Below are positions 1-64,000 of a stretch of 64,000 bases of DNA, piece by piece. A model generated the notes under the pieces. That model worked only from the letters and a program-made list of their open reading frames with translations. It was not told the origin of the DNA and did no database searches. A program made the translations under genes and the position numbers. Location of the stretch: assembly GCF_000022485.1 (NCBI RefSeq), contig NC_012623.1, positions 124,001 to 188,000 of the forward strand, written 5' to 3'. Position 1 is the stretch's first letter; each line of letters starts with the position of its first letter. This DNA is from Sulfolobus islandicus Y.N.15.51 (lineage in GTDB: Archaea > Thermoproteota > Thermoprotei_A > Sulfolobales > Sulfolobaceae).

Positions 1-358
1 GTTTGGCAACTATGTTGATATAGAAGTGGATAACGAAAGGTATCATGGTAGATCTGATTATCCAGAAATAGGTGGCTGTTATTACGCTTCTAGATTAGGG
101 GTGACGGAATTCTTGGCAAGCAGAAAGAGACAAGCCACTGCAATACTATGGAGGGAAATATATGGAGGATTCAACTTGCCATTAGGTGTTTGGTTTGTTA
201 GGGAAAACGTTAGGGAAATGTTTAAAGGCAAGCCAGTAGTATTTGACGACATAACTACTGCCTTAAATTTCGTTAAGAGATTATTAAGGTCTGATTTAAA
301 GCAGTGGTTAAGCAAGTCAGTACTCTCCTTTAATACCATTGATAAGTGGTTAAAATGA
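1..358 (+). CDS. C-terminal part of Nre-type DNA repair protein
   Basis: The reading frame is open from base 2, so the N-terminal part lies outside the window. The visible ~118 residues contain the segment 'LWREIYGGFNLPLGVWFVRE' (one block of 20), which fits the C-terminal region of archaeal Nre (NreA/DUF650-651) proteins, a family implicated in DNA damage repair and reported to contact PCNA. The C-terminus here ends in IDKWLK and shows no textbook PIP box. The stop codon TGA overlaps the ATG of the radical SAM gene downstream, so the two are probably co-transcribed. The family call comes from motif memory, not a search. Confidence 0.6.
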   Translation, partial: FGNYVDIEVDNERYHGRSDYPEIGGCYYASRLGVTEFLASRKRQATAILWREIYGGFNLPLGVWFVRENVREMFKGKPVVFDDITTALNFVKRLLRSDLKQWLSKSVLSFNTIDKWLK

Positions 359-1131
359 TTGTAAAGTCCATTAGGGTGAAATCTGCTTTAAGTAAATCTG
401 GATTGAAAGAGTTAAACTATAGTCTAAATCCTTATTTAGGTTGTGTATTTTCTTGCCCCTATTGTTATGCCCCCAATTTCACTCCAGATAGGGAGGCTTC
501 AGAAAATTGGGGGAAAGTTGTAGCCGTTAAGGAGAACTTGCTTGAGGTTTTAGAGAGAGAAGTGAAAATCTATAAGAGGGGAGTAGTTGGGATATCCACG
601 ATAACTGATGCTTATCAACCAATAGAGGCTTTAAGAAAGCTCACTAGGGAAAGTCTAAAGATATTATTAAAAAATGGTTTCAGAGTTTCAATTCAGACCA
701 AGTCACCCTTAATTTTAAGGGATATTGACTTACTCTTAGAATACAAGGATAGAGTTGATGTTGGATTTACAGTTACTAGTTTAAATAATAAGTTAGAACT
801 TAACGCACCTCCAGCTAAAGGTAGATTGAGAGCCTTAGAGAAACTCAGTAATGAAGGGCTAGAAACTTGGATTTTCCTAGGGCCTATTATTCAAGGTGTA
901 AATGATGCTGAGATAGAGAATATAATCCGAGAAATTTCAAATATTAAGGTAAGGGTAATTTTCGACAGTTTCCATTACTATAGGGGGTTAAAATTTAAGG
1001 AGGGTTCTACGCAGTGGTGGGTTAATTTGAGGAATAGAATATTGGAGAATTGTAAGAGATATGGTATGGAATGCCATGAAGAAAGTGAGGATTGGATTTA
1101 TGAAAAAAGAAGATATTATAAAACTTTTTAG
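355..1131 (+). CDS. radical SAM protein, SPL/Rv2578c-like
   Basis: The protein is about 258 aa. Near residue 30 it has LNPYLGCVFSCPYCYAPNF, containing the radical SAM CX3-CX2-C cysteine motif that binds a [4Fe-4S] cluster for S-adenosylmethionine cleavage. The LNPY-GC-CPYCYA context is typical of the Rv2578c/spore-photoproduct-lyase-like group, whose substrates are mostly unknown. I place the start at ATG 355, which overlaps the upstream stop as ATGA. A GTG at 346 would add three residues inside the upstream gene. Coupling to an Nre-type gene hints at, but does not prove, a nucleic-acid-related role. Confidence 0.85.
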   Translation: MIVKSIRVKSALSKSGLKELNYSLNPYLGCVFSCPYCYAPNFTPDREASENWGKVVAVKENLLEVLEREVKIYKRGVVGISTITDAYQPIEALRKLTRESLKILLKNGFRVSIQTKSPLILRDIDLLLEYKDRVDVGFTVTSLNNKLELNAPPAKGRLRALEKLSNEGLETWIFLGPIIQGVNDAEIENIIREISNIKVRVIFDSFHYYRGLKFKEGSTQWWVNLRNRILENCKRYGMECHEESEDWIYEKRRYYKTF

Positions 1132-1133
1132 CC

Positions 1134-1472
1134 TTAGATTCCAGCTACTTCTCTTAATGTCTTAAATATTTGATTGAAATCTGCCTCAGTAAGTCTAACG
1201 AACACTCCATAATTTCCCATTACGCATACTACATACTCTCCTGCAGCTACAGCCCACCCTAAGAATGGTGTCCATCTCATTCCAGAAATCTTTGTGAAAG
1301 ACTCTGCTTCCACAGTTCCCATTAAAGTGTTAGCTGCTACCATCTTTGCTATCATCTCAGCCATCTCCTTAGGCATTGGTCCCTTATACTCTACAAGTTT
1401 TCCATCTGGTGTATATTCTCCAGCAGCTATTGCTCCTTTTAATTGCATTAGTTTATCGAGCTTTTCACTCAT
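1134..1472 (-). CDS. DUF2173-family small protein
   Basis: A 112-aa soluble protein (MSEKLDKLMQLKGAIAAGEY...) resembling the DUF2173 family of small archaeal and sulfur-oxidiser proteins of unknown function. The start at 1472 is preferred over an ATG 33 bases upstream because a purine-rich GAGGTG ribosome-binding site sits just before it. It is convergent with the radical SAM gene, with 2 bases between the stops. No catalytic motif is visible. Confidence 0.65.
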   Translation of the reverse strand: MSEKLDKLMQLKGAIAAGEYTPDGKLVEYKGPMPKEMAEMIAKMVAANTLMGTVEAESFTKISGMRWTPFLGWAVAAGEYVVCVMGNYGVFVRLTEADFNQIFKTLREVAGI

Positions 1473-1678
1473 TTTTTCACCTCTACTAAATATTAGATAA
1501 ATCATTTTAATAAATTTTATGATTAAACATTATAAAAAAGTATAACATATCAAGTTTTATTTTATTTATTTTCTCTAAAGTTTAACAAAATAACGTATAA
1601 AATCATCCTAAAGTTTACGTCGATAAAATGTCATAAAGTTTAAATATTAGTCTATTTTTAATAAAAATTAAGATAAAA

Positions 1679-2932
1679 TCATCCTTCCTCCAGATATCTA
1701 AATATCCATGAAGCAATTAAGAGTATAATCCCTGCAACTATAAAATCTATACCGTAACTAATATAGTGCGTGATATAACCAGATAAAAGTGACCCCACAA
1801 ATAATGATATCCCTACTACTGTACTATAAACTCCAAGTCCAGTTCCTTGTCTTCTCTCCCCAACAATTTTGAATATTAAGGTAGTAGATGAGGAGTAAAA
1901 TACTGCATAGGCAATTCCGGCTGCCAATGGATAGAATATTAATCCAGAGATTAATATTGGAATACCTAAAAATAGTTGGGCAAATATACCAAGTAAAACG
2001 TATAACACACCTCTCAGGATAAGTGAAATGTATGCTAATCCTTTCTCATCTTTATTCTCCAGTAACGTTGAGGATATCCTAAATCCTAAAATTTGAAATA
2101 TCATACCAACGCTTATTACAGCCAACACTTCAGATTTATTTAATCCCTTCACGTACAAACCTGCTGGATATACAGTATTGAATATTCCGCTGCTTATGTA
2201 AAATAACACTATTCCTAAGTAAAGTAGAGGAATGTAATTAAGGGGTTTCCTAAATAATCTACTCACGGAAAACATTTTAAAGTGATGAATATTAGGTAGA
2301 TGAAGGAACATCATTGGCAAGTGTCTCATTCTAGTCAAAAACGATTCCTTATTGTGTATAATAGCTGCCCTTTCAAATGTAATTATGGGTTTAGGTAGTA
2401 TTTTTACACTTGCAATTAACGTAGCCAGTACTGAAAATCCCAGTATTTCCTCTATTTGGTCAATTCTTAAGAGAATTACTAGAAAAGTCGAAACAACCAA
2501 TCCTAGCAAGACACCTATAGAGGAGAGTAAAGAGAATCTTGAGAAGAGAGAGCCCCAGTGTTTTTTCTCAGCGGACTCCATTATTAGTAAATTGAATGGT
2601 GTTGTTGACGCAGTGCTCATAAATGTAATTAAAGCGTAATTTAAGGTAATTAATGAGATACTTTTCATGAAGGGCATTACAATAAGGGGAATTGAAACTC
2701 CAGCTAAGCTTAGCAATATTTGTTTCTTTCTATCCATCTTGTCAGCTAGGAATCCCCATATTATTGAAGCTGGAATTAGAACAGCGTTACTTAAGGAGAT
2801 AGCGTATGCTACGTCAATTGCATTCCCTCCAAGCGAAAGAATCTGTAATGTTACTAACGTGGATAAAGGACCTATTGAAGCATTATAAGGTATCACTAGA
2901 TACATCCATCTGGTATCCTTATACTTAATCAT
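1679..2932 (-). CDS. MFS transporter
   Basis: About 417 aa with roughly 12 hydrophobic segments. The loop WGFLADKMDRKKQ, after the second or third segment, matches the major facilitator signature (G-x-x-x-D-R-x-x-R/K). The middle loop and a second six-helix half are recognisable. Substrate cannot be inferred. I choose the ATG at 2932; a TTG at 2950 would add six residues. It stands alone in an AT-rich setting, with ~170 bases of featureless intergenic DNA downstream (1506-1678) in which I see nothing coding. Confidence 0.8.
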   Translation of the reverse strand: MIKYKDTRWMYLVIPYNASIGPLSTLVTLQILSLGGNAIDVAYAISLSNAVLIPASIIWGFLADKMDRKKQILLSLAGVSIPLIVMPFMKSISLITLNYALITFMSTASTTPFNLLIMESAEKKHWGSLFSRFSLLSSIGVLLGLVVSTFLVILLRIDQIEEILGFSVLATLIASVKILPKPIITFERAAIIHNKESFLTRMRHLPMMFLHLPNIHHFKMFSVSRLFRKPLNYIPLLYLGIVLFYISSGIFNTVYPAGLYVKGLNKSEVLAVISVGMIFQILGFRISSTLLENKDEKGLAYISLILRGVLYVLLGIFAQLFLGIPILISGLIFYPLAAGIAYAVFYSSSTTLIFKIVGERRQGTGLGVYSTVVGISLFVGSLLSGYITHYISYGIDFIVAGIILLIASWIFRYLEEG

Positions 2933-3085
2933 TACTTGTTTTAGCCACAATGTAATGTTTAAAAGTTTTATTGTAAAGTTTAACGAAAAGTAGATCCTTG
3001 TATAAGTTTAAATTTTTTAAATATGAAAAACAAGAGGATGCTCAGACAGAAAATAAATTTAATCCCAGTCCGAATGTGAAAGTGT

Positions 3086-3874
3086 ATGAAAATAAAAAAG
3101 GGAGATACAGAAGCTGAAATTTTAACAAAAGGTGCATATCTTAATGCATTTAGAATAGGAAGTAAAGATATGATATTAAAGGGTGATCTGGAGAGACCAA
3201 CAAGGGGTGGTATGGCGATTCTAATACCATATTCAAATAGAGTGAAAAATGCAGAGTATATATTTGAGGGAGTAAAATATACCTTACCTCAAAATAGGGA
3301 GGGAAATGCAATACATGGACTAGTAATGGACAAGGAATTCAGCGTGGTAACCAAAAGTGACGATAGCGTTAGTTTGGAGCATGTTTTAGAACATGAAGGA
3401 TATCCTTCTAGACTGGATTGTTTAATAACCTACAAGGTTTTCAAATATGGTCTTAGGACAAAGATAGTTGTAAGAAATGTGGGAAATAAAAGAGCCCCGT
3501 TGACAGTTGGCGCGCATCCTTACTTTATTACAGCTGACGATTGGAGGATAATAGTGGAAAAGGAGGAAAGCGTAAAGAAGTGTGTAAGTTTCAATAAAAT
3601 TCCCACTGGGGAATTGATAAAGACTAAACTTGAGCATACTGATTATGATGATTGTTTCTTGATAAGTGGAAGTATTCAGTTACATTCCTCATACTCAAAA
3701 GTTAGAATTACAAGACGAAACATGCCGTTTGTCCAAATATATACTGGTATAAGGGGCACAGTTGCGATAGAACCTATGAGTGGTGCTCCAGATGCGTATC
3801 ACAATGGTTTAGGACTTAAAATATTGGAGCCAAATGAAAGCTCATATTTTGCGTTTGCGTTTCGTTTCCACTAA
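3086..3874 (+). CDS. aldose 1-epimerase (galactose mutarotase-like)
   Basis: 262 aa, close to the length of archaeal mutarotase-fold enzymes. Likely active-site residues are visible: His in NAIHGLVMD (~residue 78), His in VGAHPYFI (~144) and a late Glu in VAIEPMSGAPDAY (~231). These fit the beta-sandwich aldose 1-epimerase family that interconverts alpha and beta sugar anomers. It is monocistronic. The exact sugar is unknown, and a hexose-6-phosphate mutarotase-like activity cannot be excluded. Confidence 0.85.
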   Translation: MKIKKGDTEAEILTKGAYLNAFRIGSKDMILKGDLERPTRGGMAILIPYSNRVKNAEYIFEGVKYTLPQNREGNAIHGLVMDKEFSVVTKSDDSVSLEHVLEHEGYPSRLDCLITYKVFKYGLRTKIVVRNVGNKRAPLTVGAHPYFITADDWRIIVEKEESVKKCVSFNKIPTGELIKTKLEHTDYDDCFLISGSIQLHSSYSKVRITRRNMPFVQIYTGIRGTVAIEPMSGAPDAYHNGLGLKILEPNESSYFAFAFRFH

Positions 3875-3945
3875 ACGTTTTTATATATAGGTAATCTTCT
3901 ATATAAATCAATAAGGTTTATATTTTAAAATTATATATTAGATTT

Positions 3946-4755
3946 ATGCCCTATGCAGAAGAAATGGAAGTGAAAGCTAATAGATCTCAGTTATTGTCGT
4001 TCTTTATAGACCCAGTGAGGTTTACTGGAATATTAGGTCATCTGATGATTGTCAATATATTTGATAAGAGTGAAAATAAATTTGTGACAATGGGTAGTCT
4101 AAAAAATCCAGAGAATAGGTTCAAAGTTCTCTATGTAATTGGAGATCCTGAATCACGAGTGACAATGTTCTCGGGTACAATGGAAGGACCTATGCTTACA
4201 TTTAATACTATTACATATAAAGGGGAAGGGGATAATGGGAAATTAACATGGAAGACAGATCTCATTTTGACAGAATTAGGTAGACTAACAAGAATAAAAG
4301 TGGTTGTTGATGCGAAGCAAAGCTTCGGTTTTCTAGATAAAGTCAGAATGGGAGATTTTGATTTTGCAACACATTTAGTAAAAGAGCACATAGCACCATT
4401 TCTAAGATTTTATTTCAAGCCTTCTATAAACGAAGAAACTCCAACCCTTAATGAGGTATTTAGATTTAGAGGAAGCGTTGAAGAGGTTATATTGAAATTA
4501 AGGGAAGTTATAATAAATATTAAACAAGGAGGTATAATTATTCTTGGAGAAGATTATAATATAATGACATCAATTGTCAATGGAGAAGTTTCTCATGCAC
4601 AGATAAATAACATGGATGTGAATGGAAATGAGGTATTCGCATATTTGCTTAAGGCTAGCGGAAATGTAGAATTAATCGCGTATGAGATTTCTTTAGATGA
4701 TTTAATATTTAAGAACTTAAAAAAGAGACTGGAAGAAGTAAAAGCTAGATCATGA
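3946..4755 (+). CDS. SRPBCC/START-like domain protein
   Basis: 269 aa. The first ~150 residues (MPYAEEMEVKANRSQLLSFF..., with alternating strands and a long amphipathic segment ending at residue ~160) resemble the SRPBCC (Bet v1/CoxG-like) ligand-binding fold. The C-terminal ~110 residues form a separate alpha/beta region I do not recognise. It ends 6 bases inside the 3' end of the convergent encapsulin gene. The preceding AT-rich stretch (3880-3945) contains TATATA-type promoter sequence. The family call is inference from pattern. Confidence 0.5.
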   Translation: MPYAEEMEVKANRSQLLSFFIDPVRFTGILGHLMIVNIFDKSENKFVTMGSLKNPENRFKVLYVIGDPESRVTMFSGTMEGPMLTFNTITYKGEGDNGKLTWKTDLILTELGRLTRIKVVVDAKQSFGFLDKVRMGDFDFATHLVKEHIAPFLRFYFKPSINEETPTLNEVFRFRGSVEEVILKLREVIINIKQGGIIILGEDYNIMTSIVNGEVSHAQINNMDVNGNEVFAYLLKASGNVELIAYEISLDDLIFKNLKKRLEEVKARS

Positions 4756-5790
4756 TGTTTTTTGTGTAATTCTACAAGATGCTGAGCTACTTATTAATCT
4801 AGGTGCAATCTGTTCTGTGATTAAATATACCTCATAATCCCTTTCTTTGGACAAGTATTCAACGTTAGCTTCAGAGAAAACTAAAATGTCAAATCCCTGC
4901 TTACTAATTATGTAAATTTCATCATTATTGACAATGTCCGTAGGTATTACATTTCCTATCTCCTTTATCATTTCAATTTCGTAGGTCCCAGTTCTATCAA
5001 CTACCCTAAATGTTTTAGAATAGTTTGAGCTAGATATCAATACGTAAATATCTTTCCCGAATCCCTCTTTAGCTAAATTCTCATACGCTTTTAGAACATC
5101 GAGTAGAATATTTCCAGAAATATTCCAATCAGATGCGGTTATTTGCGAGCCCATTTTTAGAGGGGATAACAGATGATTCTTTAGCAATAGTTGATTCTCT
5201 GTCTTAGCAAAAGATTTACCAGCCACTATAGCTGTCCTTCTTGAATCGTTCTTCTGACCCGAATAAAATTTAACTTGAGAACTAATTAATGGAACTTCAT
5301 ATAGTGTCACACTTTTGCTTTGAACCGTATCACCCGAATCTTCTTTTACTTCTGAAAAAGGTACAGTAGTAGATTCATATTTTATCATATTTCCTATATT
5401 TCTTACTACTCTATTTGACATAATTCCCTCAATTATCCAGCTCACTATAGGGTCTTTACGACTCTCGCTAGGTGTGGGCTGAATTAAAGGAAAATCCTTA
5501 CTTTCTCCAATTAGTTTGGAGGCTTCTTCCCATCCCTTTTTAAAATAACTGAAATCCTCTGGAGAAAGTTGGTATAGCAATCTTAGGAATTCCCCAAAAT
5601 GAGTCATCTCCTCCCTAGTTATATCCTCATGTACTTTTCTTAACTTCTCGTCATCTATATATTTATTTTGTTGTAAATAAAAGTTTATAGCATCGATCTC
5701 AGCAGCTATCGCATTTCTTATAGCTCTGACAGCTTCCTCTTTGTCAAATTTTTCTTTTCTAGTTAAAGTAGAGGGGTCATTAGAGAACAA
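4750..5790 (-). CDS. fused ferritin-like/encapsulin shell protein
   Basis: 346 aa, almost the length of the Pyrococcus furiosus ferritin-encapsulin fusion. Residues ~18-75 form a ferritin-like helical hairpin with EIDAINFY and EDITREEMTHF (E...ExxH iron ligands). Residues ~110-340 fit the HK97-fold encapsulin shell, with RRTAIVAGKSF and the late segment GFDILVFSEANVEYLSKERD. Such proteins self-assemble into iron-storing nanocompartments. The TTG start at 5790 is chosen because its N-terminus (MFSNDPSTLTRKEKF) lines up end-to-end with my recollection of the Pyrococcus protein. A TATA-like TTTTTATATATAA on the minus strand near 5818-5830 fits a short or leaderless mRNA. Confidence 0.85.
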   Translation of the reverse strand: MFSNDPSTLTRKEKFDKEEAVRAIRNAIAAEIDAINFYLQQNKYIDDEKLRKVHEDITREEMTHFGEFLRLLYQLSPEDFSYFKKGWEEASKLIGESKDFPLIQPTPSESRKDPIVSWIIEGIMSNRVVRNIGNMIKYESTTVPFSEVKEDSGDTVQSKSVTLYEVPLISSQVKFYSGQKNDSRRTAIVAGKSFAKTENQLLLKNHLLSPLKMGSQITASDWNISGNILLDVLKAYENLAKEGFGKDIYVLISSSNYSKTFRVVDRTGTYEIEMIKEIGNVIPTDIVNNDEIYIISKQGFDILVFSEANVEYLSKERDYEVYLITEQIAPRLISSSASCRITQKTS

Positions 5791-6139
5791 AGACTTAACA
5801 CCCCTATATTTTATAATATTATATATAAAAATTATGATGTCTCCTTAAGTTTTCTCTTATCATATGCTTTGTTGATCTCTTCAATTTATTTCATAAGCAT
5901 GATATGATGCACTGAGAATTTTTCAGTAATTAATATTTATTTCAACGTTATTCGCAAGCTCACACCCTAATACCCGGAGCTCTACCAACTAAAGAATTAG
6001 CCAAGTGGACCATCCATGCATAAGCCCAGAACTTGAGCTTAGCCTCAACCACTTGCCCTAAAAAACTCCTACGGGGCAATCCACGCAAAACAAGAGAACG
6101 AATAAAACCAAGTATTACAAGAGAAAAGGAAATAAACAA

Positions 6140-6290
6140 GTAAGGAGAAAAACAACATAAGCTCATAGAAAACATGGGGATAAAACCCCATCTACAAGGC
6201 TAGCTGTGAAGCCCCTAGAACGATCTAACAAGAGGGGATAAAAACCCCCGAGTAGGAGGTTGTAACAAAATACTCTAGGGGCTGAAACAC
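6140..6290 (+). ncRNA. candidate IS110 bridge RNA in the left end
   Basis: The left non-coding end holds two nested structures. Hairpin 1 has stem ATGGGG 6174-6179 pairing with CCCCAT 6186-6191. Hairpin 2 has stem GGGG 6234-6237 pairing with CCCC 6245-6248, enclosed by a perfect 10-bp stem (AGCCCCTAGA 6210-6219 with TCTAGGGGCT 6274-6283). Directly 3' of hairpin 1, CTACAAGG (6192-6199) is the exact complement of the right half of the real target, CCTTGTAG (7550-7557). On its 5' side, AAGCTCAT (6159-6166) matches 6 of 8 positions of the left target AAACTCCT (6063-6070). In the second loop GTAGG (6252-6256) complements CCTAC at the element's left edge. This order fits the target-binding then donor-binding loops of IS621-type bridge RNAs. 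The RNA ends are not determined. Confidence 0.65.
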
Positions 6291-6361
6291 TTAACACTAT
6301 GCAAAGAAAACAAGGTATTATGAGAACAAAAAATATCTCGAGAAACGCGTAATACACAAGC

Positions 6362-7522
6362 ATGGAATTAAAAGTTACAAACAAGGCCTTCGCAATTGAT
6401 ATTTCACAAAGCAAACTAACAGCAGCAAAGGGAGAACTAGTAGTAGAACAAGAAAAATCAGCAGTATACGTCAAGGAGGTAAAGGAATTCAACCACGACA
6501 ACGAGGGAATAGAGGAACTAATTAAATTCCTAGGAGAATATAAGGAAGGAATAATAGAGGCAACTGGAATATATTACTTCTACCTACACGAAAAACTAAC
6601 GGAAAAAGGATACAAGGTAACAGTAATAAACCCACTACACCTAACAGAAATACTAGGGAAAAAGACAGACAAACTCGACGCACAAAGGTTACTAGTAGCA
6701 CACATGACCGGAGTAATCAAGGGATCATACATACCAACAGGAGAAATAATGGAGCTAAGAGAACTAACGAGATATAGGGAAAGCTTAGTAGAGAAGACAA
6801 CACAAGTAAAGAACGAGATAAGGAAAATATTAGAATTCGCGGGATATAAAATACAACCATTCGACAAGAAGGGAAGAAAACTACTTGAAAAGCTAGTAAA
6901 GGGGGAGGGACTAAGCAAGGAAGAGAAGGAGGAACTAAAAGAAAAACTAGGGAGAAACTTAAACGACGCGGAAAAACTAGCGTTAAAACAATTAGTTGAA
7001 CTGTTAAAAAACTTGGAGAAAATGATTAAGGAGGTTGAGGATATGATAATTTCCAAGATTCCAAAACCAGTAATTGAGTTGAGTAAGATCCCCGGAATTG
7101 GTTTGATTAGTGCTGCAACTATTTACGCTGAGTTCGGTGATGTTTCCCGTTTTTCCAGTTCTAAGGCTGCTAGGGCTTATGCAAGCTTTGCACCCAAAAC
7201 TAAGCAGAGTGGTGATAGCGAGTCTCACTCCGGTATGATTAGGGGTAATAAGTATTTGCGTAGAGCTCTCTACTTGGTTGCCAAGGTTGCTAGGGGTCTT
7301 GAGCCTTTTAAAGGGTATTATGAGAGGCTTATTGCTAGGGGGAAGAGTGTTACTCAAGCTACTTGTGCTCTTGCCGGAAAGCTTGCAAGCATTTGTTATC
7401 ATGTTATAAAGGACGGTGTTTACAAGGGAGTTGTCAAGAAGAGTTTTAGGATTCCTAGGGGTAAGGAAGTTAATGTCAAGGACTTCGACGTGGGAGACGC
7501 GCTAGACTCGTTATCCCCATAG
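6362..7522 (+). CDS. IS110-family transposase (DEDD recombinase)
   Basis: 386 aa, normal for the family. The N-terminal RuvC-like DEDD domain shows FAIDISQSK (first Asp), IEATGIYYFY (Glu) and KTDKLDAQRL (Asp/Asp). A central coiled region (~residues 155-235) precedes the C-terminal Tnp domain, with the helix-hairpin IPGIGLISAATIYAEFGD and the serine-bearing segment FAPKTKQSGDSESHSG, then RGNKYLRRALY. It probably acts with the upstream bridge RNA to recombine element and target. Base composition is striking: the first ~600 bases are A/C-biased, while the last third is G/T-biased. Confidence 0.92.
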   Translation: MELKVTNKAFAIDISQSKLTAAKGELVVEQEKSAVYVKEVKEFNHDNEGIEELIKFLGEYKEGIIEATGIYYFYLHEKLTEKGYKVTVINPLHLTEILGKKTDKLDAQRLLVAHMTGVIKGSYIPTGEIMELRELTRYRESLVEKTTQVKNEIRKILEFAGYKIQPFDKKGRKLLEKLVKGEGLSKEEKEELKEKLGRNLNDAEKLALKQLVELLKNLEKMIKEVEDMIISKIPKPVIELSKIPGIGLISAATIYAEFGDVSRFSSSKAARAYASFAPKTKQSGDSESHSGMIRGNKYLRRALYLVAKVARGLEPFKGYYERLIARGKSVTQATCALAGKLASICYHVIKDGVYKGVVKKSFRIPRGKEVNVKDFDVGDALDSLSP

Positions 7523-8431
7523 GTTTGTTAGAGGCGTCAGCATGTAGTGCCTTGTAGCCCTAACAGATTCCCCAAAAGTACGCTTCACAGCAGATAATAA
7601 GGACTCAATCCTCCACCTAACACCGTAACCCTTCTCCTCCCTCCAACGATTATAACCCAACCTCTTGAACTCCCTTACAGCCTTTCTCCTAGCAGGATGA
7701 CCGCGTCTAGTGGAGGCGTTCTCCCTAGGTGGGGCAACAACCTCAACCCCAGTCTTGTAAACCTCATTAGCATCATAAGCTTTATCTCCATAAAACTTCT
7801 TGACCTTCTTTCCCTTATCTTGTAAATCCTTAACCGTCTTAACTGCAGTCTGAACCTCGTTGCTGGTTACTTCAGCGTTTATTACGTTGAATTGGTCCTT
7901 ATCCATTACTATTTCGATCTTGAGGAATTTTGAGTCCTTGGTTTTTCCCCATTTTGCGATAATGTATTGTCCTCCCTTGTTTGTGCTTATTCCCGTTGCG
8001 TCTGCTATTACTTCAAGTTGGTCATTTGCCTCTGGGAATTTTATGTTCATGTTTCTTACTCTTTCCCATATTGTTGAGTAGTCTAGGCTTGTTGGGATGA
8101 TTTTCAGTCTCTCTAGTGCTCTCAATACTCCTTCTATGGCCCTATAAGGTAGGAACAAGTGCAGGAACGCTAGGAAGTCGTTGAACTCCTTTGGCGCCTT
8201 GTAGGTTTTCTTGGCATTCCTATTCTCTTCTGCTAGTAATTCCCACCAGTGTTGGAAGACGTAGAAGGGGAACATTAGCTCGTATCTAGTTATAACGTTC
8301 TCGTCGTACTTGCTCCAATCCCTCTTGTACTTACTCTTTCCCATGAGTAATACTCGGTATAATTATTTATAAATTTTTGTATAATTCTGAAGTAACCCAC
8401 AAAGCACTTATCATACTAAATTCCTCTTACT

Positions 8432-9781
8432 CTAAAGGGCGAGGCTTTCTGTCTCATTCCTTGTAAACGTTTGATATTGATCAAAAAGGATCTTTATTCT
8501 CTCTTCTAACAGAAATATGTCACCATTTAATATTTTTACAACTTCTAGTGTAGGAATATTTAGGGCATATATGTCATTAATATTAATATTGATATTAGTT
8601 ATTATGAATCTACCCCTAACCTTATATATTTTCTTCTCATGTTCAACTTCCTCAACTTTACTTAACAATTTCAATTCCTCCTCATTATGTAATCTTCCGT
8701 CATTTGAGAATACTACATCTCCTAAGAATACTTGATTATCCGCAATGAAGAACAAACCCACTACTAGACTCTTTCCGTCAATTTCTATTCTCTTTCCTCT
8801 TGGATGAACGTAGCTTATCCCAAACTCTTTACTTATATTACTTAGTAAATCCCTAACCTTCTTTTCAAATTCCTTAGCATCATCTTCCGGATTCCTCAAG
8901 CTAGTGTATTTCCTTAATTCGTTTCTAATACACTCCACGTCATTTTTCTCGCAAACTTTTTCAACTTTATCCATTTCATTTCGTATAAATTGTAATATTG
9001 AACTCACATTGGTTATCTCCTTACTACTCCACAATGTAATAATTATGGGTAAAATATTCTCTCCTAGATCCTTACAATACGCCTCAACAATTTCCTTTAT
9101 GTCCTCAGTTGTTAAGGCGTCATCAAGGTGAATTCTGCTCTCCTCAATCCTCCTTCTTATTGCTAGGTCAGAAATCTTGCTGTAAGCTTCAGTAGGCATT
9201 GCCATAACTATTGGTATCTCGAGCCCTGCATTGATTAGTCTGTGTATTAGGCTTAAGTGATAGTCCCTTATTTCATCAACTAGTAAGACTGGCTTACCCA
9301 AATTCTTCATATCTCTTAACGCATTTATCATTCCATCAAAATTCCTTTCGTAGTTAAAACAGTAAACCCTCAAAAAGAGATTGTTGTATTTATTACAAAT
9401 CTTCAATAACCAATCCTCAAATTTAACTCCAGTTATTTTTTTCCAAAACGAATATCCAAGCTTCCCCTTTACCTTTTGTAATTCGGGTAGAACCTTTTCC
9501 CTCAATTCGAACTGATTAATCTTGGTCCAAAATTCCTCATCTATACTTTGCTTATTAGCTAAGTCTAGATAAATCGTTAAGTTATTACTTTTCGTTATTT
9601 CCTCTATTTTCTTAAGCAATGTAGTCTTTCCCATTCCTGGCTGTCCAACTACTGATGCTACTTCGTTATTTCTTACCACATCCAATGCCTTTTCCAGGTA
9701 CTTCCTATAAGTTGGACCTACTAATATGACACTTTTAGATGACCAGGTGGTTACAGTTACTCTAGGTATTTCACAAACCAT
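8432..9781 (-). CDS. AAA-type ATPase with uncharacterised C-terminal domain
   Basis: 449 aa. Walker A is GQPGMGKTTL (~residue 46), Walker B is VLLVDEI (~172), and a sensor-like segment IPIVMAMPTEAY follows. The C-terminal ~150 residues (from ~300) contain a beta-rich region (DGKSLVVGLFFIADNQVFLGDVVF) that could be a nuclease-like or partner domain; I cannot assign it. The gene follows the 166-aa wHTH gene by two bases, forming a two-gene operon. The last codons (TESLAL-stop) are written in GAAAGCCTCGCCCTTTAG, which looks like the end of an IS200/IS605 element, so the natural C-terminus may have been replaced. Confidence 0.75.
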   Translation of the reverse strand: MVCEIPRVTVTTWSSKSVILVGPTYRKYLEKALDVVRNNEVASVVGQPGMGKTTLLKKIEEITKSNNLTIYLDLANKQSIDEEFWTKINQFELREKVLPELQKVKGKLGYSFWKKITGVKFEDWLLKICNKYNNLFLRVYCFNYERNFDGMINALRDMKNLGKPVLLVDEIRDYHLSLIHRLINAGLEIPIVMAMPTEAYSKISDLAIRRRIEESRIHLDDALTTEDIKEIVEAYCKDLGENILPIIITLWSSKEITNVSSILQFIRNEMDKVEKVCEKNDVECIRNELRKYTSLRNPEDDAKEFEKKVRDLLSNISKEFGISYVHPRGKRIEIDGKSLVVGLFFIADNQVFLGDVVFSNDGRLHNEEELKLLSKVEEVEHEKKIYKVRGRFIITNINININDIYALNIPTLEVVKILNGDIFLLEERIKILFDQYQTFTRNETESLAL

Positions 9782-9783
9782 GT

Positions 9784-10284
9784 TTATCTCCTTCTTTTAA
9801 TTATTCCGTAAGTCACGCCCTTTCTCGTAAATCCCTCATCTCCTCCTGCTATCAAATCATAATTTTCCTCTATGTATTTTCTAAATTTCGAGTAGAATTC
9901 TTCCTTAGAAAGTCCGAGTTCTATCCTTATTCTCTCTAAAGGCGCATATCCTAAAGAATCCTTTATCCTATCATAAGCTTCATCAAAATCCTTATATGAA
10001 AAACTCTTTGATTCTATTAATTTCTGTAATAGATCTAGCACTCTGTGAATCTCATCCCTTAATATTTTCAACTCCTCTGCTATGTTTAAACTATCTATTG
10101 GCTCAAAACTAACTTTACCCTTATTTTCAACTCTTCTTATTTTTTTCTCCTTCTCTAATTCCTCAAGTACTTTTGCGATGCTTTCGTCCTTAAATTTTCT
10201 CTTAATCTTAGATATTGAAACGGGTTTCTGTGAATTTTTATACTCATTCAGTATAAGAGTAAAAACGTCATCCTTACTGATCAT
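9784..10284 (-). CDS. winged-helix-like partner of the ATPase
   Basis: 166 aa. Residues ~1-55 (ILNEYKNSQKPVSISKIKRKF...VLEELEKEKKIRRV) have the pattern of a winged helix-turn-helix. A helical linker follows at ~70-110, then a C-terminal region ending in a basic IIKRRR. It starts at ATG 10284 and its stop is 2 bases before the ATPase ATG, so the pair is probably translated from one message. A DNA- or RNA-binding partner role for the ATPase is inference. Confidence 0.6.
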   Translation of the reverse strand: MISKDDVFTLILNEYKNSQKPVSISKIKRKFKDESIAKVLEELEKEKKIRRVENKGKVSFEPIDSLNIAEELKILRDEIHRVLDLLQKLIESKSFSYKDFDEAYDRIKDSLGYAPLERIRIELGLSKEEFYSKFRKYIEENYDLIAGGDEGFTRKGVTYGIIKRRR

Positions 10285-10524
10285 GGTAATGGGTTTAGTT
10301 CCAAAAGGTTCATAAGGCTTACAGCCCTTAATACTAGCTTTAAACGCTTAAAAAGATATAAGCAAAAAGTGGTCATAATTTCCTTCCATCCTTTTCCCCA
10401 ATCCTTCACCTTTAGGCTCTAACGGATGAAGAATATAGTGTATGTTCTTCTCGACGTCTTAAATTACGTATGTATTCAAACCAAAACCTTAATACCATCA
10501 GCTAAAGGCTTTTGAGAAAAAATT

Positions 10525-10559
10525 ACTGGTTTAGCCAGTGATTCAGAGAGGTCTCTGAA
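10525..10559. other. two tandem perfect dyads in an intergenic gap
   Basis: ACTGG (10525-10529) and CCAGT (10535-10539) form one inverted repeat. Two bases on, TTCAGAGA (10542-10549) and TCTCTGAA (10552-10559) form another with a 2-base centre. They lie ~45 bases beyond the stop codon of the 177-aa gene read leftward, in an otherwise featureless 318-bp gap (10285-10602). They could be a 3'-end structure, a small RNA or a protein-binding site. I see no ORF of note in the gap. Confidence 0.45.
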
Positions 10560-10602
10560 GAATAAAAATTTTGTATTCTCATTATAATCTTATCTTCTAC
10601 CA

Positions 10603-11136
10603 TTATCCCAAAAGATATTTTCTTACAAATATTTTTATGTCCTTAACTTTTCTTAGAGATTTTAAATTTGCTACAATACTATCAACTTTTGTACTATCCT
10701 TTTTTCCTATATTTATACTTTCAGCTTCACTTATACCTAATTGACTTAAATAGTATAGTCTATCCTTTTTTAGGATCAGACCCCTTTTTGATAGGCTATG
10801 TAAACGAGAATCTATTCTAGGACTATATATAAAGTGTCTTTTATTCCATTTAATTGAAAAAATTGGATTTTGTACATTATAATGTCTAGATAAATAATCG
10901 TAGAGTAAAAATGAAAGCACGAAAAGCCTAGTCTTGTCAACTCCTTCACCATATTTGTATATTGTAAATAGTGTTAGCGAATCGACTGTCATGTGATAAA
11001 TCACCTCTTGTTCTCGGCACAACTTTTCTACGTTACTTTCAGCTACCGACTTCAAAATATAATAAAGGGAAGTCCAAGATCCATAAATTTCAATCTCATC
11101 TAAAGCCTCCTTCAAAAGTTGTTGTAATCTATTCAT
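10603..11136 (-). CDS. hypothetical protein, helix-rich with wHTH-like C-terminal half
   Basis: 177 aa. It begins with a helical segment (MNRLQQLLKEALDEIEIYGS). Residues ~110-135 (RLHSLSKRGLILKKDRLYYLSQLG) look like the recognition helix and wing of a winged-helix protein. Its ATG overlaps the stop region of the upstream GH15 gene (both at 11136), so the two are translationally coupled. It may regulate the glycoside hydrolase, but this is inference. I do not recognise the family. Confidence 0.6.
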   Translation of the reverse strand: MNRLQQLLKEALDEIEIYGSWTSLYYILKSVAESNVEKLCREQEVIYHMTVDSLTLFTIYKYGEGVDKTRLFVLSFLLYDYLSRHYNVQNPIFSIKWNKRHFIYSPRIDSRLHSLSKRGLILKKDRLYYLSQLGISEAESINIGKKDSTKVDSIVANLKSLRKVKDIKIFVRKYLLG

Positions 11137-12890
11137 TAAACTAGCCTCTCCTCTAGTTCTACTATGGCCATTACTAATCCTGCATGGGGAAACGCTTGAG
11201 GAAAGTTCCCTCTGGGTTCACAAGTATTTTGATCTAGGTGTTCAGCAAGTAATAATGATGATGTGGAACAGCTTATTAGTTTCTCAATTACTTTTTTCGC
11301 CTTGCCTATTTCTCCTAATCTAATATAAACCCTGGTTAGCCATGTCGATACTAAGGTAAAAGGATGCTTCGCACTCCCCATAAAGTCATCCTTATATCTT
11401 AATAAAAAACCATCTGAAATCATTAAATCTTTCTCGATTTTTTCATGTGTCTTTAAAAATCTAGGATCTTTAGCATCTATAAAGTCGTATAATGGTAAGG
11501 TAAGCAATGCAGAATCCACTGAATCACTTCCGTAATACCTCGTAAAGTAACCAAGTTTTTCTGAGTATCCATTATCAAGAACGTCCTTTCTAATTTCTTC
11601 AGCGATACTAATCCACTCCTCAGCCTCGTTCTTATATCCTAATTCCTTTGCGAGTTTACTAGCCCTATCAAGTGCTACCCAATTCATAACTTTAGTATGT
11701 GTGAAATGTTCCTCTACCCCTCTTTGCTCCCATAAATCAGTACTTTTCCATTTCCAACTCTTCTTGGTCCATTCAGCTATTGCCTCTATAGCCCACCATA
11801 TTTCGTTAACATATTTCGAATCTTTACTGGTATTGTAATATTCATATAGTGCATTCATATAGGCACCTTCAACGTCCATTTGTATTTGCATATAAGCTGC
11901 ATTTCCAACTCTAACTGGAAACGATTTCTTATGGCCCTCGAGCCAATCCAGAATTTCCTCTGCAGGTGGTGCAGTTCCATCTATTGTGTAAAGCGGATGA
12001 TCAAAACTCTTAGATGATGGATCTACCATTGCAGTTAGAAAGCTTATTATATCCCTAGCCTTTACTAGCAATCCTGCCTTTATTAATGCTTCAGCTGAAT
12101 ATGACGCATCTCTAATCCAAACATATCTATAATCCCAATTTCTTGACCCACCAATTATCTCTGGAAGAGAAGTAGTTGGAGCTGCTATAATTCCTCCAGA
12201 CGGTTCATAAATTAAGCCAAGAAGTACCAGTAATGACCTATAATACGCGTCCCTATATATGTTAACCTTTTTAGCGTTCTCTAACCTTCCTTTCCAATAT
12301 TTTATAGCCTTGTTTAAGGCTTCATATGGTTCGGAATAGACAAAGCCCTTATTACTGAATAGACCATATCGTAAATCCTTGGAGTAAAGTAAGTATATAT
12401 AACCTTTACCTTTCTTCAACGTGAACTCAGTATTATCAAGGGGTATATATTCACCTCCTATCAGTATTTCTATACCTTCTTTAGATTTAGGATTTCTAAA
12501 TATTAAGCCCCTTCTAGCTTTAATTATAGCTGGTGTTACAAGGCCATATTCAAAAAATGGCTTTATATCTACTTTTAAATCTATTTCACTCTCATATATT
12601 CGTATAATTCCCGATAATGATAAGGGTAAGAAGTCTAATATTTCAGCCTTACCTTTCTCACTTTTGAATGCAGTCCTTAAAATCAATGTATTTTCAACAT
12701 AATCCTCATGGATTATGTCGTATTTTTCATCTGCAGGCCTTATACTGAAATATCCTCCTCTTTCTTCATCCAAAATTCTTGTGAAAATTGATGAAGAATC
12801 AAATTTAGGTAATGGTAACCATTCAACACTACCGTTTTTTATTAAAGCTGACGTAATGCCATTGGAAAGAAATTCGTAGTATCTTATCAC
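11136..12890 (-). CDS. GH15 glucoamylase or trehalase
   Basis: 584 aa without signal peptide: an N-terminal beta-sandwich (~1-215) and an (alpha/alpha)6 barrel. Barrel motifs include RNWDYRYVWIRDASY (~258), WEQRGVEEHFTHTKVMNW with the general-acid Glu (~395), and LAEHLDQN...GNFPQAFPHAGL with the general-base Glu (~550). This is the prokaryotic glucoamylase/trehalase clade of GH15. S. solfataricus has a characterised glucoamylase of this family, but some Sulfolobus homologues hydrolyse trehalose, so the substrate remains open. It is divergent from a GT4 gene that may act in glycogen or trehalose metabolism. Confidence 0.88.
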   Translation of the reverse strand: MIRYYEFLSNGITSALIKNGSVEWLPLPKFDSSSIFTRILDEERGGYFSIRPADEKYDIIHEDYVENTLILRTAFKSEKGKAEILDFLPLSLSGIIRIYESEIDLKVDIKPFFEYGLVTPAIIKARRGLIFRNPKSKEGIEILIGGEYIPLDNTEFTLKKGKGYIYLLYSKDLRYGLFSNKGFVYSEPYEALNKAIKYWKGRLENAKKVNIYRDAYYRSLLVLLGLIYEPSGGIIAAPTTSLPEIIGGSRNWDYRYVWIRDASYSAEALIKAGLLVKARDIISFLTAMVDPSSKSFDHPLYTIDGTAPPAEEILDWLEGHKKSFPVRVGNAAYMQIQMDVEGAYMNALYEYYNTSKDSKYVNEIWWAIEAIAEWTKKSWKWKSTDLWEQRGVEEHFTHTKVMNWVALDRASKLAKELGYKNEAEEWISIAEEIRKDVLDNGYSEKLGYFTRYYGSDSVDSALLTLPLYDFIDAKDPRFLKTHEKIEKDLMISDGFLLRYKDDFMGSAKHPFTLVSTWLTRVYIRLGEIGKAKKVIEKLISCSTSSLLLAEHLDQNTCEPRGNFPQAFPHAGLVMAIVELEERLV

Positions 12891-12934
12891 GCGAATAGTA
12901 GAGAGTTTGTCCTAAAAAATTTTAGTCTTAAGTG

Positions 12935-13050
12935 TTATACTTGCTCAAGTTATAAAGGGCAAGGTAAAATTGGGTAATGATAACGTGTGAACTAATAACT
13001 TATGGGTTGACTTATGCTGACCTTAACCTTTAAAGTCTGAGGAAGTATAA
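12935..13050. mobile_element. 116-bp MITE-like repeat, copy 1
   Basis: Starts TTATACTTGCTC and ends GAGGAAGTATAA, which are inverted copies of each other at 11 of 12 positions. A second copy of the same length lies at 48711-48826, with most bases identical. No coding capacity. Together these features fit a miniature inverted-repeat element mobilised in trans by an ISC transposase; several MITE families are known in S. solfataricus. A conserved small RNA is the alternative. It lies between the divergent GH15 and GT4 genes, upstream of the GT4 promoter region. Confidence 0.7.
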
Positions 13051-13212
13051 TAGTTGAATATCTAATGGTAAAACATCAGCAAATTTTCATTCGCTAATAA
13101 CAATAGATGCTTTATTTTATCCCTATTAAAATGATGGGCACAGAACTGACTTTTCCCCACCACCCTAAAGGGTTTCGGTTTTAATATTTTTAAGGTTCTC
13201 TCAATAAGGCTG

Positions 13213-14610
13213 ATGAACACAATAGATATAAATTTGTATATTGATTTGCCCTTATTTCAAGATAAACATAAATGGATAAATATGGAAAGGAATAGTATGT
13301 TTAGCGTTGCTATTAATACTCAAACACCACCAATAAGATTTACATTAACATACAGAGATTTATTGGAAAAGTATGGCTATCTGGAGCCTCCAATAGATCT
13401 TGGTTTATTAAGTAATGAGGATTATCACACTTCAGTTGGTGGAGTTGCGAAAATGATGTTGAGTCTCATAAACGCTAATGCCTTCTCGAAATCTAGATGG
13501 GTCTCATTAGGACCGGGTTACCCTCCATCGGTAAAAATGACTAGTACTGAAGTTCATTTCGTAGATCTAGAAGCTAAATCTTTAGCGAATTATACTAGAT
13601 TTAAAGAGGGTCTATATAATGAAGCTCACGGACTAGGTAAATATGAACTTGTAGGAGAAGAGTATATAGCTTATGCAAATTATAATTGGCTTTCAGCTCA
13701 GAAATTATTGGAATTTTATAAAGACACAGATATCTATTTTATAAATGACTTTCAACAGTTATTGGTAGGGGGAATAATTGGACCTTCTGCTCCGGCGGTT
13801 TTATGGTATCATATACCCTTTGTTCCAGAGAATTTAAGCAAAAAATTAAGGGAATTTCTGATTAAAGCATTTGAGAGTTTCGATCTAGTGATCTTAAGCA
13901 CAAAAAGGGATCTGGAAGGTCTAATAAGAACTGGAGCTAAAGTCAAAGTTAAACAAATTTACCCATTCATAGACCCTTCAGATTATAAGACAGTTGGAAA
14001 GAAGGAGATTCAATACGTCGAGGATAAGTATGGATTTAAGGGTGATGATAAGGTAGTTTTAGTTGTTGCGAGAATGGATCCAATGAAAAGTCAAGACTTG
14101 GCGATATCCGCAATAAAGAATGTTGACGCTAAATTAGTATTAGCTGGGGATGGTAGTTTTACCAGTAGGACTCTGGGGCATGATAAGGGAAGTATGTGGG
14201 TAAGTAGGTTAAAGGAATTAGCGAGGAGCTTAGGAGTACAGAATAAGGTCGTATTTACCGGCTATGTGCCAGATGATGAATTATTTGCACTTTATCAAAG
14301 GGCTAACGTGGTTCTTTTACCTTCTAGGATAGAGGGATTTGGGCTAGCAGTATGTGAAGGTTGGGTTTACGGAAAACCAGCAGTCGTAAGTAGTGGTACT
14401 GGGGTTAGTGAACTAATTATAGAGGGAGGAAATGGTTTCGTATTTAAATCCGGAAATGTTGAAGAATTGGCTGAAAAACTAAAGTTAGCACTAAAGGATG
14501 AGAAGGTTGGATCACTAGGACGAGAAACCGTTAAGAGGTGCTCAGTGAACAATGCTGTAAATGAACTGAGGGAAGCATTTGACCTAGCGTCTGAAGAGTA
14601 TAAGAAATAA
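13213..14610 (+). CDS. GT4-family glycosyltransferase (trehalose/glycogen-related)
   Basis: 465 aa with the GT-B fold. The C-terminal domain has [12 protein letters not shown] and the E-x7-E motif in [13 protein letters not shown] (~residue 380), followed by [16 protein letters not shown]. The N-terminal domain contains [12 protein letters not shown]...[12 protein letters not shown], recalling the HD-x-LWHxPFP region of trehalose-phosphate synthases and TreT. It is therefore probably an NDP-glucose-dependent transferase making trehalose or an alpha-glucan. It is divergent from GH15. TTTTAATATTTTTAAGG at ~13178-13194 is a plausible BRE/TATA element ~20-35 bases before the ATG. Confidence 0.8.
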
Positions 14611-14612
14611 CG

Positions 14613-15512
14613 TTACTGATTATCGAGCATGGATTTTAACTTCTCCCACACGTTATCTATATATTGCTCTAAAATCTTTATTTGATCCTCTGTCAATCTC
14701 TTGAATCTTCCTTGAACACTCAGAAAGTCTCTTATAGGTCTTCTAGTTCTTCTGTCAAGACAATGTAAACTTTCTGAACTAATGCTTAATTTTCCATTAT
14801 AGTATTCAAAGAGTGGCCAATAGCAAGTCTGTACTGCCAATTTTGCCACTTCAGCAGTTTTTGAAGGATCAAATAACCAACCGTAAGGATCAGGAGTTAG
14901 GACGTGAATATATTTGAAACCTTCGACTTGCTTGGCTTTATTTAACTTCTCTATATAATCATGTGGATATCCTACAGATGCAGTAGCCACATAAGGTACG
15001 TTATGCGCTATCATTAATAATGGCAAGTTTTTCTTATTTTCCTTTTTTCCCTCTGGAGTTGTAGTAGTAATTGCTCCAAAGGGAGTTGAGCCACTTCTCT
15101 GCCCTCCACTATTCATATAGGCCTCGTTATCCACAGTAAGGTAGAGTATATTATCATTTCTCTCAGCAGCTCCGCTTAATGATGCAAATCCTATATCAGC
15201 ACTTCCTCCATCTCCAGCCCAAACCACTACAGTGACATTCTTACCTCTTTGTTTATACGCTCTAGCCAAACCAGCAGCCGTAGCTGGACCAGCCGCAAAG
15301 GCAACGTTCACAGTAGGGAAGTTGTAAGCATTATAAGGCGCATTTCCTTGTATTACTGAGGAACATCCCGCAACTACTACTAGAACCATATCTTTACCTA
15401 GTCCCATTCCTAGCATTCTCATTGCCATATTCTCTGGGCAGCCGGGACAAGCTGAAGTCCCGGATAAGATACCATTATGCTTATTCAATATCTCTCGGAG
15501 TCCTAAACTCAA
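14613..15512 (-). CDS. porB: pyruvate:ferredoxin oxidoreductase, beta subunit
   Basis: 299 aa, the ThDP-binding subunit. It has CPGCPENMAMRMLG near residue 20 and the ThDP/Mg motif GDGGSADIGFASL...NILYLTVDNEAYMNSGGQRSG (given here in parts), ending with the QGRFKRL-type tail. Additional Cys residues (C19, C22, ~C200) fit the proximal [4Fe-4S] ligands. It is the last gene of porGDAB and overlaps porA by 32 bases. The complex oxidatively decarboxylates pyruvate to acetyl-CoA with ferredoxin reduction. Other 2-oxoacid specificity cannot be excluded. Confidence 0.9.
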   Translation of the reverse strand: MSLGLREILNKHNGILSGTSACPGCPENMAMRMLGMGLGKDMVLVVVAGCSSVIQGNAPYNAYNFPTVNVAFAAGPATAAGLARAYKQRGKNVTVVVWAGDGGSADIGFASLSGAAERNDNILYLTVDNEAYMNSGGQRSGSTPFGAITTTTPEGKKENKKNLPLLMIAHNVPYVATASVGYPHDYIEKLNKAKQVEGFKYIHVLTPDPYGWLFDPSKTAEVAKLAVQTCYWPLFEYYNGKLSISSESLHCLDRRTRRPIRDFLSVQGRFKRLTEDQIKILEQYIDNVWEKLKSMLDNQ

Positions 15513-16683
15513 TCTTCCCCACCTCCTTTGGATAATACCAAATTACATCATCCTTTAAACCTTCTACAAACTTGTTAAATATATACAATAGCTCGCTCTT
15601 GTTAACTGTAACACCTCCCAACCCACTCACTACACCTTTTACCTGTGGTACAATGTCCGATATTGTGGACTTTACTTCAACGTAAAGTGGTCCTCCACCC
15701 CTACCAAAACTCGTACTTCTATCTAACACTAGAACAGCCCTTTTATCCTTCAACGCATTTCTTATCTCCTTCTCACTCCAAGGTCTAAGATACCTTATTC
15801 TTAACATGCCTATTTTTATCCCCTTCTCCCTTAATGTATCTACAGCCTCCATGGCATCTCCTGCCCAAGCTCCCATTAAAACTATTGCGTAATCCGCATC
15901 TTCTAGTTTATACGACACATTTAGTGTGGAGTAATCTCCTAATGGATTAATTTTCTTATTATATTCTCTTCCTATTTCTTTTATTATATTCTCTGAATTT
16001 CTAAGTGCTAAATCTATTGATTCCCTTAGTCTCATATAGCCCTCCGGAGGGAATATGTTACCCATACCTATTGGGTCCTCTGTATCTATCACATATGGCT
16101 GTCTCCTTGGAGGTAAGAATTCGTCTACTTGATCTTGATCGGGTATTAGTACATTAGTCTTAGTATGCGAAAGGATGAATCCATCCATACCGACCATCAT
16201 TGGTAAGAATACTCTCTCATCCTCTGAAATCCTAAACGCTTGTAAAGTTAGATCTAATGCTTCTTGCGGATTGGATGCAAAAGCCATTATCCATCCACTA
16301 TCCCTCTCACTTGTAAAGTCGGTATGCTCATTCCAAATGTTCCAAGGAGCTCCTACTGCTCTAGTACCTACAACCATTACTACTGGTACTCTACTCCCAG
16401 CCACCCACCAAATCATTTCGTGCATGTAAAGCAGGCCTTGCGATGCGGTAGCAGTAAAAGCCCTAACACCACCTAAAGCAGCACCGAACGTTGCAGCCAT
16501 TGCCGAGTGCTCACTTTCAACTCTCACTATTTCGGTTTCAATTTCACCTTTAGCTCTCATCTCAGCTAATTTCTCAATTATCGTAGTTTGTGGCGTTATT
16601 GGGTATATTCCTGTAACTCCTACTCTCGCTAGTTTCACACCTAACGCAACAGCTTCATTTCCAGAAATAATCTTTCTAATCAT
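15481..16683 (-). CDS. porA: pyruvate:ferredoxin oxidoreductase, alpha subunit
   Basis: 400 aa. The N-terminal domain shows GNEAVALGVKLARVGVTGIYPITPQTTIIEKLAE (in parts), with the YPITPQTTI signature and SEHSAMAATFGAALGGVR. The C-terminal half carries the transketolase-like domain (VLMGAWAGDAMEAVDTLREKGIKIGMLRIR, cited in parts). It overlaps porD by 4 bases and porB by 32, so translation of the four subunits is coupled. Length is normal for a four-subunit archaeal enzyme. Confidence 0.92.
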   Translation of the reverse strand: MIRKIISGNEAVALGVKLARVGVTGIYPITPQTTIIEKLAEMRAKGEIETEIVRVESEHSAMAATFGAALGGVRAFTATASQGLLYMHEMIWWVAGSRVPVVMVVGTRAVGAPWNIWNEHTDFTSERDSGWIMAFASNPQEALDLTLQAFRISEDERVFLPMMVGMDGFILSHTKTNVLIPDQDQVDEFLPPRRQPYVIDTEDPIGMGNIFPPEGYMRLRESIDLALRNSENIIKEIGREYNKKINPLGDYSTLNVSYKLEDADYAIVLMGAWAGDAMEAVDTLREKGIKIGMLRIRYLRPWSEKEIRNALKDKRAVLVLDRSTSFGRGGGPLYVEVKSTISDIVPQVKGVVSGLGGVTVNKSELLYIFNKFVEGLKDDVIWYYPKEVGKIEFRTPRDIE

Positions 16684-16943
16684 TGCTCATTCACCATACT
16701 TATAGCCTTAACTGGGCATACATTGGCACAAACTCCACAGCCTTTGCAATACTCATAATCCACTCTTACCTTACCATTGCTAGGGACTATTGTGGATTCT
16801 GGGCAAAACATAAAACACACTTTACAGCCTATGCACTTGTTATAATCAACAACAGGTTTTACTATTCTCCATGCTCCAGTTCTTCCTCCAGCACCCTTAT
16901 TGGGTCTAGTTACAGGAAAGTATTGATATTCAAGCAGTGACAT
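16680..16943 (-). CDS. porD: pyruvate:ferredoxin oxidoreductase, delta (ferredoxin) subunit
   Basis: About 87 aa with two [4Fe-4S] motifs, CIGCKVCFMFCP and CKGCGVCANVCP, that pass electrons to external ferredoxin. I choose the ATG at 16943 (MSLLEYQYFPV), which overlaps the porG stop by 14 bases; a start at 16964 would add seven residues inside porG. The order gamma-delta-alpha-beta matches other archaeal por operons. Confidence 0.92.
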   Translation of the reverse strand: MSLLEYQYFPVTRPNKGAGGRTGAWRIVKPVVDYNKCIGCKVCFMFCPESTIVPSNGKVRVDYEYCKGCGVCANVCPVKAISMVNEQ

Positions 16944-17484
16944 ACTCAACACCAACTTGTTCATAGGCCAATCTTGTACCTTTTATGTTGAGTTCAGCTA
17001 TTTTGCCTCCAAATTCCTCTTCTATTGCTTGCTCAAGTGAAGATAATTTAGGTATTCCCATTACCCTTATTAACGCTCCTAAGATGATTACGTTCACCAT
17101 CGGCCACCCTGACTTTACTAGGCCTAGATCTGTTGCAATTTTAGTTGCATTAACGTGAAAAGTTCTCCAGTTAAGATCCGGTTTGGAAGGTGAATTTAAT
17201 ATTATCGTCGAAGTATCTTTTAGTCCTCTGAACAAATTCCTAGATATTTGGAGAAGGGAATTATCTATTACGACCAAGTAATCTGGTTCTTCTACTGGGG
17301 AAGTAACCCTAATCGGGTTCTCGGATATTCTACAATATGCCTCTATTTCTGCACCTCTCCTTTCCGCTCCATAAATGGGAAAAGAAGAAGTGTAAAGGTT
17401 TTCATATCCAGCTGCTTCAGCTAATAGTTGAGAAGCCGTTACAACACCTTGTCCACCTCTACCGTGGAATCTTATTTCGAGCAA
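16930..17484 (-). CDS. porG: pyruvate:ferredoxin oxidoreductase, gamma subunit
   Basis: 184 aa. It begins LEIRFHGRGGQGVVTASQ, the typical gamma-subunit start, then has a PIYGAERRGAEIEAYCR segment. First gene of the porGDAB operon. It lies ~60 bases downstream of the DmsBC-like gene on the same strand, so the operon may have its own promoter in 17485-17547. Confidence 0.92.
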   Translation of the reverse strand: MLEIRFHGRGGQGVVTASQLLAEAAGYENLYTSSFPIYGAERRGAEIEAYCRISENPIRVTSPVEEPDYLVVIDNSLLQISRNLFRGLKDTSTIILNSPSKPDLNWRTFHVNATKIATDLGLVKSGWPMVNVIILGALIRVMGIPKLSSLEQAIEEEFGGKIAELNIKGTRLAYEQVGVEYVTA

Positions 17485-17547
17485 TAAATAACCACCTATT
17501 AGAACTGTATACTCTTCATCGTTTAAAAAACTAACTATAAAAAATGT

Positions 17548-18744
17548 TTAAACTTTAGGTAAGCCGTAATATATAACTTTTTCATAAAATTCTTTCCTAT
17601 GTTCGGTTTCAGAAACAATATTCATAATTTCAACTATAATGATAATTTCAGGAATTATGATTGAAATTAATGATATGAGAATCGAAACAATGTTGAGGCT
17701 CGTTCTAACTTTAGACCTCATGTGATTAGAGATTATTTCTATAGCTAATATTATCACTAATGGAATAATAGTTATTGGATCGTGGGTTAAAAAGTATGCA
17801 ATTGGTAGAGACATTGTAAAGATACTCCCTACGAATGAAACTGGAGTATCAGCCTTATACCACGACGGCCTACTTTTCAACATATAGATTATAATACTTG
17901 AGATAACTCCAGCGGTTAGAAATACTAACGCGGGATAGTAAAATACGGGTTTCACTATACTTAAGATATAGAATAGTATCGATAAGGATGAAAATAATAC
18001 TTCTCTGCTTAACCAAGATGTCTTCAAGTTGTAAATAACTCTGTAAAACCTATCAGTTCTCCTAGCGTGATTTACTGATAAGAGTAAAGAAGCTACTAGT
18101 AAGATAACGCTTACAATACTCCAGAATGGCAATTTAAAGAGAGAATAACCCAACGCGAATTCACTCCCAATTGTAAAAGCTAATAGTCCCAAGTAATTCT
18201 CCTCCTTTTTAGTATGTAAAACATTTGCTTTAAGGCTCTCCTTTATTTCTGGTTGTTTTATTACTATCCTTGGTTTAGTTATCTCCGAGGGAGGAAGATA
18301 ATCTACTTCTGCCTCTCCTTTCTCTATCCAACCAAATGCTAATGCCCCTGTAGGACAAGCTTCGACACAGTATGGTATGCCCTTTCCCTCTGCTAAACGA
18401 GCATAACAAAAGTTGCATTTAGTCATGATTCCTTCATTATTGAACTTTAAAGCCTCATATGGACAAGCCCACGTACAGAATCCACATCCTATACATTTAT
18501 CATCTCTTATTCTGACTATTCCCATTTCGTTCTTCTCTATTGCATTAGCGGGGCATACTTGCATACACGTTGGATTATCGCAATGATTACAAGCAATTGA
18601 GAGCGCTGTTTTACTCTCACCATATGGCATCACGATTAAGCTTCTCCAGTTAAGGTTACCATAAGCTTTATTGCAAGCATCAACGCAAGCGTTACAGATT
18701 ATGCACTTATTATGGTCAAATATGAATCCTAATTTCCTTTCCAT
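17548..18744 (-). CDS. DmsB-DmsC-like fused iron-sulfur/membrane anchor protein
   Basis: 398 aa. Residues 1-~150 carry four ferredoxin-type cysteine clusters (CIICNACVDAC, CNHCDNPTCMQVCP, CIGCGFCTWACP, CNFC...CVEACP), as in DmsB/PsrB electron-transfer subunits. Residues ~190-390 contain about eight hydrophobic helices, as in DmsC/NrfD-type quinone-binding anchors. No molybdopterin catalytic subunit is adjacent, so its redox partner is unknown. It may exchange electrons with the quinone pool for the neighbouring por or etf systems (inference). Confidence 0.8.
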   Translation of the reverse strand: MERKLGFIFDHNKCIICNACVDACNKAYGNLNWRSLIVMPYGESKTALSIACNHCDNPTCMQVCPANAIEKNEMGIVRIRDDKCIGCGFCTWACPYEALKFNNEGIMTKCNFCYARLAEGKGIPYCVEACPTGALAFGWIEKGEAEVDYLPPSEITKPRIVIKQPEIKESLKANVLHTKKEENYLGLLAFTIGSEFALGYSLFKLPFWSIVSVILLVASLLLSVNHARRTDRFYRVIYNLKTSWLSREVLFSSLSILFYILSIVKPVFYYPALVFLTAGVISSIIIYMLKSRPSWYKADTPVSFVGSIFTMSLPIAYFLTHDPITIIPLVIILAIEIISNHMRSKVRTSLNIVSILISLISIIIPEIIIIVEIMNIVSETEHRKEFYEKVIYYGLPKV

Positions 18745-18810
18745 ATGTTAATATCTCGTAAAATAGGTTAATAACATTAGCTTTATATCGATATAAATTG
18801 ATTAAATTTT

Positions 18811-19059
18811 ATGGAAACACCATTTTACAAATACGCATTAATGAGGAATTTCATAAGAGAGATGATAGAACATGACTCCATTAGTGATTTTGTAAAGGAA
18901 AAATTGACTAGTGATCTAGAAATGAAGAATAGATTTTGTAATGAAGATGAGGATACTTTAAAACAGTTGATCAGCGAGGTTATTGAATACGTTACTTTGG
19001 GTAAAGGGAAGGGAAAAGAAGAGGAAATTTTGAATGCGATAACTAGCTCATGTCGTTAA
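18811..19059 (+). CDS. small helical hypothetical protein
   Basis: 82 aa, predicted all-helical and acidic (METPFYKYALMRNFIREM...), ending in CR. A TATA-like TTTATATCGATATA ends ~20 bases upstream of the ATG, fitting a leaderless transcript. It is divergent from the DmsBC-like gene, and its last 17 bases overlap the convergent molybdenum hydroxylase gene. Function unknown. Confidence 0.55.
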   Translation: METPFYKYALMRNFIREMIEHDSISDFVKEKLTSDLEMKNRFCNEDEDTLKQLISEVIEYVTLGKGKGKEEEILNAITSSCR

Positions 19060-21331
19060 TTAGCTGTAATACATACTCTGGAGTTATTGGTATTTCAATC
19101 CTATTGATTGGTTTCTTTAGTATGTCCTCTAAGGCATTAATGATAGCAGCTGGAGGTACAGTAGCTCCTCCTTCCGCAACACCTTTAGTGCCTAGTGGTG
19201 TAAAAGGTGAAGGGCTAATCATATGTTGGATCTCGAATTTAGGTACCTCTTCTGCCGATGGAATCCAATAGTCTGCAAAAGAAGTTTGCCTTGGAATCCC
19301 ATTTTCATCATATTCAACTTTCTCTAAGAGCGATGCTCCTATCCCCATTGTAGTACCTCCCATTAGTTGTCCATCCACTATCATTGGGTTTATCATAGTT
19401 CCGCAATCGCTCAATACTACGTACTTAAGTATTTTTATAAATCCAGTATCCTTATCAACCTTAATTACTACACCATGTGCGTTAACACCATAGGTCGTGG
19501 AGAAATTCACTCTTCTCTTATCATCAGCTACGTTTACATTATATGAATTGATGGTAACCGAAACGTCTAATCCTATTTCGTCTCCTATTAAGTACGATCT
19601 GTTATATATTATGTTAACTGCTTCCTTAATAGAGAACGACTTGTTACTTATTTTTACTATTCCATTATCTATTTTTACCTCGTCTTTTTCAACGTTGAAC
19701 ATTTTAGCTAAGTACTGTCTCATTTTTTCCTTTAATTTTAGGGCAGCGGTGTAAACAGCTGAAATACCGACTACAGAGAATCTGCTACCATAAAATCCTG
19801 TCCCTGGGGGACCTGCAGTATCGCCTAATACGACTTTCACGTCATCAATCGGAATACCTAGAACATCAGCAACTACTTGGGATATACTAGTTTCATGCCC
19901 TGTACCCATAGTATTAGTTGAGAGAAACACCGTAACGTCGCCTCCGCTATCTATCCTCATATACACACCCTCATAGTAAGGTGTCCTAGGTTTATTGACA
20001 ACTAGCGTTTGGAAAGCTAATGAAGATCCGGGTTCCAATGCCAATGCTATCCCAATTCCTGTGTACTTATCCTTGTCCTTTACCTCCAGTTGACTAACAA
20101 GTTTCTTTAATGCCTCTCTGTAATTTCCACTATCATATACTGCACCCGTTATGTGTTCATAAGGAAGTTTATCAATGAAATTTTTCATTCTTAATTCCAT
20201 TTCATCAATTTTACTTACTTTAGAAACGCTTTTCACGAGGTTTTCCAATACTAGAACTGCTGGTGGAATTCCTAGTCCCCTATATGCCCCCGTTGGTGGT
20301 TTATTCGTAACTACTCCGGATACTCTGAACTTAAGGTATTTCATTTTATATGGACCAACCAATTGATATATTTGTCTGAGAATTGGTAAGGGTTGGTAAG
20401 TGTGCAAGTATGCCCCAAAGTCCTCTACTAAGTCAATTATTGCTCCTAATAGTTCATCCCCCTTATATAAAATCTTTGCAGTGTAATGTCTATCTGGTCC
20501 ATGAATTGCAGAAATTATATGTTCATATCGAGTCTCTATATACTTTACCGGCCTTCCAGTTATTATTGAGGCTAATGCTGTCATGGCTATGGGTTTTAGA
20601 AAGATCTTTCCGCCAAACCCTCCTCCAGAGTCTGGGACAATTATCCTGACCTTAGATCTAGGAATATTGAAGATAATGCTCAATGCCGTCTTAAAGACTT
20701 GTGGAACTTGTGTATTTGCATATATTGTTAAGTTTCCGCTAATCTTATCAAATTCAGCTATTACCCCATTGGTTTCAAGAGGAGCCGGTAGGATCCTATT
20801 ATATCTAAACTTTTTTTCTATGTAATTGTAATCCTTTGGCTCCTCTCCATATTCGAAAATATCGCTATACACAATGTTGGAGCCTAGTTCTTTGTGTAAA
20901 GTAGGTGAGTTAGGACCTATTGCCTTAAACGGATCAGTTATCGGCTCTCTAGGCTCATAATCCACATCAATTAGTTCCAATGCATCATAAGCCTCATATC
21001 TATCCCTACCTAATACTAATCCTATTGGTTCTCCAAAATACTTTGCCTCATCTTTAGCTAAAATATACTCCTTTGGTACTCTCTTAGGATCAGGGACGAA
21101 AAAATTGGGCAATGGCGAAAATTCCTTTGTATCTTCAAACGTTATTACGCTGAAACCTCTTTCCTCAACTCTTTTGGGATCAATCTTGAATTTAGTCCAA
21201 GCGTAATTCGACCTCAATACTGCCATGTATAGCATGTTAGGAAAGTAAATGTCGTCAATGTATCTACCTTTTCCAGTCAAAAATCGTAAATCTTCAACTC
21301 TCTTAACTGGACTACCAATATACAAGGTCAC
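19043..21331 (-). CDS. xanthine dehydrogenase-family molybdopterin-binding large subunit
   Basis: 762 aa, the usual size of CutL/CoxL-type subunits. Molybdopterin-binding segments visible: GGGFGGKIFLK (~residue 240), GAYRGLGIPPA (~350), TMGTGHETSISQVVADVLG (~480), and late GTKGVAEGGATVPPAAIINA with the catalytic Glu (~720). It overlaps the acyl-CoA dehydrogenase by 4 bases (ATGA), so both belong to the etfBA operon. The FAD and [2Fe-2S] subunits are not encoded nearby. Substrate is unknown; operon context suggests an organic acid or acyl-CoA derivative. Confidence 0.88.
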   Translation of the reverse strand: MTLYIGSPVKRVEDLRFLTGKGRYIDDIYFPNMLYMAVLRSNYAWTKFKIDPKRVEERGFSVITFEDTKEFSPLPNFFVPDPKRVPKEYILAKDEAKYFGEPIGLVLGRDRYEAYDALELIDVDYEPREPITDPFKAIGPNSPTLHKELGSNIVYSDIFEYGEEPKDYNYIEKKFRYNRILPAPLETNGVIAEFDKISGNLTIYANTQVPQVFKTALSIIFNIPRSKVRIIVPDSGGGFGGKIFLKPIAMTALASIITGRPVKYIETRYEHIISAIHGPDRHYTAKILYKGDELLGAIIDLVEDFGAYLHTYQPLPILRQIYQLVGPYKMKYLKFRVSGVVTNKPPTGAYRGLGIPPAVLVLENLVKSVSKVSKIDEMELRMKNFIDKLPYEHITGAVYDSGNYREALKKLVSQLEVKDKDKYTGIGIALALEPGSSLAFQTLVVNKPRTPYYEGVYMRIDSGGDVTVFLSTNTMGTGHETSISQVVADVLGIPIDDVKVVLGDTAGPPGTGFYGSRFSVVGISAVYTAALKLKEKMRQYLAKMFNVEKDEVKIDNGIVKISNKSFSIKEAVNIIYNRSYLIGDEIGLDVSVTINSYNVNVADDKRRVNFSTTYGVNAHGVVIKVDKDTGFIKILKYVVLSDCGTMINPMIVDGQLMGGTTMGIGASLLEKVEYDENGIPRQTSFADYWIPSAEEVPKFEIQHMISPSPFTPLGTKGVAEGGATVPPAAIINALEDILKKPINRIEIPITPEYVLQLINDMS

Positions 21332-22524
21332 ACCTTATAACCAATGAATTTATTGTAAAGAAATCTTGCTGCACTAATCCTTTGAATATCGTTTGTCCCT
21401 TCATATGTTTTCATTATTTGTAGATCCCTTAGCATTCTCTCCAATCCGGTAGAGGTAGTAACGCCATAACCACCGTAGACACTCATAGCCCTTAATATAA
21501 TTCTCTCAGCAGATTCGGTGGATATGAATTTCGCCAACGATGCTGCTACTGTGTATTCATTTTCTTTACCATTCTTGAACAATGTCCCGGCCCAATAGGT
21601 TATTAGTCTTGCCACTTCCAAATCCGCTAACGATTCAGAAACTTTGGTTTGAACTAATTGAAATTCCGCTAGTTTCTTTTCGAATGCAGTTCTTTGAAGT
21701 GAATAATTTATCATTTTCTCTAATGCAGCTTGTCCAATTCCTAAGGCTTGTGAAGCTACTATGGTTCTAGCGAAATCAAAAGAACTTACCGCATATTTAA
21801 ATCCATTGCCTTCCTCTCCTAGTAGATTTTCGGCGGGTGTTTTCACATCCTCAAGTAAAATTTCAGCAGTATGTGAGGACTTTAATCCAGTAGTTTCGAT
21901 TCTACTTACTGGTTTCACTGCGTCTTTCTCCACAACAAGCATTGATATGCCTTTCCATCTGGCCTTAGGATCTGGAGGTGATGTTCTAGCTGCAATTAAG
22001 TAATAATCAGCAATATCACCATTAGTTATGAAAATCTTTCTTCCATTTATCACATATTCACTATCTAATTTCTTTGCTGTTGTCTTTATACCAGCTACAT
22101 CTGATCCAGCCACAGGCTCAGTAACAGCAAATGCAGCTACTTTATCGCCATTAGCTACTGGTGTGACATATTTTTTCCTTAATTCTTCGTTTCCAAACCT
22201 AGATAACGCATAAATAAACATCCAATTTATTAATAAAAATGTGCTAAATGAGGGCCAAATTCTAGCCATCTCCTCTGTTGCTGTAAGCAATGATAAATAA
22301 TCCGCTCCTTGTCCCCCTAAATCTTGTCTAGCAAATAAGCCATATAGGCCTATTTCCTTAGCCTTTTGTTTAACCTCTAAAGGAATATCTAATTCTTTTT
22401 CACCTATTTCAACATACTTTGCCAATATATTTTCAGCAAAATCCCTAACTGCACTTCTTAATAATTCATGATCTTGCGTTATTTCTACTTTAAAATCCTC
22501 CAAGGACTTAAAAGGAAATACCAT
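21328..22524 (-). CDS. acyl-CoA dehydrogenase
   Basis: 398 aa with the full family architecture: an N-terminal helical domain, a central beta domain with AFAVTEPVAGSDVAGIKT (~130), a C-terminal helical domain with QLVQTKVSESLADLE, and the catalytic Glu in KTYEGTNDIQRISAARFLY (~375). It oxidises an acyl-CoA and passes electrons to ETF. Its ETF genes are immediately upstream on the same strand. Chain-length specificity cannot be read from sequence. Confidence 0.92.
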   Translation of the reverse strand: MVFPFKSLEDFKVEITQDHELLRSAVRDFAENILAKYVEIGEKELDIPLEVKQKAKEIGLYGLFARQDLGGQGADYLSLLTATEEMARIWPSFSTFLLINWMFIYALSRFGNEELRKKYVTPVANGDKVAAFAVTEPVAGSDVAGIKTTAKKLDSEYVINGRKIFITNGDIADYYLIAARTSPPDPKARWKGISMLVVEKDAVKPVSRIETTGLKSSHTAEILLEDVKTPAENLLGEEGNGFKYAVSSFDFARTIVASQALGIGQAALEKMINYSLQRTAFEKKLAEFQLVQTKVSESLADLEVARLITYWAGTLFKNGKENEYTVAASLAKFISTESAERIILRAMSVYGGYGVTTSTGLERMLRDLQIMKTYEGTNDIQRISAARFLYNKFIGYKV

Positions 22525-22548
22525 AAAATAAAATCGTTTTTATCATTA

Positions 22549-23412
22549 TTATTTTTTCCCTAGCTTACTCAACATAACTTTACAGAAATCGATTGCGTTG
22601 CCTACAACAAAGTAATCCGCGTTTTCAAGTATTGGTGCATTCTTATCAGTATTAACAGCAACTATAATTTTCGAATCCCTTATACCAGCTATATGTTGAG
22701 GCTGACCAGATATTCCCAAGGCTATATATAATTTGGGCCTAATTCTTAAACCGGATAAACCTATTTGCCTATCTTCTGAAACCCAATTGAGCTCAGCAGC
22801 TACCGGTCTGCTTCCACCAACTGCTCCACCTAACGCTTTTGCCAATTCTTCTGCGTATTTTACGTTTTCCTTAGATCCAATCCCTCTTCCTACGCCAACT
22901 ACAATATCTGCAGTAGCTAAATTAACTCCAGAGGAAGTTGATTTCTTACCGGCAATTTTAACCCTACCCTCTTTCAATTGAACCTTCTCTACACTAGGCT
23001 GAAGTTCCTTAGGTTGTAATTGCGTATTTGCAATAGTTATAACAATTGGTAACTCGCTCTCTAGAGTAACCAACCCCATTCCACTATAGGCTACCCTATT
23101 TAACGTGATTTTCTTATCTTCAACCTTTAGTGAGACTACATCAGTAACTATAGGTAACTTTAACCTCCCCGCTACTCTTCCAGCTATTGCCCTATCCCTT
23201 CTCACATTTCCAGTTAGTATTACATCTGGAGAGAGTGAAGATATTAGATCTACAATACCATCTTCATCCATTTTATCAATAATGTATAGTTTGTTTACGA
23301 ACTTAACGTTCTCGTTGTCGGATATTCCTATTACTTCTCCTCCGAAGCTTTGAGCTACAGCTGCTGCCATTTTTAAGAATACTGGACTTTCCGAAAACAC
23401 TACAGCTTTCAT
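22549..23412 (-). CDS. etfA: electron transfer flavoprotein alpha subunit
   Basis: 287 aa, somewhat shorter than the usual 310-320 because the N-terminal domain is compact. The C-terminal FAD domain is well conserved: VGVGRGIGSKENVKYAEELA, GGAVGGSRPVAAELNW, QIGLSGLRIRPKLYIALGIS and QHIAGI (cited in parts). It starts 1 base after the etfB stop. It carries the FAD that accepts electrons from the acyl-CoA dehydrogenase and delivers them to ETF:quinone oxidoreductase, a candidate for which (fixC/fixX) lies at 35.9-37.4 kb. Confidence 0.9.
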   Translation of the reverse strand: MKAVVFSESPVFLKMAAAVAQSFGGEVIGISDNENVKFVNKLYIIDKMDEDGIVDLISSLSPDVILTGNVRRDRAIAGRVAGRLKLPIVTDVVSLKVEDKKITLNRVAYSGMGLVTLESELPIVITIANTQLQPKELQPSVEKVQLKEGRVKIAGKKSTSSGVNLATADIVVGVGRGIGSKENVKYAEELAKALGGAVGGSRPVAAELNWVSEDRQIGLSGLRIRPKLYIALGISGQPQHIAGIRDSKIIVAVNTDKNAPILENADYFVVGNAIDFCKVMLSKLGKK

Positions 23413-23413
23413 A

Positions 23414-24142
23414 CTAGATCACCCCATCAGACTTTAAATATTCAATTAATTTATCAACCGCCTTATTTATGTCACTTTCCTCAATAACTATTCTCTTTCG
23501 ATTCACGATCATTGGTTTAATTTCCCTTATTCTAACCTTAGATTGTGCATCAAATTTGACTTCCTTAACTGGCTTCTTAGAGGATTCCATTATTTGCTTA
23601 ACGCTTGGGATTCTAGGAGTATTTATTTCACCACCAACACTCACAACTAAAGGTAGACTTGATTCAACAGTCTCAATATAGCTTACCATTCCCCTATCCG
23701 CTGTAACCTTATTTCCCTCGATCTTAAGTGATTTTACGTTAGAAATGTAAGGAAGGCCAAGAAGTTCAGAAACGTAAGCGGGTAAGGCTGAAGTTCCACT
23801 ATCAGTTGTCATTTCCGAAAATAATATTATATCTGGATTTAGCGTCTTCACATTTTCAGCTATCGCCATAGCAGTAACGTAGACGTCTGGATCTTTAACT
23901 AAGATAGCTATTACTTCATCAACTCCCATAGCTAAGGCTTCCCTAATGCTTTTCCTATCGTTACTACCTACTGTAATACCCGTAACCTTACCTCCAAACT
24001 TCTCCTTTAACCTTATGGCTTCTTCAATAGCGTTCTTATCATAAGAACTTACCTTTAACGGGGCATCAGTATTTAGCTTGTCCCCCACAACCTTAACCAT
24101 TTGATCATCTGGAACTATCTTAAAACCAACAATAATATTCAT
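23414..24142 (-). CDS. etfB: electron transfer flavoprotein beta subunit
   Basis: 242 aa, first gene of the operon etfB-etfA-acd-molybdenum hydroxylase. Typical motifs: the N-terminal MNIIVGFKIVPDD, SYDKNAIEEAIRLKE, GVDEVIAILVKDPD and the C-terminal adenine-nucleotide-binding region. It is divergent from the polytopic ferredoxin gene at 24239, with ~95 bases between starts that must hold both promoters. Confidence 0.9.
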   Translation of the reverse strand: MNIIVGFKIVPDDQMVKVVGDKLNTDAPLKVSSYDKNAIEEAIRLKEKFGGKVTGITVGSNDRKSIREALAMGVDEVIAILVKDPDVYVTAMAIAENVKTLNPDIILFSEMTTDSGTSALPAYVSELLGLPYISNVKSLKIEGNKVTADRGMVSYIETVESSLPLVVSVGGEINTPRIPSVKQIMESSKKPVKEVKFDAQSKVRIREIKPMIVNRKRIVIEESDINKAVDKLIEYLKSDGVI

Positions 24143-24238
24143 ATTTTATTCTCGGATTGACTATTTATAAAACTAGTCACAATTTCTAATATTTTAAGCA
24201 AAACTTTTTAGTGTTAAAAAGAAATATTAAGCGAGATT

Positions 24239-26122
24239 ATGATCTTGCTTCCAATAATAATTACTGTTACTATGCTTCTGGCCATGTTTTACGTAATTTA
24301 CGAAGTGGAAAGGTGGAGATCAACAAGGAGAGTATTATTAGCACTATACGTTGAAGGAATGATGCTAACAATGAATATAGGAGGTTATCTTTATCTAATT
24401 AGCAACAATCCGTTCTACTTTTTGATAGCTAACTCCGCATATATGATTTTCGGATTATATCCATTACTTAACGTGAAGGAAGTTAAAATGAGACAATTTG
24501 TATACAGCTTATTTGCGTTACTTATGGTAATTTCTGAAATAGCAATGGGAGCGTTAATTTACACTTTGGAAACCTCAATTCCAGCTAACATAGATACGTC
24601 TATTGGGAACATATACTTCGTGAGTGTAATGATGGTGGAAATGGCGTTTACGCTAATATTGTCCTTTAAAAATATTGATAAAACATTGAGGAACTATCTA
24701 ATTGGTTTATTACTCTTAATGCCTTGGTTTCCCCAAGTGTTTCCTTTAATAAGTTTACCAATATGGCTCTCTGCCATCATAATGATTGGGAATACGATAC
24801 TAATTTACGATTCTCTGTATAAGCAGAGATTAAGGGCTTCACAAGAGACCTTTACAACGATCGAATTAACATCTATTTTCACATTGATGATGATAGGGGA
24901 GTTCTTATTCTTCCTCTATGACACCTTAATAGTTTTTGACATATCTATGATAATAGGAATGGCGTGGTTCGTTTATAGGGCATTGGCTGGACCAAACCCG
25001 AGAAAAGGGAATTACACTAGAAATCCTTTATTGGCGTTCACAATAATCTTCCTCACATTCATTATGGAATTCTTCATGGGAGGGGTATTGGATTTCGTTG
25101 AAGGAATCTTTTCGCCCAGAATTTCTGGATTTATAAATAGTCTAACATTACCGTGGCAACCCTTGACAAATCCAATAAATGTGTTGTGGGATTTCATAGA
25201 CTTAGTTGGATCAGTTCTGGGTTCCATGTGGTTTTTAATAATGATGGGAATAGAGATGGGATTCTTAGCGTTTAAGAAAATGTTAGAAATGAGAGTTAAG
25301 GAAGTAAGGGTTAGGATGAGTTTAATGATCCTAGCTTATGCGTTATACACTATTTACATCCCAATGTTTAGCCCACTTTCAGATCGTCTACCCTACATAC
25401 CCTATATGTGGTCAATGGGGATAGGAACGCTAGGAGGATTTTCAAATTCCGTACTCTTAGGTCTTATAGGAACTTACGTGGTTTACGCAATTCTCTCTTT
25501 CTTATTCGGCTCGAGAAATTTGTGTTCTGTAAGTTGTACTGCACCCTTAATGTATCAAGGTACCTTTTATGATTCACTTAAGGTTTACAATAGAACCTCA
25601 AAAGTAGGGAGGAAGTTGATGACGTCCAGAAGTCCGAATTGGGTTAAAGGGATAACGCTTGGTGTTTCAATATTAGTACTAATAGCCGCAGTCATATCAT
25701 ATCTTAATTCATTGGGCATAATTAGTTTTACGCTATTTGGCACTGATATTACTTTTCTAATGTATTTTATGTGGTTTGATATAATTTGGTATCTCTTATT
25801 CATTTCTATACCATTCCTAGGTACATTCGCGTGTGTTACCACTGGATATTGCTATTGGGGAGTATTTAATCAAGCCATTAGTAGTATAGGTTTATTTAGA
25901 TTGAAGGTAAAGGATCCGATGTTATGCGTTAACTGTAAGACAGTGGATTGTGCCTTTGCTTGTCCAGTTGGAATTACAGATATGAGGGGATGGTTTATAA
26001 AGAAAGGGGAGTTTAAGTCATTTAAGTGCGTTGGAATAGGCGAATGTGTTAATGCTTGTCCATATGATAACATTTATTTCTACGATGTAAGGCAATGGAT
26101 AAAGGAAAGGTTTAAACACTAA
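24239..26122 (+). CDS. polytopic membrane protein with C-terminal ferredoxin domain
   Basis: 627 aa: about 12-14 hydrophobic helices over residues 1-550, then a cytoplasmic ferredoxin-like domain with CVNCKTVDCAFACPVG and CVGIGECVNACPYD. Further Cys occur near the membrane face (LCSVSCTAP ~430, FACVTTGYC ~535). This looks like a membrane electron-transfer module taking electrons from a soluble carrier to the quinone pool or an unknown membrane partner. It is divergent from etfBA-acd. I do not recognise a named family; a NapH-like arrangement is the nearest analogy. Confidence 0.7.
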   Translation: MILLPIIITVTMLLAMFYVIYEVERWRSTRRVLLALYVEGMMLTMNIGGYLYLISNNPFYFLIANSAYMIFGLYPLLNVKEVKMRQFVYSLFALLMVISEIAMGALIYTLETSIPANIDTSIGNIYFVSVMMVEMAFTLILSFKNIDKTLRNYLIGLLLLMPWFPQVFPLISLPIWLSAIIMIGNTILIYDSLYKQRLRASQETFTTIELTSIFTLMMIGEFLFFLYDTLIVFDISMIIGMAWFVYRALAGPNPRKGNYTRNPLLAFTIIFLTFIMEFFMGGVLDFVEGIFSPRISGFINSLTLPWQPLTNPINVLWDFIDLVGSVLGSMWFLIMMGIEMGFLAFKKMLEMRVKEVRVRMSLMILAYALYTIYIPMFSPLSDRLPYIPYMWSMGIGTLGGFSNSVLLGLIGTYVVYAILSFLFGSRNLCSVSCTAPLMYQGTFYDSLKVYNRTSKVGRKLMTSRSPNWVKGITLGVSILVLIAAVISYLNSLGIISFTLFGTDITFLMYFMWFDIIWYLLFISIPFLGTFACVTTGYCYWGVFNQAISSIGLFRLKVKDPMLCVNCKTVDCAFACPVGITDMRGWFIKKGEFKSFKCVGIGECVNACPYDNIYFYDVRQWIKERFKH

Positions 26123-26205
26123 GAACATTTTTTATTCACATTTAACTTTTTTACAGATGATCGAAAGATAACTTTTTATTATATAAAGTATAAAAGAGAT
26201 ATAGT

Positions 26206-27183
26206 ATGCCGTTAAAGACATTTGATACAATAATAGTTGGGGCAGGAATTGCTGGATTAAGTGCTGCATTATATTCTTCTAGACAAAAACTATCAACGTT
26301 AGTACTATCAAAAGATCTTGGTGGGCAATTAACGTTAACAGATTTAATAGAGAACTATCCCGGAATAGAGTCAACTGGAGGATTAAGTCTGGCACAAAAG
26401 ATTGAGAAACAAGCTAAGAAGTTCGGCGCGGAATTCATTTATGGAGAAGAGGTTAAGGAGATAGCGCAAGAGTCTGACGTATTCATAATAAAGGGAATTA
26501 AAGGTGAATACGCTGGAAGAGCTATAATTTTAGCGTTTGGTAAAACGCCTAGGGAAATTAACGTCCCTGGAGAGCAAGAGTTTAAAGGAAAAGGAGTATC
26601 ATACTGTGCAATATGTGATGCGGCATTCTTCAAGGGTAAGCCAGCAGCCGTAGTAGGCGAAGGCGAGCCTGGGATAGAGGCTATAGAGTTGTTGTCTAAT
26701 TACGCAAATCCAGCATATTATATTACCTCATCGTCTTATCTGGCGGGTGAGGAGGAGATCGTGAAGAACGTGTTGAATAAGCCTAACGTTAAAATATTTA
26801 CGTCCTCAAAAGTTTTAGAAATAAGAGGGAACAGTAAGGTTGAGGAGATTATGATAAAGAAGGGAGATGAGATAATATCGTTGAGGGTTGATGGTGTTAT
26901 AATTGAAATGGGTTATGTTCTGAAAACTGAGTTCCTAAAAGGCTTTGTTGAGTTAAATGAGAAAGGCGAGATAGTTGTCGATGAATTAGGAAGAACAAGT
27001 AGAGAGGGAGTATTTGCAGCGGGGGATGTTACTCAAACGCCGTATAAGCAAGCCGTTGTAGCTGCCGCTGAGGGAGTTAAGGCTGCATTATCAGCCTATA
27101 ATTATATTAGAAGTAAGAAGGGTCTCCCACCAGTTAACGTAGATTGGAAAGCTGAAAAGAAGAAGGTTAGCTTCAGGCTCTAG
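26206..27183 (+). CDS. thioredoxin reductase-like flavoprotein
   Basis: 325 aa. FAD domain: [18 protein letters not shown] at the N-terminus and [23 protein letters not shown] near the end. The redox-active disulfide CAICD is at ~residue 136. The second nucleotide-binding domain is unusual: it reads [15 protein letters not shown], and the HRR motif for the NADPH 2'-phosphate is absent ([15 protein letters not shown] instead). It may therefore use NADH or a non-nicotinamide donor such as ferredoxin. A TATA-like AACTTTTTATTATATAAAG lies ~25-40 bases upstream of the ATG. Confidence 0.85.
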
Positions 27184-27213
27184 CTTTTTATCTTTCTCTT
27201 TTTATTATTATTG

Positions 27214-28569
27214 ATGCAAACGTATTTTGTTCCTTTAGCTGTAGATCAAAATTATAATGAGATAAATTTTCATAAACAAATTGCAATCTCCTTATTGAAT
27301 TTGGATTTAGAGAGGAAGGAGAAAATAGTAAGAGCGTCAATAATAGGATGGCCCTTACTAATAAAAAAGACCGACCAAGGGTTTTTAGTTTTAGATCAGA
27401 CTTTAAAAACTTCCTCAAGAATACTAAAGTATCTCTACCCTCCATTCAATGATATGGCTTCACAATTTTCTTCAATAAATGATTATACAACATTTGTATC
27501 TAATTTGAAGAAGATAAATTTAGAGCGAGTAAGCTCCAGTGAGATAACGCTAGTAGGTTTATTAAATTTTGAGATTGATAGGTTACTTAGAGTTGCAAAG
27601 AACACCTCAAACGTAAATCATCAATTATTTCTGCTAGATTCCAAAATCAGTGACCATGACGTGAAGGTAATTAACGATACTTTGATTAACTTAAAGGCTG
27701 AGGCTTTATCCACAATAACGTCGCTGGAAAACCTATTAAAAGAAGTTGATGATGCTAGATTAAGGATAAAAAAGGATTATGTCAGTAAACTAGATGAGAT
27801 TAATAAAAAATATAATGAGTTAATTGAAAACAAGAAAAAGGAGATTAATAACGAGATTCAGAAAGTCTACAGTGAGATATATAATGAAACGAATAACGAG
27901 ATTAACTCCCGAGTCTCAAGACTTGCTGATACGACAACTAGGCATGTTATTACAAGTTTAAAGTACGAAGGGGGAATTGTAGGAAAGGACGAATTTGAAA
28001 ACTCTAAGAACGAATTTGAAAGTCTGTTAAATGAACTAAGACAAGTAAGGGATTCGATTGCTGGGAAATATTTGGAAGAGGTTAAAAATTTAAGAAAGGA
28101 ACTTGACTCCTTATATTCCAATAAGAATTCTGAGATCGAGAATATAAATAAATCGATTAGAGATTTGGATAGTCTTACTAACGACTTTAAGAATAAGGCT
28201 AATAAGATTAAAGAAGATATTGAGAACTTCATCAAGTATATAGAATCGTTCTATAATACTAAGCTAGATCTAACTGAGGATACTACTTTAATCGTGCCAT
28301 TCCTTATAGCTAAAACAAATACAGGAAACACATTGGTAGTGGAACCTCAATTATACAAGGGAAAGGCTAAGGGTATTCTGGGAAAGGTTTTCAAGAAGTC
28401 CGACCTATCTGAGACTTTATTGAATCTCCAAATCTTTACGGAATACTTAAAAACTATTGATATTATTGATAACGTTAAGATGCACTCCATACAAGTGAAC
28501 AGCGCATTTAAGGAAATTAAGGATGAAGGGTGGAAGAGTATTGATTCCCTAGAAGAACTTTACGACTGA
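27214..28569 (+). CDS. coiled-coil protein of unknown function
   Basis: About 451 aa. Residues ~165-345 form a long charged coiled coil rich in Asn, Lys and Glu, flanked by an N-terminal alpha/beta region (~1-130) and a C-terminal region (~350-451). ATG at 27214 is preferred to the TTG one codon before. No Walker motif, so it is not an SMC ATPase. The stop codon is part of GACTGAAAGCCTCGCC, a sequence resembling the end of an IS200/IS605 element, so the last residues may be acquired. It is convergent with the 198-aa membrane protein gene. Confidence 0.7.
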   Translation: MQTYFVPLAVDQNYNEINFHKQIAISLLNLDLERKEKIVRASIIGWPLLIKKTDQGFLVLDQTLKTSSRILKYLYPPFNDMASQFSSINDYTTFVSNLKKINLERVSSSEITLVGLLNFEIDRLLRVAKNTSNVNHQLFLLDSKISDHDVKVINDTLINLKAEALSTITSLENLLKEVDDARLRIKKDYVSKLDEINKKYNELIENKKKEINNEIQKVYSEIYNETNNEINSRVSRLADTTTRHVITSLKYEGGIVGKDEFENSKNEFESLLNELRQVRDSIAGKYLEEVKNLRKELDSLYSNKNSEIENINKSIRDLDSLTNDFKNKANKIKEDIENFIKYIESFYNTKLDLTEDTTLIVPFLIAKTNTGNTLVVEPQLYKGKAKGILGKVFKKSDLSETLLNLQIFTEYLKTIDIIDNVKMHSIQVNSAFKEIKDEGWKSIDSLEELYD

Positions 28570-28601
28570 AAGCCTCGCCATTTATGGCAGGGATGAAATC
28601 A
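28566..28601 (+). mobile_element. IS200/IS605 right-end-like remnant
   Basis: The stretch CTGAAAGCCTCGCC-ATTTA-TGGCAGGGATGAAATCA has the layout of TnpB-element right ends: GAAAGCC, a GC hairpin (GCCA/TGGC), then a GGA(T)GAA(A)TCA tail. No tnpA or tnpB is present in the flanks. It sits exactly where the coiled-coil gene ends and the convergent gene ends. A partial sister sequence ends the ATPase gene at 8432-8452. The recognition is from memory of family ends. Confidence 0.45.
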
Positions 28602-29195
28602 GACATGACCTGGTACAGCATTTACGCGTCTTATTACCAGAAAGTAGTAGAATACTATCAACAACGCTATGTAGATGGCAATATCTATATAATAAGGTAG
28701 AGGTATTAGATAAACTAGTATTAATAATAACGGAATGAAATAAATTAGTCCCCTATATTTCGAAACCCTAGAAGTTCTGTATCTAGGATATGGCATTGCA
28801 TTAGAGAAATTTGAGAGTAATACTAAGTAGACTATGATAATATATGGATCGTACGTATCATTAAGATATGCCTCTAAACCGTCTTGAATTCTCCTTATTT
28901 CACCCACCTCAGTGTTACTAGTGGTGAAGATTTTTACGCTATTCTCATACCCTCTCATGAACGCAACCAACTGTGGTCTGCTTACAATGAAATTGAACAT
29001 ACTATATTGTAGATTAAAGTTTTTAATTTCACCGATCTTAGAATTGTATTGATAAATATCATAAGTATTAAACCCTTTGCGTTTTAGCAGTAAATTATAG
29101 CTACCCTCAACTCTTATTTGGTTACCCTCAACCTTAACAGTACACAACGTTAAATCTTCTGAGCTTATTGTACCGTTAGAATATCTAAATATCAT
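28599..29195 (-). CDS. hypothetical protein with C-terminal membrane helices
   Basis: 198 aa. Residues ~1-105 are a soluble beta-rich region. Residues ~105-190 contain about three hydrophobic segments (YIIIVYLVLLSNF, GLIYFIPLLLILVYLIPLPY, IDIAIYIALLIVFYYFLVI). It ends NAVPGHV, inside or next to the IS605-like remnant. It is probably co-transcribed with the small basic protein gene just upstream (20-base gap). Function unknown. Confidence 0.6.
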   Translation of the reverse strand: MIFRYSNGTISSEDLTLCTVKVEGNQIRVEGSYNLLLKRKGFNTYDIYQYNSKIGEIKNFNLQYSMFNFIVSRPQLVAFMRGYENSVKIFTTSNTEVGEIRRIQDGLEAYLNDTYDPYIIIVYLVLLSNFSNAMPYPRYRTSRVSKYRGLIYFIPLLLILVYLIPLPYYIDIAIYIALLIVFYYFLVIRRVNAVPGHV

Positions 29196-29214
29196 TAGAC
29201 TCTACCAGTTATCC

Positions 29215-29358
29215 CTAGAATATTAGCTTTCTCATCTTCCTAGCGTAATTTAGGGCGTATTTTCTAGACAATAAATACTTCCTACTTTTAAGATAGAAGT
29301 AGTAAGCCTTGTAGACTCTCGGTAACCTAACATGGTAAAGACGAGATCTATAACCCAT
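29215..29358 (-). CDS. 47-aa very basic small protein
   Basis: A short ORF starting ATG 29358: MGYRSRLYHVRLPRVYKAYY (first 20 residues), ending KMRKLIF. Nearly a third of residues are Arg or Lys, and it is rich in Tyr. It lies 20 bases upstream of the 198-aa membrane protein gene on the same strand. Composition suggests a nucleic-acid- or ribosome-binding microprotein, but this is inference. Coding use looks like the neighbours, and no competing ORF explains the gap. Confidence 0.5.
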   Translation of the reverse strand: MGYRSRLYHVRLPRVYKAYYFYLKSRKYLLSRKYALNYARKMRKLIF

Positions 29359-29469
29359 GTAGTGAAATAGTATTTAAGGATAATAAGGATTAGTTAACAT
29401 TATAGGGAATGCTGATTTTTCCTATTACTAAACATAAGTGATATAAACGATTACTCAAAAGGTAATACT

Positions 29470-30399
29470 ATGGCTTTAAACGAGAGAAGAGTGATAGCAA
29501 TTATCTTAACAGTGATATTAGCTGGAATAGCAATTGGTGGAGGAATTTTCGTATTATCCAGCGTATTTAAAATAATTCCAAGTGATTATCTACTCTATAT
29601 TTATGCTGGAATTTGGTTTATAGTAGCAGTTATCGTTTCATACTTCATAGGATCTCTCATAAGGAATAGGTTAGGAAATGTGATAGGGTACGATAATGCT
29701 AGTAGTGTTTCGTTTGTAGTTAGACTTATTGGGTATATTATAGCCTTTATAGGATTCTTTGTACTGGTGAGAGTGAGTTTAGGGGCAGCATTAGCAGCAG
29801 GCGGTTTCGCTGGATTGGTTTTAGGCTTAGCTTCACAAGATGTGCTTAGTAACATATTCGGTGGGATAATGCTAGTAATTTCTAGACCGTATAAGGTAGG
29901 AGATAGAGTGACAATATCAACGTGGCAATATGGTCTAATAGCCCCGACTTATCCTCCAAAGTTCTTCTCCAATGATTTCTTGATTCCAGGATATACTGGT
30001 ACAGTCACGGACATATCCTTGCTTTATACTACAATATTTACTGATGAGCAAGTTCCAGTAAAAATACCAAATAGTATAACGATTCAGGCTGCAATCTTCC
30101 TTCATAACAGAGAGGAAAGAAGGAAGGTTAGAACTAAGTATGAAGTTTTCAAGGATATCGATCCTGACGTTCTAATAAACGTCCTTAAGGAAAAGATAAA
30201 AAAATTGGATTTCGTAATAGAAGAACCTTCAATTAAAGTTCTAGAAACTACATTAAATACATACATATTAGCAATCGATACGATATGTAAAACTACATAC
30301 GAAGAACCCCCAAGAAGCGAAATATTGAAAGTTGTTATGAGGACAGTAAGAGAACTTCAAGCTAAGACCGCATCTAGTAGTGGAAACAATAATAGATAA
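29470..30399 (+). CDS. MscS-family mechanosensitive channel
   Basis: 309 aa with three N-terminal hydrophobic helices. The pore-lining segment is rich in Gly/Ala (LGAALAAGGFAGLVLGLASQDVLSNIFGG), continuing into the beta domain signature ISRPYKVGDRVTI. An insertion after GDRVTI (~residues 155-175) is unusual compared with E. coli MscS. C-terminal alpha/beta domain to ~300. Preceded by TAAACGATTACTC with a TATA-like ATATAAACG ~30 bases upstream. Confidence 0.88.
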   Translation: MALNERRVIAIILTVILAGIAIGGGIFVLSSVFKIIPSDYLLYIYAGIWFIVAVIVSYFIGSLIRNRLGNVIGYDNASSVSFVVRLIGYIIAFIGFFVLVRVSLGAALAAGGFAGLVLGLASQDVLSNIFGGIMLVISRPYKVGDRVTISTWQYGLIAPTYPPKFFSNDFLIPGYTGTVTDISLLYTTIFTDEQVPVKIPNSITIQAAIFLHNREERRKVRTKYEVFKDIDPDVLINVLKEKIKKLDFVIEEPSIKVLETTLNTYILAIDTICKTTYEEPPRSEILKVVMRTVRELQAKTASSSGNNNR

Positions 30400-30426
30400 A
30401 AAGTCTTGTTTTAACATTTTACCGAA

Positions 30427-31662
30427 ATGATTACGATAAGGAATGCGAGACTATTAGACGGAAGGATTGTAGATATTGGAATAGAAGACGAGAGGATATC
30501 CTGCCTAGGTGAATGCAGAGGTAATGACGAATTAATAGACGCTGAAAAGAAATTAGTAATCCCACCATACTTTAACATGCACTTCCATTTGGACAGCGCT
30601 TTTACCAAAGCTGTGAATAGGAGTGGAACACTATGGGAAGGAATAAGGATATGGCAAGATATGAGGAATAGGATAAGCGAAGATGAAGTAATTAGAAATG
30701 CATTAACCGCGGTAAAGCTATTCGTAGCATACGGTACTCTTTGGACAAGGACACACGTTGATATTACTGAAAGATCCTTTAAACTATTGAGGGCAATTAA
30801 TAAGGTTAAGGAGGAGAGTAAGGATATGGCAGATATTCAGATTACTGCATTCCCTCAAGATGGTATATTTACAGAGAAGGGCAATGACGAACTTCTTAGG
30901 AAAGCTTTAGAAAATGGCGTAGATAATGTTGGATTAATTCCTCATAATGAGATTACTAGAGAGGATGGGTTTAGGTCAATTAAATTCGCATTTGAATTAG
31001 CTAAGGATTACAATAAGGATGTTGATGGGCATATTGATGAGACTGACGATCCCAATTCAAGGTATTTGGAAGTTTTGTTAAAGGAAACCATCGAGAATAA
31101 ATGGGAAGGGAGAGTTACCGCTGGTCACGCTACTGCAATGCACAGTTGGGATTCAGCATACAGGTTTAGGATATTGCCATATGTAGCTAAAGCCGGAATA
31201 ACTGTTATACCGAATCCTTTGATAAATGTTGTTCTTCAAGGTAGGTTTGACGGATATCCTAAAAGGAGAGGAATGGCCCCCATAAAGGAAATGTTAAACG
31301 CCAATGTTAACGTGGCATTGGGTCATGATTGCATAATGGATCCTTGGTATCCTTTAGGAATAGGAAATATGTTACAAGTTCTCTTTATGGCTATTCATTT
31401 GGATCAAATGACGGGTTTTGAAGAGTTAATTTCCTCAATTAATTTGATAACTTTTAACGGGGCTAAGGCATGGAGAGTTAAAAATTATGGGATTGAAATT
31501 GGGAATGAGGCAAACTTGCTAGTAACTGATGCCGATGACGTCATAGATTTAATTCGTTTCATGTCACCTCCTAGATTTGTGATAAGGAGAGGAAATGTGA
31601 TAGCTAAGGAGGGCAAATACGTTTTATTCAAAGGTAAGTGGGAAAAGGTAAAGGTTAAATAA
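30427..31662 (+). CDS. cytosine deaminase-like amidohydrolase
   Basis: 411 aa. Metal-binding motifs of the CodA-type amidohydrolases: FNMHFHLDSAF (~57), VDGHIDETDDP with catalytic Glu (~205), AGHATAMHSW (~238) and LGHDCIMDPW with the late Asp (~298). It would deaminate cytosine or a related N-heterocycle; the exact substrate is not readable. It is followed after ~20 bases by a membrane protein gene on the same strand. Confidence 0.88.
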   Translation: MITIRNARLLDGRIVDIGIEDERISCLGECRGNDELIDAEKKLVIPPYFNMHFHLDSAFTKAVNRSGTLWEGIRIWQDMRNRISEDEVIRNALTAVKLFVAYGTLWTRTHVDITERSFKLLRAINKVKEESKDMADIQITAFPQDGIFTEKGNDELLRKALENGVDNVGLIPHNEITREDGFRSIKFAFELAKDYNKDVDGHIDETDDPNSRYLEVLLKETIENKWEGRVTAGHATAMHSWDSAYRFRILPYVAKAGITVIPNPLINVVLQGRFDGYPKRRGMAPIKEMLNANVNVALGHDCIMDPWYPLGIGNMLQVLFMAIHLDQMTGFEELISSINLITFNGAKAWRVKNYGIEIGNEANLLVTDADDVIDLIRFMSPPRFVIRRGNVIAKEGKYVLFKGKWEKVKVK

Positions 31663-31695
31663 TAATTTTATAAACTTACCCGCGTGATCCAAACT

Positions 31696-32322
31696 ATGGA
31701 TGTAAGTGTTTTCCTTGCTGCATTAGGGATATCCCTTCTTGAACTAACTGAAGCTGGAGCAATAGCTGCAATATATCATAATATTTACAAAAACAATTTG
31801 CCATTCATTTACGCGGTATTAGGCGTTGCAGTTGTCCTAATACCAACCTTCACTGTGGGTAGGTTAATTTACTTGGTTCCATTAAATTATGTACTTTTAG
31901 CCTCTGCGGTAATTCTATTCTACTTCGGTTATAGATTAATAAGGAGTGCTAGGATGTCATTCAAAGGAATTAGAAAGAAAGGAGGAGAAGAAAAAGAAGA
32001 AGGGTTGTCAGTGGTGTTTACAGTTTCTGCAATTGAAGGATTTGAGGCAGCACTGGTCATATTAGCCCTTATACCTCAAAGCTACTCATCAGCATTAATA
32101 GGCGCTATACTAGCTTCATTTTTAGTAGTGATTCTAACAGCAATACTAAAATCACAAGTGGCTAGAATTAGATTACCTCATTTGAAGTTTGTTCTTTCAG
32201 CGTTACTCTTTAGCCTAGGTACCTTATGGATAAGTGAGGTTGTCTTCGATATACCAGACCTTATATTACCATTGTTCTTTCTAGCATATTTGGGGATAAA
32301 TTACGCCATAATAAAGATATGA
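31696..32322 (+). CDS. membrane protein with two acidic helix motifs (FTR1/GDT1-like?)
   Basis: About 208 aa, six or seven hydrophobic helices in two halves. Each half opens with an acidic motif, [16 protein letters not shown] and [14 protein letters not shown], reminiscent of REGxE motifs in FTR1-type iron permeases or the paired acidic motifs of GDT1-type cation transporters. A charged cytoplasmic loop ([10 protein letters not shown]) separates the halves. I choose ATG 31696 over a GTG at 31684. A metal-ion transporter is likely but unproven. Confidence 0.5.
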
Positions 32323-32324
32323 TT

Positions 32325-33239
32325 TTATTCCTCTTTTACTAAATAATTCCTCAAGACACCTATCTTACTTATCTCAGCTTCAATTACATCTCCAGCTTTC
32401 AAAAATTTACCACTAGCTAATCCGACTCCGGGTGGAGTTCCAGTTGATATTACATCTCCAGGTTTAAGTGTTATACCATTTGATAAGTACTCAATTATTT
32501 CGTCAATCTTGAATATCATATCCTCAGCGTAAGCATCCTGCCTAACCTCGCCGTTAACCCTTAAGGTTAATCTCAATTCATAGGGGTTCGGTATTTCGTC
32601 CTTGGTAACTATCCATGGCCCCATTGGAGCCCCAGTGTCCATACCTTTACCGTGAACCCATCTCATACCGTAGGGCATTTCTGATGGAAATTGTTTATCC
32701 CTATAACTAATATCGTTAAATACTGTGTAACCAAATACGTAATCAGAGACTCTTTCCTTTCTTATATACTTCCCCTTTTTCCCAATTATAACTGCAAGCT
32801 CAACCTCGTAGTCAACCTTATTTGAAGCCTTTGGATATAATATTGGTTGATTATGGCCAATTAACGCATTTGAGAATTTGGTAAATATGTAAGGTTCCTT
32901 AGGTGGCTCATTGTTAGTCTCCTTACCATGAGCCTTGTAATTAACGGCTAATAGGAAGATCTTCTCTGGATTTGTAATTGGTGGGTAATAGAAGATCTTC
33001 TCTGGATCATAAGACACTTTATCCTCATTACCTCTCAAATTATCTAAAATAGTCTTTATCATTAACATTGAACCATCTCCACCTTCAATTAGATCCTTAG
33101 TATCGTAAAACCAATTTGGGGGCTTAGCATCATACAATAGTTCATAAGCCTTTACAAGGTCAATGACCTTATTGTTCTCATAAACGCCAACTCTCTTAAA
33201 TTCATTAGGATTTGGAGAAAATAGTAGTATCTTAACCAT
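32325..33239 (-). CDS. fumarylacetoacetate hydrolase-family enzyme
   Basis: 304 aa. The FAH core includes [28 protein letters not shown] with the two metal-binding Glu, [13 protein letters not shown] with the metal-binding Asp, and [21 protein letters not shown] near the end. Sulfolobus relatives act on 2-oxo-3-deoxy sugar acids or aromatic meta-cleavage products. It follows the ThDP-enzyme gene on the same strand with a 30-base gap, so the two may act in one sugar-acid or aromatic-acid pathway (inference). Confidence 0.88.
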
Positions 33240-33269
33240 AAGTAAAATACCTTATTTTATTATAAATAG

Positions 33270-34865
33270 CTATCTTTTCATTAACAATCTAGAAGGTATA
33301 CTATTAGAATTAACGTGAACTCTCAGAATTGTTGGACTCTTAAGGGATAATACAACAGCTTCTTCTACACTTTTCTTAAGATCTTCCTTATTCTTTACCT
33401 CAATTACATTGACCCCGATTCCCTCCATAACCCTAGTGTAATCAATTTGAAATACATCAGTTGCAAAAGTATTCCCATATCTCATTTTCTGATTTAATCT
33501 TAGAAAGTGCTGTACTCCATCCTCTACTAATACTGTTAAGAAGTTAACCTTATATTGGACCGCAGTAATTAACTCGTTTAAACACCCTTGAAACCCTAGA
33601 TCTCCTATAATACTTACTATTTGCCTCTCTGGAGACGCAATTTTGGCTCCTATGCCAGCTGGAATGGCTGATCCCATCGCGTTAAAGATAAGGGAATTAA
33701 AGTACGAATTAGGCCTATATACTTTTATATCCATTGCCATAACCTGATTGGTACCTGCGTCAGCAATTATAACTCTGTCCTCACTTAACATCTCATCTAA
33801 AACCTTGGCTAAGTAGTCATGAGTTATTCCGCTACTACTACTTTCTATATTGGTTTTTTCATCTACTTTATAGCTCCATTTGGGCAAATTAACCTTCTCA
33901 ACTATCTCTTCTAGAAAAGCTTCAGCACTAGCCTTTATGGTAACTTCCGCATTAAAGGAGGTGTTAAATACATTTACGTCTGGATCCACGTGGAGTATCT
34001 TTCTTGGCAATTTAATACTCCATCTACTAGTTTCGAGATCGTTAAATGACGTTCCTATTGCTATGAGGCAATCTCCGGGTATTTCACTAAGGTTAAATAT
34101 TGTTCCAGCATATAAAGGATGATTTTCCGGAATATTCCCTTTCCCTCTAATGGTAGTAAACACTGGAATTCCCAACCTCTCAATGTAACTTATGATGTTC
34201 GATCTTGATGCACCATAACCTAAAAGTAGAATTGGTTTTGAGCATTCGCTTAGGAAATTTAATGCTTCCCTTATTTCCTCTTTTGTAGGGTAGACTAATG
34301 TTCTATTAATCCTCTTACTAGCTTTATAATCTTCAATATTACTCTTCTCTTCTAGTAGATCAACCGGAACTTCAATGTAAACTGGCCCCATCTTGTCTTC
34401 TAGGGCTATTCTAAAAGCTCTTTCCATTACAATTGGAACGTCTTCTGGGGAGTAAATTCTAAAAGAAGCCTTAGTTGCTTGTCTGGCCATTTCCAATTGT
34501 AAGTCATAATACCCAGAATCGTGGAGTTGCTTCCTATGCCTATATTTAAATTCCTTATTTAGAGAGATTAGTACAAGAGGTGAACCTTCAGAATAGGCCT
34601 CAACTAGACCAGTCAAAGAATTAGTAAAGCCTGGACCATTAACTGACATGAAAATTCCAACATTTCCCTTTAATCTAGCATAATAATCTGCCATTATGGC
34701 TCCTCCATACTCTAATCTAGGCATGTAATATCTTATCTCCCCGCTACTTACTCTCTTTCTGAGCTCCTCATATAATGATAAACCATGAGTTCCTGGTATT
34801 CCAAATACGTCGGTTACTTGGGAAGAGATTGCGTCAATTAGAAGCTCAGATGTTGTTTTGCCCAT
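33270..34865 (-). CDS. ThDP-dependent decarboxylase/acetolactate synthase-like enzyme
   Basis: 531 aa with three domains: an N-terminal Pyr domain (VFGIPGTHGLSLYEEL, PRLEYGGAIMADYYARLKG with the activating Glu), a central domain (~190-330) and a C-terminal PP domain with GDLGFQGCLNELITAVQY and Asp for Mg2+ binding. It resembles acetolactate synthase, benzoylformate decarboxylase and similar enzymes; no ilvN-type small subunit is adjacent. The neighbouring FAH-family gene suggests catabolic use of a 2-oxoacid. Confidence 0.85.
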   Translation of the reverse strand: MGKTTSELLIDAISSQVTDVFGIPGTHGLSLYEELRKRVSSGEIRYYMPRLEYGGAIMADYYARLKGNVGIFMSVNGPGFTNSLTGLVEAYSEGSPLVLISLNKEFKYRHRKQLHDSGYYDLQLEMARQATKASFRIYSPEDVPIVMERAFRIALEDKMGPVYIEVPVDLLEEKSNIEDYKASKRINRTLVYPTKEEIREALNFLSECSKPILLLGYGASRSNIISYIERLGIPVFTTIRGKGNIPENHPLYAGTIFNLSEIPGDCLIAIGTSFNDLETSRWSIKLPRKILHVDPDVNVFNTSFNAEVTIKASAEAFLEEIVEKVNLPKWSYKVDEKTNIESSSSGITHDYLAKVLDEMLSEDRVIIADAGTNQVMAMDIKVYRPNSYFNSLIFNAMGSAIPAGIGAKIASPERQIVSIIGDLGFQGCLNELITAVQYKVNFLTVLVEDGVQHFLRLNQKMRYGNTFATDVFQIDYTRVMEGIGVNVIEVKNKEDLKKSVEEAVVLSLKSPTILRVHVNSNSIPSRLLMKR

Positions 34866-34890
34866 AAATTACTATTATTATCCCTATAAA

Positions 34891-35940
34891 TTAATCTGAT
34901 GTTTTACGAACCAAGTAATTGTAATATTTCTCAGAACTCTTGTCCCAATCATAATTTAAAGATTCTTGATAACTGTTTTTCCATAGTTCCTTAATTCTAT
35001 CCTCATTTCCTATTAAGTTATTTATTATCTTGCTCATCCTCTCAATATTCTTATATTCTACTATATAGCCATTTACGCCATTCCTTATAATTTCTGGCAA
35101 AGATCCCTTATCATAGGCAACTACTGGGGTTCCACACGCATTAGCCTCAACTGTGACCATGCTCCAACCCTCTATGAATGAAGTTACTATTACGATCCAC
35201 GCTGACTGGTATAGTCTTATCTTGTCTTCCTCACTAACTCTTCCAAGATATTCACCATTAACACTCTTTATTTTCTCGATTACCTCTTTTTCTAGATCTC
35301 CTCCTCCTGCCATAATCAGTTTAGCCTTAACTCTCTTAGCTATCTCTATGGCATCTAATGGATTCTTATATTTCTTTAATCTTCCTATCCAAAGTATTAG
35401 TGGCTCACTTGCCTTATTGCCGGGTTTGTAAACGTTATGATCAATTCCATTATGAATAACCTCTATTCTATCCTCTCTAGCCTTTAACTTCTCCACTAAA
35501 TCCCTTTTGGTAGTGTTAGAAACTGCAATAATACTCTTATAATTACTTACACTCCGCTCGGAAAAAGCTACAGCCCTAGCTATTATTGGGTTTAACTCGT
35601 ATTTAACTACGTCTTGGTGAACGTGATGTACCAATGCAATTGCGTTCTTATTTACTAGGTAAGAATAGAATGGTACAGCGTGGGCTACACTATCGATAAC
35701 AATCTTATGTTTCCTAGCTTCTACTGGCGCATAGAGGTGTAAGGTAAGTGAATTTCCCCTTCTTATTATCCTAATATTTTCAATCTCCTCTTCCTTGGGT
35801 AACCCTTTTACCTCTTCAGAAAGCCACGTTATATTAACTCCTTTCTTTACTAATCTTCTGGATATCTCGTAAATTACTTGTTCAGCCCCTCCAGCTTTAT
35901 TGTGCCTTAAGTCCCTATGATTAATTATTAACAAATCCAC
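34891..35940 (-). CDS. GT4-family glycosyltransferase
   Basis: 349 aa with the GT-B fold. It starts with NHRDLRHNKAGGAEQVIYEI, has LILWIGRLKKYKNPLDAIE (~180), and FIEGWSMVTVEANACGTPVV with the E-x7-E motif (~260). It is followed by the ThDP-enzyme gene on the same strand. Likely a protein- or lipid-glycan transferase; donor and acceptor unknown. Confidence 0.85.
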   Translation of the reverse strand: MDLLIINHRDLRHNKAGGAEQVIYEISRRLVKKGVNITWLSEEVKGLPKEEEIENIRIIRRGNSLTLHLYAPVEARKHKIVIDSVAHAVPFYSYLVNKNAIALVHHVHQDVVKYELNPIIARAVAFSERSVSNYKSIIAVSNTTKRDLVEKLKAREDRIEVIHNGIDHNVYKPGNKASEPLILWIGRLKKYKNPLDAIEIAKRVKAKLIMAGGGDLEKEVIEKIKSVNGEYLGRVSEEDKIRLYQSAWIVIVTSFIEGWSMVTVEANACGTPVVAYDKGSLPEIIRNGVNGYIVEYKNIERMSKIINNLIGNEDRIKELWKNSYQESLNYDWDKSSEKYYNYLVRKTSD

Positions 35941-35957
35941 AATTGGAAATGAAAAAT

Positions 35958-36227
35958 CTATCCATATTTATAGCTTATACCTCCTTCTGGAAAGCGGAAC
36001 TTTATGGCACCATAGGGGCATGCTACTAATGCTGCACCGCATTCCAAGCATCTCTCATAATGTACTATAATTCTCCCATCTGGGGAAGGTTCATAAGTTC
36101 CAGCGGGGCAAACTTTAGTGCAAGGCTTATCTTTACAAGTTAGACAGATATCAGTATTTACTTCTATATGAGTGGTCCTATCTACATTATACTTGTTTAA
36201 TGATAATCTTTTTAGGATATCCATCAT
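35958..36227 (-). CDS. fixX: FixX-like ferredoxin
   Basis: 89 aa with CLTCKDKPCTKVCPAGTY and CLECGAALVACPYGAIKF, the FixX pattern, in which the first cluster has the incomplete spacing of ETF:quinone oxidoreductase ferredoxins. It overlaps the FixC stop by 4 bases. It serves FixC by passing electrons from reduced ETF toward the quinone pool. Confidence 0.88.
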   Translation of the reverse strand: MMDILKRLSLNKYNVDRTTHIEVNTDICLTCKDKPCTKVCPAGTYEPSPDGRIIVHYERCLECGAALVACPYGAIKFRFPEGGISYKYG

Positions 36228-37447
36228 ATAAATAACCTCATAAGATCAGATAACATCTTCGTAGTATTTACGTTTTCGCTTTTACTTTCTTGAAGCAAAA
36301 CGTTTATTGGCCTCTCCTTTCCATCGCCAGTCACTGTAAATAACTTGCCTAGAACATTACAAATAACCTTAGGGTACTTAGTGAAAACTTCCTCCTCACT
36401 TAATACACTAAAAGACCTTAAAGCTGTTTTCATATCCTTTAGCACAAACGATTCTTTGAGCATCTCGTAATAGATATCAGTTCTACTATAATCGTTAAGC
36501 TCCTTGATCTTCTTGGCAGCCTTTCCAGCAATAATTCCAGAACCTATTGCCAAATCCATTCCTCTAATATTAAATCCGTCATTTATTAGAAATCCAGCTG
36601 CATCGCCTACTAAGATTAAATTCTTGTCATGAATCTTACCTATCTTATCATAACCGTAATATGGAATTAAGTGTGCGGAGTATTCGAGTATATTCCCGCT
36701 TAAGCCTAACGATTCCCTAAATCTTTCCACAATTTCATGTGATGGTATACTAGAATTATATAACGATTCAACTTTTATCGTAACACCTATGGATAATGTA
36801 TCCTTATTTGTGTAGACGAAACCTCCTCCTTTCAAATTTCCTATTAACCCCATTATAGTTCTAGCCTCACCCTCATTTTCTGGTATCTCTGGTTTAATAT
36901 CCAACACCTCTTTAACTCCTAACATTAAAGTTTTAGGTTCTAGTTTTTTAACTCCTAAGAATCTAGACACTGGAGCAGTAATTCCACCTGCATCTATAAC
37001 CAAAGGTGCCTTAAGTTCACCTCTGTTTGTTTCTATTACCACGTAGTCTTTTTCCCGTCTAGCGTTGATTATGAGCGTAGTATAAGAAATCAATACTCCC
37101 TCATTTTCAGCCTCTTTAGCTAGCCATTGATCGAATTTAGCCCTTAATATAGTATAACTATTTTTAGTTTTATGTTGGAATGAAAAAGTGATTTTCTTTC
37201 CTTCCTCACAATAAATCTCATATGTTTCTTTAGTTACTGGTCTTTCTAAGGGTGCTCTCTCTAATGCATCTGGAAATAGTTGTGATAATGCGTGGACATA
37301 CATTCTTCCTCCAGAAACGTTTTTACTTCCAGAATATTCTCCCCTTTCTAATACAATTGTAGACAATCCTTCTCTGTTCGCAGTAATTGCAGCAGAAAGT
37401 CCAGCTAATCCTCCCCCAACAATTACAATATCGGCGTCGAAGCTCAC
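36224..37447 (-). CDS. fixC: FixC-like ETF:quinone oxidoreductase flavoprotein
   Basis: 407 aa. FAD-binding IVGGGLAGLSAAITANREG at the N-terminus, SGSKNVSGGRMYVHAL (~45), LVGDAAGFLINDGFNIRGMD (~285) and a C-terminal membrane-associated region. Forms with FixX the oxidoreductase that accepts electrons from ETF. The etfB/etfA genes lie 12 kb away on the same strand, so the two parts of the route are separately transcribed. Confidence 0.9.
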   Translation of the reverse strand: MSFDADIVIVGGGLAGLSAAITANREGLSTIVLERGEYSGSKNVSGGRMYVHALSQLFPDALERAPLERPVTKETYEIYCEEGKKITFSFQHKTKNSYTILRAKFDQWLAKEAENEGVLISYTTLIINARREKDYVVIETNRGELKAPLVIDAGGITAPVSRFLGVKKLEPKTLMLGVKEVLDIKPEIPENEGEARTIMGLIGNLKGGGFVYTNKDTLSIGVTIKVESLYNSSIPSHEIVERFRESLGLSGNILEYSAHLIPYYGYDKIGKIHDKNLILVGDAAGFLINDGFNIRGMDLAIGSGIIAGKAAKKIKELNDYSRTDIYYEMLKESFVLKDMKTALRSFSVLSEEEVFTKYPKVICNVLGKLFTVTGDGKERPINVLLQESKSENVNTTKMLSDLMRLFI

Positions 37448-37466
37448 ACTATTATATTTTGAAAGG

Positions 37467-37823
37467 TCATATATATGTGTTTGGCTTTCCTATATTTGCT
37501 TTTTTTATCATGTTCAATAATATCTCATTTCCATTACTAATTATGTAAAGTGTATGAAGTATTAATGCTTTTAATTTGTTCTCCCTACATACTCTCATAT
37601 CTTCAATACTTTTCTTAACCACTTCCATAAAAGGGGAATCATCTCTATGTAAAAAGTCATTACTACTTCTGAATTCCTTTATCTCTTTCTCTATTTCAGC
37701 TAGCAAATCTATTATCTTATCTTGATTCTCATAATCCTTTGCTACTGATAGCAACTCATTACCAGCTTCAATCACGTTACCTTCATTAAGCTTATCAATA
37801 ACCGCTACTAGCTTTCCAAACAT
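37467..37823 (-). CDS. small helical protein next to fixC
   Basis: 118 aa, predicted all-helical (MFGKLVAVIDKLNEGNVIEA..., with a repeated amphipathic pattern). It sits 20 bases upstream of fixC on the same strand and is probably in the same operon. It resembles small DUF1641-type helical proteins that accompany Sulfolobus redox operons, but I cannot confirm the family. Role unknown. Confidence 0.6.
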   Translation of the reverse strand: MFGKLVAVIDKLNEGNVIEAGNELLSVAKDYENQDKIIDLLAEIEKEIKEFRSSNDFLHRDDSPFMEVVKKSIEDMRVCRENKLKALILHTLYIISNGNEILLNMIKKANIGKPNTYI

Positions 37824-37851
37824 AAAAAATAATTTGAATTCGCTCCCTTAT

Positions 37852-38271
37852 TTACTTAACTACAATTACGGGAATCCTGGATTCTTGGACAATTTTATTC
37901 GATACACTCCCTAGGAATATGCGTTGAACCTTTGATAAACCTCTACTCCCAATTACTATTACATCGACTTGGTTATCTTTAGCAAACTCTAGAATAGAAT
38001 GAGCTGGATCTCCCTCTAAAGTAATACCCTCTGTATCTACACCTTTGCTTTTAGCCTTTTCTATTGCTTTTTTAACATCTTTCTTAGCTTTCTCTTCTAA
38101 GCTCTTAGTAGCTTCTAATGGAGGTAATACCCCTGAATTATAAAACAATGTAAGGTCTATAACTTCTACTACAAATAGTCTAGCGGAAAATTTACTAGCC
38201 AATTCTATTGCGAAATCTAATGCTCTTTCAGCGTTCTCCGAACCATCATAGCCAACTAGGATTCTCTTCAT
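37852..38271 (-). CDS. UspA-family universal stress protein
   Basis: 139 aa. Starts RILVGYDGSENAERALDFA and ends with the ATP-binding signature VIGSRGLSKVQRIFLGSVS followed by IPVIVVK. The complete G-x2-G-x9-G(S) motif suggests the ATP-binding subclass. Same strand as the fix genes, with a 28-base gap. Confidence 0.92.
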   Translation of the reverse strand: MKRILVGYDGSENAERALDFAIELASKFSARLFVVEVIDLTLFYNSGVLPPLEATKSLEEKAKKDVKKAIEKAKSKGVDTEGITLEGDPAHSILEFAKDNQVDVIVIGSRGLSKVQRIFLGSVSNKIVQESRIPVIVVK

Positions 38272-38305
38272 AGATATTAACCAGATTACATGGATTTAAA
38301 ATTAA

Positions 38306-39184
38306 CTAGGACCAAGGTCTTATCGATTTCAGAGACGAGACGAATTTATCTAAAAAGTAACTCTTCTCTCTAAAATGCTCATCTATTTCCCTCCAATCTT
38401 CTTCCGACAATCTCCAGCCCATTGCACCAGCATTCTCCTCAACGTGGGGTATTTTGGAAGCCTTAACTATTGGTATTAAACTATTTCTACCAGTGATATA
38501 CCAGTTTAAGGCTACTTGGGTAGCAGTCTTATTGTACCTCTTACCTATGCTTGCTAAGAATTCGTTTCTCGCCAATATTCCATTTTCCAATGGAGTATAA
38601 GCCATGTACATCAATCCATTTTTCTCTGCATAAGCTAAAGCTTTCCTCTCATCATCCCTATTTAGCAGGCTATAATGATTCTGAATTGCCACAATCTCGT
38701 ATTTACTAACACACTCTCTAGCTCTCTCAATTTGATCTACATCGAAATTGCTTAGGCCAAAATACCTTATTACACCATCATCAACTAACTTCTCAAATGC
38801 ACTTATTGTCTTACAAATGGGTACTCTTGAAGGGGAGTGAAGTAAATAAAGGTCGATGTATGTGCCTAGCCTTTTAGAACTATTTTTAGCTGACTTTATC
38901 ACATTATCATATTCAGCATGGCTAGGCCAAACCTTGGAGACTATAAACAGCTCATCTCTATTAAATCTCTTAATTGCCTCACCTACTAATTCCTCAGCGT
39001 GACCATTTCCATACATTTCGGCAGTATCAATGAGCCTTATTCCTAGCTCAATTGCCTTACGAATCGCACTCACCCACTCGTTATCTCTATCATGAGAAGC
39101 GTACCAATAACCTCCTCCAATTCTCCAAGTTCCAAAAGCCAGTGACGATACGGTAAAGTATTTAAATTTCTTAACGTCCTCCAT
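38306..39184 (-). CDS. aldo/keto reductase
   Basis: 292 aa TIM barrel. Catalytic tetrad visible: Asp in LIDTAEMYGNGHAEE, the Tyr four residues on, Lys in FIVSKVWPSH and His in LYLLHSPSR. C-terminal NADPH-binding region IVKASKIPHVEENAGAMGW. Substrate unknown. Preceded on the minus strand by ~100 bases shared with the divergent E1-alpha promoter. Confidence 0.92.
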   Translation of the reverse strand: MEDVKKFKYFTVSSLAFGTWRIGGGYWYASHDRDNEWVSAIRKAIELGIRLIDTAEMYGNGHAEELVGEAIKRFNRDELFIVSKVWPSHAEYDNVIKSAKNSSKRLGTYIDLYLLHSPSRVPICKTISAFEKLVDDGVIRYFGLSNFDVDQIERARECVSKYEIVAIQNHYSLLNRDDERKALAYAEKNGLMYMAYTPLENGILARNEFLASIGKRYNKTATQVALNWYITGRNSLIPIVKASKIPHVEENAGAMGWRLSEEDWREIDEHFREKSYFLDKFVSSLKSIRPWS

Positions 39185-39285
39185 AAATATATCTTAAATT
39201 TGTACCTTTTAAAAATTGCTTCTTAATGTACATCATATCTAATATAGGAAGAAAAGGATATAAGTACATAATTTAATTTATTAAT

Positions 39286-40323
39286 ATGATAATAAAACCA
39301 GAACCCTCATTAAAGGACTTATCATATCTAATAGAAAGTTCTGGACTGAAACCGAGTGATCTACTCAATATGTATAGGAGAATGTTAACGATAAGGTATT
39401 TTGAGGAAACGATAAGAAAAATATATCATGAGGGGAAGAATCCCTTCAATATGGCTTCTGGTATAATTAGAGGGGAAATGCACTTATCCATAGGTCAAGA
39501 GGCAGTAGCTGTAGGTACATTATATAAAGTTAGGGATGAAGACGTCGTAGTGAGTACTCATAGACCTCATCATCATGCGATTGCGAAGGGCGTAGACGCA
39601 AACAAGCTAGTAGCTGAAATTTTAGGTAAGGTAACTGGACTTTGTAGAGGAAAAGGAGGACACATGCACTTGTTCGATAAAACTAAAAACTTTGCTTGTA
39701 GCGGTATTGTAGGGGCATCTTTTCCCCAAGCTGCTGGTGCTGCTTTCGCATTTAAATATTCTGGTAAGGATAACGTAGCTATAGCATTTGCAGGTGAAGG
39801 AGCAGCAAATCACGGCACTTTCGCTGAAACGTTAAATATAGCAAGTGCATGGGAACTACCATTAATATTAGTTATAGAGGACAATAAGTACGCTGATTCC
39901 ACACCTAAATCCTTTGTAATGTCAACTACCTTTCACTATCAAAGGGGATTGACATATAACGTTCCGTCATATCTAGTTGATGGAATGGACGTAATAGATG
40001 TCTATTCAACTGCAAGGAAGGCGATTGAGAGGGCTAGAAAGGGTTTTGGGCCTACATTAATAGAAGCTCTAACGTATAGATATGTGGGACATTTTGAGGG
40101 AGATAGCGAGGAATATAGAACTAAAGAGGAAGTCGAGATGTGGAGTTCACTAGATCCCATAAGGAGATTGGAGAACCGAATATTACGTTTAAACTATGCA
40201 GATAACGAAATCCTAGCTAAATTAAGAGAAGAGGCTAGAAAGCAAGTTCAAGATGCAATAGATTTCGCCCTTAGAAGTCCCTATCCAGACCCTAATGAGG
40301 CATTAACGGGTGTCTTCGCATGA
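39286..40323 (+). CDS. 2-oxoacid dehydrogenase E1 alpha subunit
   Basis: 345 aa. ThDP motif AGEGAANHGTFAETLNIASA...VIEDNKY (in parts) and STHRPHHHAIAKGVDANKLV fit E1-alpha/acetoin dehydrogenase alpha. The stop overlaps the ATG of the E1-beta gene (ATGA), but that gene is disrupted by insertion sequences 80 bases later. Unless a paralogue supplies beta, the alpha subunit has no partner at this locus. TATA-like ATAATTTAATTTATTA lies just before the ATG. Confidence 0.9.
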   Translation: MIIKPEPSLKDLSYLIESSGLKPSDLLNMYRRMLTIRYFEETIRKIYHEGKNPFNMASGIIRGEMHLSIGQEAVAVGTLYKVRDEDVVVSTHRPHHHAIAKGVDANKLVAEILGKVTGLCRGKGGHMHLFDKTKNFACSGIVGASFPQAAGAAFAFKYSGKDNVAIAFAGEGAANHGTFAETLNIASAWELPLILVIEDNKYADSTPKSFVMSTTFHYQRGLTYNVPSYLVDGMDVIDVYSTARKAIERARKGFGPTLIEALTYRYVGHFEGDSEEYRTKEEVEMWSSLDPIRRLENRILRLNYADNEILAKLREEARKQVQDAIDFALRSPYPDPNEALTGVFA

Positions 40324-40705
40324 AAATAAGGGGAATTGCACAAGCGATTTCAGAAGCGATAAAGCAGGAAATGGAAAGAAATGACAGAATTGTGGTGTTC
40401 GGTAGACCCAAAATCGTATTATGAAAAATAATTCTAACAGAATAATATCGATTCATGATAGATAACAGGATTTATATGAGTATTAAGAATTCAATTGAAG
40501 AAAGGGTTTAAGATGAGGGAGATGTGGTATTACCACGTGACATAGGAAGATGGTAACACCCGGTCTCCCTCACCAAAACAACTTACAACAAATAGGATAT
40601 AAATTACTTTCCATGCTGAACTTCAAGGGAAAGAAAGGGGAAGAGGTGGCGAGAACCCTCATCTCAGCGTGTTTATGGAACGATTCGGTGGAAAGCAAGT
40701 CGAGA

Positions 40706-40932
40706 GAGTGTCCCAAGTGCAAATAATTGAATAAATCTATGTAAAGGTTTATAGCTAATAATTCAAAAGATATCGTGAATTACTGAGAAATTTTGAATTT
40801 TCGCTTGAAGCAAAAAGTCGCGTAATATTTAAAGGGAACCGGGACGATGTAGTACCGATTCACATGAAGCCTTGGATAGAATACTACAACGGCCCGGTCC
40901 CCTATGAACATTTATCAGCAAGGCATAAAACA
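40706..40932 (+). mobile_element. fragment of a third insertion sequence (Y), N-terminal region
   Basis: Starts at about GTGTCCCAAG and stops at the IS256 end. Related copies lie at 61569-62020 (longer, plus strand) and at 63353-63590 (reverse strand). It includes the start of the 140-aa Y reading frame (HMKPWIEYYNGPVPYEHLSA) and an imperfect ~21-bp inverted repeat (CCGGGACGATGTAGTA paired with TACTACAACGGCCCGG, in parts). The junction with element A is the same in the reverse-strand copy. Confidence 0.65.
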
Positions 40933-42258
40933 GGGGCTACTGGGTATAGTTGTGTAAGAAAATATGTAAGCAGAAGGTTAAAAGTCTTCATCAAGACTCA
41001 CCTGGAACCTTGAAGCGTGGAGTTGTTTGAGATGATATGAGTAATGCCTTATCACCGACATGGGCCTGAACTTCCAACGCGAATTACTTTCATGGATCGA
41101 AACGTAGAGATAGACCTCCAAGGAGCGAAGAGAGGGAAAGTAACCTCCGAGCTCCTCCTCGAACCTAGCCAGGATCGAGTTGAAACTCTCCGACGTGTTA
41201 TTAGTGTAGAGGTAGTGTCTAATCTCCCTGGGGAAGTTGAGAAAGGAACAATACTTGTCAGCAGCGTCAAGAAGCCTCTTGGCTCGGGCTGGAGAAAAGG
41301 GTTGGACAAGTTGGCTGAGGGACAATATAGCCTTCCTTCCCTCCTCCACCTTCCTGGAGGACTTTAGATCCCTAACTCTAATCATTAGTTCCTCCTTGTC
41401 TGGGAGGACCCTCATGAGGTTCCTAACCATGTGTGTTATACAGAGCTGGTGTTGAGAGGAGGGAAAGAGCGTGGACACGACGCGATCGAGTCCAGAGAAG
41501 TCATCGCTCACGATTACGTCAACCCTGCTGACTCCCCTGCTTACGAGTCCGCTCAAGAAGGACTTCCAACCGTCCAAGTCCTCCCTATCCCTAACTTCGT
41601 AGTCCAAGACGAACTTATTCCCTTCTAAGTCAACTCCTATGGCAATGTAAATGGCTCTCTCCATGATCGACTCGCTGATTCTGACCTTTACGATCTTCAC
41701 ATCGATGTAAAGGGCTAGGAGATCGTGAGGTAGTTCGCGGCTCTTGTATTCCTTGAGTTTGTTGGATATTCTCTCGGCAACCCGATTCATTACGATCTCA
41801 CTATACGGTATTCCCTTGGCTGCTAACACGGCCTTGACTTGACTTGGAGTCATGCCTGATAGAACGAGCTGCTGGAGGAAGTCCTCGTAATCTGGGCTGG
41901 TCCTCTCGTACTTCTCCGGAAGGATCTTGGGTCTGAAGCCACCCTTTCTGGTTCTCGGTACTCTGAGTCTTAATACTCCGTCTCCGGTTCCCAGATATCT
42001 GAAGTAGGTCCCGTTCTTGTGGTCGTCCTCAACTTCTAGGTAGGCTTCCCTCTCTTCCATCATGGCCTCTTGCAAGATTATCTCCTCTATTTCCCTTAGG
42101 CTAACTCCTTCTTTGATTGCCTTTCTTATCTTTTCTCTTATTTCTTCCATTACCTTCATGGTATTACTCTCCCTTATGGTATTACCCCTTCCGGGGTTAT
42201 TTTTACTTTTTGTCATTATTTTTCACCTTTTGCTACCACAACTATAACTGGTAGCCCC
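40933..42258 (-). mobile_element. IS256-family element (ISC1332-like), copy 1
   Basis: Bounded by GGGGCTACTGGGTATAGTTG on the left and the inverse of GGGGCTACCAGTTATAGTTG on the right. 1326 bp. It is nearly identical to copy 2 (62021-63352, 1332 bp), from which it differs by a 6-base deletion. The family and exact 1332-bp length match S. solfataricus ISC1332. The two flanks belong to different elements and show no 8-bp target duplication, so this copy reached its present state by recombination or deletion. Confidence 0.88.
40978..42216 (-). CDS. IS256-family transposase, copy 1
   Basis: 412 aa. DDE residues: Asp in LALYIDVKIVKV (~170), Asp in VIVSDDFSGLD (~237) and Glu in TNNTSESFNSIL (~365), plus the C/H-rich HQLCITHMVRNLMRV typical of IS256 enzymes. 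Two residues (Lys-Glu) are missing after LPDK compared with copy 2; this is unlikely to abolish activity. Long ORFs on the opposite strand of this element are shadows. Confidence 0.92.
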   Translation of the reverse strand: MTKSKNNPGRGNTIRESNTMKVMEEIREKIRKAIKEGVSLREIEEIILQEAMMEEREAYLEVEDDHKNGTYFRYLGTGDGVLRLRVPRTRKGGFRPKILPEKYERTSPDYEDFLQQLVLSGMTPSQVKAVLAAKGIPYSEIVMNRVAERISNKLKEYKSRELPHDLLALYIDVKIVKVRISESIMERAIYIAIGVDLEGNKFVLDYEVRDREDLDGWKSFLSGLVSRGVSRVDVIVSDDFSGLDRVVSTLFPSSQHQLCITHMVRNLMRVLPDKEELMIRVRDLKSSRKVEEGRKAILSLSQLVQPFSPARAKRLLDAADKYCSFLNFPREIRHYLYTNNTSESFNSILARFEEELGGYFPSLRSLEVYLYVSIHESNSRWKFRPMSVIRHYSYHLKQLHASRFQVSLDEDF

Positions 42259-42777
42259 TTCATTTCACAGTTTAAGTATATAGTTGCTGTGCCTGTTGGG
42301 GATGTTAAGGTGTTTGAGGAGTTTGACGGGGATTACACAACTAATAGTAAGAGGCATAGGAGGGATGAGCAGGTCAAGTTCAGGCTTCTCGTGTACAGCA
42401 AGGAAGAAGTGAGGAGAAAGAGTCTTGTTTATTTTGCTAGGGCTACTAATCTAGACCTATCCAAGAGGGAAGTGTTGGATTTGTATAATAAGGTAAGGGG
42501 TCCCATAGAGACCTCTTATAGGAACATTAAGGCTTTTCTTCCATTTACTGGTTCTACTAAGTTTGTTTTTCGCACGTTGATCTTCGTGCTGGCCGTGGCC
42601 TTCTACTCCCTGTACACCGTGTTCAAGGGGGAGGTGGGGAGAGAGGAGTTTAGATTATTATTAATTCTTTTATTTCCTGATTTATTCAATCCAGAGAATT
42701 TTACATTTAATGTAATTGAAACACTTATTTACACTATAGATTTATTTTTAAGGAGGTGATTTTGGGTCTACCGTGTT

Positions 42778-43976
42778 CGGTAGACCCAAAATCATATTAG
42801 AAAAAATATTTCTAGTAGGATAATATCGAATTTATAAAAGATAAAGAAATTTATAAGAGTATAAAGAATTCAATTGAAGAAAGGGTTTAAGGTGAGGGAG
42901 ATGTGGTATTACCACGTGAGTAAGTGAGATGGTAACACCCGGTCTCCCTCACCAAACATTCAACAAATAGGATATAAATTACTTTCCATGTTGAACTTCC
43001 AAGGGGAAAAGGTAGAGAAGGTAGCGAAAACTCTCATCCCCGCGTGTTTGTGGAACGACTCTGTAGAGAACAAGTCCAGAGCGTATGACGTATCCCCACA
43101 GACCGTGAGGAATTACGTAGTGAAACAAGGGATGGAAGTGATTGAAAAGCTATTGGAAAGAGCTAGGAAAATATCCTTGGAGATATTAAAGGGGGTAAAG
43201 GAGATAGATCTTTCAATAGACTGGACAACCAAGACGTGGTATGGGAAACCAGTGAAAGGGAGCTCTGAAAAAGGAAACTCGTGGAACTACGCAACAACCA
43301 AGTATAAGGGGAAAGTACTTTTACTTGCCTTTATTCCGCAAGTGAACGGTATGACTAAGGACGAGATAGTGAAGGTTCTTGTGGAGCAAGTAATGGCAAT
43401 GGGATTCAAGATAAGGTTGATGACTCTTGACGCTGGTTTCTACACAGTTGATGTGCTCAATTTCATTTCACAGTTTAAGTATATAGTTGCTGTGCCTGTT
43501 GGGGATGTTAAGGTTTATGAGGAGTTTGACGGAGAGTATATGACAAATAGTAAGAGGCATAGGAGGGATGGGCAGGTCAAGTTCAGGCTCCTCGTGTACA
43601 GCAAGGAAAAAGTGAGGAGAAAGAGTCTTGTTTATTTTGCTAGGGCTACTAATCTAGACCTATCCAAGAGGGAAGTGTTGGATTTGTACAATAAGGTAAG
43701 AGGTCCCATAGAGACCTCTTATAGGAACATTAAGGCTTTTCTTCCATTTACTGGTTCTACTAAGTTTGTTTTTCGCACGTTGATCTTCGTGCTGGCCCTT
43801 GTACTCTACTCCTTATATACCATATTCAAGGGGGAGGTGGGGAGAGAGGAGTTTAGATTATTATTAATTCTTTTATTTCCTGATTTATTCAATCCAGAGA
43901 ATTTTACATTTAATATAATTGAAACACTTATTTACACTATAGATTTATTTTTAAGGAGGTGATTTTGGGTCTACCG
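42778..43976 (+). mobile_element. intact ISH3-type element B (1199 bp)
   Basis: Inverted repeats CGGTAGACCCAAAATC (42778-42793) and GATTTTGGGTCTACCG (43961-43976), flanked by TGTT at 42774-42777 and 43977-43980. Upstream of the transposase is a structured leader: GGTGAGGGAGA (from ~42892) pairs with TCTCCCTCACC (to ~42954), enclosing the palindrome GTGGTATTACCAC. The same leader is present in element A and in the copy at 63.7 kb. Size and family resemble S. solfataricus ISC1200/ISC1225-type elements; the exact name is unconfirmed. Confidence 0.85.
42988..43962 (+). CDS. ISH3-type (IS4-superfamily) DDE transposase
   Basis: 324 aa. Catalytic Asp in DLSIDWTTKTW (~95), Asp in LMTLDAGFYTVD (~150) and Glu in YNKVRGPIETSYRNIK (~240), the R-x3-E-x6-K signature of the IS4 superfamily. 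Appears intact and may be active, possibly also in trans on element A ends and on the end at 63.9 kb. Confidence 0.9.
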   Translation: MLNFQGEKVEKVAKTLIPACLWNDSVENKSRAYDVSPQTVRNYVVKQGMEVIEKLLERARKISLEILKGVKEIDLSIDWTTKTWYGKPVKGSSEKGNSWNYATTKYKGKVLLLAFIPQVNGMTKDEIVKVLVEQVMAMGFKIRLMTLDAGFYTVDVLNFISQFKYIVAVPVGDVKVYEEFDGEYMTNSKRHRRDGQVKFRLLVYSKEKVRRKSLVYFARATNLDLSKREVLDLYNKVRGPIETSYRNIKAFLPFTGSTKFVFRTLIFVLALVLYSLYTIFKGEVGREEFRLLLILLFPDLFNPENFTFNIIETLIYTIDLFLRR

Positions 43977-44965
43977 TGTTAGGAGAGGACGTAACGTATT
44001 GGGGGGCAGTGTTTGGATTTACAATGGGTTTATTTGAGAAGTTCGATAGAAAAAGGGTTTTCGACACGCCAATAGCAGAGCAAACTTTTATGGGAATGGC
44101 AGTAGGCGCAGCAGCTGCTGGCTTACATCCAGTAGTTTCCTTGATGTTCGTTGATTTCTTAGGAGCTGGATTCGATCAAATGTACAACCATATGGCCAAA
44201 AATTACTATATGAGTGGTGGACAATTCCCAATGCCAGTAACTATAATAACAGCAATAGGAGGAGGGTATGGAGATTCATCTCAGCATTCTCAAGTGTTAT
44301 ACAGTTTGTTTGCCCACTTACCTGGATTTAAGGTTGTAGTACCATCAACGCCATACGATGCTAAAGGTTTAGTAACTAAGGCGTTAAGGGATCCAAATCC
44401 CATCGTAGTGTTTGGGCATAAATTATTAACTGGATTACCGTTCTTACCCTTTGAGGGTACAGAGGAGGAAGTCCCAGATGAGCCTTATGAGGTTGAGTTT
44501 GGTAAGGCTGCTTTAAGAAGAGAAGGTAATGACTTAACAATAATTTCCGCAGGATTAATGGTTCATAGGAGTTTGAGGGCTGCTGAAATGCTTCAACAGG
44601 ATGGAATTTCGGCTGAGGTAATTGATTTAAGAACATTAATACCTTTAGATGAGGAGACTATAGTTAAGTCTGCAAAGAAAACTGGAAGGGTTTTGATAGT
44701 GGATGAGGATTATATGAGTTATGGAATGACGGGAGAAGTAGCGTTTAGAATCCAAGCTAAAGCATTAAAGGACCTTAAGGTACCAATTGGTAGGTTAGCA
44801 GTTCCAGATGTTCCAATACCCTTCTCTGAACCATTAGAGAACGCTGTAATACCTAGTATTAAGAGAATATATAATGAGGCGAGGAAGTTATATCAGGGAA
44901 GTTAACGTTAATCATTCTTTTTCTTTTAAAAAACTTTTATAGTATTAAGTTCAATATAAATAGTA

Positions 44966-45253
44966 GTGGGAAAGCAAGTGCTATCATATGAGTATATATT
45001 AAGAGTAGATGAAAAGGGAAGGATTATGATTCCAAAAGAAGTAAGGGATAAGCTAAAGATTTTCAATTCAGTTAGACTAATTGTAAATGAGAGTGGTGAA
45101 ATTATTATAAAGAAAATGGAGAGAAATATAGAGAAATATGCTGGATATTTTAGAGTTGACTGGAGTAAACTTGCAGGAATGGATATCGATAAAATATTGG
45201 ATGAGGCGTTGAGAGAGAGGAGTGAAAAGTGGTTAAGAGATATTTTGACGTGA
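44966..45253 (+). CDS. AbrB/SpoVT-type VapB antitoxin
   Basis: 95 aa, GTG start. Residues 5-50 (LRVDEKGRIMIPKEVRDKLK) form the swapped-hairpin AbrB DNA-binding domain, and the C-terminal helix (YFRVDWSKLAGMDIDKILDEA) would wrap the toxin. It normally represses its own operon together with VapC. The toxin gene that follows is broken, so the antitoxin is now an orphan at this locus. Confidence 0.85.
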   Translation: MGKQVLSYEYILRVDEKGRIMIPKEVRDKLKIFNSVRLIVNESGEIIIKKMERNIEKYAGYFRVDWSKLAGMDIDKILDEALRERSEKWLRDILT

Positions 45254-45563
45254 ACGTTTTCTTATATTTTCTAACTAATCATCCTAATTATTTTCAAAGG
45301 GCAAAAGAATGGTTTCAAAATACAAATGAAATTTACACAGGAGAAATTACCATTATCAATTAATTGTAATATTGAAAAAGCTAACAGGTAAAAGCGATGA
45401 GGAAATATTAAACGTGTTATCTTCTTTCTTCCGAGACGCCGAAATAAATTTAGATCACTTAGAGACTAGTGATTTGGAAAAGGTAAGAGAAATCGTGGAA
45501 AAGTTCAAATTGGACTTTGAAGACGCAATACATTTCTTTTATCGCAAAAGATTGGTGAGTTAA
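45247..45563 (+). pseudogene. broken VapC (PIN-domain toxin)
   Basis: The first part reads DVNVFLYFLTNHPNYFQRAK...EIYTGEITII and meets TAA at 45359. One base out of frame the protein continues LIVILKKLTGKSDEEILNV...KLDFEDAIHFFYRKRLVS to 45563. The PIN acidic residues are D at the start and the late DFEDA. No start codon is visible directly before the first Asp, and the frame shift near 45358-45366 separates the halves. A one-base deletion in CAATTAATTG explains the break. Confidence 0.8.
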
Positions 45564-45651
45564 TTAGCAATGATAGGAATATGCAAAGAATTGGCGCTAG
45601 ATTCTAGCCATGATGAAAAATAATTTAATTTTGATTTCACGTTAATAATAG

Positions 45652-46236
45652 ATGATTTACGTATTTAAAGGCTTATCGGGTTACATTATCCTTTTTCTCC
45701 TCATGATTGGTGAGGGATTAGGACTGCCTTTACCTAGTGAAGTTATAATGCCGTTGGTAGGTTATTATTCATACTTGGGTAGTATATCCTTATATATAGC
45801 TATAATAGTAGGTACTTTGGGTAGTCTAGTTGGCTCTATAATAGCATACGTAATAGGTTATAATCTAGGCTTACCATTCCTAAAGAGATATGGGAAGTAC
45901 ATTTTAATAGATGAGGGTAAAATAGAGGCGTTACATAATTGGTTTTTGAGATATGGTGATATTGCTGTATTTGGATTTAGGTTCGTACCGGGATTGAGGG
46001 CTCTCATATCGTATCCTGCGGGGATAGGGCAAATGAAAATTCCTAAATTTCTAGGATTTACTTTTTTGGGGCACACTATTTGGGACATTGTGCTTTCCCT
46101 AGTAGGTTACGAGTTAGCTAACCAGATTAATTTTGTTGTAACACTAGCTGAGAAATTTGGGAACTATATACTAATCGTTGTAGTTATAATAATTGTAATT
46201 TATATTCTGGTAAGAGTATTACGCAATAGACAGTAA
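45652..46236 (+). CDS. DedA-family membrane protein
   Basis: 194 aa with four or five hydrophobic segments. The family signature EGLGLPLPSEVIMPLVGY lies near residue 23 and RFVPGLRALISYPAGIGQM near 107. DedA/SNARE-associated proteins are thought to be lipid flippase-type transporters that maintain membrane homeostasis. Its own promoter is likely in the AT-rich 45600-45650. Confidence 0.88.
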   Translation: MIYVFKGLSGYIILFLLMIGEGLGLPLPSEVIMPLVGYYSYLGSISLYIAIIVGTLGSLVGSIIAYVIGYNLGLPFLKRYGKYILIDEGKIEALHNWFLRYGDIAVFGFRFVPGLRALISYPAGIGQMKIPKFLGFTFLGHTIWDIVLSLVGYELANQINFVVTLAEKFGNYILIVVVIIIVIYILVRVLRNRQ

Positions 46237-46330
46237 ACTTAAATTATTTTAATTTATTAATAAATTAAGTTAATCTTTTACATAAAAGTTTTTATATATG
46301 TTCCTATAAGTTAATTGTTAGGTGATAAAT

Positions 46331-46948
46331 ATGGCGAAATCTACTACCACAAAGGTTGGAAGTGCAATAGGAAGAACGATAGTTTATATAATTCTTTATG
46401 TCACTGTAAGCGCGATAGTTAAGTTCCTAATTGAGGTGTTATTACCATCAGTTCACTTAAACGCCGTGAGTTATGAATCGTACATACAGATATTATTGGC
46501 ACTGGCATTTGGTTACCTAATTGTCTCCGGAATTTCTCTAATATTCTATTATTCCCTATTGCCAAAGTACGGTCATCCAACAGCTACTGCGGTAAGGAAT
46601 GTTATGAGAATTATTGGAATTGGGGCACTAGTAGCTGCGATAGCAGGTGCAGTAGCTGGTGGAGCAGCCGGTGTTGCATTGGGCGGTTTCATAGGTATAG
46701 TAATAGGCTTTGCATCACAACAAGTATTGGGTCAAGCAGTCGCTGGAATGTTCCTATTAATAGCTAGACCGTTTAAGATAAATGATAATGTTAATCTAGT
46801 GGGCGAAGATGGAATAGTTGAGGATGTTAGTACGTTATTTACGACTGTCATAAAATCGGATGGGACTAAGGTACTCATACCCAATAACGCCATAATAGGG
46901 AATAAGATTTATTTGAAACCTGTTCAACAACAGCAAAAGAGTTCTTAG
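46331..46948 (+). CDS. short MscS-type channel
   Basis: About 205 aa. Pore helix AAIAGAVAGGAAGVALGGFIGIVIGFASQ (in parts), followed by LLIARPFKINDNVNLVGEDG and VLIPNNAIIGNKI, the MscS beta domain. The C-terminal alpha/beta domain of typical MscS is missing; the protein stops at QQQQKSS-like residues. I prefer ATG 46331 to a GTG at 46322. Confidence 0.82.
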   Translation: MAKSTTTKVGSAIGRTIVYIILYVTVSAIVKFLIEVLLPSVHLNAVSYESYIQILLALAFGYLIVSGISLIFYYSLLPKYGHPTATAVRNVMRIIGIGALVAAIAGAVAGGAAGVALGGFIGIVIGFASQQVLGQAVAGMFLLIARPFKINDNVNLVGEDGIVEDVSTLFTTVIKSDGTKVLIPNNAIIGNKIYLKPVQQQQKSS

Positions 46949-47080
46949 TTTAAAACTTGGAAAAATAATTTTTCTCAATTTTAGTATCTTTTGTATTATA
47001 ATTCCCTCTATTATTGAAACTACTATTTTAGCTTTCATGAAACCGTAGAACAGATCATCAGTTATATTGCAGTTTAAAAG

Positions 47081-47124
47081 GAGTCGTAGCGGGATTTGAA
47101 CTCGGGACCTCTGCCCTTACCAGG
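47081..47124 (-). repeat. decayed tRNA 3'-half (left attachment-site remnant)
   Basis: Read on the minus strand it gives GGTAAGGGCAGAGGTCCCG, AGTTCAAATCCCGC, TACGACTCC: variable loop, T-loop TTCAAAT and acceptor end. The upstream sequence has no D-arm or anticodon stem, and the T-stem no longer pairs. It aligns with the tRNA-Thr 3' half at 53029-53068 with a few changes. This is the footprint expected at the distal end of an SSV-type provirus or plasmid integrated in a tRNA gene. Confidence 0.65.
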
Positions 47125-47281
47125 ACTTATGTAGTTACATTCCTTCATTCTATACAACATGTTCATGTTACACCTGAGTATATTTAAACCATAAACGCCA
47201 TTGTATAACATTAGTAAAATAACTCATATAATTTGTTATTACTCACTTTGGCAAAGCTTTCCCCCCAAACTTGTGTATAGC

Positions 47282-47334
47282 TTGTCATATGCGACAAACT
47301 AAAATGTAAGAAATTTGTCATATGTAACAAATTT
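47282..47334. promoter_or_regulatory. paired palindromic operators upstream of the AAA_14 ATPase
   Basis: TTGTCATATGCGACAA (47282-47297) and TTGTCATATGTAACAA (47315-47330) are repeats 33 bases apart, about three helical turns. The second is embedded in AAATTTGT...ACAAATTT, a perfect 8-bp-arm palindrome (47311-47334). They end 28 bases before the ATPase ATG and overlap its likely TATA region (TTATATTAGC). A dimeric repressor or activator could bind both sites. Confidence 0.6.
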
Positions 47335-47361
47335 ATATTAGCAGAAGAATTATACTATATT

Positions 47362-48678
47362 ATGAATGATGAGGAACTCCTTAAGATAATGTCAGAGTGG
47401 AACTTTTGGGGAAAGGAAAAACCCAAAGTAGGAATAGAGAGGGAATGTTATGTAGAGAGAATAATAAAACTATTAAATAGCGTGAAAGTCATAGCTATTT
47501 CTGGGGTTAGAAGAGCTGGAAAATCCTTTATTGTAAGAGAAGTATTAAACAGACTAATAAATAATGGAGTAAACCCAGAAGACACTTTGATTATAAGGCT
47601 CGATGACGAAAGATTGTTAAACCTTAACTATGAGTTACTTCTGAAGATATATAACCTTTATCTAACTTACGTAAAAAAAGATAAGAGTAAACCAACTTAT
47701 CTAGTGCTTGATGAAGCTCAAGAGGTTGAAGGTTGGGAAAGGTTCGTTAGAGGTTTAGAAGAAAGATGCGAAGCTAAAATAGTTGTTACGGGATCATCAG
47801 CAAAACTGTTAAGCTCGGAATTTACAACCCTACTTTCCGGTAGGCATGTTGAAGTTAGAGTTACTCCTCTATCTTTCCTTGAAGTGCTGGAATTTAAAGG
47901 GATAAAAATAAAAGGTGTGCTGGAACTCGCTGAAAACATAGATAGGATAGGGAAAGAATTGGTAGAAGTGATGAATTATGGTGGATTTCCGGATGTTGTG
48001 CTTAATCCCGAAGTGAGGGCTGAGCTCGTTCATTCTTATTTTGACACTATTATTGTAAAAGATGTCGTTAATAGGTATAAGCTTAGAAGGGAGGATAAGA
48101 TAAGGACTCTTGCAAAGTTCTACGTTTCTTCATCTGCCTCTAAAATAACTTACAATAGCGTATCAAAGTTCCTTAAAATCCCAGTAAAGACCGTTGAGAG
48201 GTATTCAGAATATCTTGAAAAGTCGTTTCTGGTCTTTTTCCTAAAAAACTATTCGATATCTCCAAAGGCGGTAGAGAATTCACCTAGGAAGGTTTACGTA
48301 ATAGACAACGGCTTTCTGAAGTACTTTTCTACTGCATCTCTCGGGAGAATATTTGAAACACTGATAGTTCAACATCTGTATAGATATGCGGTAAGAAGAT
48401 TTTATGAACTGTACTATTGGTCTTCTGAGGACTCGGAAATTGACGTTATTTTAAAGAGCGGAAAGAAGATTCTGCCTATACAGATAACTTATGAACTAAA
48501 TGATGAAAATGAGGAGAGGGAGTTAAAGAGTTTAAAGAAGTTTAAGAAATATGCTAATTATGATAATTCGCTTGTGATTACGTTTGAGCAGGAGATAGAG
48601 ATAGAAGGAATTAAAGTTCTCCCCGCATATAAGTTCCTTTTGAATCTGGAGGATTTGTTGGACTCTTTGATAAGCTGA
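47362..48678 (+). CDS. AAA_14/DUF4143-type ATPase
   Basis: 438 aa. Walker A ISGVRRAGKSFIVREVL (~48), Walker B YLVLDEAQEVEGWE (~113), sensor VVTGSSAKLLSSEF and LSGRHVEVRVTPLSF. The C-terminal domain (~300-400) contains the nuclease-like YYWSSEDSEIDVILKSGKKILPIQ motif (D...D-V-I-L...Q) of DUF4143 proteins. These are common in archaea and often found on mobile DNA; cellular role unclear. It lies just inside the decayed attachment site. Confidence 0.85.
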   Translation: MNDEELLKIMSEWNFWGKEKPKVGIERECYVERIIKLLNSVKVIAISGVRRAGKSFIVREVLNRLINNGVNPEDTLIIRLDDERLLNLNYELLLKIYNLYLTYVKKDKSKPTYLVLDEAQEVEGWERFVRGLEERCEAKIVVTGSSAKLLSSEFTTLLSGRHVEVRVTPLSFLEVLEFKGIKIKGVLELAENIDRIGKELVEVMNYGGFPDVVLNPEVRAELVHSYFDTIIVKDVVNRYKLRREDKIRTLAKFYVSSSASKITYNSVSKFLKIPVKTVERYSEYLEKSFLVFFLKNYSISPKAVENSPRKVYVIDNGFLKYFSTASLGRIFETLIVQHLYRYAVRRFYELYYWSSEDSEIDVILKSGKKILPIQITYELNDENEERELKSLKKFKKYANYDNSLVITFEQEIEIEGIKVLPAYKFLLNLEDLLDSLIS

Positions 48679-48710
48679 CATTTGGAAAAAACAGAGAATG
48701 ATAGTCTTTT

Positions 48711-48826
48711 TTATACTTGCTCAAGTTATAAAGGGAAAGGTAAAATTGGATAATGATCACGTATGAGCTCATAACTTATGAGTTGACTTATACTGATGTT
48801 AACCTTTAAAGTCTGAGGAAGTAAAA
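48711..48826. mobile_element. 116-bp MITE-like repeat, copy 2
   Basis: Begins TTATACTTGCTC and ends GAGGAAGTAAAA, the same 116-bp length as the copy at 12935-13050, with scattered substitutions. The right terminus is slightly decayed. It lies 30 bases after the ATPase stop and ~120 bases before the IS110 hairpin. Non-coding. Confidence 0.7.
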
Positions 48827-48944
48827 TATAAGTTTAATCTTAATGCAATAACATACTTAGAATTAGATAAAATTGAGGTCTAAGAACTTTCCGGCGTTCA
48901 GTAATAAATATTTCGGTTGAACTTCAAGCATAGTGTCAACTAAG

Positions 48945-48979
48945 ATTGCCACGTGAATTGAAAGGATTCACGTGGCGAT
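48945..48979 (-). other. strong hairpin at the 3' side of the second IS110 transposase
   Basis: GCCACGTGAAT (48948-48958) and ATTCACGTGGC (48966-48976) are a perfect 11-bp inverted repeat with loop TGAAAGG, extendable with one G-U pair. It lies 7 bases beyond the transposase stop on the minus strand. It may be part of the element's right end, a transcription terminator, or a bridge-RNA stem in the IS1111-like layout. Confidence 0.5.
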
Positions 48980-48985
48980 TTTGGG

Positions 48986-50053
48986 TCACTTGGGCTCATA
49001 AGGCTTATTATTATACCAAACGCTCCACACAACCTTAGCCAACTTTCTCGCCAAGGCAGTGTATAACTTCCTACCGTGAAGCTTATCCTTGTGAGACTCG
49101 TAAAACCTCAATAAGGTCGGGTTCTTTGAACAGTTCATCTGCGCAAGAAAGTAGAAAAGGCTGCGCAAATACTTGTTACCCCTCCTTGAGATTCCCTTAC
49201 TTACCACCGCCTTACCGCTCCTCTCCACTACCGGATCTAGACCGCAATAAGCTACGAAAGACTCAGGCTTAGGGAAGCGCCTAATATCACCTACAACGCC
49301 AATGATTATCCCTGCAGCAAGCTTCCCAACTCCCGGAATCGTCAGTAGGACGTGGTCTTCCGGTACTTGGCTCTCTATCATCTCCTTGACCTCTTTTAAC
49401 TTCTCTTGCGTCTCAAAGAGGGCCTTAGCCAGTATTTTGACTTCTTCAAGTACTATTGGCGTGTATTCAAGTTGGTAGAGTACTTCTTGTGCGAAGTCTC
49501 CGCTTGCTAGTCTTTCCAATCTCTCCTTGTTTATCTTGTCGTTGTCGCTTACTAGGAATAGTGCTCTCTTTAGTCTGTTCTTTTGTTTTACTTCCATGTC
49601 CTTTAAGAACAGGTATAGAGTTACGAGTTCTCTAAGGACGTTATACTCGTACTCCTTTGCCTTGTCGACCATGTTTTCTAATTTTTCTGCGTCGTAAAAA
49701 TCTGTTTTCTTTTCCCTGAAGTCCTTTTCCCTTGATAGCACGTTTGGGCTTACTTGTAGTACTCTTATTCCTTTTTCCTTGAAGTATTGGGAAGGCTTTA
49801 TTGAGTATACTCCGGTGGGCTCTAGGACTATCGTGCAAGGCTTCATATCGAGGATTTTCTCATAGCCTTTTAGGTTGTTCTCGTATTTTCCTCCCCTGCT
49901 CGTGATTAAATTATCTTTTGACACGTCTATTCCTAGGACCCCTACCTCCTTGTCACACCTATATGGGTGGATTTTCCCACAATGTTCAGTCCGACAGTAG
50001 GGGTCGGTCACGCCGGAAACCGAAGACTTAGCTTCAGAAATACTACCGACCAT
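48986..50053 (-). CDS. IS110-family transposase (ISC1190-like)
   Basis: 355 aa. DEDD motifs: LGIDVSKDN (Asp), IVLEPTGVYS (Glu), KKTDFYDAEKL (Asp/Asp). The C-terminal Tnp domain has IPGVGKLAAGIIIGVVGD and AYCGLDPVVERSGK with SRRGNKYLR. The first ~35 residues (Cys- and His-containing CRTEHCGKIHPYRCDKE) precede the usual start of the catalytic domain and are unusual. There is no room for a long 5' non-coding end, because a viral-like ORF ends at 50080. The element ends are not resolved; it probably spans about 48930-50080. Confidence 0.85.
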   Translation of the reverse strand: MVGSISEAKSSVSGVTDPYCRTEHCGKIHPYRCDKEVGVLGIDVSKDNLITSRGGKYENNLKGYEKILDMKPCTIVLEPTGVYSIKPSQYFKEKGIRVLQVSPNVLSREKDFREKKTDFYDAEKLENMVDKAKEYEYNVLRELVTLYLFLKDMEVKQKNRLKRALFLVSDNDKINKERLERLASGDFAQEVLYQLEYTPIVLEEVKILAKALFETQEKLKEVKEMIESQVPEDHVLLTIPGVGKLAAGIIIGVVGDIRRFPKPESFVAYCGLDPVVERSGKAVVSKGISRRGNKYLRSLFYFLAQMNCSKNPTLLRFYESHKDKLHGRKLYTALARKLAKVVWSVWYNNKPYEPK

Positions 50054-50079
50054 ACTCCCAACCCTAGGAGTATTACTCT

Positions 50080-50805
50080 TTACTCTCTAGAGCTAATAAA
50101 ACCTATATAGGTATTCAGTGAGAGAGAGGAAAATTGATTATTGATAACTTGATCCGGTATTATTGAAAAAGTCTTTAAAGTACCGTTATAGTAATAAACG
50201 TAAAGTTGGTTTGAAGCGGGTAAGTACCAGAACCCTAAACCTATTTGTTGCCCAACACTGATTGAGCCCACAGACACGTTTAACTGTTTCACACCGTCAA
50301 AGTATACGAATATTCTATACGTTGGGAAACTCCCTTTTTCCAGATAAACTACAATCCCATCAGAGGCGTAAGGTAATGCGGATGCATAGCTACCCGTAAA
50401 CCCTGAAGGGAAATTTACACCGTAGCCTATGGCGATTGAACCGTAGGATCCCGTATTGCTTGAGGACGCCAATAACCATGTGACGTTTAGAGCGATTTGT
50501 GATGATGAAAGAGAAAGAGATACGTTATTTGAAATGTACTCTTGGTTCGGCAAAACTTGAAGGTAGTAAGTGTTGTATATCGAAACGTAAGTTGGGTTAA
50601 GCCATGGAAGGTTCAGCAAACTAGAACCCGTTTGGCTCACTGTAACGAGTTGTGTAGAAGATGGCTGAACAACAATATTCTCTGAGTACGTAGAGTAGCT
50701 AGCCCCACCACCCCAACCGAAACGTGCTATTAATCCGTTTGTTGGTAAGAAGAAGATAGGTAAGAGTAAGAGGGTTAGTAGTAGTAAAGATGGGCCCCAC
50801 TTCAT
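50080..50805 (-). CDS. secreted beta-rich virus-like protein, probably 3'-truncated
   Basis: 241 aa. N-terminal signal peptide/hydrophobic segment ([18 protein letters not shown]). The rest is rich in Ser, Tyr, Asn and Gly with several N-x-S/T sites, and alternating strands like a concanavalin/LamG sandwich ([20 protein letters not shown]). Its stop lies at the edge of the IS110 element, so the native C-terminus may be lost. Fits a glycosylated surface or virion protein. No family recognised. Confidence 0.6.
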
Positions 50806-50844
50806 TAAGCGATAAAAAATTATGTGGCTTTATAAAGGGCTAAA

Positions 50845-51075
50845 CTACTTCCGAGTGTAGCGGCGTATTTTGCTTATCAAACCATTCCTAAGCTCAGGTG
50901 AAAAGTAAAAAGTTAACACAGTAGCTACAATACCCGCCACTATAATGAACTCTGGTATATATTGTACATACCATGGTGGTGGTGGTTGATTTACTACTAT
51001 TGCGGGTTGTTGAGATATTTGAACTGAGGGTGAGGGTGGGGGTGAGATGCATAAAGAAGGAAAGTAAATCTTCAT
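50845..51075 (-). CDS. small proline-rich single-pass membrane protein
   Basis: 76 aa. A Pro/Ser-rich N-terminal region (ISPPPSPSVQISQQPAIVVN, then QPPPP) is followed by a transmembrane helix (FIIVAGIVATVLTFYF, ~44-60) and a basic tail (LISKIRRYTRK). It lies 40 bases upstream of the 241-aa secreted protein gene on the same strand. Possibly a virion or membrane anchor component; function unknown. Confidence 0.5.
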   Translation of the reverse strand: MKIYFPSLCISPPPSPSVQISQQPAIVVNQPPPPWYVQYIPEFIIVAGIVATVLTFYFSPELRNGLISKIRRYTRK

Positions 51076-51121
51076 AATCCATCTAATTTAAAAAGGAAAA
51101 AAGCAATAAAAAAGATTTTCC

Positions 51122-52033
51122 TTATAGCCCATATGTAGTTTGACCAGCTCCCGGATAGTAAAATTGGTATAGGTAATCCCATCCGCCATTATTATTAGCC
51201 CATCCGTTATATATCTGAGCCTGAGCTACATTGTAAGTTGATGGTTCGTTAAGAGTATAAACGTCTGCATACATATTACCTACGGGATTATTACTAGGCC
51301 CAATATGCTCATTGCCATCAGAACCGACATATGAGAAAGTGAAGTGGATCATTCCACCAGATACATATGGTAACTCAGCATAAGGCCCGGAAGTTGAAAA
51401 TGAAGGTGCTTCGACTATACTCATGGCTGAACCCGTATTAGTCCATGGTATTGATGTATATATTGTTGTAGTCCAATAAGTCCCATTGGCGTAATATACG
51501 TAGAGTTGAGCTAGCGCTGTGCCGTTTCCAAGATTTTCTAAGAACACATCCAAATAAGTTGCTTTTCCGGCGGGGACATAGTTTTCATTATTATATACAA
51601 GTTGTCCATTTACAATAGTCGTCACAAAATAATTAACTGATACATATGATCCCACATCAATATCAAACCCCGCCTGAATAAAGTTAGTCTGTTCTGAACC
51701 AGATGAAGAATCGGTACCGTATCCTATTTGTGCGGGACTTAACCCAATCCATATACTTATATCTTCAGTATATATGTAGTTTGGGTAAGAAATGTAACCT
51801 AACGTAAGGTTTCCAACATATATACTTTCACTAGCCCACAGTATGGGCCCCCAGTAGTTTGTAAACCACGATTTCCATTCAACAGAGTAAGCTACACCAG
51901 CCCAATTGTCTGAGTTATAAGTATTTACTATTTGACTTGCACCTATCTGACTTGCAGTTATGGCACCGGTAGGTGTTGCCAATATTAGTAACTCTATGGA
52001 TAGGGTTAGAAGGGCTAGAAGGGCCTTCCTCAT
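51122..52033 (-). CDS. secreted eqolisin (G1 glutamic peptidase)-like protein
   Basis: 303 aa with a signal peptide (MRKALLALLTLSIELLILAT). Landmarks of the eqolisin fold appear in order: NWAG (43-46), WIGL (95-98), NFIQAGFD with Gln120, and MSIVEAP with Glu208. In scytalidoglutamic peptidase the catalytic pair is Gln53/Glu136 (spacing 83); here it is 88. It may be an acid-stable extracellular peptidase, which suits a host living near pH 3. It lies in a run of minus-strand virus-like genes. The assignment rests on motif order and needs structure prediction. Confidence 0.55.
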   Translation of the reverse strand: MRKALLALLTLSIELLILATPTGAITASQIGASQIVNTYNSDNWAGVAYSVEWKSWFTNYWGPILWASESIYVGNLTLGYISYPNYIYTEDISIWIGLSPAQIGYGTDSSSGSEQTNFIQAGFDIDVGSYVSVNYFVTTIVNGQLVYNNENYVPAGKATYLDVFLENLGNGTALAQLYVYYANGTYWTTTIYTSIPWTNTGSAMSIVEAPSFSTSGPYAELPYVSGGMIHFTFSYVGSDGNEHIGPSNNPVGNMYADVYTLNEPSTYNVAQAQIYNGWANNNGGWDYLYQFYYPGAGQTTYGL

Positions 52034-52069
52034 TGTAAGCGAAAAAAGAATGTAGACTTTATAAAGAGC

Positions 52070-52423
52070 TTAAAACGGTGGGGCGTAGTTAAAGAGAAGG
52101 ATAAATGTGTTTTGTGTGTCTATCAGTATCGACAACACGACAAACGGTAGTAATGAAAGCCACTTATACTTACTTACTTTTAATAGGTCGAAAAGTCCTG
52201 TATACCAGTAGACTCCGGTGAAAAATAGAAGTTTTACTGATATCAGCATTAGTAACGCTAAGATAAACGAGATGTGGCCTTCATAATAATAATAGAACCA
52301 GATAAAGTAGTTCTCTTCAAAGATTGCGTTCTCTTTCAACCAATATATTGCAGATATTATGACGTCATAAACATTTAGTAGGATGAAGAGAATCCATACT
52401 ATTTTAAGGATTCTCATCAACAT
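52070..52423 (-). CDS. small polytopic membrane protein
   Basis: About 117 aa with three hydrophobic helices (LKIVWILFILLNVYDVIISA, HISFILALLMLISVKLLFFT, WLSLLPFVVLSILI). I choose ATG 52423; a GTG at 52426 is also possible. The start abuts the stop of the small zinc-finger gene (52427), so they are coupled. Unknown function; likely virus- or plasmid-encoded. Confidence 0.55.
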   Translation of the reverse strand: MLMRILKIVWILFILLNVYDVIISAIYWLKENAIFEENYFIWFYYYYEGHISFILALLMLISVKLLFFTGVYWYTGLFDLLKVSKYKWLSLLPFVVLSILIDTQNTFILLFNYAPPF

Positions 52424-52426
52424 CAC

Positions 52427-52573
52427 CTAACTAACGCAGATATTATGTTTTTTGCAAACATGGTCTAAGAGTGCGTCAGTCTTTGCAAACTCCTTACCGC
52501 ACACCGGGCAAGTCTTTGCGTGTTCCGTATAACGGATGTGTTGTTTCAGACTAACTGAGGAACTAAGGGGCAT
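52427..52573 (-). CDS. small C2H2 zinc-finger protein with decayed first finger
   Basis: 48 aa from ATG 52573 with one clear finger: CPVCGKEFAKTDALLDHVCK, followed by KH. Reading upstream in frame reveals YVYPLCLMPLSSSVSLKQHI, which aligns with the first finger of the 107-aa protein at 53812-54135 (VCPICLTPFETYQAFIMHL); here the first Cys is replaced by Tyr and no start codon is left. So this is either a shortened one-finger gene or a decaying paralogue. C2H2 regulators are typical of fuselloviruses. Confidence 0.6.
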   Translation of the reverse strand: MPLSSSVSLKQHIRYTEHAKTCPVCGKEFAKTDALLDHVCKKHNICVS

Positions 52574-52836
52574 CAAACAGAGGGGATAAACGTAAGGCGA
52601 GACTGCTTTACTCGTCAGTAACTTATAGAGATAAATAATAAGAAATTCCCGCCGGGCGTATATTATCTAATTCGCAAAAATGGGCGTATGATATTGGTCG
52701 TGAAGAAAATTTGAATTTTTTATATTAATGAGAAATTTTGCCTTCCACTTTCAATTCGTCGCGTTTTTACGGCAAAAATTTACGGGTTGTCAATACTTAT
52801 AAACATGTTTTTGGCAACCATAATACTCGAGGCGAA

Positions 52837-53860
<1,024 letters not shown>

Positions 53861-54127
53861 GATTTTGATGGGTTTAAGGTGGTTGTAGGATCCCCGTCAC
53901 CACCTCTTTCTTTATGCCTACCCCACGGGAGCCACACGTGCTTTTTGCCTATATGGTCTAATAGGCCATCAGTGTTTGCAAACGTTTTCCCGCAATACCT
54001 ACACGTCTTCTCTTTTTCCTCATACCTTAAATGCATAATGAAAGCCTGGTATGTTTCGAAAGGAGTTAAGCAAATAGGACAGACCCATTTATACACCGCC
54101 CTGAGTGAAACGTAAAGCATTAAGTCG

Positions 54128-54529
54128 TTACTCACGGGCGTGAACTGGTTCTCTATAGCACTCTTTAGAAACTCTAGAAATCTTTTCCTTAAATTCTCCT
54201 ATTTCCTCCGGTCTAGAAAAGAGGTTGTGTATATAAGAAATGCAAGAAACTGAAGGAGAAGAACAAACCTTGTTAAGCTCATCCCTAAAGTTTTCTATTT
54301 CTCCTATTTCATCAAGCATTAAAGGAGATAAAACTTCGTGAAGCCTTATAGTAGAATCCCTTAATTGGAGGCATTCTTGTACAGACGACTCTTTCTTCAT
54401 CTCATCTATTTGAGTTTTCAAAAGCTCCGTCTGCTTTCTGTAGTAATAGATTGTCCATACTAGGGCTACTGTAGAGACTACAGAGCTCAAGCCAGAAGCT
54501 GTGCTTATAACTTGCTGGAGAAATGCCAT
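54128..54529 (-). CDS. single-pass membrane protein with coiled coil
   Basis: 133 aa. N-terminal hydrophobic segment (ASGLSSVVSTVALVWTIYYY), then a coiled-coil/helical domain (KQTELLKTQIDEMKKESSV...). Coupled to the zinc-finger gene downstream by an 8-base overlap. Resembles host-type proteins with a short N-terminal anchor and cytoplasmic helices; function unknown. Confidence 0.55.
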   Translation of the reverse strand: MAFLQQVISTASGLSSVVSTVALVWTIYYYRKQTELLKTQIDEMKKESSVQECLQLRDSTIRLHEVLSPLMLDEIGEIENFRDELNKVCSSPSVSCISYIHNLFSRPEEIGEFKEKISRVSKECYREPVHARE

Positions 54530-54566
54530 AGCTTAAGTTTAAGATTTATCAAGAATAAAGTTAATG

Positions 54567-55562
54567 ATGGAATCAAGAATAAAGGAGTACTTACAGAGTG
54601 AAGATAAGGAATTAAAGCACGAAGCTTGGAATTATGTTGAGGCTCATTATAAAGAACTTGGCAAAGATTTTATTATAGAAATGTTAAAATTTCCAGACAC
54701 AGGAACTAGGTATAGAGTCTGGAATTTCGTAAAGAAATTGGTGGAAGAGAAGTTTTTAACAGTTGAAGAATGTAAAGCCCTTTCCCCTTACTTTTTAGAA
54801 ATGTTAAAAGATAATAACGTCGTAGTAAGAGCCTTAAGTTGGTACGTAACTTTAATTCCGTTAATAGACATCGGAATAATTGATAAGGAGAAAGTTGTTA
54901 AGGAATATTCTAGAATATTGAGGGACTTAAATAGCTTGAAGGTTAATGATGCGCGTTTTAAGAATTACGAAGAGTTCGTGGAGGACGTTTATTCCTCGAT
55001 CTGCAATATTCCTTACTCCTCGTCCAAGGGCGAATGCGAACTTTTAGAAGAGATTGAAAGAATGAAGAACGAATATTCTGAAATTATTAAGTTGACCGAC
55101 GTACCACTAATTAATGATATAAAAGGTAATATAATGAAGGAGATCGAACTCGGCAAGGAAGTCGGCAAGCTGGGCATTGACGATTTATTTGATGTCGTGG
55201 ATAAGTTCTCTTTCATAATAGACGGCAAATGCGGAGATAAAACTTGTAAGGACGTTTTCCCACTAAGAGACGTGATAGAAGGGAAGATTAACCCATTGAA
55301 GGAAATGATAGAGAATCCAAAGGAATTTTGTAAAAAGTACGGTCTGGAATTGGGATGTGACGAATATAAACCTCTTTTAGTAAAAATAAGGGAAGTAGTA
55401 GAGGATGATGAGGAGTCAAAGGTGTTTTATTCAATACTCTACTTGAACTGGATATCTAATCAATTTAAGACAATGGTTAATACAATTCAATTGCCTTCTG
55501 AGATTGATATAAAAGTAAGGATGAAAGCTGAGCTTGAGAGAATAACTTGCATTTCGAGTTAG
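54567..55562 (+). CDS. HEAT-like helical repeat protein, unknown function
   Basis: About 331 aa, all-helical. The first ~110 residues repeat units such as KELKHEAWNYVEAHYKELGK and DNNVVVRALSWYVTLIPLID, resembling HEAT/ARM repeats. Four to six Cys occur in the C-terminal half (GKCGDKTCKDVF, CKKYGLELGCDEY). ATG 54567 or 54564. It is divergent from the 133-aa gene by ~35 bases, so the promoters overlap. Could be host or island cargo. Confidence 0.6.
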   Translation: MESRIKEYLQSEDKELKHEAWNYVEAHYKELGKDFIIEMLKFPDTGTRYRVWNFVKKLVEEKFLTVEECKALSPYFLEMLKDNNVVVRALSWYVTLIPLIDIGIIDKEKVVKEYSRILRDLNSLKVNDARFKNYEEFVEDVYSSICNIPYSSSKGECELLEEIERMKNEYSEIIKLTDVPLINDIKGNIMKEIELGKEVGKLGIDDLFDVVDKFSFIIDGKCGDKTCKDVFPLRDVIEGKINPLKEMIENPKEFCKKYGLELGCDEYKPLLVKIREVVEDDEESKVFYSILYLNWISNQFKTMVNTIQLPSEIDIKVRMKAELERITCISS

Positions 55563-55594
55563 AAAACCTTAATACTCTACTCGATGGCAAATTA

Positions 55595-55650
55595 ATAGAT
55601 GATGAACACCAACCTCCAGAAGAGTGAAGAAGGCTAGATTGTCTGAGCAG
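55595..55650 (+). ncRNA. candidate C/D box sRNA
   Basis: Box C ATGATGA (55599-55605), then an ~11-base guide (ACACCAACCTC), a D'-like CAGA (55617-55620), C'-like GTGAAGA (55624-55630), a 12-base guide (AGGCTAGATTGT) and box D CTGA (55643-55646). Spacing and the ~55-nt size are those of archaeal 2'-O-methylation guides. The D guide would recognise an RNA reading ACAATCTAGCCT. D' and C' deviate from consensus. The rest of the gap 55563-55824 shows nothing else. Confidence 0.6.
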
Positions 55651-55824
55651 TTAATGTACTTACTTCTTTTCATTGGGTTCTAATTCCGCCAAGGATCTTA
55701 CACCTACGTCAAGGAAACTCCATTACTCCCCTGATCACTAATTAGGGAGATAATTAATGAATAATAGTTGTAATATTAAACGTAACTTGTCGAGACGAGC
55801 AGTGATGTAAAACGTTAAAGCCTT

Positions 55825-56622
55825 TTAACTTATTATTAACCCTAACATGCTCACTAGGACTGCTATTCCTCCTAACATGAAGTCAATTAAGTAAACCTTC
55901 TTAGTCTTAGCAATTTTTAGTAGAAAGCCTATTACAACTAAGCCGGTAAGTAAGGCTGAAATTACAGCGAGAGCGATTCCATCAATACCAATTAATGATA
56001 CCACATAACTGATGTGATGTCTTGTAAAGAGAAGAGTTGTCCCTACAGAACCTATTGCTGCCGGTATATAAGCTAAGTAAGAGTAGTGAAATGCATCCTC
56101 AGGATTTATTCCTAAAACTAACATCGTTGACACAGTCATTCCTGACCTACTTACTCCTGGAAGTGCTGCAATACCTTGTGCTATGCCTATTAATATCATT
56201 TCCTTGGTGGAGAGGTTCTTGAACTCCCTTGTTCTAGATCTTGAATACCTAATATAAATTCCGTCTGCTATTAACGCTATGCCTAAGAATATCATCGGAA
56301 TTGAAGGGTTATATGCGTTCTGAAGTAGTTTGTCAGAAATTACGTAGAGAGGTACTCCCACTATTCCAGTAAGGGCTGTGACCACGACCAGAAATTTTAG
56401 AAGGAATTTATCGTGGAAAACCCTCTTAACGTCCTGTCTAAAATAAATTAATGCGGAGCCAATCGACCCCATCTCCATAAATAAGCCAAAGGTGTAAGCG
56501 ATACTTACGTCTAGGCCGAGTAAATAATGGGAAGCGATTAATTCCTGAGTTTTACTACTTATAGGTAGCCATTCCGAAATTCCTTGTATTATTCCTAGAA
56601 GAATTGAAACCAAGAAGTTCAT
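55825..56622 (-). CDS. undecaprenyl-diphosphatase-like phosphatase (UppP/BacA family)
   Basis: 265 aa, seven or eight hydrophobic helices. Motifs of UppP: GIIQGISEWLPISSKTQE (~15) and ALPGVSRSGMTVSTMLV (~155). In archaea this family probably dephosphorylates dolichyl/polyprenyl diphosphate to recycle the glycan carrier. ATG 56622 is chosen for the GGTGG ribosome-binding site 6 bases upstream. It is preceded by a small membrane protein gene whose stop lies within the first codons. Confidence 0.85.
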   Translation of the reverse strand: MNFLVSILLGIIQGISEWLPISSKTQELIASHYLLGLDVSIAYTFGLFMEMGSIGSALIYFRQDVKRVFHDKFLLKFLVVVTALTGIVGVPLYVISDKLLQNAYNPSIPMIFLGIALIADGIYIRYSRSRTREFKNLSTKEMILIGIAQGIAALPGVSRSGMTVSTMLVLGINPEDAFHYSYLAYIPAAIGSVGTTLLFTRHHISYVVSLIGIDGIALAVISALLTGLVVIGFLLKIAKTKKVYLIDFMLGGIAVLVSMLGLIIS

Positions 56623-56624
56623 TT

Positions 56625-56843
56625 TTACCACCTGCTTAAGAGCGCTAACTCTAGGCTTATTGCCGTAATTAAGTCATTATGGAAAGGCAAAGAGAATATT
56701 GGAGATACGACAAAATGCCTAGGCAAGCTTTTTCTAGATATAGAAATTATGAGGAGGAGGAATAAAATAGGGATTAAGAAAATATCTTTTCCCAATATAC
56801 TTATTGATAGAAGGCCTAGAGTACTTAAAGTAGTGAATTTCAT
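56625..56843 (-). CDS. small membrane protein upstream of uppP
   Basis: 72 aa with two hydrophobic segments (TTLSTLGLLSISILGKDIFL and LIPILFLLLIISIS, in parts) and a short polar C-terminus. Its stop is 2 bases before the uppP ATG and overlaps its ribosome-binding site, so translation is probably coupled. A TATA-like TATATAGATTATATAGG lies 30-50 bases before its ATG. No family recognised. Confidence 0.5.
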   Translation of the reverse strand: MKFTTLSTLGLLSISILGKDIFLIPILFLLLIISISRKSLPRHFVVSPIFSLPFHNDLITAISLELALLSRW

Positions 56844-56987
56844 ATGCTTAGAGTTTTTACCAGGATAATAAAAATAACCTATATAATCTATATATACAAT
56901 AGAAGGATATATAAAATATGTAGACGGGATTAAGATCTAAGAGTATGATTCGGAAAAATATAAATAGACAAAAAACTAGGGATATTT

Positions 56988-57365
56988 GTGGAGCATTCAC
57001 CAGCTTTAACGGCCTTTATCATACTGATAGGGATAATTGCTTCAACTTTTGCAGTAGTTTATGTTGCTTACTCTTTAGTTTCAAGTTTATTTACTCAACA
57101 GTCCTCGATTATTCTTTATAGTAGTTGTGTCTTCGAGAATGGTACTCTTAAGGTCAACTTATTCTCTCCTAAGTAACTGACAGTAAGTTATGTTAAAATT
57201 AATGGCGAGGTATTTTACCCTGAAAATCAGATTATGATCTATCTTGGAACTAATACCTATTATATCAATACTGAGGACCAGAATTTGTCTCCTCAGTCTA
57301 AGGTCATGGTTGAAATATTCTTTAATAATGGTGAGGAAATAAGCTTCAATACTACAGTTATATAA
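56988..57365 (+). pseudogene. pilin-like secreted protein gene with in-frame TAA
   Basis: GTG start, then HSPALTAFIILIGIIASTFA, an N-terminal hydrophobic helix like archaeal type IV pilins, and a beta-type domain. TAA at 57174-57176 stops the frame after VNLFSPK, but the same frame continues LTVSYVKINGEVFYPENQIM to a natural stop at 57363-57365, with no frameshift. Full length would be 125 codons. A single-base change of the TAA would restore it. Host gene or island cargo is undecided. Confidence 0.6.
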
Positions 57366-57821
57366 GTAAGCGCAATATTTTTCATCATTTCAGACAAGAT
57401 CCTCTAAGCTAAAATATGTTTAGCATATTCTAAGGCTTTTACAAAATAGCCTTCTTTGTAGGCGAAATTCCCTCATCTTCGTCACCATATTGAAGGTTCT
57501 TTTTCGGTCCTTAACCACATTGAAGCCTAAGTTACATAATTTAATTCTTCTCTTAGCCAATTTGTAATCTATCTTTATTAACCTTTAATAATTCTCTGGA
57601 TCGTAGGTTTTTGTGCACTTAATAGATAACGCCCTTAACATTTACTTTATAGAGAGCTTTACTATCTCTTGAGATAAACATAGAACGCGAAATATTCTCT
57701 TTCAAGTTATATTTTGCGTAATCCTTATTTGCCGATTGTAAATATAAGTTTTACTTTAATCGCTCTGATTTAACGTGGTTCAGTCCTTGGACTTTTTAAC
57801 TCCGTTGCTAAAAATGATTTG
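57366..57821. other. 456 bases without an intact gene
   Basis: Both strands are full of stops. On the minus strand short runs such as KALEYAKHI suggest decayed coding DNA, possibly another HEPN/PaREP1-type gene, but they cannot be joined with confidence. The last ~60 bases are likely the promoter of the PaREP1 gene. Confidence 0.4.
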
Positions 57822-58355
57822 ATGGAATCTAAAATACCTACTATTGAGAAACACAGAAATGCTTACGTAAAGATAAGGATAATAGAAAGTTTAGATGAGT
57901 TAGCTTTAGGATTAAAATTACTAAAAGAAGGATTTAGTAGAAATTCTGCTAATAAAGTGTTCCTTTCTTGGAAGGCTATAATTAGTGCGTTGACAGTCAT
58001 GAATCTTGAAAAAATGCCTAGAAATGAAAAAGAGAAGGAATGGTATTATAAATCAGGCTTTCTTGCTCCTACCACTGGATTAAAAGGAATTTCGCAAAGG
58101 CTTGAAGAACTGGGATATAATGTAAACTCCCTAACTTCAGTTGCGTTAGAATTACATAGATATGCTTATAATGGCCTTTATAAAGGAGCCAGCGATTATT
58201 ATGAAAGAGAAGAAGCTATTAACGATATCATTTACTTATCTAAGGAAATTATGAAGGTTATAAAAGAATTCTTTAAAGAATATTGGGATGAGGAAATTGA
58301 AAAGCATTATAACCTTGCCGAGAAGGAATTAATGAGTAGTACTAAGAATCTTTAG
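57822..58355 (+). CDS. PaREP1-like (HEPN-fold) protein
   Basis: 177 aa, all-helical. LDELALGLKLLKEGFSRNSANKVFLSWKAIISAL (in parts) and ALELHRYAYNG fit the PaREP1 family, abundant in Sulfolobales and related to HEPN domains. Many HEPN proteins are RNases or partners of nucleotidyltransferases. No such partner is adjacent, and the next gene is a broken ATPase in convergent orientation. ATG 57822 is chosen over a TTG one codon upstream. Confidence 0.65.
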   Translation: MESKIPTIEKHRNAYVKIRIIESLDELALGLKLLKEGFSRNSANKVFLSWKAIISALTVMNLEKMPRNEKEKEWYYKSGFLAPTTGLKGISQRLEELGYNVNSLTSVALELHRYAYNGLYKGASDYYEREEAINDIIYLSKEIMKVIKEFFKEYWDEEIEKHYNLAEKELMSSTKNL

Positions 58356-58383
58356 TGCAACTACGTTCAAGAGAAATTTTGCA

Positions 58384-59300
58384 TTACAGACTTTTCTTTA
58401 TCCACATTCTAGCAGAGTGTCTTAATCCAACTCTAGTAGGTAAATCCGAAGGTAAGGCGTATTTTCCTCTACCTAGCTTTATTACAAATCCGTAGTTAAT
58501 GAGAGTGCCCAATAATTCGTTAAGCCTAGAATTCTCAATTCGCTCCTTAAATAATGAGTTAATTACATCCCTTATCTCGCTTAAACTTCCCTTATTCCCT
58601 AATCTTGATAAGGCTAGAATTATTTCAGCGTATCTAGTAGGCGAATTTGAAGTTTTTAGGAATCTTGTGAAATCCTTTGAAACCTCCTTTGCTGCCTCTT
58701 TCAATATTACTTTAATATCAACTTTGTGAGAATGTTTAACTGCATAAGAGTAACTCCTACCGAATAAAGCCAACCAACCTGGAATTCCGTCGAAAAGCTT
58801 CACTGCCTCATCTATAACTTTCTCATCCACAGCAATTCCTTCCTCTTTAAATCCTAGAGATAAAAATTCCTTTGAGGTCTCTTCATTGAACCTCTCTAAC
58901 TTTATCCTAAAGAATTTCCTACCGAAGAAAGGTTTCTCTTCCTCAACTTGATTTAAAATTTCCTCAGTAACGCCTACAAAACTTCCAGAAACTACGATAA
59001 CAGTATTGTCACACCATTCGTAAATGTCATGTAAGAACGAACCAAGATCGAAGCCCTTCACTTTCTTAATATTTTGTATTTCATCAATAAAAACCACCAA
59101 GAATTTTTTTATTATCTTTAGAAATTGAATCTAAAGCCCTAATGACCTCGTTGATATCTTGGGTATTAAATTCTCTTAGTTTTATTCCTATTTTTATCCA
59201 ATTTAATTCTAGGATATCGCTAGGATCTACTCCTAGCCTATTTGCAATAATTCTAGAGGGTTCACTTGGGCCTCTTTAGCCTTTATAGCTAATTTCGTAT
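58384..59300 (-). pseudogene. archaeal AAA ATPase, truncated and frameshifted
   Basis: An intact ORF (58384-59100, 238 aa) starts at Walker B VVFIDEIQNIKK and continues through the sensor and winged-helix domains. Upstream in another frame, GPSEPSRIIANRLGVDPSDI...NEVIRALDSISKDN is readable up to a run of seven A (just above 59100). Removing one A joins the frames as SKDNKKFLVVFIDEIQ. The Walker A segment and N-terminus are missing. So the gene has both a frameshift and a 5' truncation. Confidence 0.75.
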
Positions 59301-59319
59301 GCTCTTTAGCTTTCACCAA

Positions 59320-59353
59320 AAGCTATATATTTTATCAAATGATTATATAGCTT
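59320..59353. promoter_or_regulatory. perfect palindrome at the promoter of the wHTH gene
   Basis: AAGCTATATA (59320-59329) and TATATAGCTT (59344-59353) are exact inverted repeats separated by 14 bases, the right arm ending directly before the ATG at 59354. The left arm includes a TATA-like element ~25 bases upstream of the start. It fits autoregulation by the winged-helix product in a leaderless gene. Confidence 0.6.
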
Positions 59354-59737
59354 ATGGAGTCTCACGAAAACACACACTCACAAATTATGGAGTATATTAA
59401 GAAGAACCCCGATTTGCAGAAGGCTATAGAACTACTGAGGCGTGAGGGGAAAGTAAGTAGGACTGCTCTACAGTTTGAATTCGGGTGGACTGAGTGGAAA
59501 GCCCGTAAGGTCTATGAGGCGTTACGCTATATGTGCTATAAAGGTTTGGCGTTTAAAGAAGACGAGAGCCATGAGACAATTTGTAGGACTTACCACGGCT
59601 ATGTTGAATTAATCAGCGTAGGGCGTGGATCTGACAGTGACATGGTTATTGATGAGGATCTAAGTGAGGAAAGGGAAGAGAAGATGGAAGAGGAAGAAGA
59701 TTGGGAAGAAGAGACTGAGGAAGAAGAGGAGGAATAG
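59354..59737 (+). CDS. winged-helix protein with long acidic tail
   Basis: 127 aa. Residues ~10-85 form a wHTH (LLRREGKVSRTALQFEFGWT, EWKARKVYEALRYMCYKG). Residues ~93-127 are almost entirely Glu/Asp. Acidic tails of this kind occur on DNA-mimic or histone-competing proteins and on some virus/plasmid regulators. A palindrome sits at its promoter. First gene of the plasmid-like module at 59.3-61.5 kb. Confidence 0.7.
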   Translation: MESHENTHSQIMEYIKKNPDLQKAIELLRREGKVSRTALQFEFGWTEWKARKVYEALRYMCYKGLAFKEDESHETICRTYHGYVELISVGRGSDSDMVIDEDLSEEREEKMEEEEDWEEETEEEEEE

Positions 59738-59790
59738 CCCGAATTGACCTAAAAAATAACGGCTTTTTAGGGTAGATAACGGGGTTTGGG

Positions 59791-59940
59791 TCACTGTCTT
59801 TGTTTCGTGCAGTCCAGTATCAGCATTCTGAGGTATGCACTTAGGCTTAGCCCTTTCTCTTCAGCCTCTTTTTCTAACCTTTCAGCCACGTCTTTGGGCA
59901 AATAAACCACAACCCTAGTTGTGTCTTTTCCCACTACCAT
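59791..59940 (-). CDS. ribbon-helix-helix (CopG-like) regulator, 49 aa
   Basis: A short ORF from ATG 59940: TTRVVVYLPKDVAERLEKEA, then EEKGLSLSAYLRMLILDC. The beta-strand (RVVVYLP), helix and second helix are a textbook RHH/CopG fold of the kind common in SSVs and pRN plasmids. It is divergent from the gene at 60011, with operator-like repeats between. It likely represses both directions. Confidence 0.75.
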   Translation of the reverse strand: MVVGKDTTRVVVYLPKDVAERLEKEAEEKGLSLSAYLRMLILDCTKQRQ

Positions 59941-59948
59941 ATAATAAA

Positions 59949-59991
59949 GTATCACAGAGTGGCATAAAAGTTTATATAGTGATACACTATA
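59949..59991. promoter_or_regulatory. operator-like repeats between divergent RHH and 60011 genes
   Basis: GTATCAC (59949-59955) and its inverse GTGATAC (59979-59985) are 30 bases apart centre to centre. The second is part of the palindrome TATAGTG-ATA-CACTATA (59975-59991), which overlaps TATA-like sequence for the rightward gene. Typical layout for a CopG-type autorepressor. Confidence 0.55.
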
Positions 59992-60010
59992 TATATACTT
60001 AGTGACTAAA

Positions 60011-60334
60011 ATGGCACAAATCCAATTCGGGGATAAGTGGGTTCAAGTTAAAGGAAGTATTTTTTATCTAACTCCTCACGCCCTAGAAATCCTGAAAGCG
60101 TGGTATGACTGGTCTGTGAACTACGACACTGAGGCGTCTGAGGAGTTCAGGGCTGAGGAAGTTGAGTATTTCGCTAAGGCTTTCGAAATGCTAAAGCCAC
60201 AAAGCCATGATGAGGCGTTTCACTACTTAACAATATTGGAAAACGCATTCGTGCAGACTGATTACAAAATTAAGGAAATAATAGACAGAATCCACGCAAA
60301 CAAGAGCGGTAACATATTGGTGAGGGAACTATGA
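60011..60334 (+). CDS. small plasmid/virus-like protein
   Basis: 107 aa from ATG 60011; a GTG at 60002 is also possible. Mixed alpha/beta: IQFGDKWVQVKGSIFYLTPH, then long acidic helices (EEFRAEEVEYFAKAFEMLKP). No family recognised. Its stop overlaps the next short ORF, suggesting a polycistron through 60781. Confidence 0.55.
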   Translation: MAQIQFGDKWVQVKGSIFYLTPHALEILKAWYDWSVNYDTEASEEFRAEEVEYFAKAFEMLKPQSHDEAFHYLTILENAFVQTDYKIKEIIDRIHANKSGNILVREL

Positions 60335-60537
60335 ACTTAATGAAGACTGATTGGGATTGTATTGAGGAGTTAATAGAGAAGGCCCTAAATGATAGGATTA
60401 GGGTTTACGACAGTTACAAGTAAATGCTGATTGATGACTACCATTTGTTAGTGAAGGTTTATAAAGGCAATCAGTTGATCTTCACAATTAAGTTTCAGCT
60501 TAACGGCGAAAAGTTAGAAGTTGTTGAGGCATGGTAA
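60331..60537 (+). pseudogene. 68-codon gene interrupted by an in-frame TAA
   Basis: MNLMKTDWDCIEELIEKALN...VYDSYK ends at TAA 60421-60423. The same frame resumes at once with MLIDDYHLLVKVYKGNQLIF...KLEVVEAW to TAA 60535. The two parts read as one compact alpha/beta protein, and the overlap with genes on both sides fits a single original cistron. Alternatively they are two coupled microproteins of 30 and 37 aa, the second starting directly after the stop. Confidence 0.5.
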
Positions 60538-60538
60538 A

Positions 60539-60781
60539 ATGAAGGTTAAGATTCCCTACCGCTTTCTTGAAGATAATACGTGGTGTGTGAAAGAATACGG
60601 CGAATGGTACCCTTATGCTGATGATGCGGAATACGAATTCACTGTAGATGAATGCGAATTCGATTATGCTGACCTGGAAGACATAGTTAATGAGTACACT
60701 GCTGACATTATCGATATACTACTAAGGAATCATAGGAAGGAGTTAGAAAAAGCGTTAGCGAAAGGCATGACTCGCCTATGA
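60539..60781 (+). CDS. small acidic plasmid/virus-like protein
   Basis: 80 aa from ATG 60539, one base after the preceding stop. MKVKIPYRFLEDNTWCVKEY, then an acidic stretch (YADDAEYEFTVDECEFDYAD) and a C-terminal helix. Unknown family. Last gene before a strong inverted repeat that could end the operon. Confidence 0.55.
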   Translation: MKVKIPYRFLEDNTWCVKEYGEWYPYADDAEYEFTVDECEFDYADLEDIVNEYTADIIDILLRNHRKELEKALAKGMTRL

Positions 60782-60828
60782 ATAACTGTTTACTCATACA
60801 TGATTCACATATGAATAATGTTTACTAC

Positions 60829-60866
60829 GACAGAAATCCATCTATCTATCCGTATGGATTTCTGTC
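60829..60866. repeat. perfect 12-bp inverted repeat flanked by TATCTATC repeats
   Basis: GACAGAAATCCA (60829-60840) and TGGATTTCTGTC (60855-60866) with a 14-base loop. TCTATCTATC appears in the loop and again just after, and near-copies continue to ~60895. It lies in a non-coding gap (60782-60977). Candidate operon end, replication-origin hairpin or RNA. No coding. Confidence 0.65.
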
Positions 60867-60977
60867 TATCTATACTCTATCTCTATATACAGTATTACCA
60901 CATCAAAGTAATACCAGAAAACACCTACGAATTAACTTAAAACTGTTTAACAGTTAAAGTATAATAGTGATAGCAAA

Positions 60978-61130
60978 ATGTCCACTAGAACTATAGCATT
61001 CGTTAGGCTAAAGGAAGAGGATAAGATGATAATAAGGAAGATAGCCGAATATTATGACGTTTCGGAATCTGATGCAATAAAAATAGCGGTGAAGCATTTG
61101 GCAAAAGAACTAGGCCTACTTTCTTCATAA
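60978..61130 (+). CDS. ribbon-helix-helix-like regulator, 50 aa
   Basis: MSTRTIAFVRLKEEDKMIIR, then KIAEYYDVSESDAIKIAVKH. The strand (TIAFVRL) followed by two helices fits an RHH/Arc-like DNA-binding dimer. It follows the inverted-repeat region and precedes a wHTH gene. Typical of plasmid copy-number or viral regulators. Confidence 0.65.
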   Translation: MSTRTIAFVRLKEEDKMIIRKIAEYYDVSESDAIKIAVKHLAKELGLLSS

Positions 61131-61185
61131 GTTAATCCGTTTTTTCGTTTTCGTCACATAATCGGAAAAAAGAGGTGATTCGTTT

Positions 61186-61530
61186 ATGAGACCCGGCCTA
61201 AATTCATCTTCAGTTAGAAAATATAAAAGGTTTATTGAATGGTTAGCCGAAAGTAGGAAGGAAGTTTCTAACTTATTGCGGTATGATAAGGAGTTAGAAG
61301 TACTCCTAATAATATCAAGATTTGAAGAAGGAGTAACTAAGCATAGGTTAGAGAAAGAAGCCCATATAAACGGCAAAAGGCTGAATGAAATCTTATTCAG
61401 GCTGAGGAGTAACGGCCTAATTTATGGACTAACTGACGGTAAAAAGCACCTAATCTTCCTCACTGAAAAAGGTAAGGAAGTAGTTGAACTAATTGTAAAT
61501 TTATCTAAATTGGAGGTGAAAAGTGAATGA
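61186..61530 (+). CDS. winged-helix regulator
   Basis: 114 aa. Helical N-terminus (KYKRFIEWLAESRKEVSNLL), then wHTH: VLLIISRFEEGVTKHRLEKE, HINGKRLNEILFRLRSNGLI, wing GKKHLIFLTEKGKEVV. Resembles small regulators of Sulfolobus viruses and conjugative plasmids. The start ATG 61186 has an AGAGGTGA ribosome-binding site ~10 bases upstream. It is followed 40 bases later by insertion-sequence DNA. Confidence 0.7.
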   Translation: MRPGLNSSSVRKYKRFIEWLAESRKEVSNLLRYDKELEVLLIISRFEEGVTKHRLEKEAHINGKRLNEILFRLRSNGLIYGLTDGKKHLIFLTEKGKEVVELIVNLSKLEVKSE

Positions 61531-61568
61531 GTCTTAGAAATGCTAAAACTAACGCTAACTCAGACTCA

Positions 61569-62037
61569 AGAGAATGTCCCAAGCGGAAATAATTGAATAA
61601 ATCTATGTATAAGTTTGTGGATAATTATTCAAAAGAAAAATGAATTACTGACAAATTTTGAATTTTCTCTTCAACTTAAAGGTGGAGTAATACTTAAAGG
61701 GAACCGGGACCATGTAGTACCGATTCACATGAAGCCTTGGATAGAATACTACAACGGCCCGGTCCCCTATGAACATTTATCAGCAAGGCATAAAACACTT
61801 GTGAAAATGAACTACATGCTGATCACATCTGAAGTGCTGTCGCGTCTCTCTGACCTCTTCATACTGAGAGCGTTAATAGTTATGATTGTGTGGACGTGCT
61901 CCTACAGGGACGTGTGGAGCTACTACGAGTCAGACGTGGTGGTAAGGTGGTTCCTAGGCGAGTACAAGTCTAAGTCGGAGATCCATAGGAGGGCAAAGAA
62001 ATTTAGGGGAGAGGTAAAGTGGGGCTACTGGGTATAG
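61569..62037 (+). pseudogene. truncated transposase-like ORF of element Y
   Basis: Visible ORF 61615-62037 (140 aa). VPIHMKPWIEYYNGPVPYEH, then LRALIVMIVWTCSYRDVWSY...VVVRWFLGEYKSKSEIHRRAKK resembles the N-terminal region of IS5-type transposases. The reading frame runs into the IS256 end at 62021 and stops there; no catalytic part remains. About half this sequence recurs at 40706-40932 and, inverted, at 63353-63590. Family assignment is tentative. Confidence 0.5.
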
Positions 62038-63352
62038 TTGTGTGAGAAAATATGTAAGCAGAAGGTTAAAAGTCTTCATCAAGACTCACCTGGAACCTTG
62101 AAGCGTGGAGTTGTTTGAGATGATATGAGTAATGCCTTATCACCGACATGGGCCTGAACTTCCAACGCGAATTACTTTCATGGATCGAAACGTAGAGATA
62201 GACCTCCAAGGAGCGAAGAGAGGGAAAGTAACCTCCGAGCTCCTCCTCGAACCTAGCCAGGGTCGAGTTGAAACTCTCCGACGTGTTATTAGTGTAGAGG
62301 TAGTGTCTAATCTCCCTGGGGAAGTTGAGAAAGGAACAATACTTGTCAGCAGCGTCAAGAAGCCTCTTGGCTCGGGCTGGAGAAAAGGGTTGGACAAGTT
62401 GGCTGAGGGACAATATAGCCTTCCTTCCCTCCTCCACGTTCCTGGAGGACTTTAGATCCCTAACTCTAATCATTAGTTCCTCCTTCTCCTTGTCTGGGAG
62501 GACCCTCATGAGGTTCCTAACCATGTGTGTTATACAGAGCTGGTGTTGAGAGGAGGGAAAGAGCGTGGACACGACGCGATCGAGTCCAGAGAAGTCATCG
62601 CTCACGATTACGTCAACCCTGCTGACTCCCCTGCTTACGAGTCCGCTCAAGAAGGACTTCCAACCGTCCAAGTCCTCCCTATCCCTAACTTCGTAGTCCA
62701 AGACGAACTTATTCCCTTCTAAGTCAACTCCTATGGCAATGTAAATGGCTCTCTCCATGATCGACTCGCTGATTCTGACCTTTACGATCTTCACATCGAT
62801 GTAAAGGGCTAGGAGATCGTGAGGTAGTTCGCGGCTCTTGTATTCCTTGAGTTTGTTGGATATTCTCTCGGCAACCCGATTCATTACGATCTCACTATAC
62901 GGTATTCCCTTGGCTGCTAACACGGCCTTGACTTGACTTGGAGTCATGCCTGATAGAACGAGCTGCTGGAGGAAGTCCTCGTAATCTGGGCTGGTCCTCT
63001 CGTACTTCTCCGGAAGGATCTTGGGTCTGAAGCCACCCTTTCTGGTTCTCGGTAATCTGAGTCTTAATACTCCGTCTCCGGTTCCCAGATATCTGAAGTA
63101 GGTCCCGTTCTTGTGGTCGTCCTCAACTTCTAGGTAGGCTTCCCTCTCTTCCATCATGGCCTCTTGCAAGATTATCTCCTCTATTTCCCTTAGGCTAACT
63201 CCTTCTTTGATTGCCTTTCTTATCTTTTCTCTTATTTCTTCCATTACCTTCATGGTATTACTCTCCCTTATGGTATTACCCCTTCCGGGGTTATTTTTAC
63301 TTTTTGTCATTATTTTTCACCTTTTGCTACCACAACTATAACTGGTAGCCCC
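62021..63352 (-). mobile_element. IS256-family element (ISC1332-like), copy 2
   Basis: 1332 bp between GGGGCTACTGGG (62021) and the inverse of GGGGCTACCAGT (63352). It is in the same orientation as copy 1, so the two form direct repeats ~21 kb apart. It lies between two inverted pieces of element Y, with no clear 8-bp target duplication. Confidence 0.9.
62066..63310 (-). CDS. IS256-family transposase, copy 2
   Basis: 414 aa, nearly identical to copy 1 with the extra Lys-Glu after LPDK and a few substitutions (LRLRLPRT, SSRNVEE, SFNSTLA). DDE residues are intact (YIDVKIV, VSDDFSG, NTSESFN). Likely functional. Confidence 0.92.
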   Translation of the reverse strand: MTKSKNNPGRGNTIRESNTMKVMEEIREKIRKAIKEGVSLREIEEIILQEAMMEEREAYLEVEDDHKNGTYFRYLGTGDGVLRLRLPRTRKGGFRPKILPEKYERTSPDYEDFLQQLVLSGMTPSQVKAVLAAKGIPYSEIVMNRVAERISNKLKEYKSRELPHDLLALYIDVKIVKVRISESIMERAIYIAIGVDLEGNKFVLDYEVRDREDLDGWKSFLSGLVSRGVSRVDVIVSDDFSGLDRVVSTLFPSSQHQLCITHMVRNLMRVLPDKEKEELMIRVRDLKSSRNVEEGRKAILSLSQLVQPFSPARAKRLLDAADKYCSFLNFPREIRHYLYTNNTSESFNSTLARFEEELGGYFPSLRSLEVYLYVSIHESNSRWKFRPMSVIRHYSYHLKQLHASRFQVSLDEDF

Positions 63353-63590
63353 CATTTTCACAAGTGTTTTATGCCTTGCTGATAAATGTTCATAGGGGAC
63401 CGGGCCGTTGTAGTATTCTATCCAAGGCTTCATGTGAATCGGTACTACATCGTCCCGGTTCCCTTTAAGTATTACGCGACTTTTTGCTTCAAGCGAAAAT
63501 TCAAAATTTCTCAGTAATTCACGATATCTTTTGAATTATTATCTATAAACCTTTACATAGATTTATTCAATTATTTGCACTTGGGACACT
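63353..63590 (-). mobile_element. inverted fragment of element Y
   Basis: Reverse complement of the first ~240 bases of the copy at 61569, ending at the equivalent of ACTTGTGAAAATG, about 10 bases further than the fragment at 40706-40932. With the plus-strand copy it forms an inverted repeat around IS256 copy 2. The junction with the ISH3-type left end is the same as at ~40705. Confidence 0.7.
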
Positions 63591-63896
63591 CTCTCGACTT
63601 GCTTTCCACCGAATCGTTCCATAAACACGCTGAGATGAGGGTTCTCGCCACCTCTTCCCCTTTCTTTCCCTTGAAGTTCAGCATGGAAAGTAATTTATAT
63701 CCTATTTGTTGTAAGTTGTTTTGGTGAGGGAGTACCGGTGTTACCATCTCACTTACTCACGTGGTAATACCACATCTCCCTCACCTTAAACCTTTCTTCA
63801 ATTGAATTCTTAATACTCATATAAATCCTGTTATCTATCATGAATCGATATTATTCTGTCAGAATTATTTTTCATAATACGATTTTGGGTCTACCG
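63591..63896 (-). mobile_element. ISH3-type left end, inverted, cutting tRNA-Thr
   Basis: Reverse complement of 40400 to ~40705, including the inverted-repeat terminus GATTTTGGGTCTACCG (63881-63896), the hairpin leader and the first ~30 transposase codons. The right half of this element is missing; the Y fragment follows. The terminus abuts TACC of the tRNA anticodon loop. Confidence 0.85.
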
Positions 63897-63935
63897 TACC
63901 AAGGCAGCGCTCTAGCCAGGCTGAGCTACCGCGGC
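63897..63935 (-). tRNA. tRNA-Thr(GGT), 5' half only
   Basis: Reads GCCGCGGTAGCTCAGCCTGG then CTAGAGCGCTGCCTTGGTA: acceptor GCCGCGG, D-stem GCTC/GAGC, anticodon stem CTGCC, loop TTGGTA (anticodon GGT) up to position 37. The insertion-sequence terminus follows immediately. The matching 3' half (GGCAG, T-arm, CCGCGGC) is not adjacent but occurs at 53029-53068 on the same strand, 10.8 kb away. A TATA-like TTATAACC lies ~25-35 bases upstream. At this locus the gene cannot make a tRNA. Confidence 0.85.
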
Positions 63936-64000
63936 ACTATTATGCAGATTTTAAGTAAAGGGTTATAAATGTATCGTGACTATTAAGAATACATTTTTAC

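Follow-up and report, generated by a model that had tools for sequence, protein, structure and literature searches.

The open reading frame at 51122..52033 (-) of the window, by which we mean the whole 64-kb stretch of DNA analysed here, encodes a protein that is very probably a fusellovirus killer toxin of the SSV11 p29 type, and profile comparisons relate its mature part to the glutamic peptidases of family G1 (eqolisins). The explanation that we consider most likely, and to which we give about an even chance, is that this provirus-derived, G1-descended toxin acts as an acid peptidase that cuts a surface protein of uninfected Sulfolobales.

The gene and its provirus setting

The ORF starts with ATG and its product has 303 residues (ORF listing), comprising a putative signal peptide (about residues 1-24), a G1-like domain (about 40-303) and the candidate catalytic residues Q120 and E208. 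Its N-terminal hydrophobic stretch, MRKALLALLTLSIELLILATPTGA, is signal-peptide-like as judged by eye. The translation carries NWAG at 43-46 and WIGL at 95-98, with Q120 lying within NFIQAGF and E208 within SIVEAPS, and coordinate arithmetic on the ORF places the Q120 codon (QAG motif) at 51674..51676 (-) and the E208 codon (IVEAP motif) at 51410..51412 (-). All of the motifs from which a preliminary description of this DNA had proposed an eqolisin-like protein, namely NWAG, WIGL, Gln120 and Glu208 after a signal-peptide-like start, are found in the translation. Searches of Pfam and NCBIfam placed the ORF in no family of either collection, and lipocalin and esterase matches from Pfam, NCBIfam and PDB sequence searches were at chance level and were rejected. 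The protein belongs to phrog_11028 in PHROGs (E 3e-108), where the function is listed as unknown; on this family assignment and the SSV11 match we annotate the ORF as a killer toxin-like gene, “gene 1” of the fusellovirus T3 transcript.

The best phage match of the window protein is AZG04149 of SSV11 (MK054237; 91% identity over 301 aa). The corresponding SSV11 gene is flanked on one side by a 117-aa gene and on the other by a small gene, after which VP4 follows, and it is the only ~300-aa gene on the SSV11 T3 transcript upstream of VP4. It is almost certainly the gene described as SSV11 p29, because seven genes follow it in transcript order to VP3 and 29 + 7 gives the 36 CDS of MK054237, an assignment made by position and not by explicit cross-reference. 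SSV11 p29 was characterized by DeWerff et al. as a protein of about 300 aa with a signal peptide, encoded on the T3 transcript, and when it is expressed alone the supernatants inhibit uninfected S. islandicus, as seen from inhibition zones; the small gene downstream of the toxin (SSV11 p30-like) is dispensable for toxicity (PMC8628083). The window protein is therefore homologous, at 91% identity and with the p29 numbering matched by position, to an experimentally shown toxin. Moreover, it fits the profile of fusellovirus T3 toxins in its length of about 300 aa, in its place as the first T3 gene upstream of VP4 and, by eye, in its secretion. A further member of this class, SSV1 A291, is homologous to the SSV11-type toxins by profile (hhalign). 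Abshier et al. 2026 found that deletion of a291 leaves replication and virions normal and abolishes growth inhibition, and that cleavage of the A291 signal peptide matters, the mechanism being stated as unknown (PMC13431529).

The preliminary description had also placed the gene in a virus-like cluster and, indeed, the flanking ORFs match fusellovirus VP4, the 117-aa gene, the zinc-finger gene and the integrase. A T3-type promoter with an TTTATAAA box near the ATG is recognized at 52034..52090 (-) by comparison with SSV11, from which TTTATAAA and the start context show a single difference in 57 nt. The adjoining 117/118-aa membrane-like gene (52070..52426 (-)) is 98% identical to that of SSV11, and the C-terminal half of a B129-type zinc-finger gene (52430..52633 (-)) is 82% identical. 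On the other side of the toxin gene are found a small SSV11 p30-like gene (50845..51075 (-); 85% to SSV11), whose product has a single transmembrane-like segment, and a remnant of the VP4 tail-fibre gene encoding the N-terminal 232 of 811 aa (50080..50805 (-); phage-family and SSV11 matches), whose truncation is abutted by an IS110-family transposase (48986..50053 (-); ORF listing and family search). The fusellovirus integrase (52738..53860 (+); phage-family and SSV11 matches) occupies two overlapping frames and is broken, not partitioned. No capsid gene is present within the 64-kb window, and a 2-kb DNA query from the VP1/VP3 region gave zero matches in the genome, by a DNA search that is weak at this divergence. 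The toxin gene is an intact copy inside this decayed provirus relic; its dN/dS against SSV11 is 0.35, a value that mostly reflects viral history.

The frame change in the integrase adjoins a stretch (52980-53090) that resembles the 3' half of a tRNA gene (attP). ARAGORN found no tRNA in the window and the relic is thus not at a recognisable tRNA site. Also adjoining the integrase are a further B129-like zinc-finger gene (53938-54123), more diverged than the first, and an orphan 133-aa ORF (54128-54529), both possibly from another element, and 8 kb from the relic the segment 60331-60528 gives a 39%-identity match to the SSV11 gene at 13047-13259. The homologue in Metallosphaera yellowstonensis, of the same family Sulfolobaceae, lies in a near-complete provirus, whereas 16-18 kb around the copies in G002, G005 and G004 contain no capsid genes. 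Degraded copies of the toxin family, with splits, stops and frame changes, are found in other Sulfolobaceae chromosomes, namely in G018 (L007/L013), G025 (L009/L065/L071), G022 (L067/L073) and G026 (L008/L014).

Remote homology to the glutamic peptidases of family G1

None of 13 toxin-family members matches PF01828 at E<=10. With hhalign, nine Q/E-bearing viral-type sequences compared at full length with 20 archaeal PF01828 proteins gave a score of 60.3 (P 6e-8), against a null of <=23.1 in 200 column shuffles. Signal peptides contributed part of this score, which was 34.3 after their removal (null <=21.4 in 100 shuffles), and when only the mature toxins are compared directly with canonical eqolisins, hhalign gives a modest probability of 40%. 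The two are joined by a bridge group of four sequences (L079-L082, from genomes G316, G233, G141 and G203), one Thermoproteota family, which scored 70.7-73.9 against the mature viral toxins (null <=20.6 in 60 shuffles) and 93.5 against archaeal PF01828 (null <=23.1). A bridge HMM run over about 2,000 ORFs and reversed decoys recovered eqolisins at best at 4.5e-9, SSV toxins at best at 9.8e-5 and the window protein at 0.0088, the first decoy appearing at 0.38. The solved AGP and SGP match one archaeal PF01828 protein at E 8e-12 and 1e-4, respectively, with catalytic residues aligned. The G1 likeness that had been proposed from motifs thus exceeds chance in shuffle-controlled scores, both with the signal peptide removed and by way of the bridge group, and on sequence grounds we regard descent of the mature toxin from family G1 glutamic peptidases as highly probable. 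Canonical archaeal PF01828 proteins are found in other Thermoproteota and are absent from the sampled Sulfolobaceae.

Three of the four bridge domains sit C-terminally in ORFs of 535-708 aa on cellular contigs. PF01828 is matched by L043/L079 (3e-7) and by L082 (1e-4, just below the cut-off). Pfam mostly misses L079-L082, which seem to form a glutamic-peptidase-like branch not described before.

In an alignment with all 20 archaeal PF01828 proteins and all four bridge sequences, Q120 and E208 occupy the columns of the catalytic Gln and Glu, a pair that every member of G1 conserves, and this part of the preliminary description is thus supported. Across 33 sequences the only invariant columns are W44, G46, W95, Q120, G122, P154 and E208, and of these W95 is the equivalent of AGP Trp B10, which forms a hydrogen bond with the catalytic Glu (PMC8147669). 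In eqolisins a strictly conserved E69 and a highly conserved W67 position the catalytic Gln, and residue 44 is a glycine (SGP numbering; PMC6154417). E69 is absent from the alignment throughout the viral family and the bridge group. In the viral family the canonical AW(Y/F)E is replaced by YFVTT/YFAVG-like segments and G44 by Pro100; the bridge group shares a GL(S/D)P motif with the viral family. Because E69 is missing, Pro100 stands at the glycine position and the bridge group too is without E69, the viral toxins constitute a separate G1-like branch, outside G1 proper by the membership tests applied. The absence of E69 and the presence of Pro100 also make catalytic activity unreadable from sequence, and we judge the chances evenly balanced that the SSV11-type toxin would be an active peptidase.

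Two AlphaFold2 runs (full length and residues 25-303, four sequences each) gave mean pLDDT values of 38.9 and 36.8, and these low-confidence models (pLDDT <40) are nearly all-beta apart from the signal peptide. They are too poor to be compared with the eqolisin beta-sandwich, in which two seven-stranded sheets bring Gln and Glu face to face. A Foldseek search with one of them returned fluorescent proteins with prob <=0.28, which we discarded as noise. Published AF3 models of related toxins have a hydrolase-like beta fold with a glucanase as the best PDB match (PMC13431529). Such beta-fold models are compatible with G1, because eqolisins too have a concanavalin-like fold (PMC6357015).

The Gln/Glu dyad and the mode of action

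In the mechanism that we propose, of which the G1 fold, the catalytic activity and the substrate cut are parts that we infer rather than observe, the G1-descended mature protein, which in the SSV11 subclade keeps the Gln/Glu dyad (Q120/E208) and the adjacent W95, would be an acid peptidase acting extracellularly at pH 2-4. A surface protein (S-layer or receptor) of uninfected Sulfolobales would be cleaved and their growth would stop, while toxin-producing cells would be protected. Acid-peptidase action is taken as the most likely mode because the SSV11 subclade keeps both the dyad and W95.

Both dyad residues are kept in the window protein, SSV11, an IMG/VR contig, M. yellowstonensis (two copies), G002, G004, G005, G029 and M.04.0.13.SSV (A291 type), and both are lost in the Lassen/Yellowstone SSVL/SSV7/SSV10 group, SSV2, SSV13 and SSV1 A291. 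L011 keeps Glu alone and no allele keeps Gln alone, nearly all alleles having both or neither, and a test of co-loss on the tree had two independent pairs, too few for significance. The viral homologues that extra viral/genome scans added to the alignment were only L019/L059, L044, L045, L058 and the SSV1 copy L084. In G005 a second, A291-type ORF has FVQAA and IGEIP; it is found at L004/L088 (G005 C1 about 1776240-1780136), followed by a zinc-finger gene, a 105-aa gene and an SSV11-type toxin, a tandem of two different toxin alleles that points to the stacking of alleles for toxicity or immunity.

Among the toxins tested, SSV11 p29 carries the dyad and is inhibitory. SSV13 p30 is without it and shows no inhibition of uninfected cells, inhibiting SSV9- and SSV17-infected cells (PMC8628083). 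SSV1 A291 is also without the dyad, yet it is required for inhibition, so that toxicity cannot depend on the dyad in every member of the family. In the SSV11 type it may do so, or binding may be the activity that the toxins have in common. Somewhat short of an even chance, in our estimate, is the fuller reading that archaeal viruses made a secreted killer toxin out of a cellular glutamic peptidase, that the SSV11 type is a still-active acid protease directed against the surface of uninfected cells, and that several sister alleles have become pseudo-enzymes for which binding would be the only remaining action, if they have one.

More tentatively, the toxin could be G1-descended and non-enzymatic, its beta-sandwich binding a glycan or protein of the target-cell surface in a lectin-like manner and its dyad being an ancestral remnant. 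The function of A291 without a dyad, the losses in the SSVL/SSV7/SSV10, SSV2 and SSV13 alleles and the lack of E69 across the viral family all fit such a toxin, and concanavalin-like folds are often carbohydrate-binding. However, Gln and Glu are invariant in 9/9 members of the Q/E subset, some of them 36-38% identical to the window protein, and the dyad has mostly been lost jointly, whereas a pure remnant would be expected to erode residue by residue. A GH16-like beta-glucanase acting on surface polysaccharide has been proposed for SSV1 A291, SSV9 B310 and SSV10 ORF299, and the A291 AF3 model matches 3AXD by Foldseek with E 1e-23 and a TM-score of 0.453 (PMC13431529). This match does not contradict G1, because both families share the concanavalin-like sandwich, and the fold match alone cannot separate them; the GH16 catalytic motif ExDxxE/ExDxE is absent from all alleles examined in a regular-expression scan and sequence homology points to G1 peptidases, such that a glycoside hydrolase is unlikely.

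A chance resemblance, in which the window protein is an unrelated secreted beta-rich protein, might be suspected from the empty Pfam search and from motifs matched by eye, but is made very improbable by the shuffle-controlled profile scores, the chain of intermediates and the presence of the dyad among the sole invariant columns. Least credible is a virion structural or virion-processing protein, the latter having been suggested in the preliminary description. The gene does adjoin VP4, but SSV1 lacking the syntenic and homologous a291 replicates its genome and makes normal virions while losing growth inhibition (PMC13431529), few SSV genes are more variable, and SSV11 p29 needs no other viral gene for its action.

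Comparison with known systems

Placement of the SSV11-type toxin in the G1 lineage, whose peptidases are pepstatin-insensitive endopeptidases active at acid pH, offers a testable mechanism (two residues, pH range, inhibitor profile) and questions the proposed glucanase analogy; if the toxin is active, a G1-type enzyme would serve as a viral weapon. In the literature searched we found no paper linking fuselloviruses or archaeal viruses with glutamic peptidases.

SSV11 p29 and the window copy have the same promoter and the same neighbours, the 117-aa gene on one side and the small gene/VP4 on the other, and they differ in that the window copy is chromosomal, within a decayed relic without capsid genes nearby, and in that toxicity is shown only for SSV11 p29. 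The SSV1 T3 gene is leaderless and, like the window copy, has its promoter box near the ATG (SSV1 box A and transcript start are annotated). SSV1 A291, the SSV10/SSVL/SSV7 alleles, SSV2 ORF305 and SSV13 p30 are homologous by alignment or profile, occupy the same genomic position and are secreted, but differ from the window toxin in having lost the Gln/Glu dyad. The killer toxin SSV9 B310, a strong inhibitor, shares position and published role with the window gene; profile comparison detected no homology between B310 and the toxin family, and at this profile sensitivity we rejected it as a relative.

With the G1 eqolisins (SGP, AGP, pepG1; PF01828) the window protein shares the Gln-then-Glu order, NW[AS]G, WxG, QxG and an acid habitat, and its Gln-Glu spacing of 88 residues compares with 81-95 in the G1 members of Table 1 of PMC3009609. 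Unlike them it falls below the Pfam threshold, has a long loop between W95 and Q120, is missing E69 and G44 and has Ser in place of D43. The bridge proteins resemble the window toxin in WxGLSP (WxGLDP in L082), QAG, YPNGT and I(V)E(T/R)P, in keeping the dyad and in lacking E69, but are mostly domains of larger cellular ORFs. Strawberry mottle virus also encodes a glutamic protease, Pro2-Glu, for which a concanavalin-like fold has been modelled (PMC6357015); this plant RNA virus is unrelated, and its protease has other residues and spacing and functions in polyprotein processing, not as a toxin.
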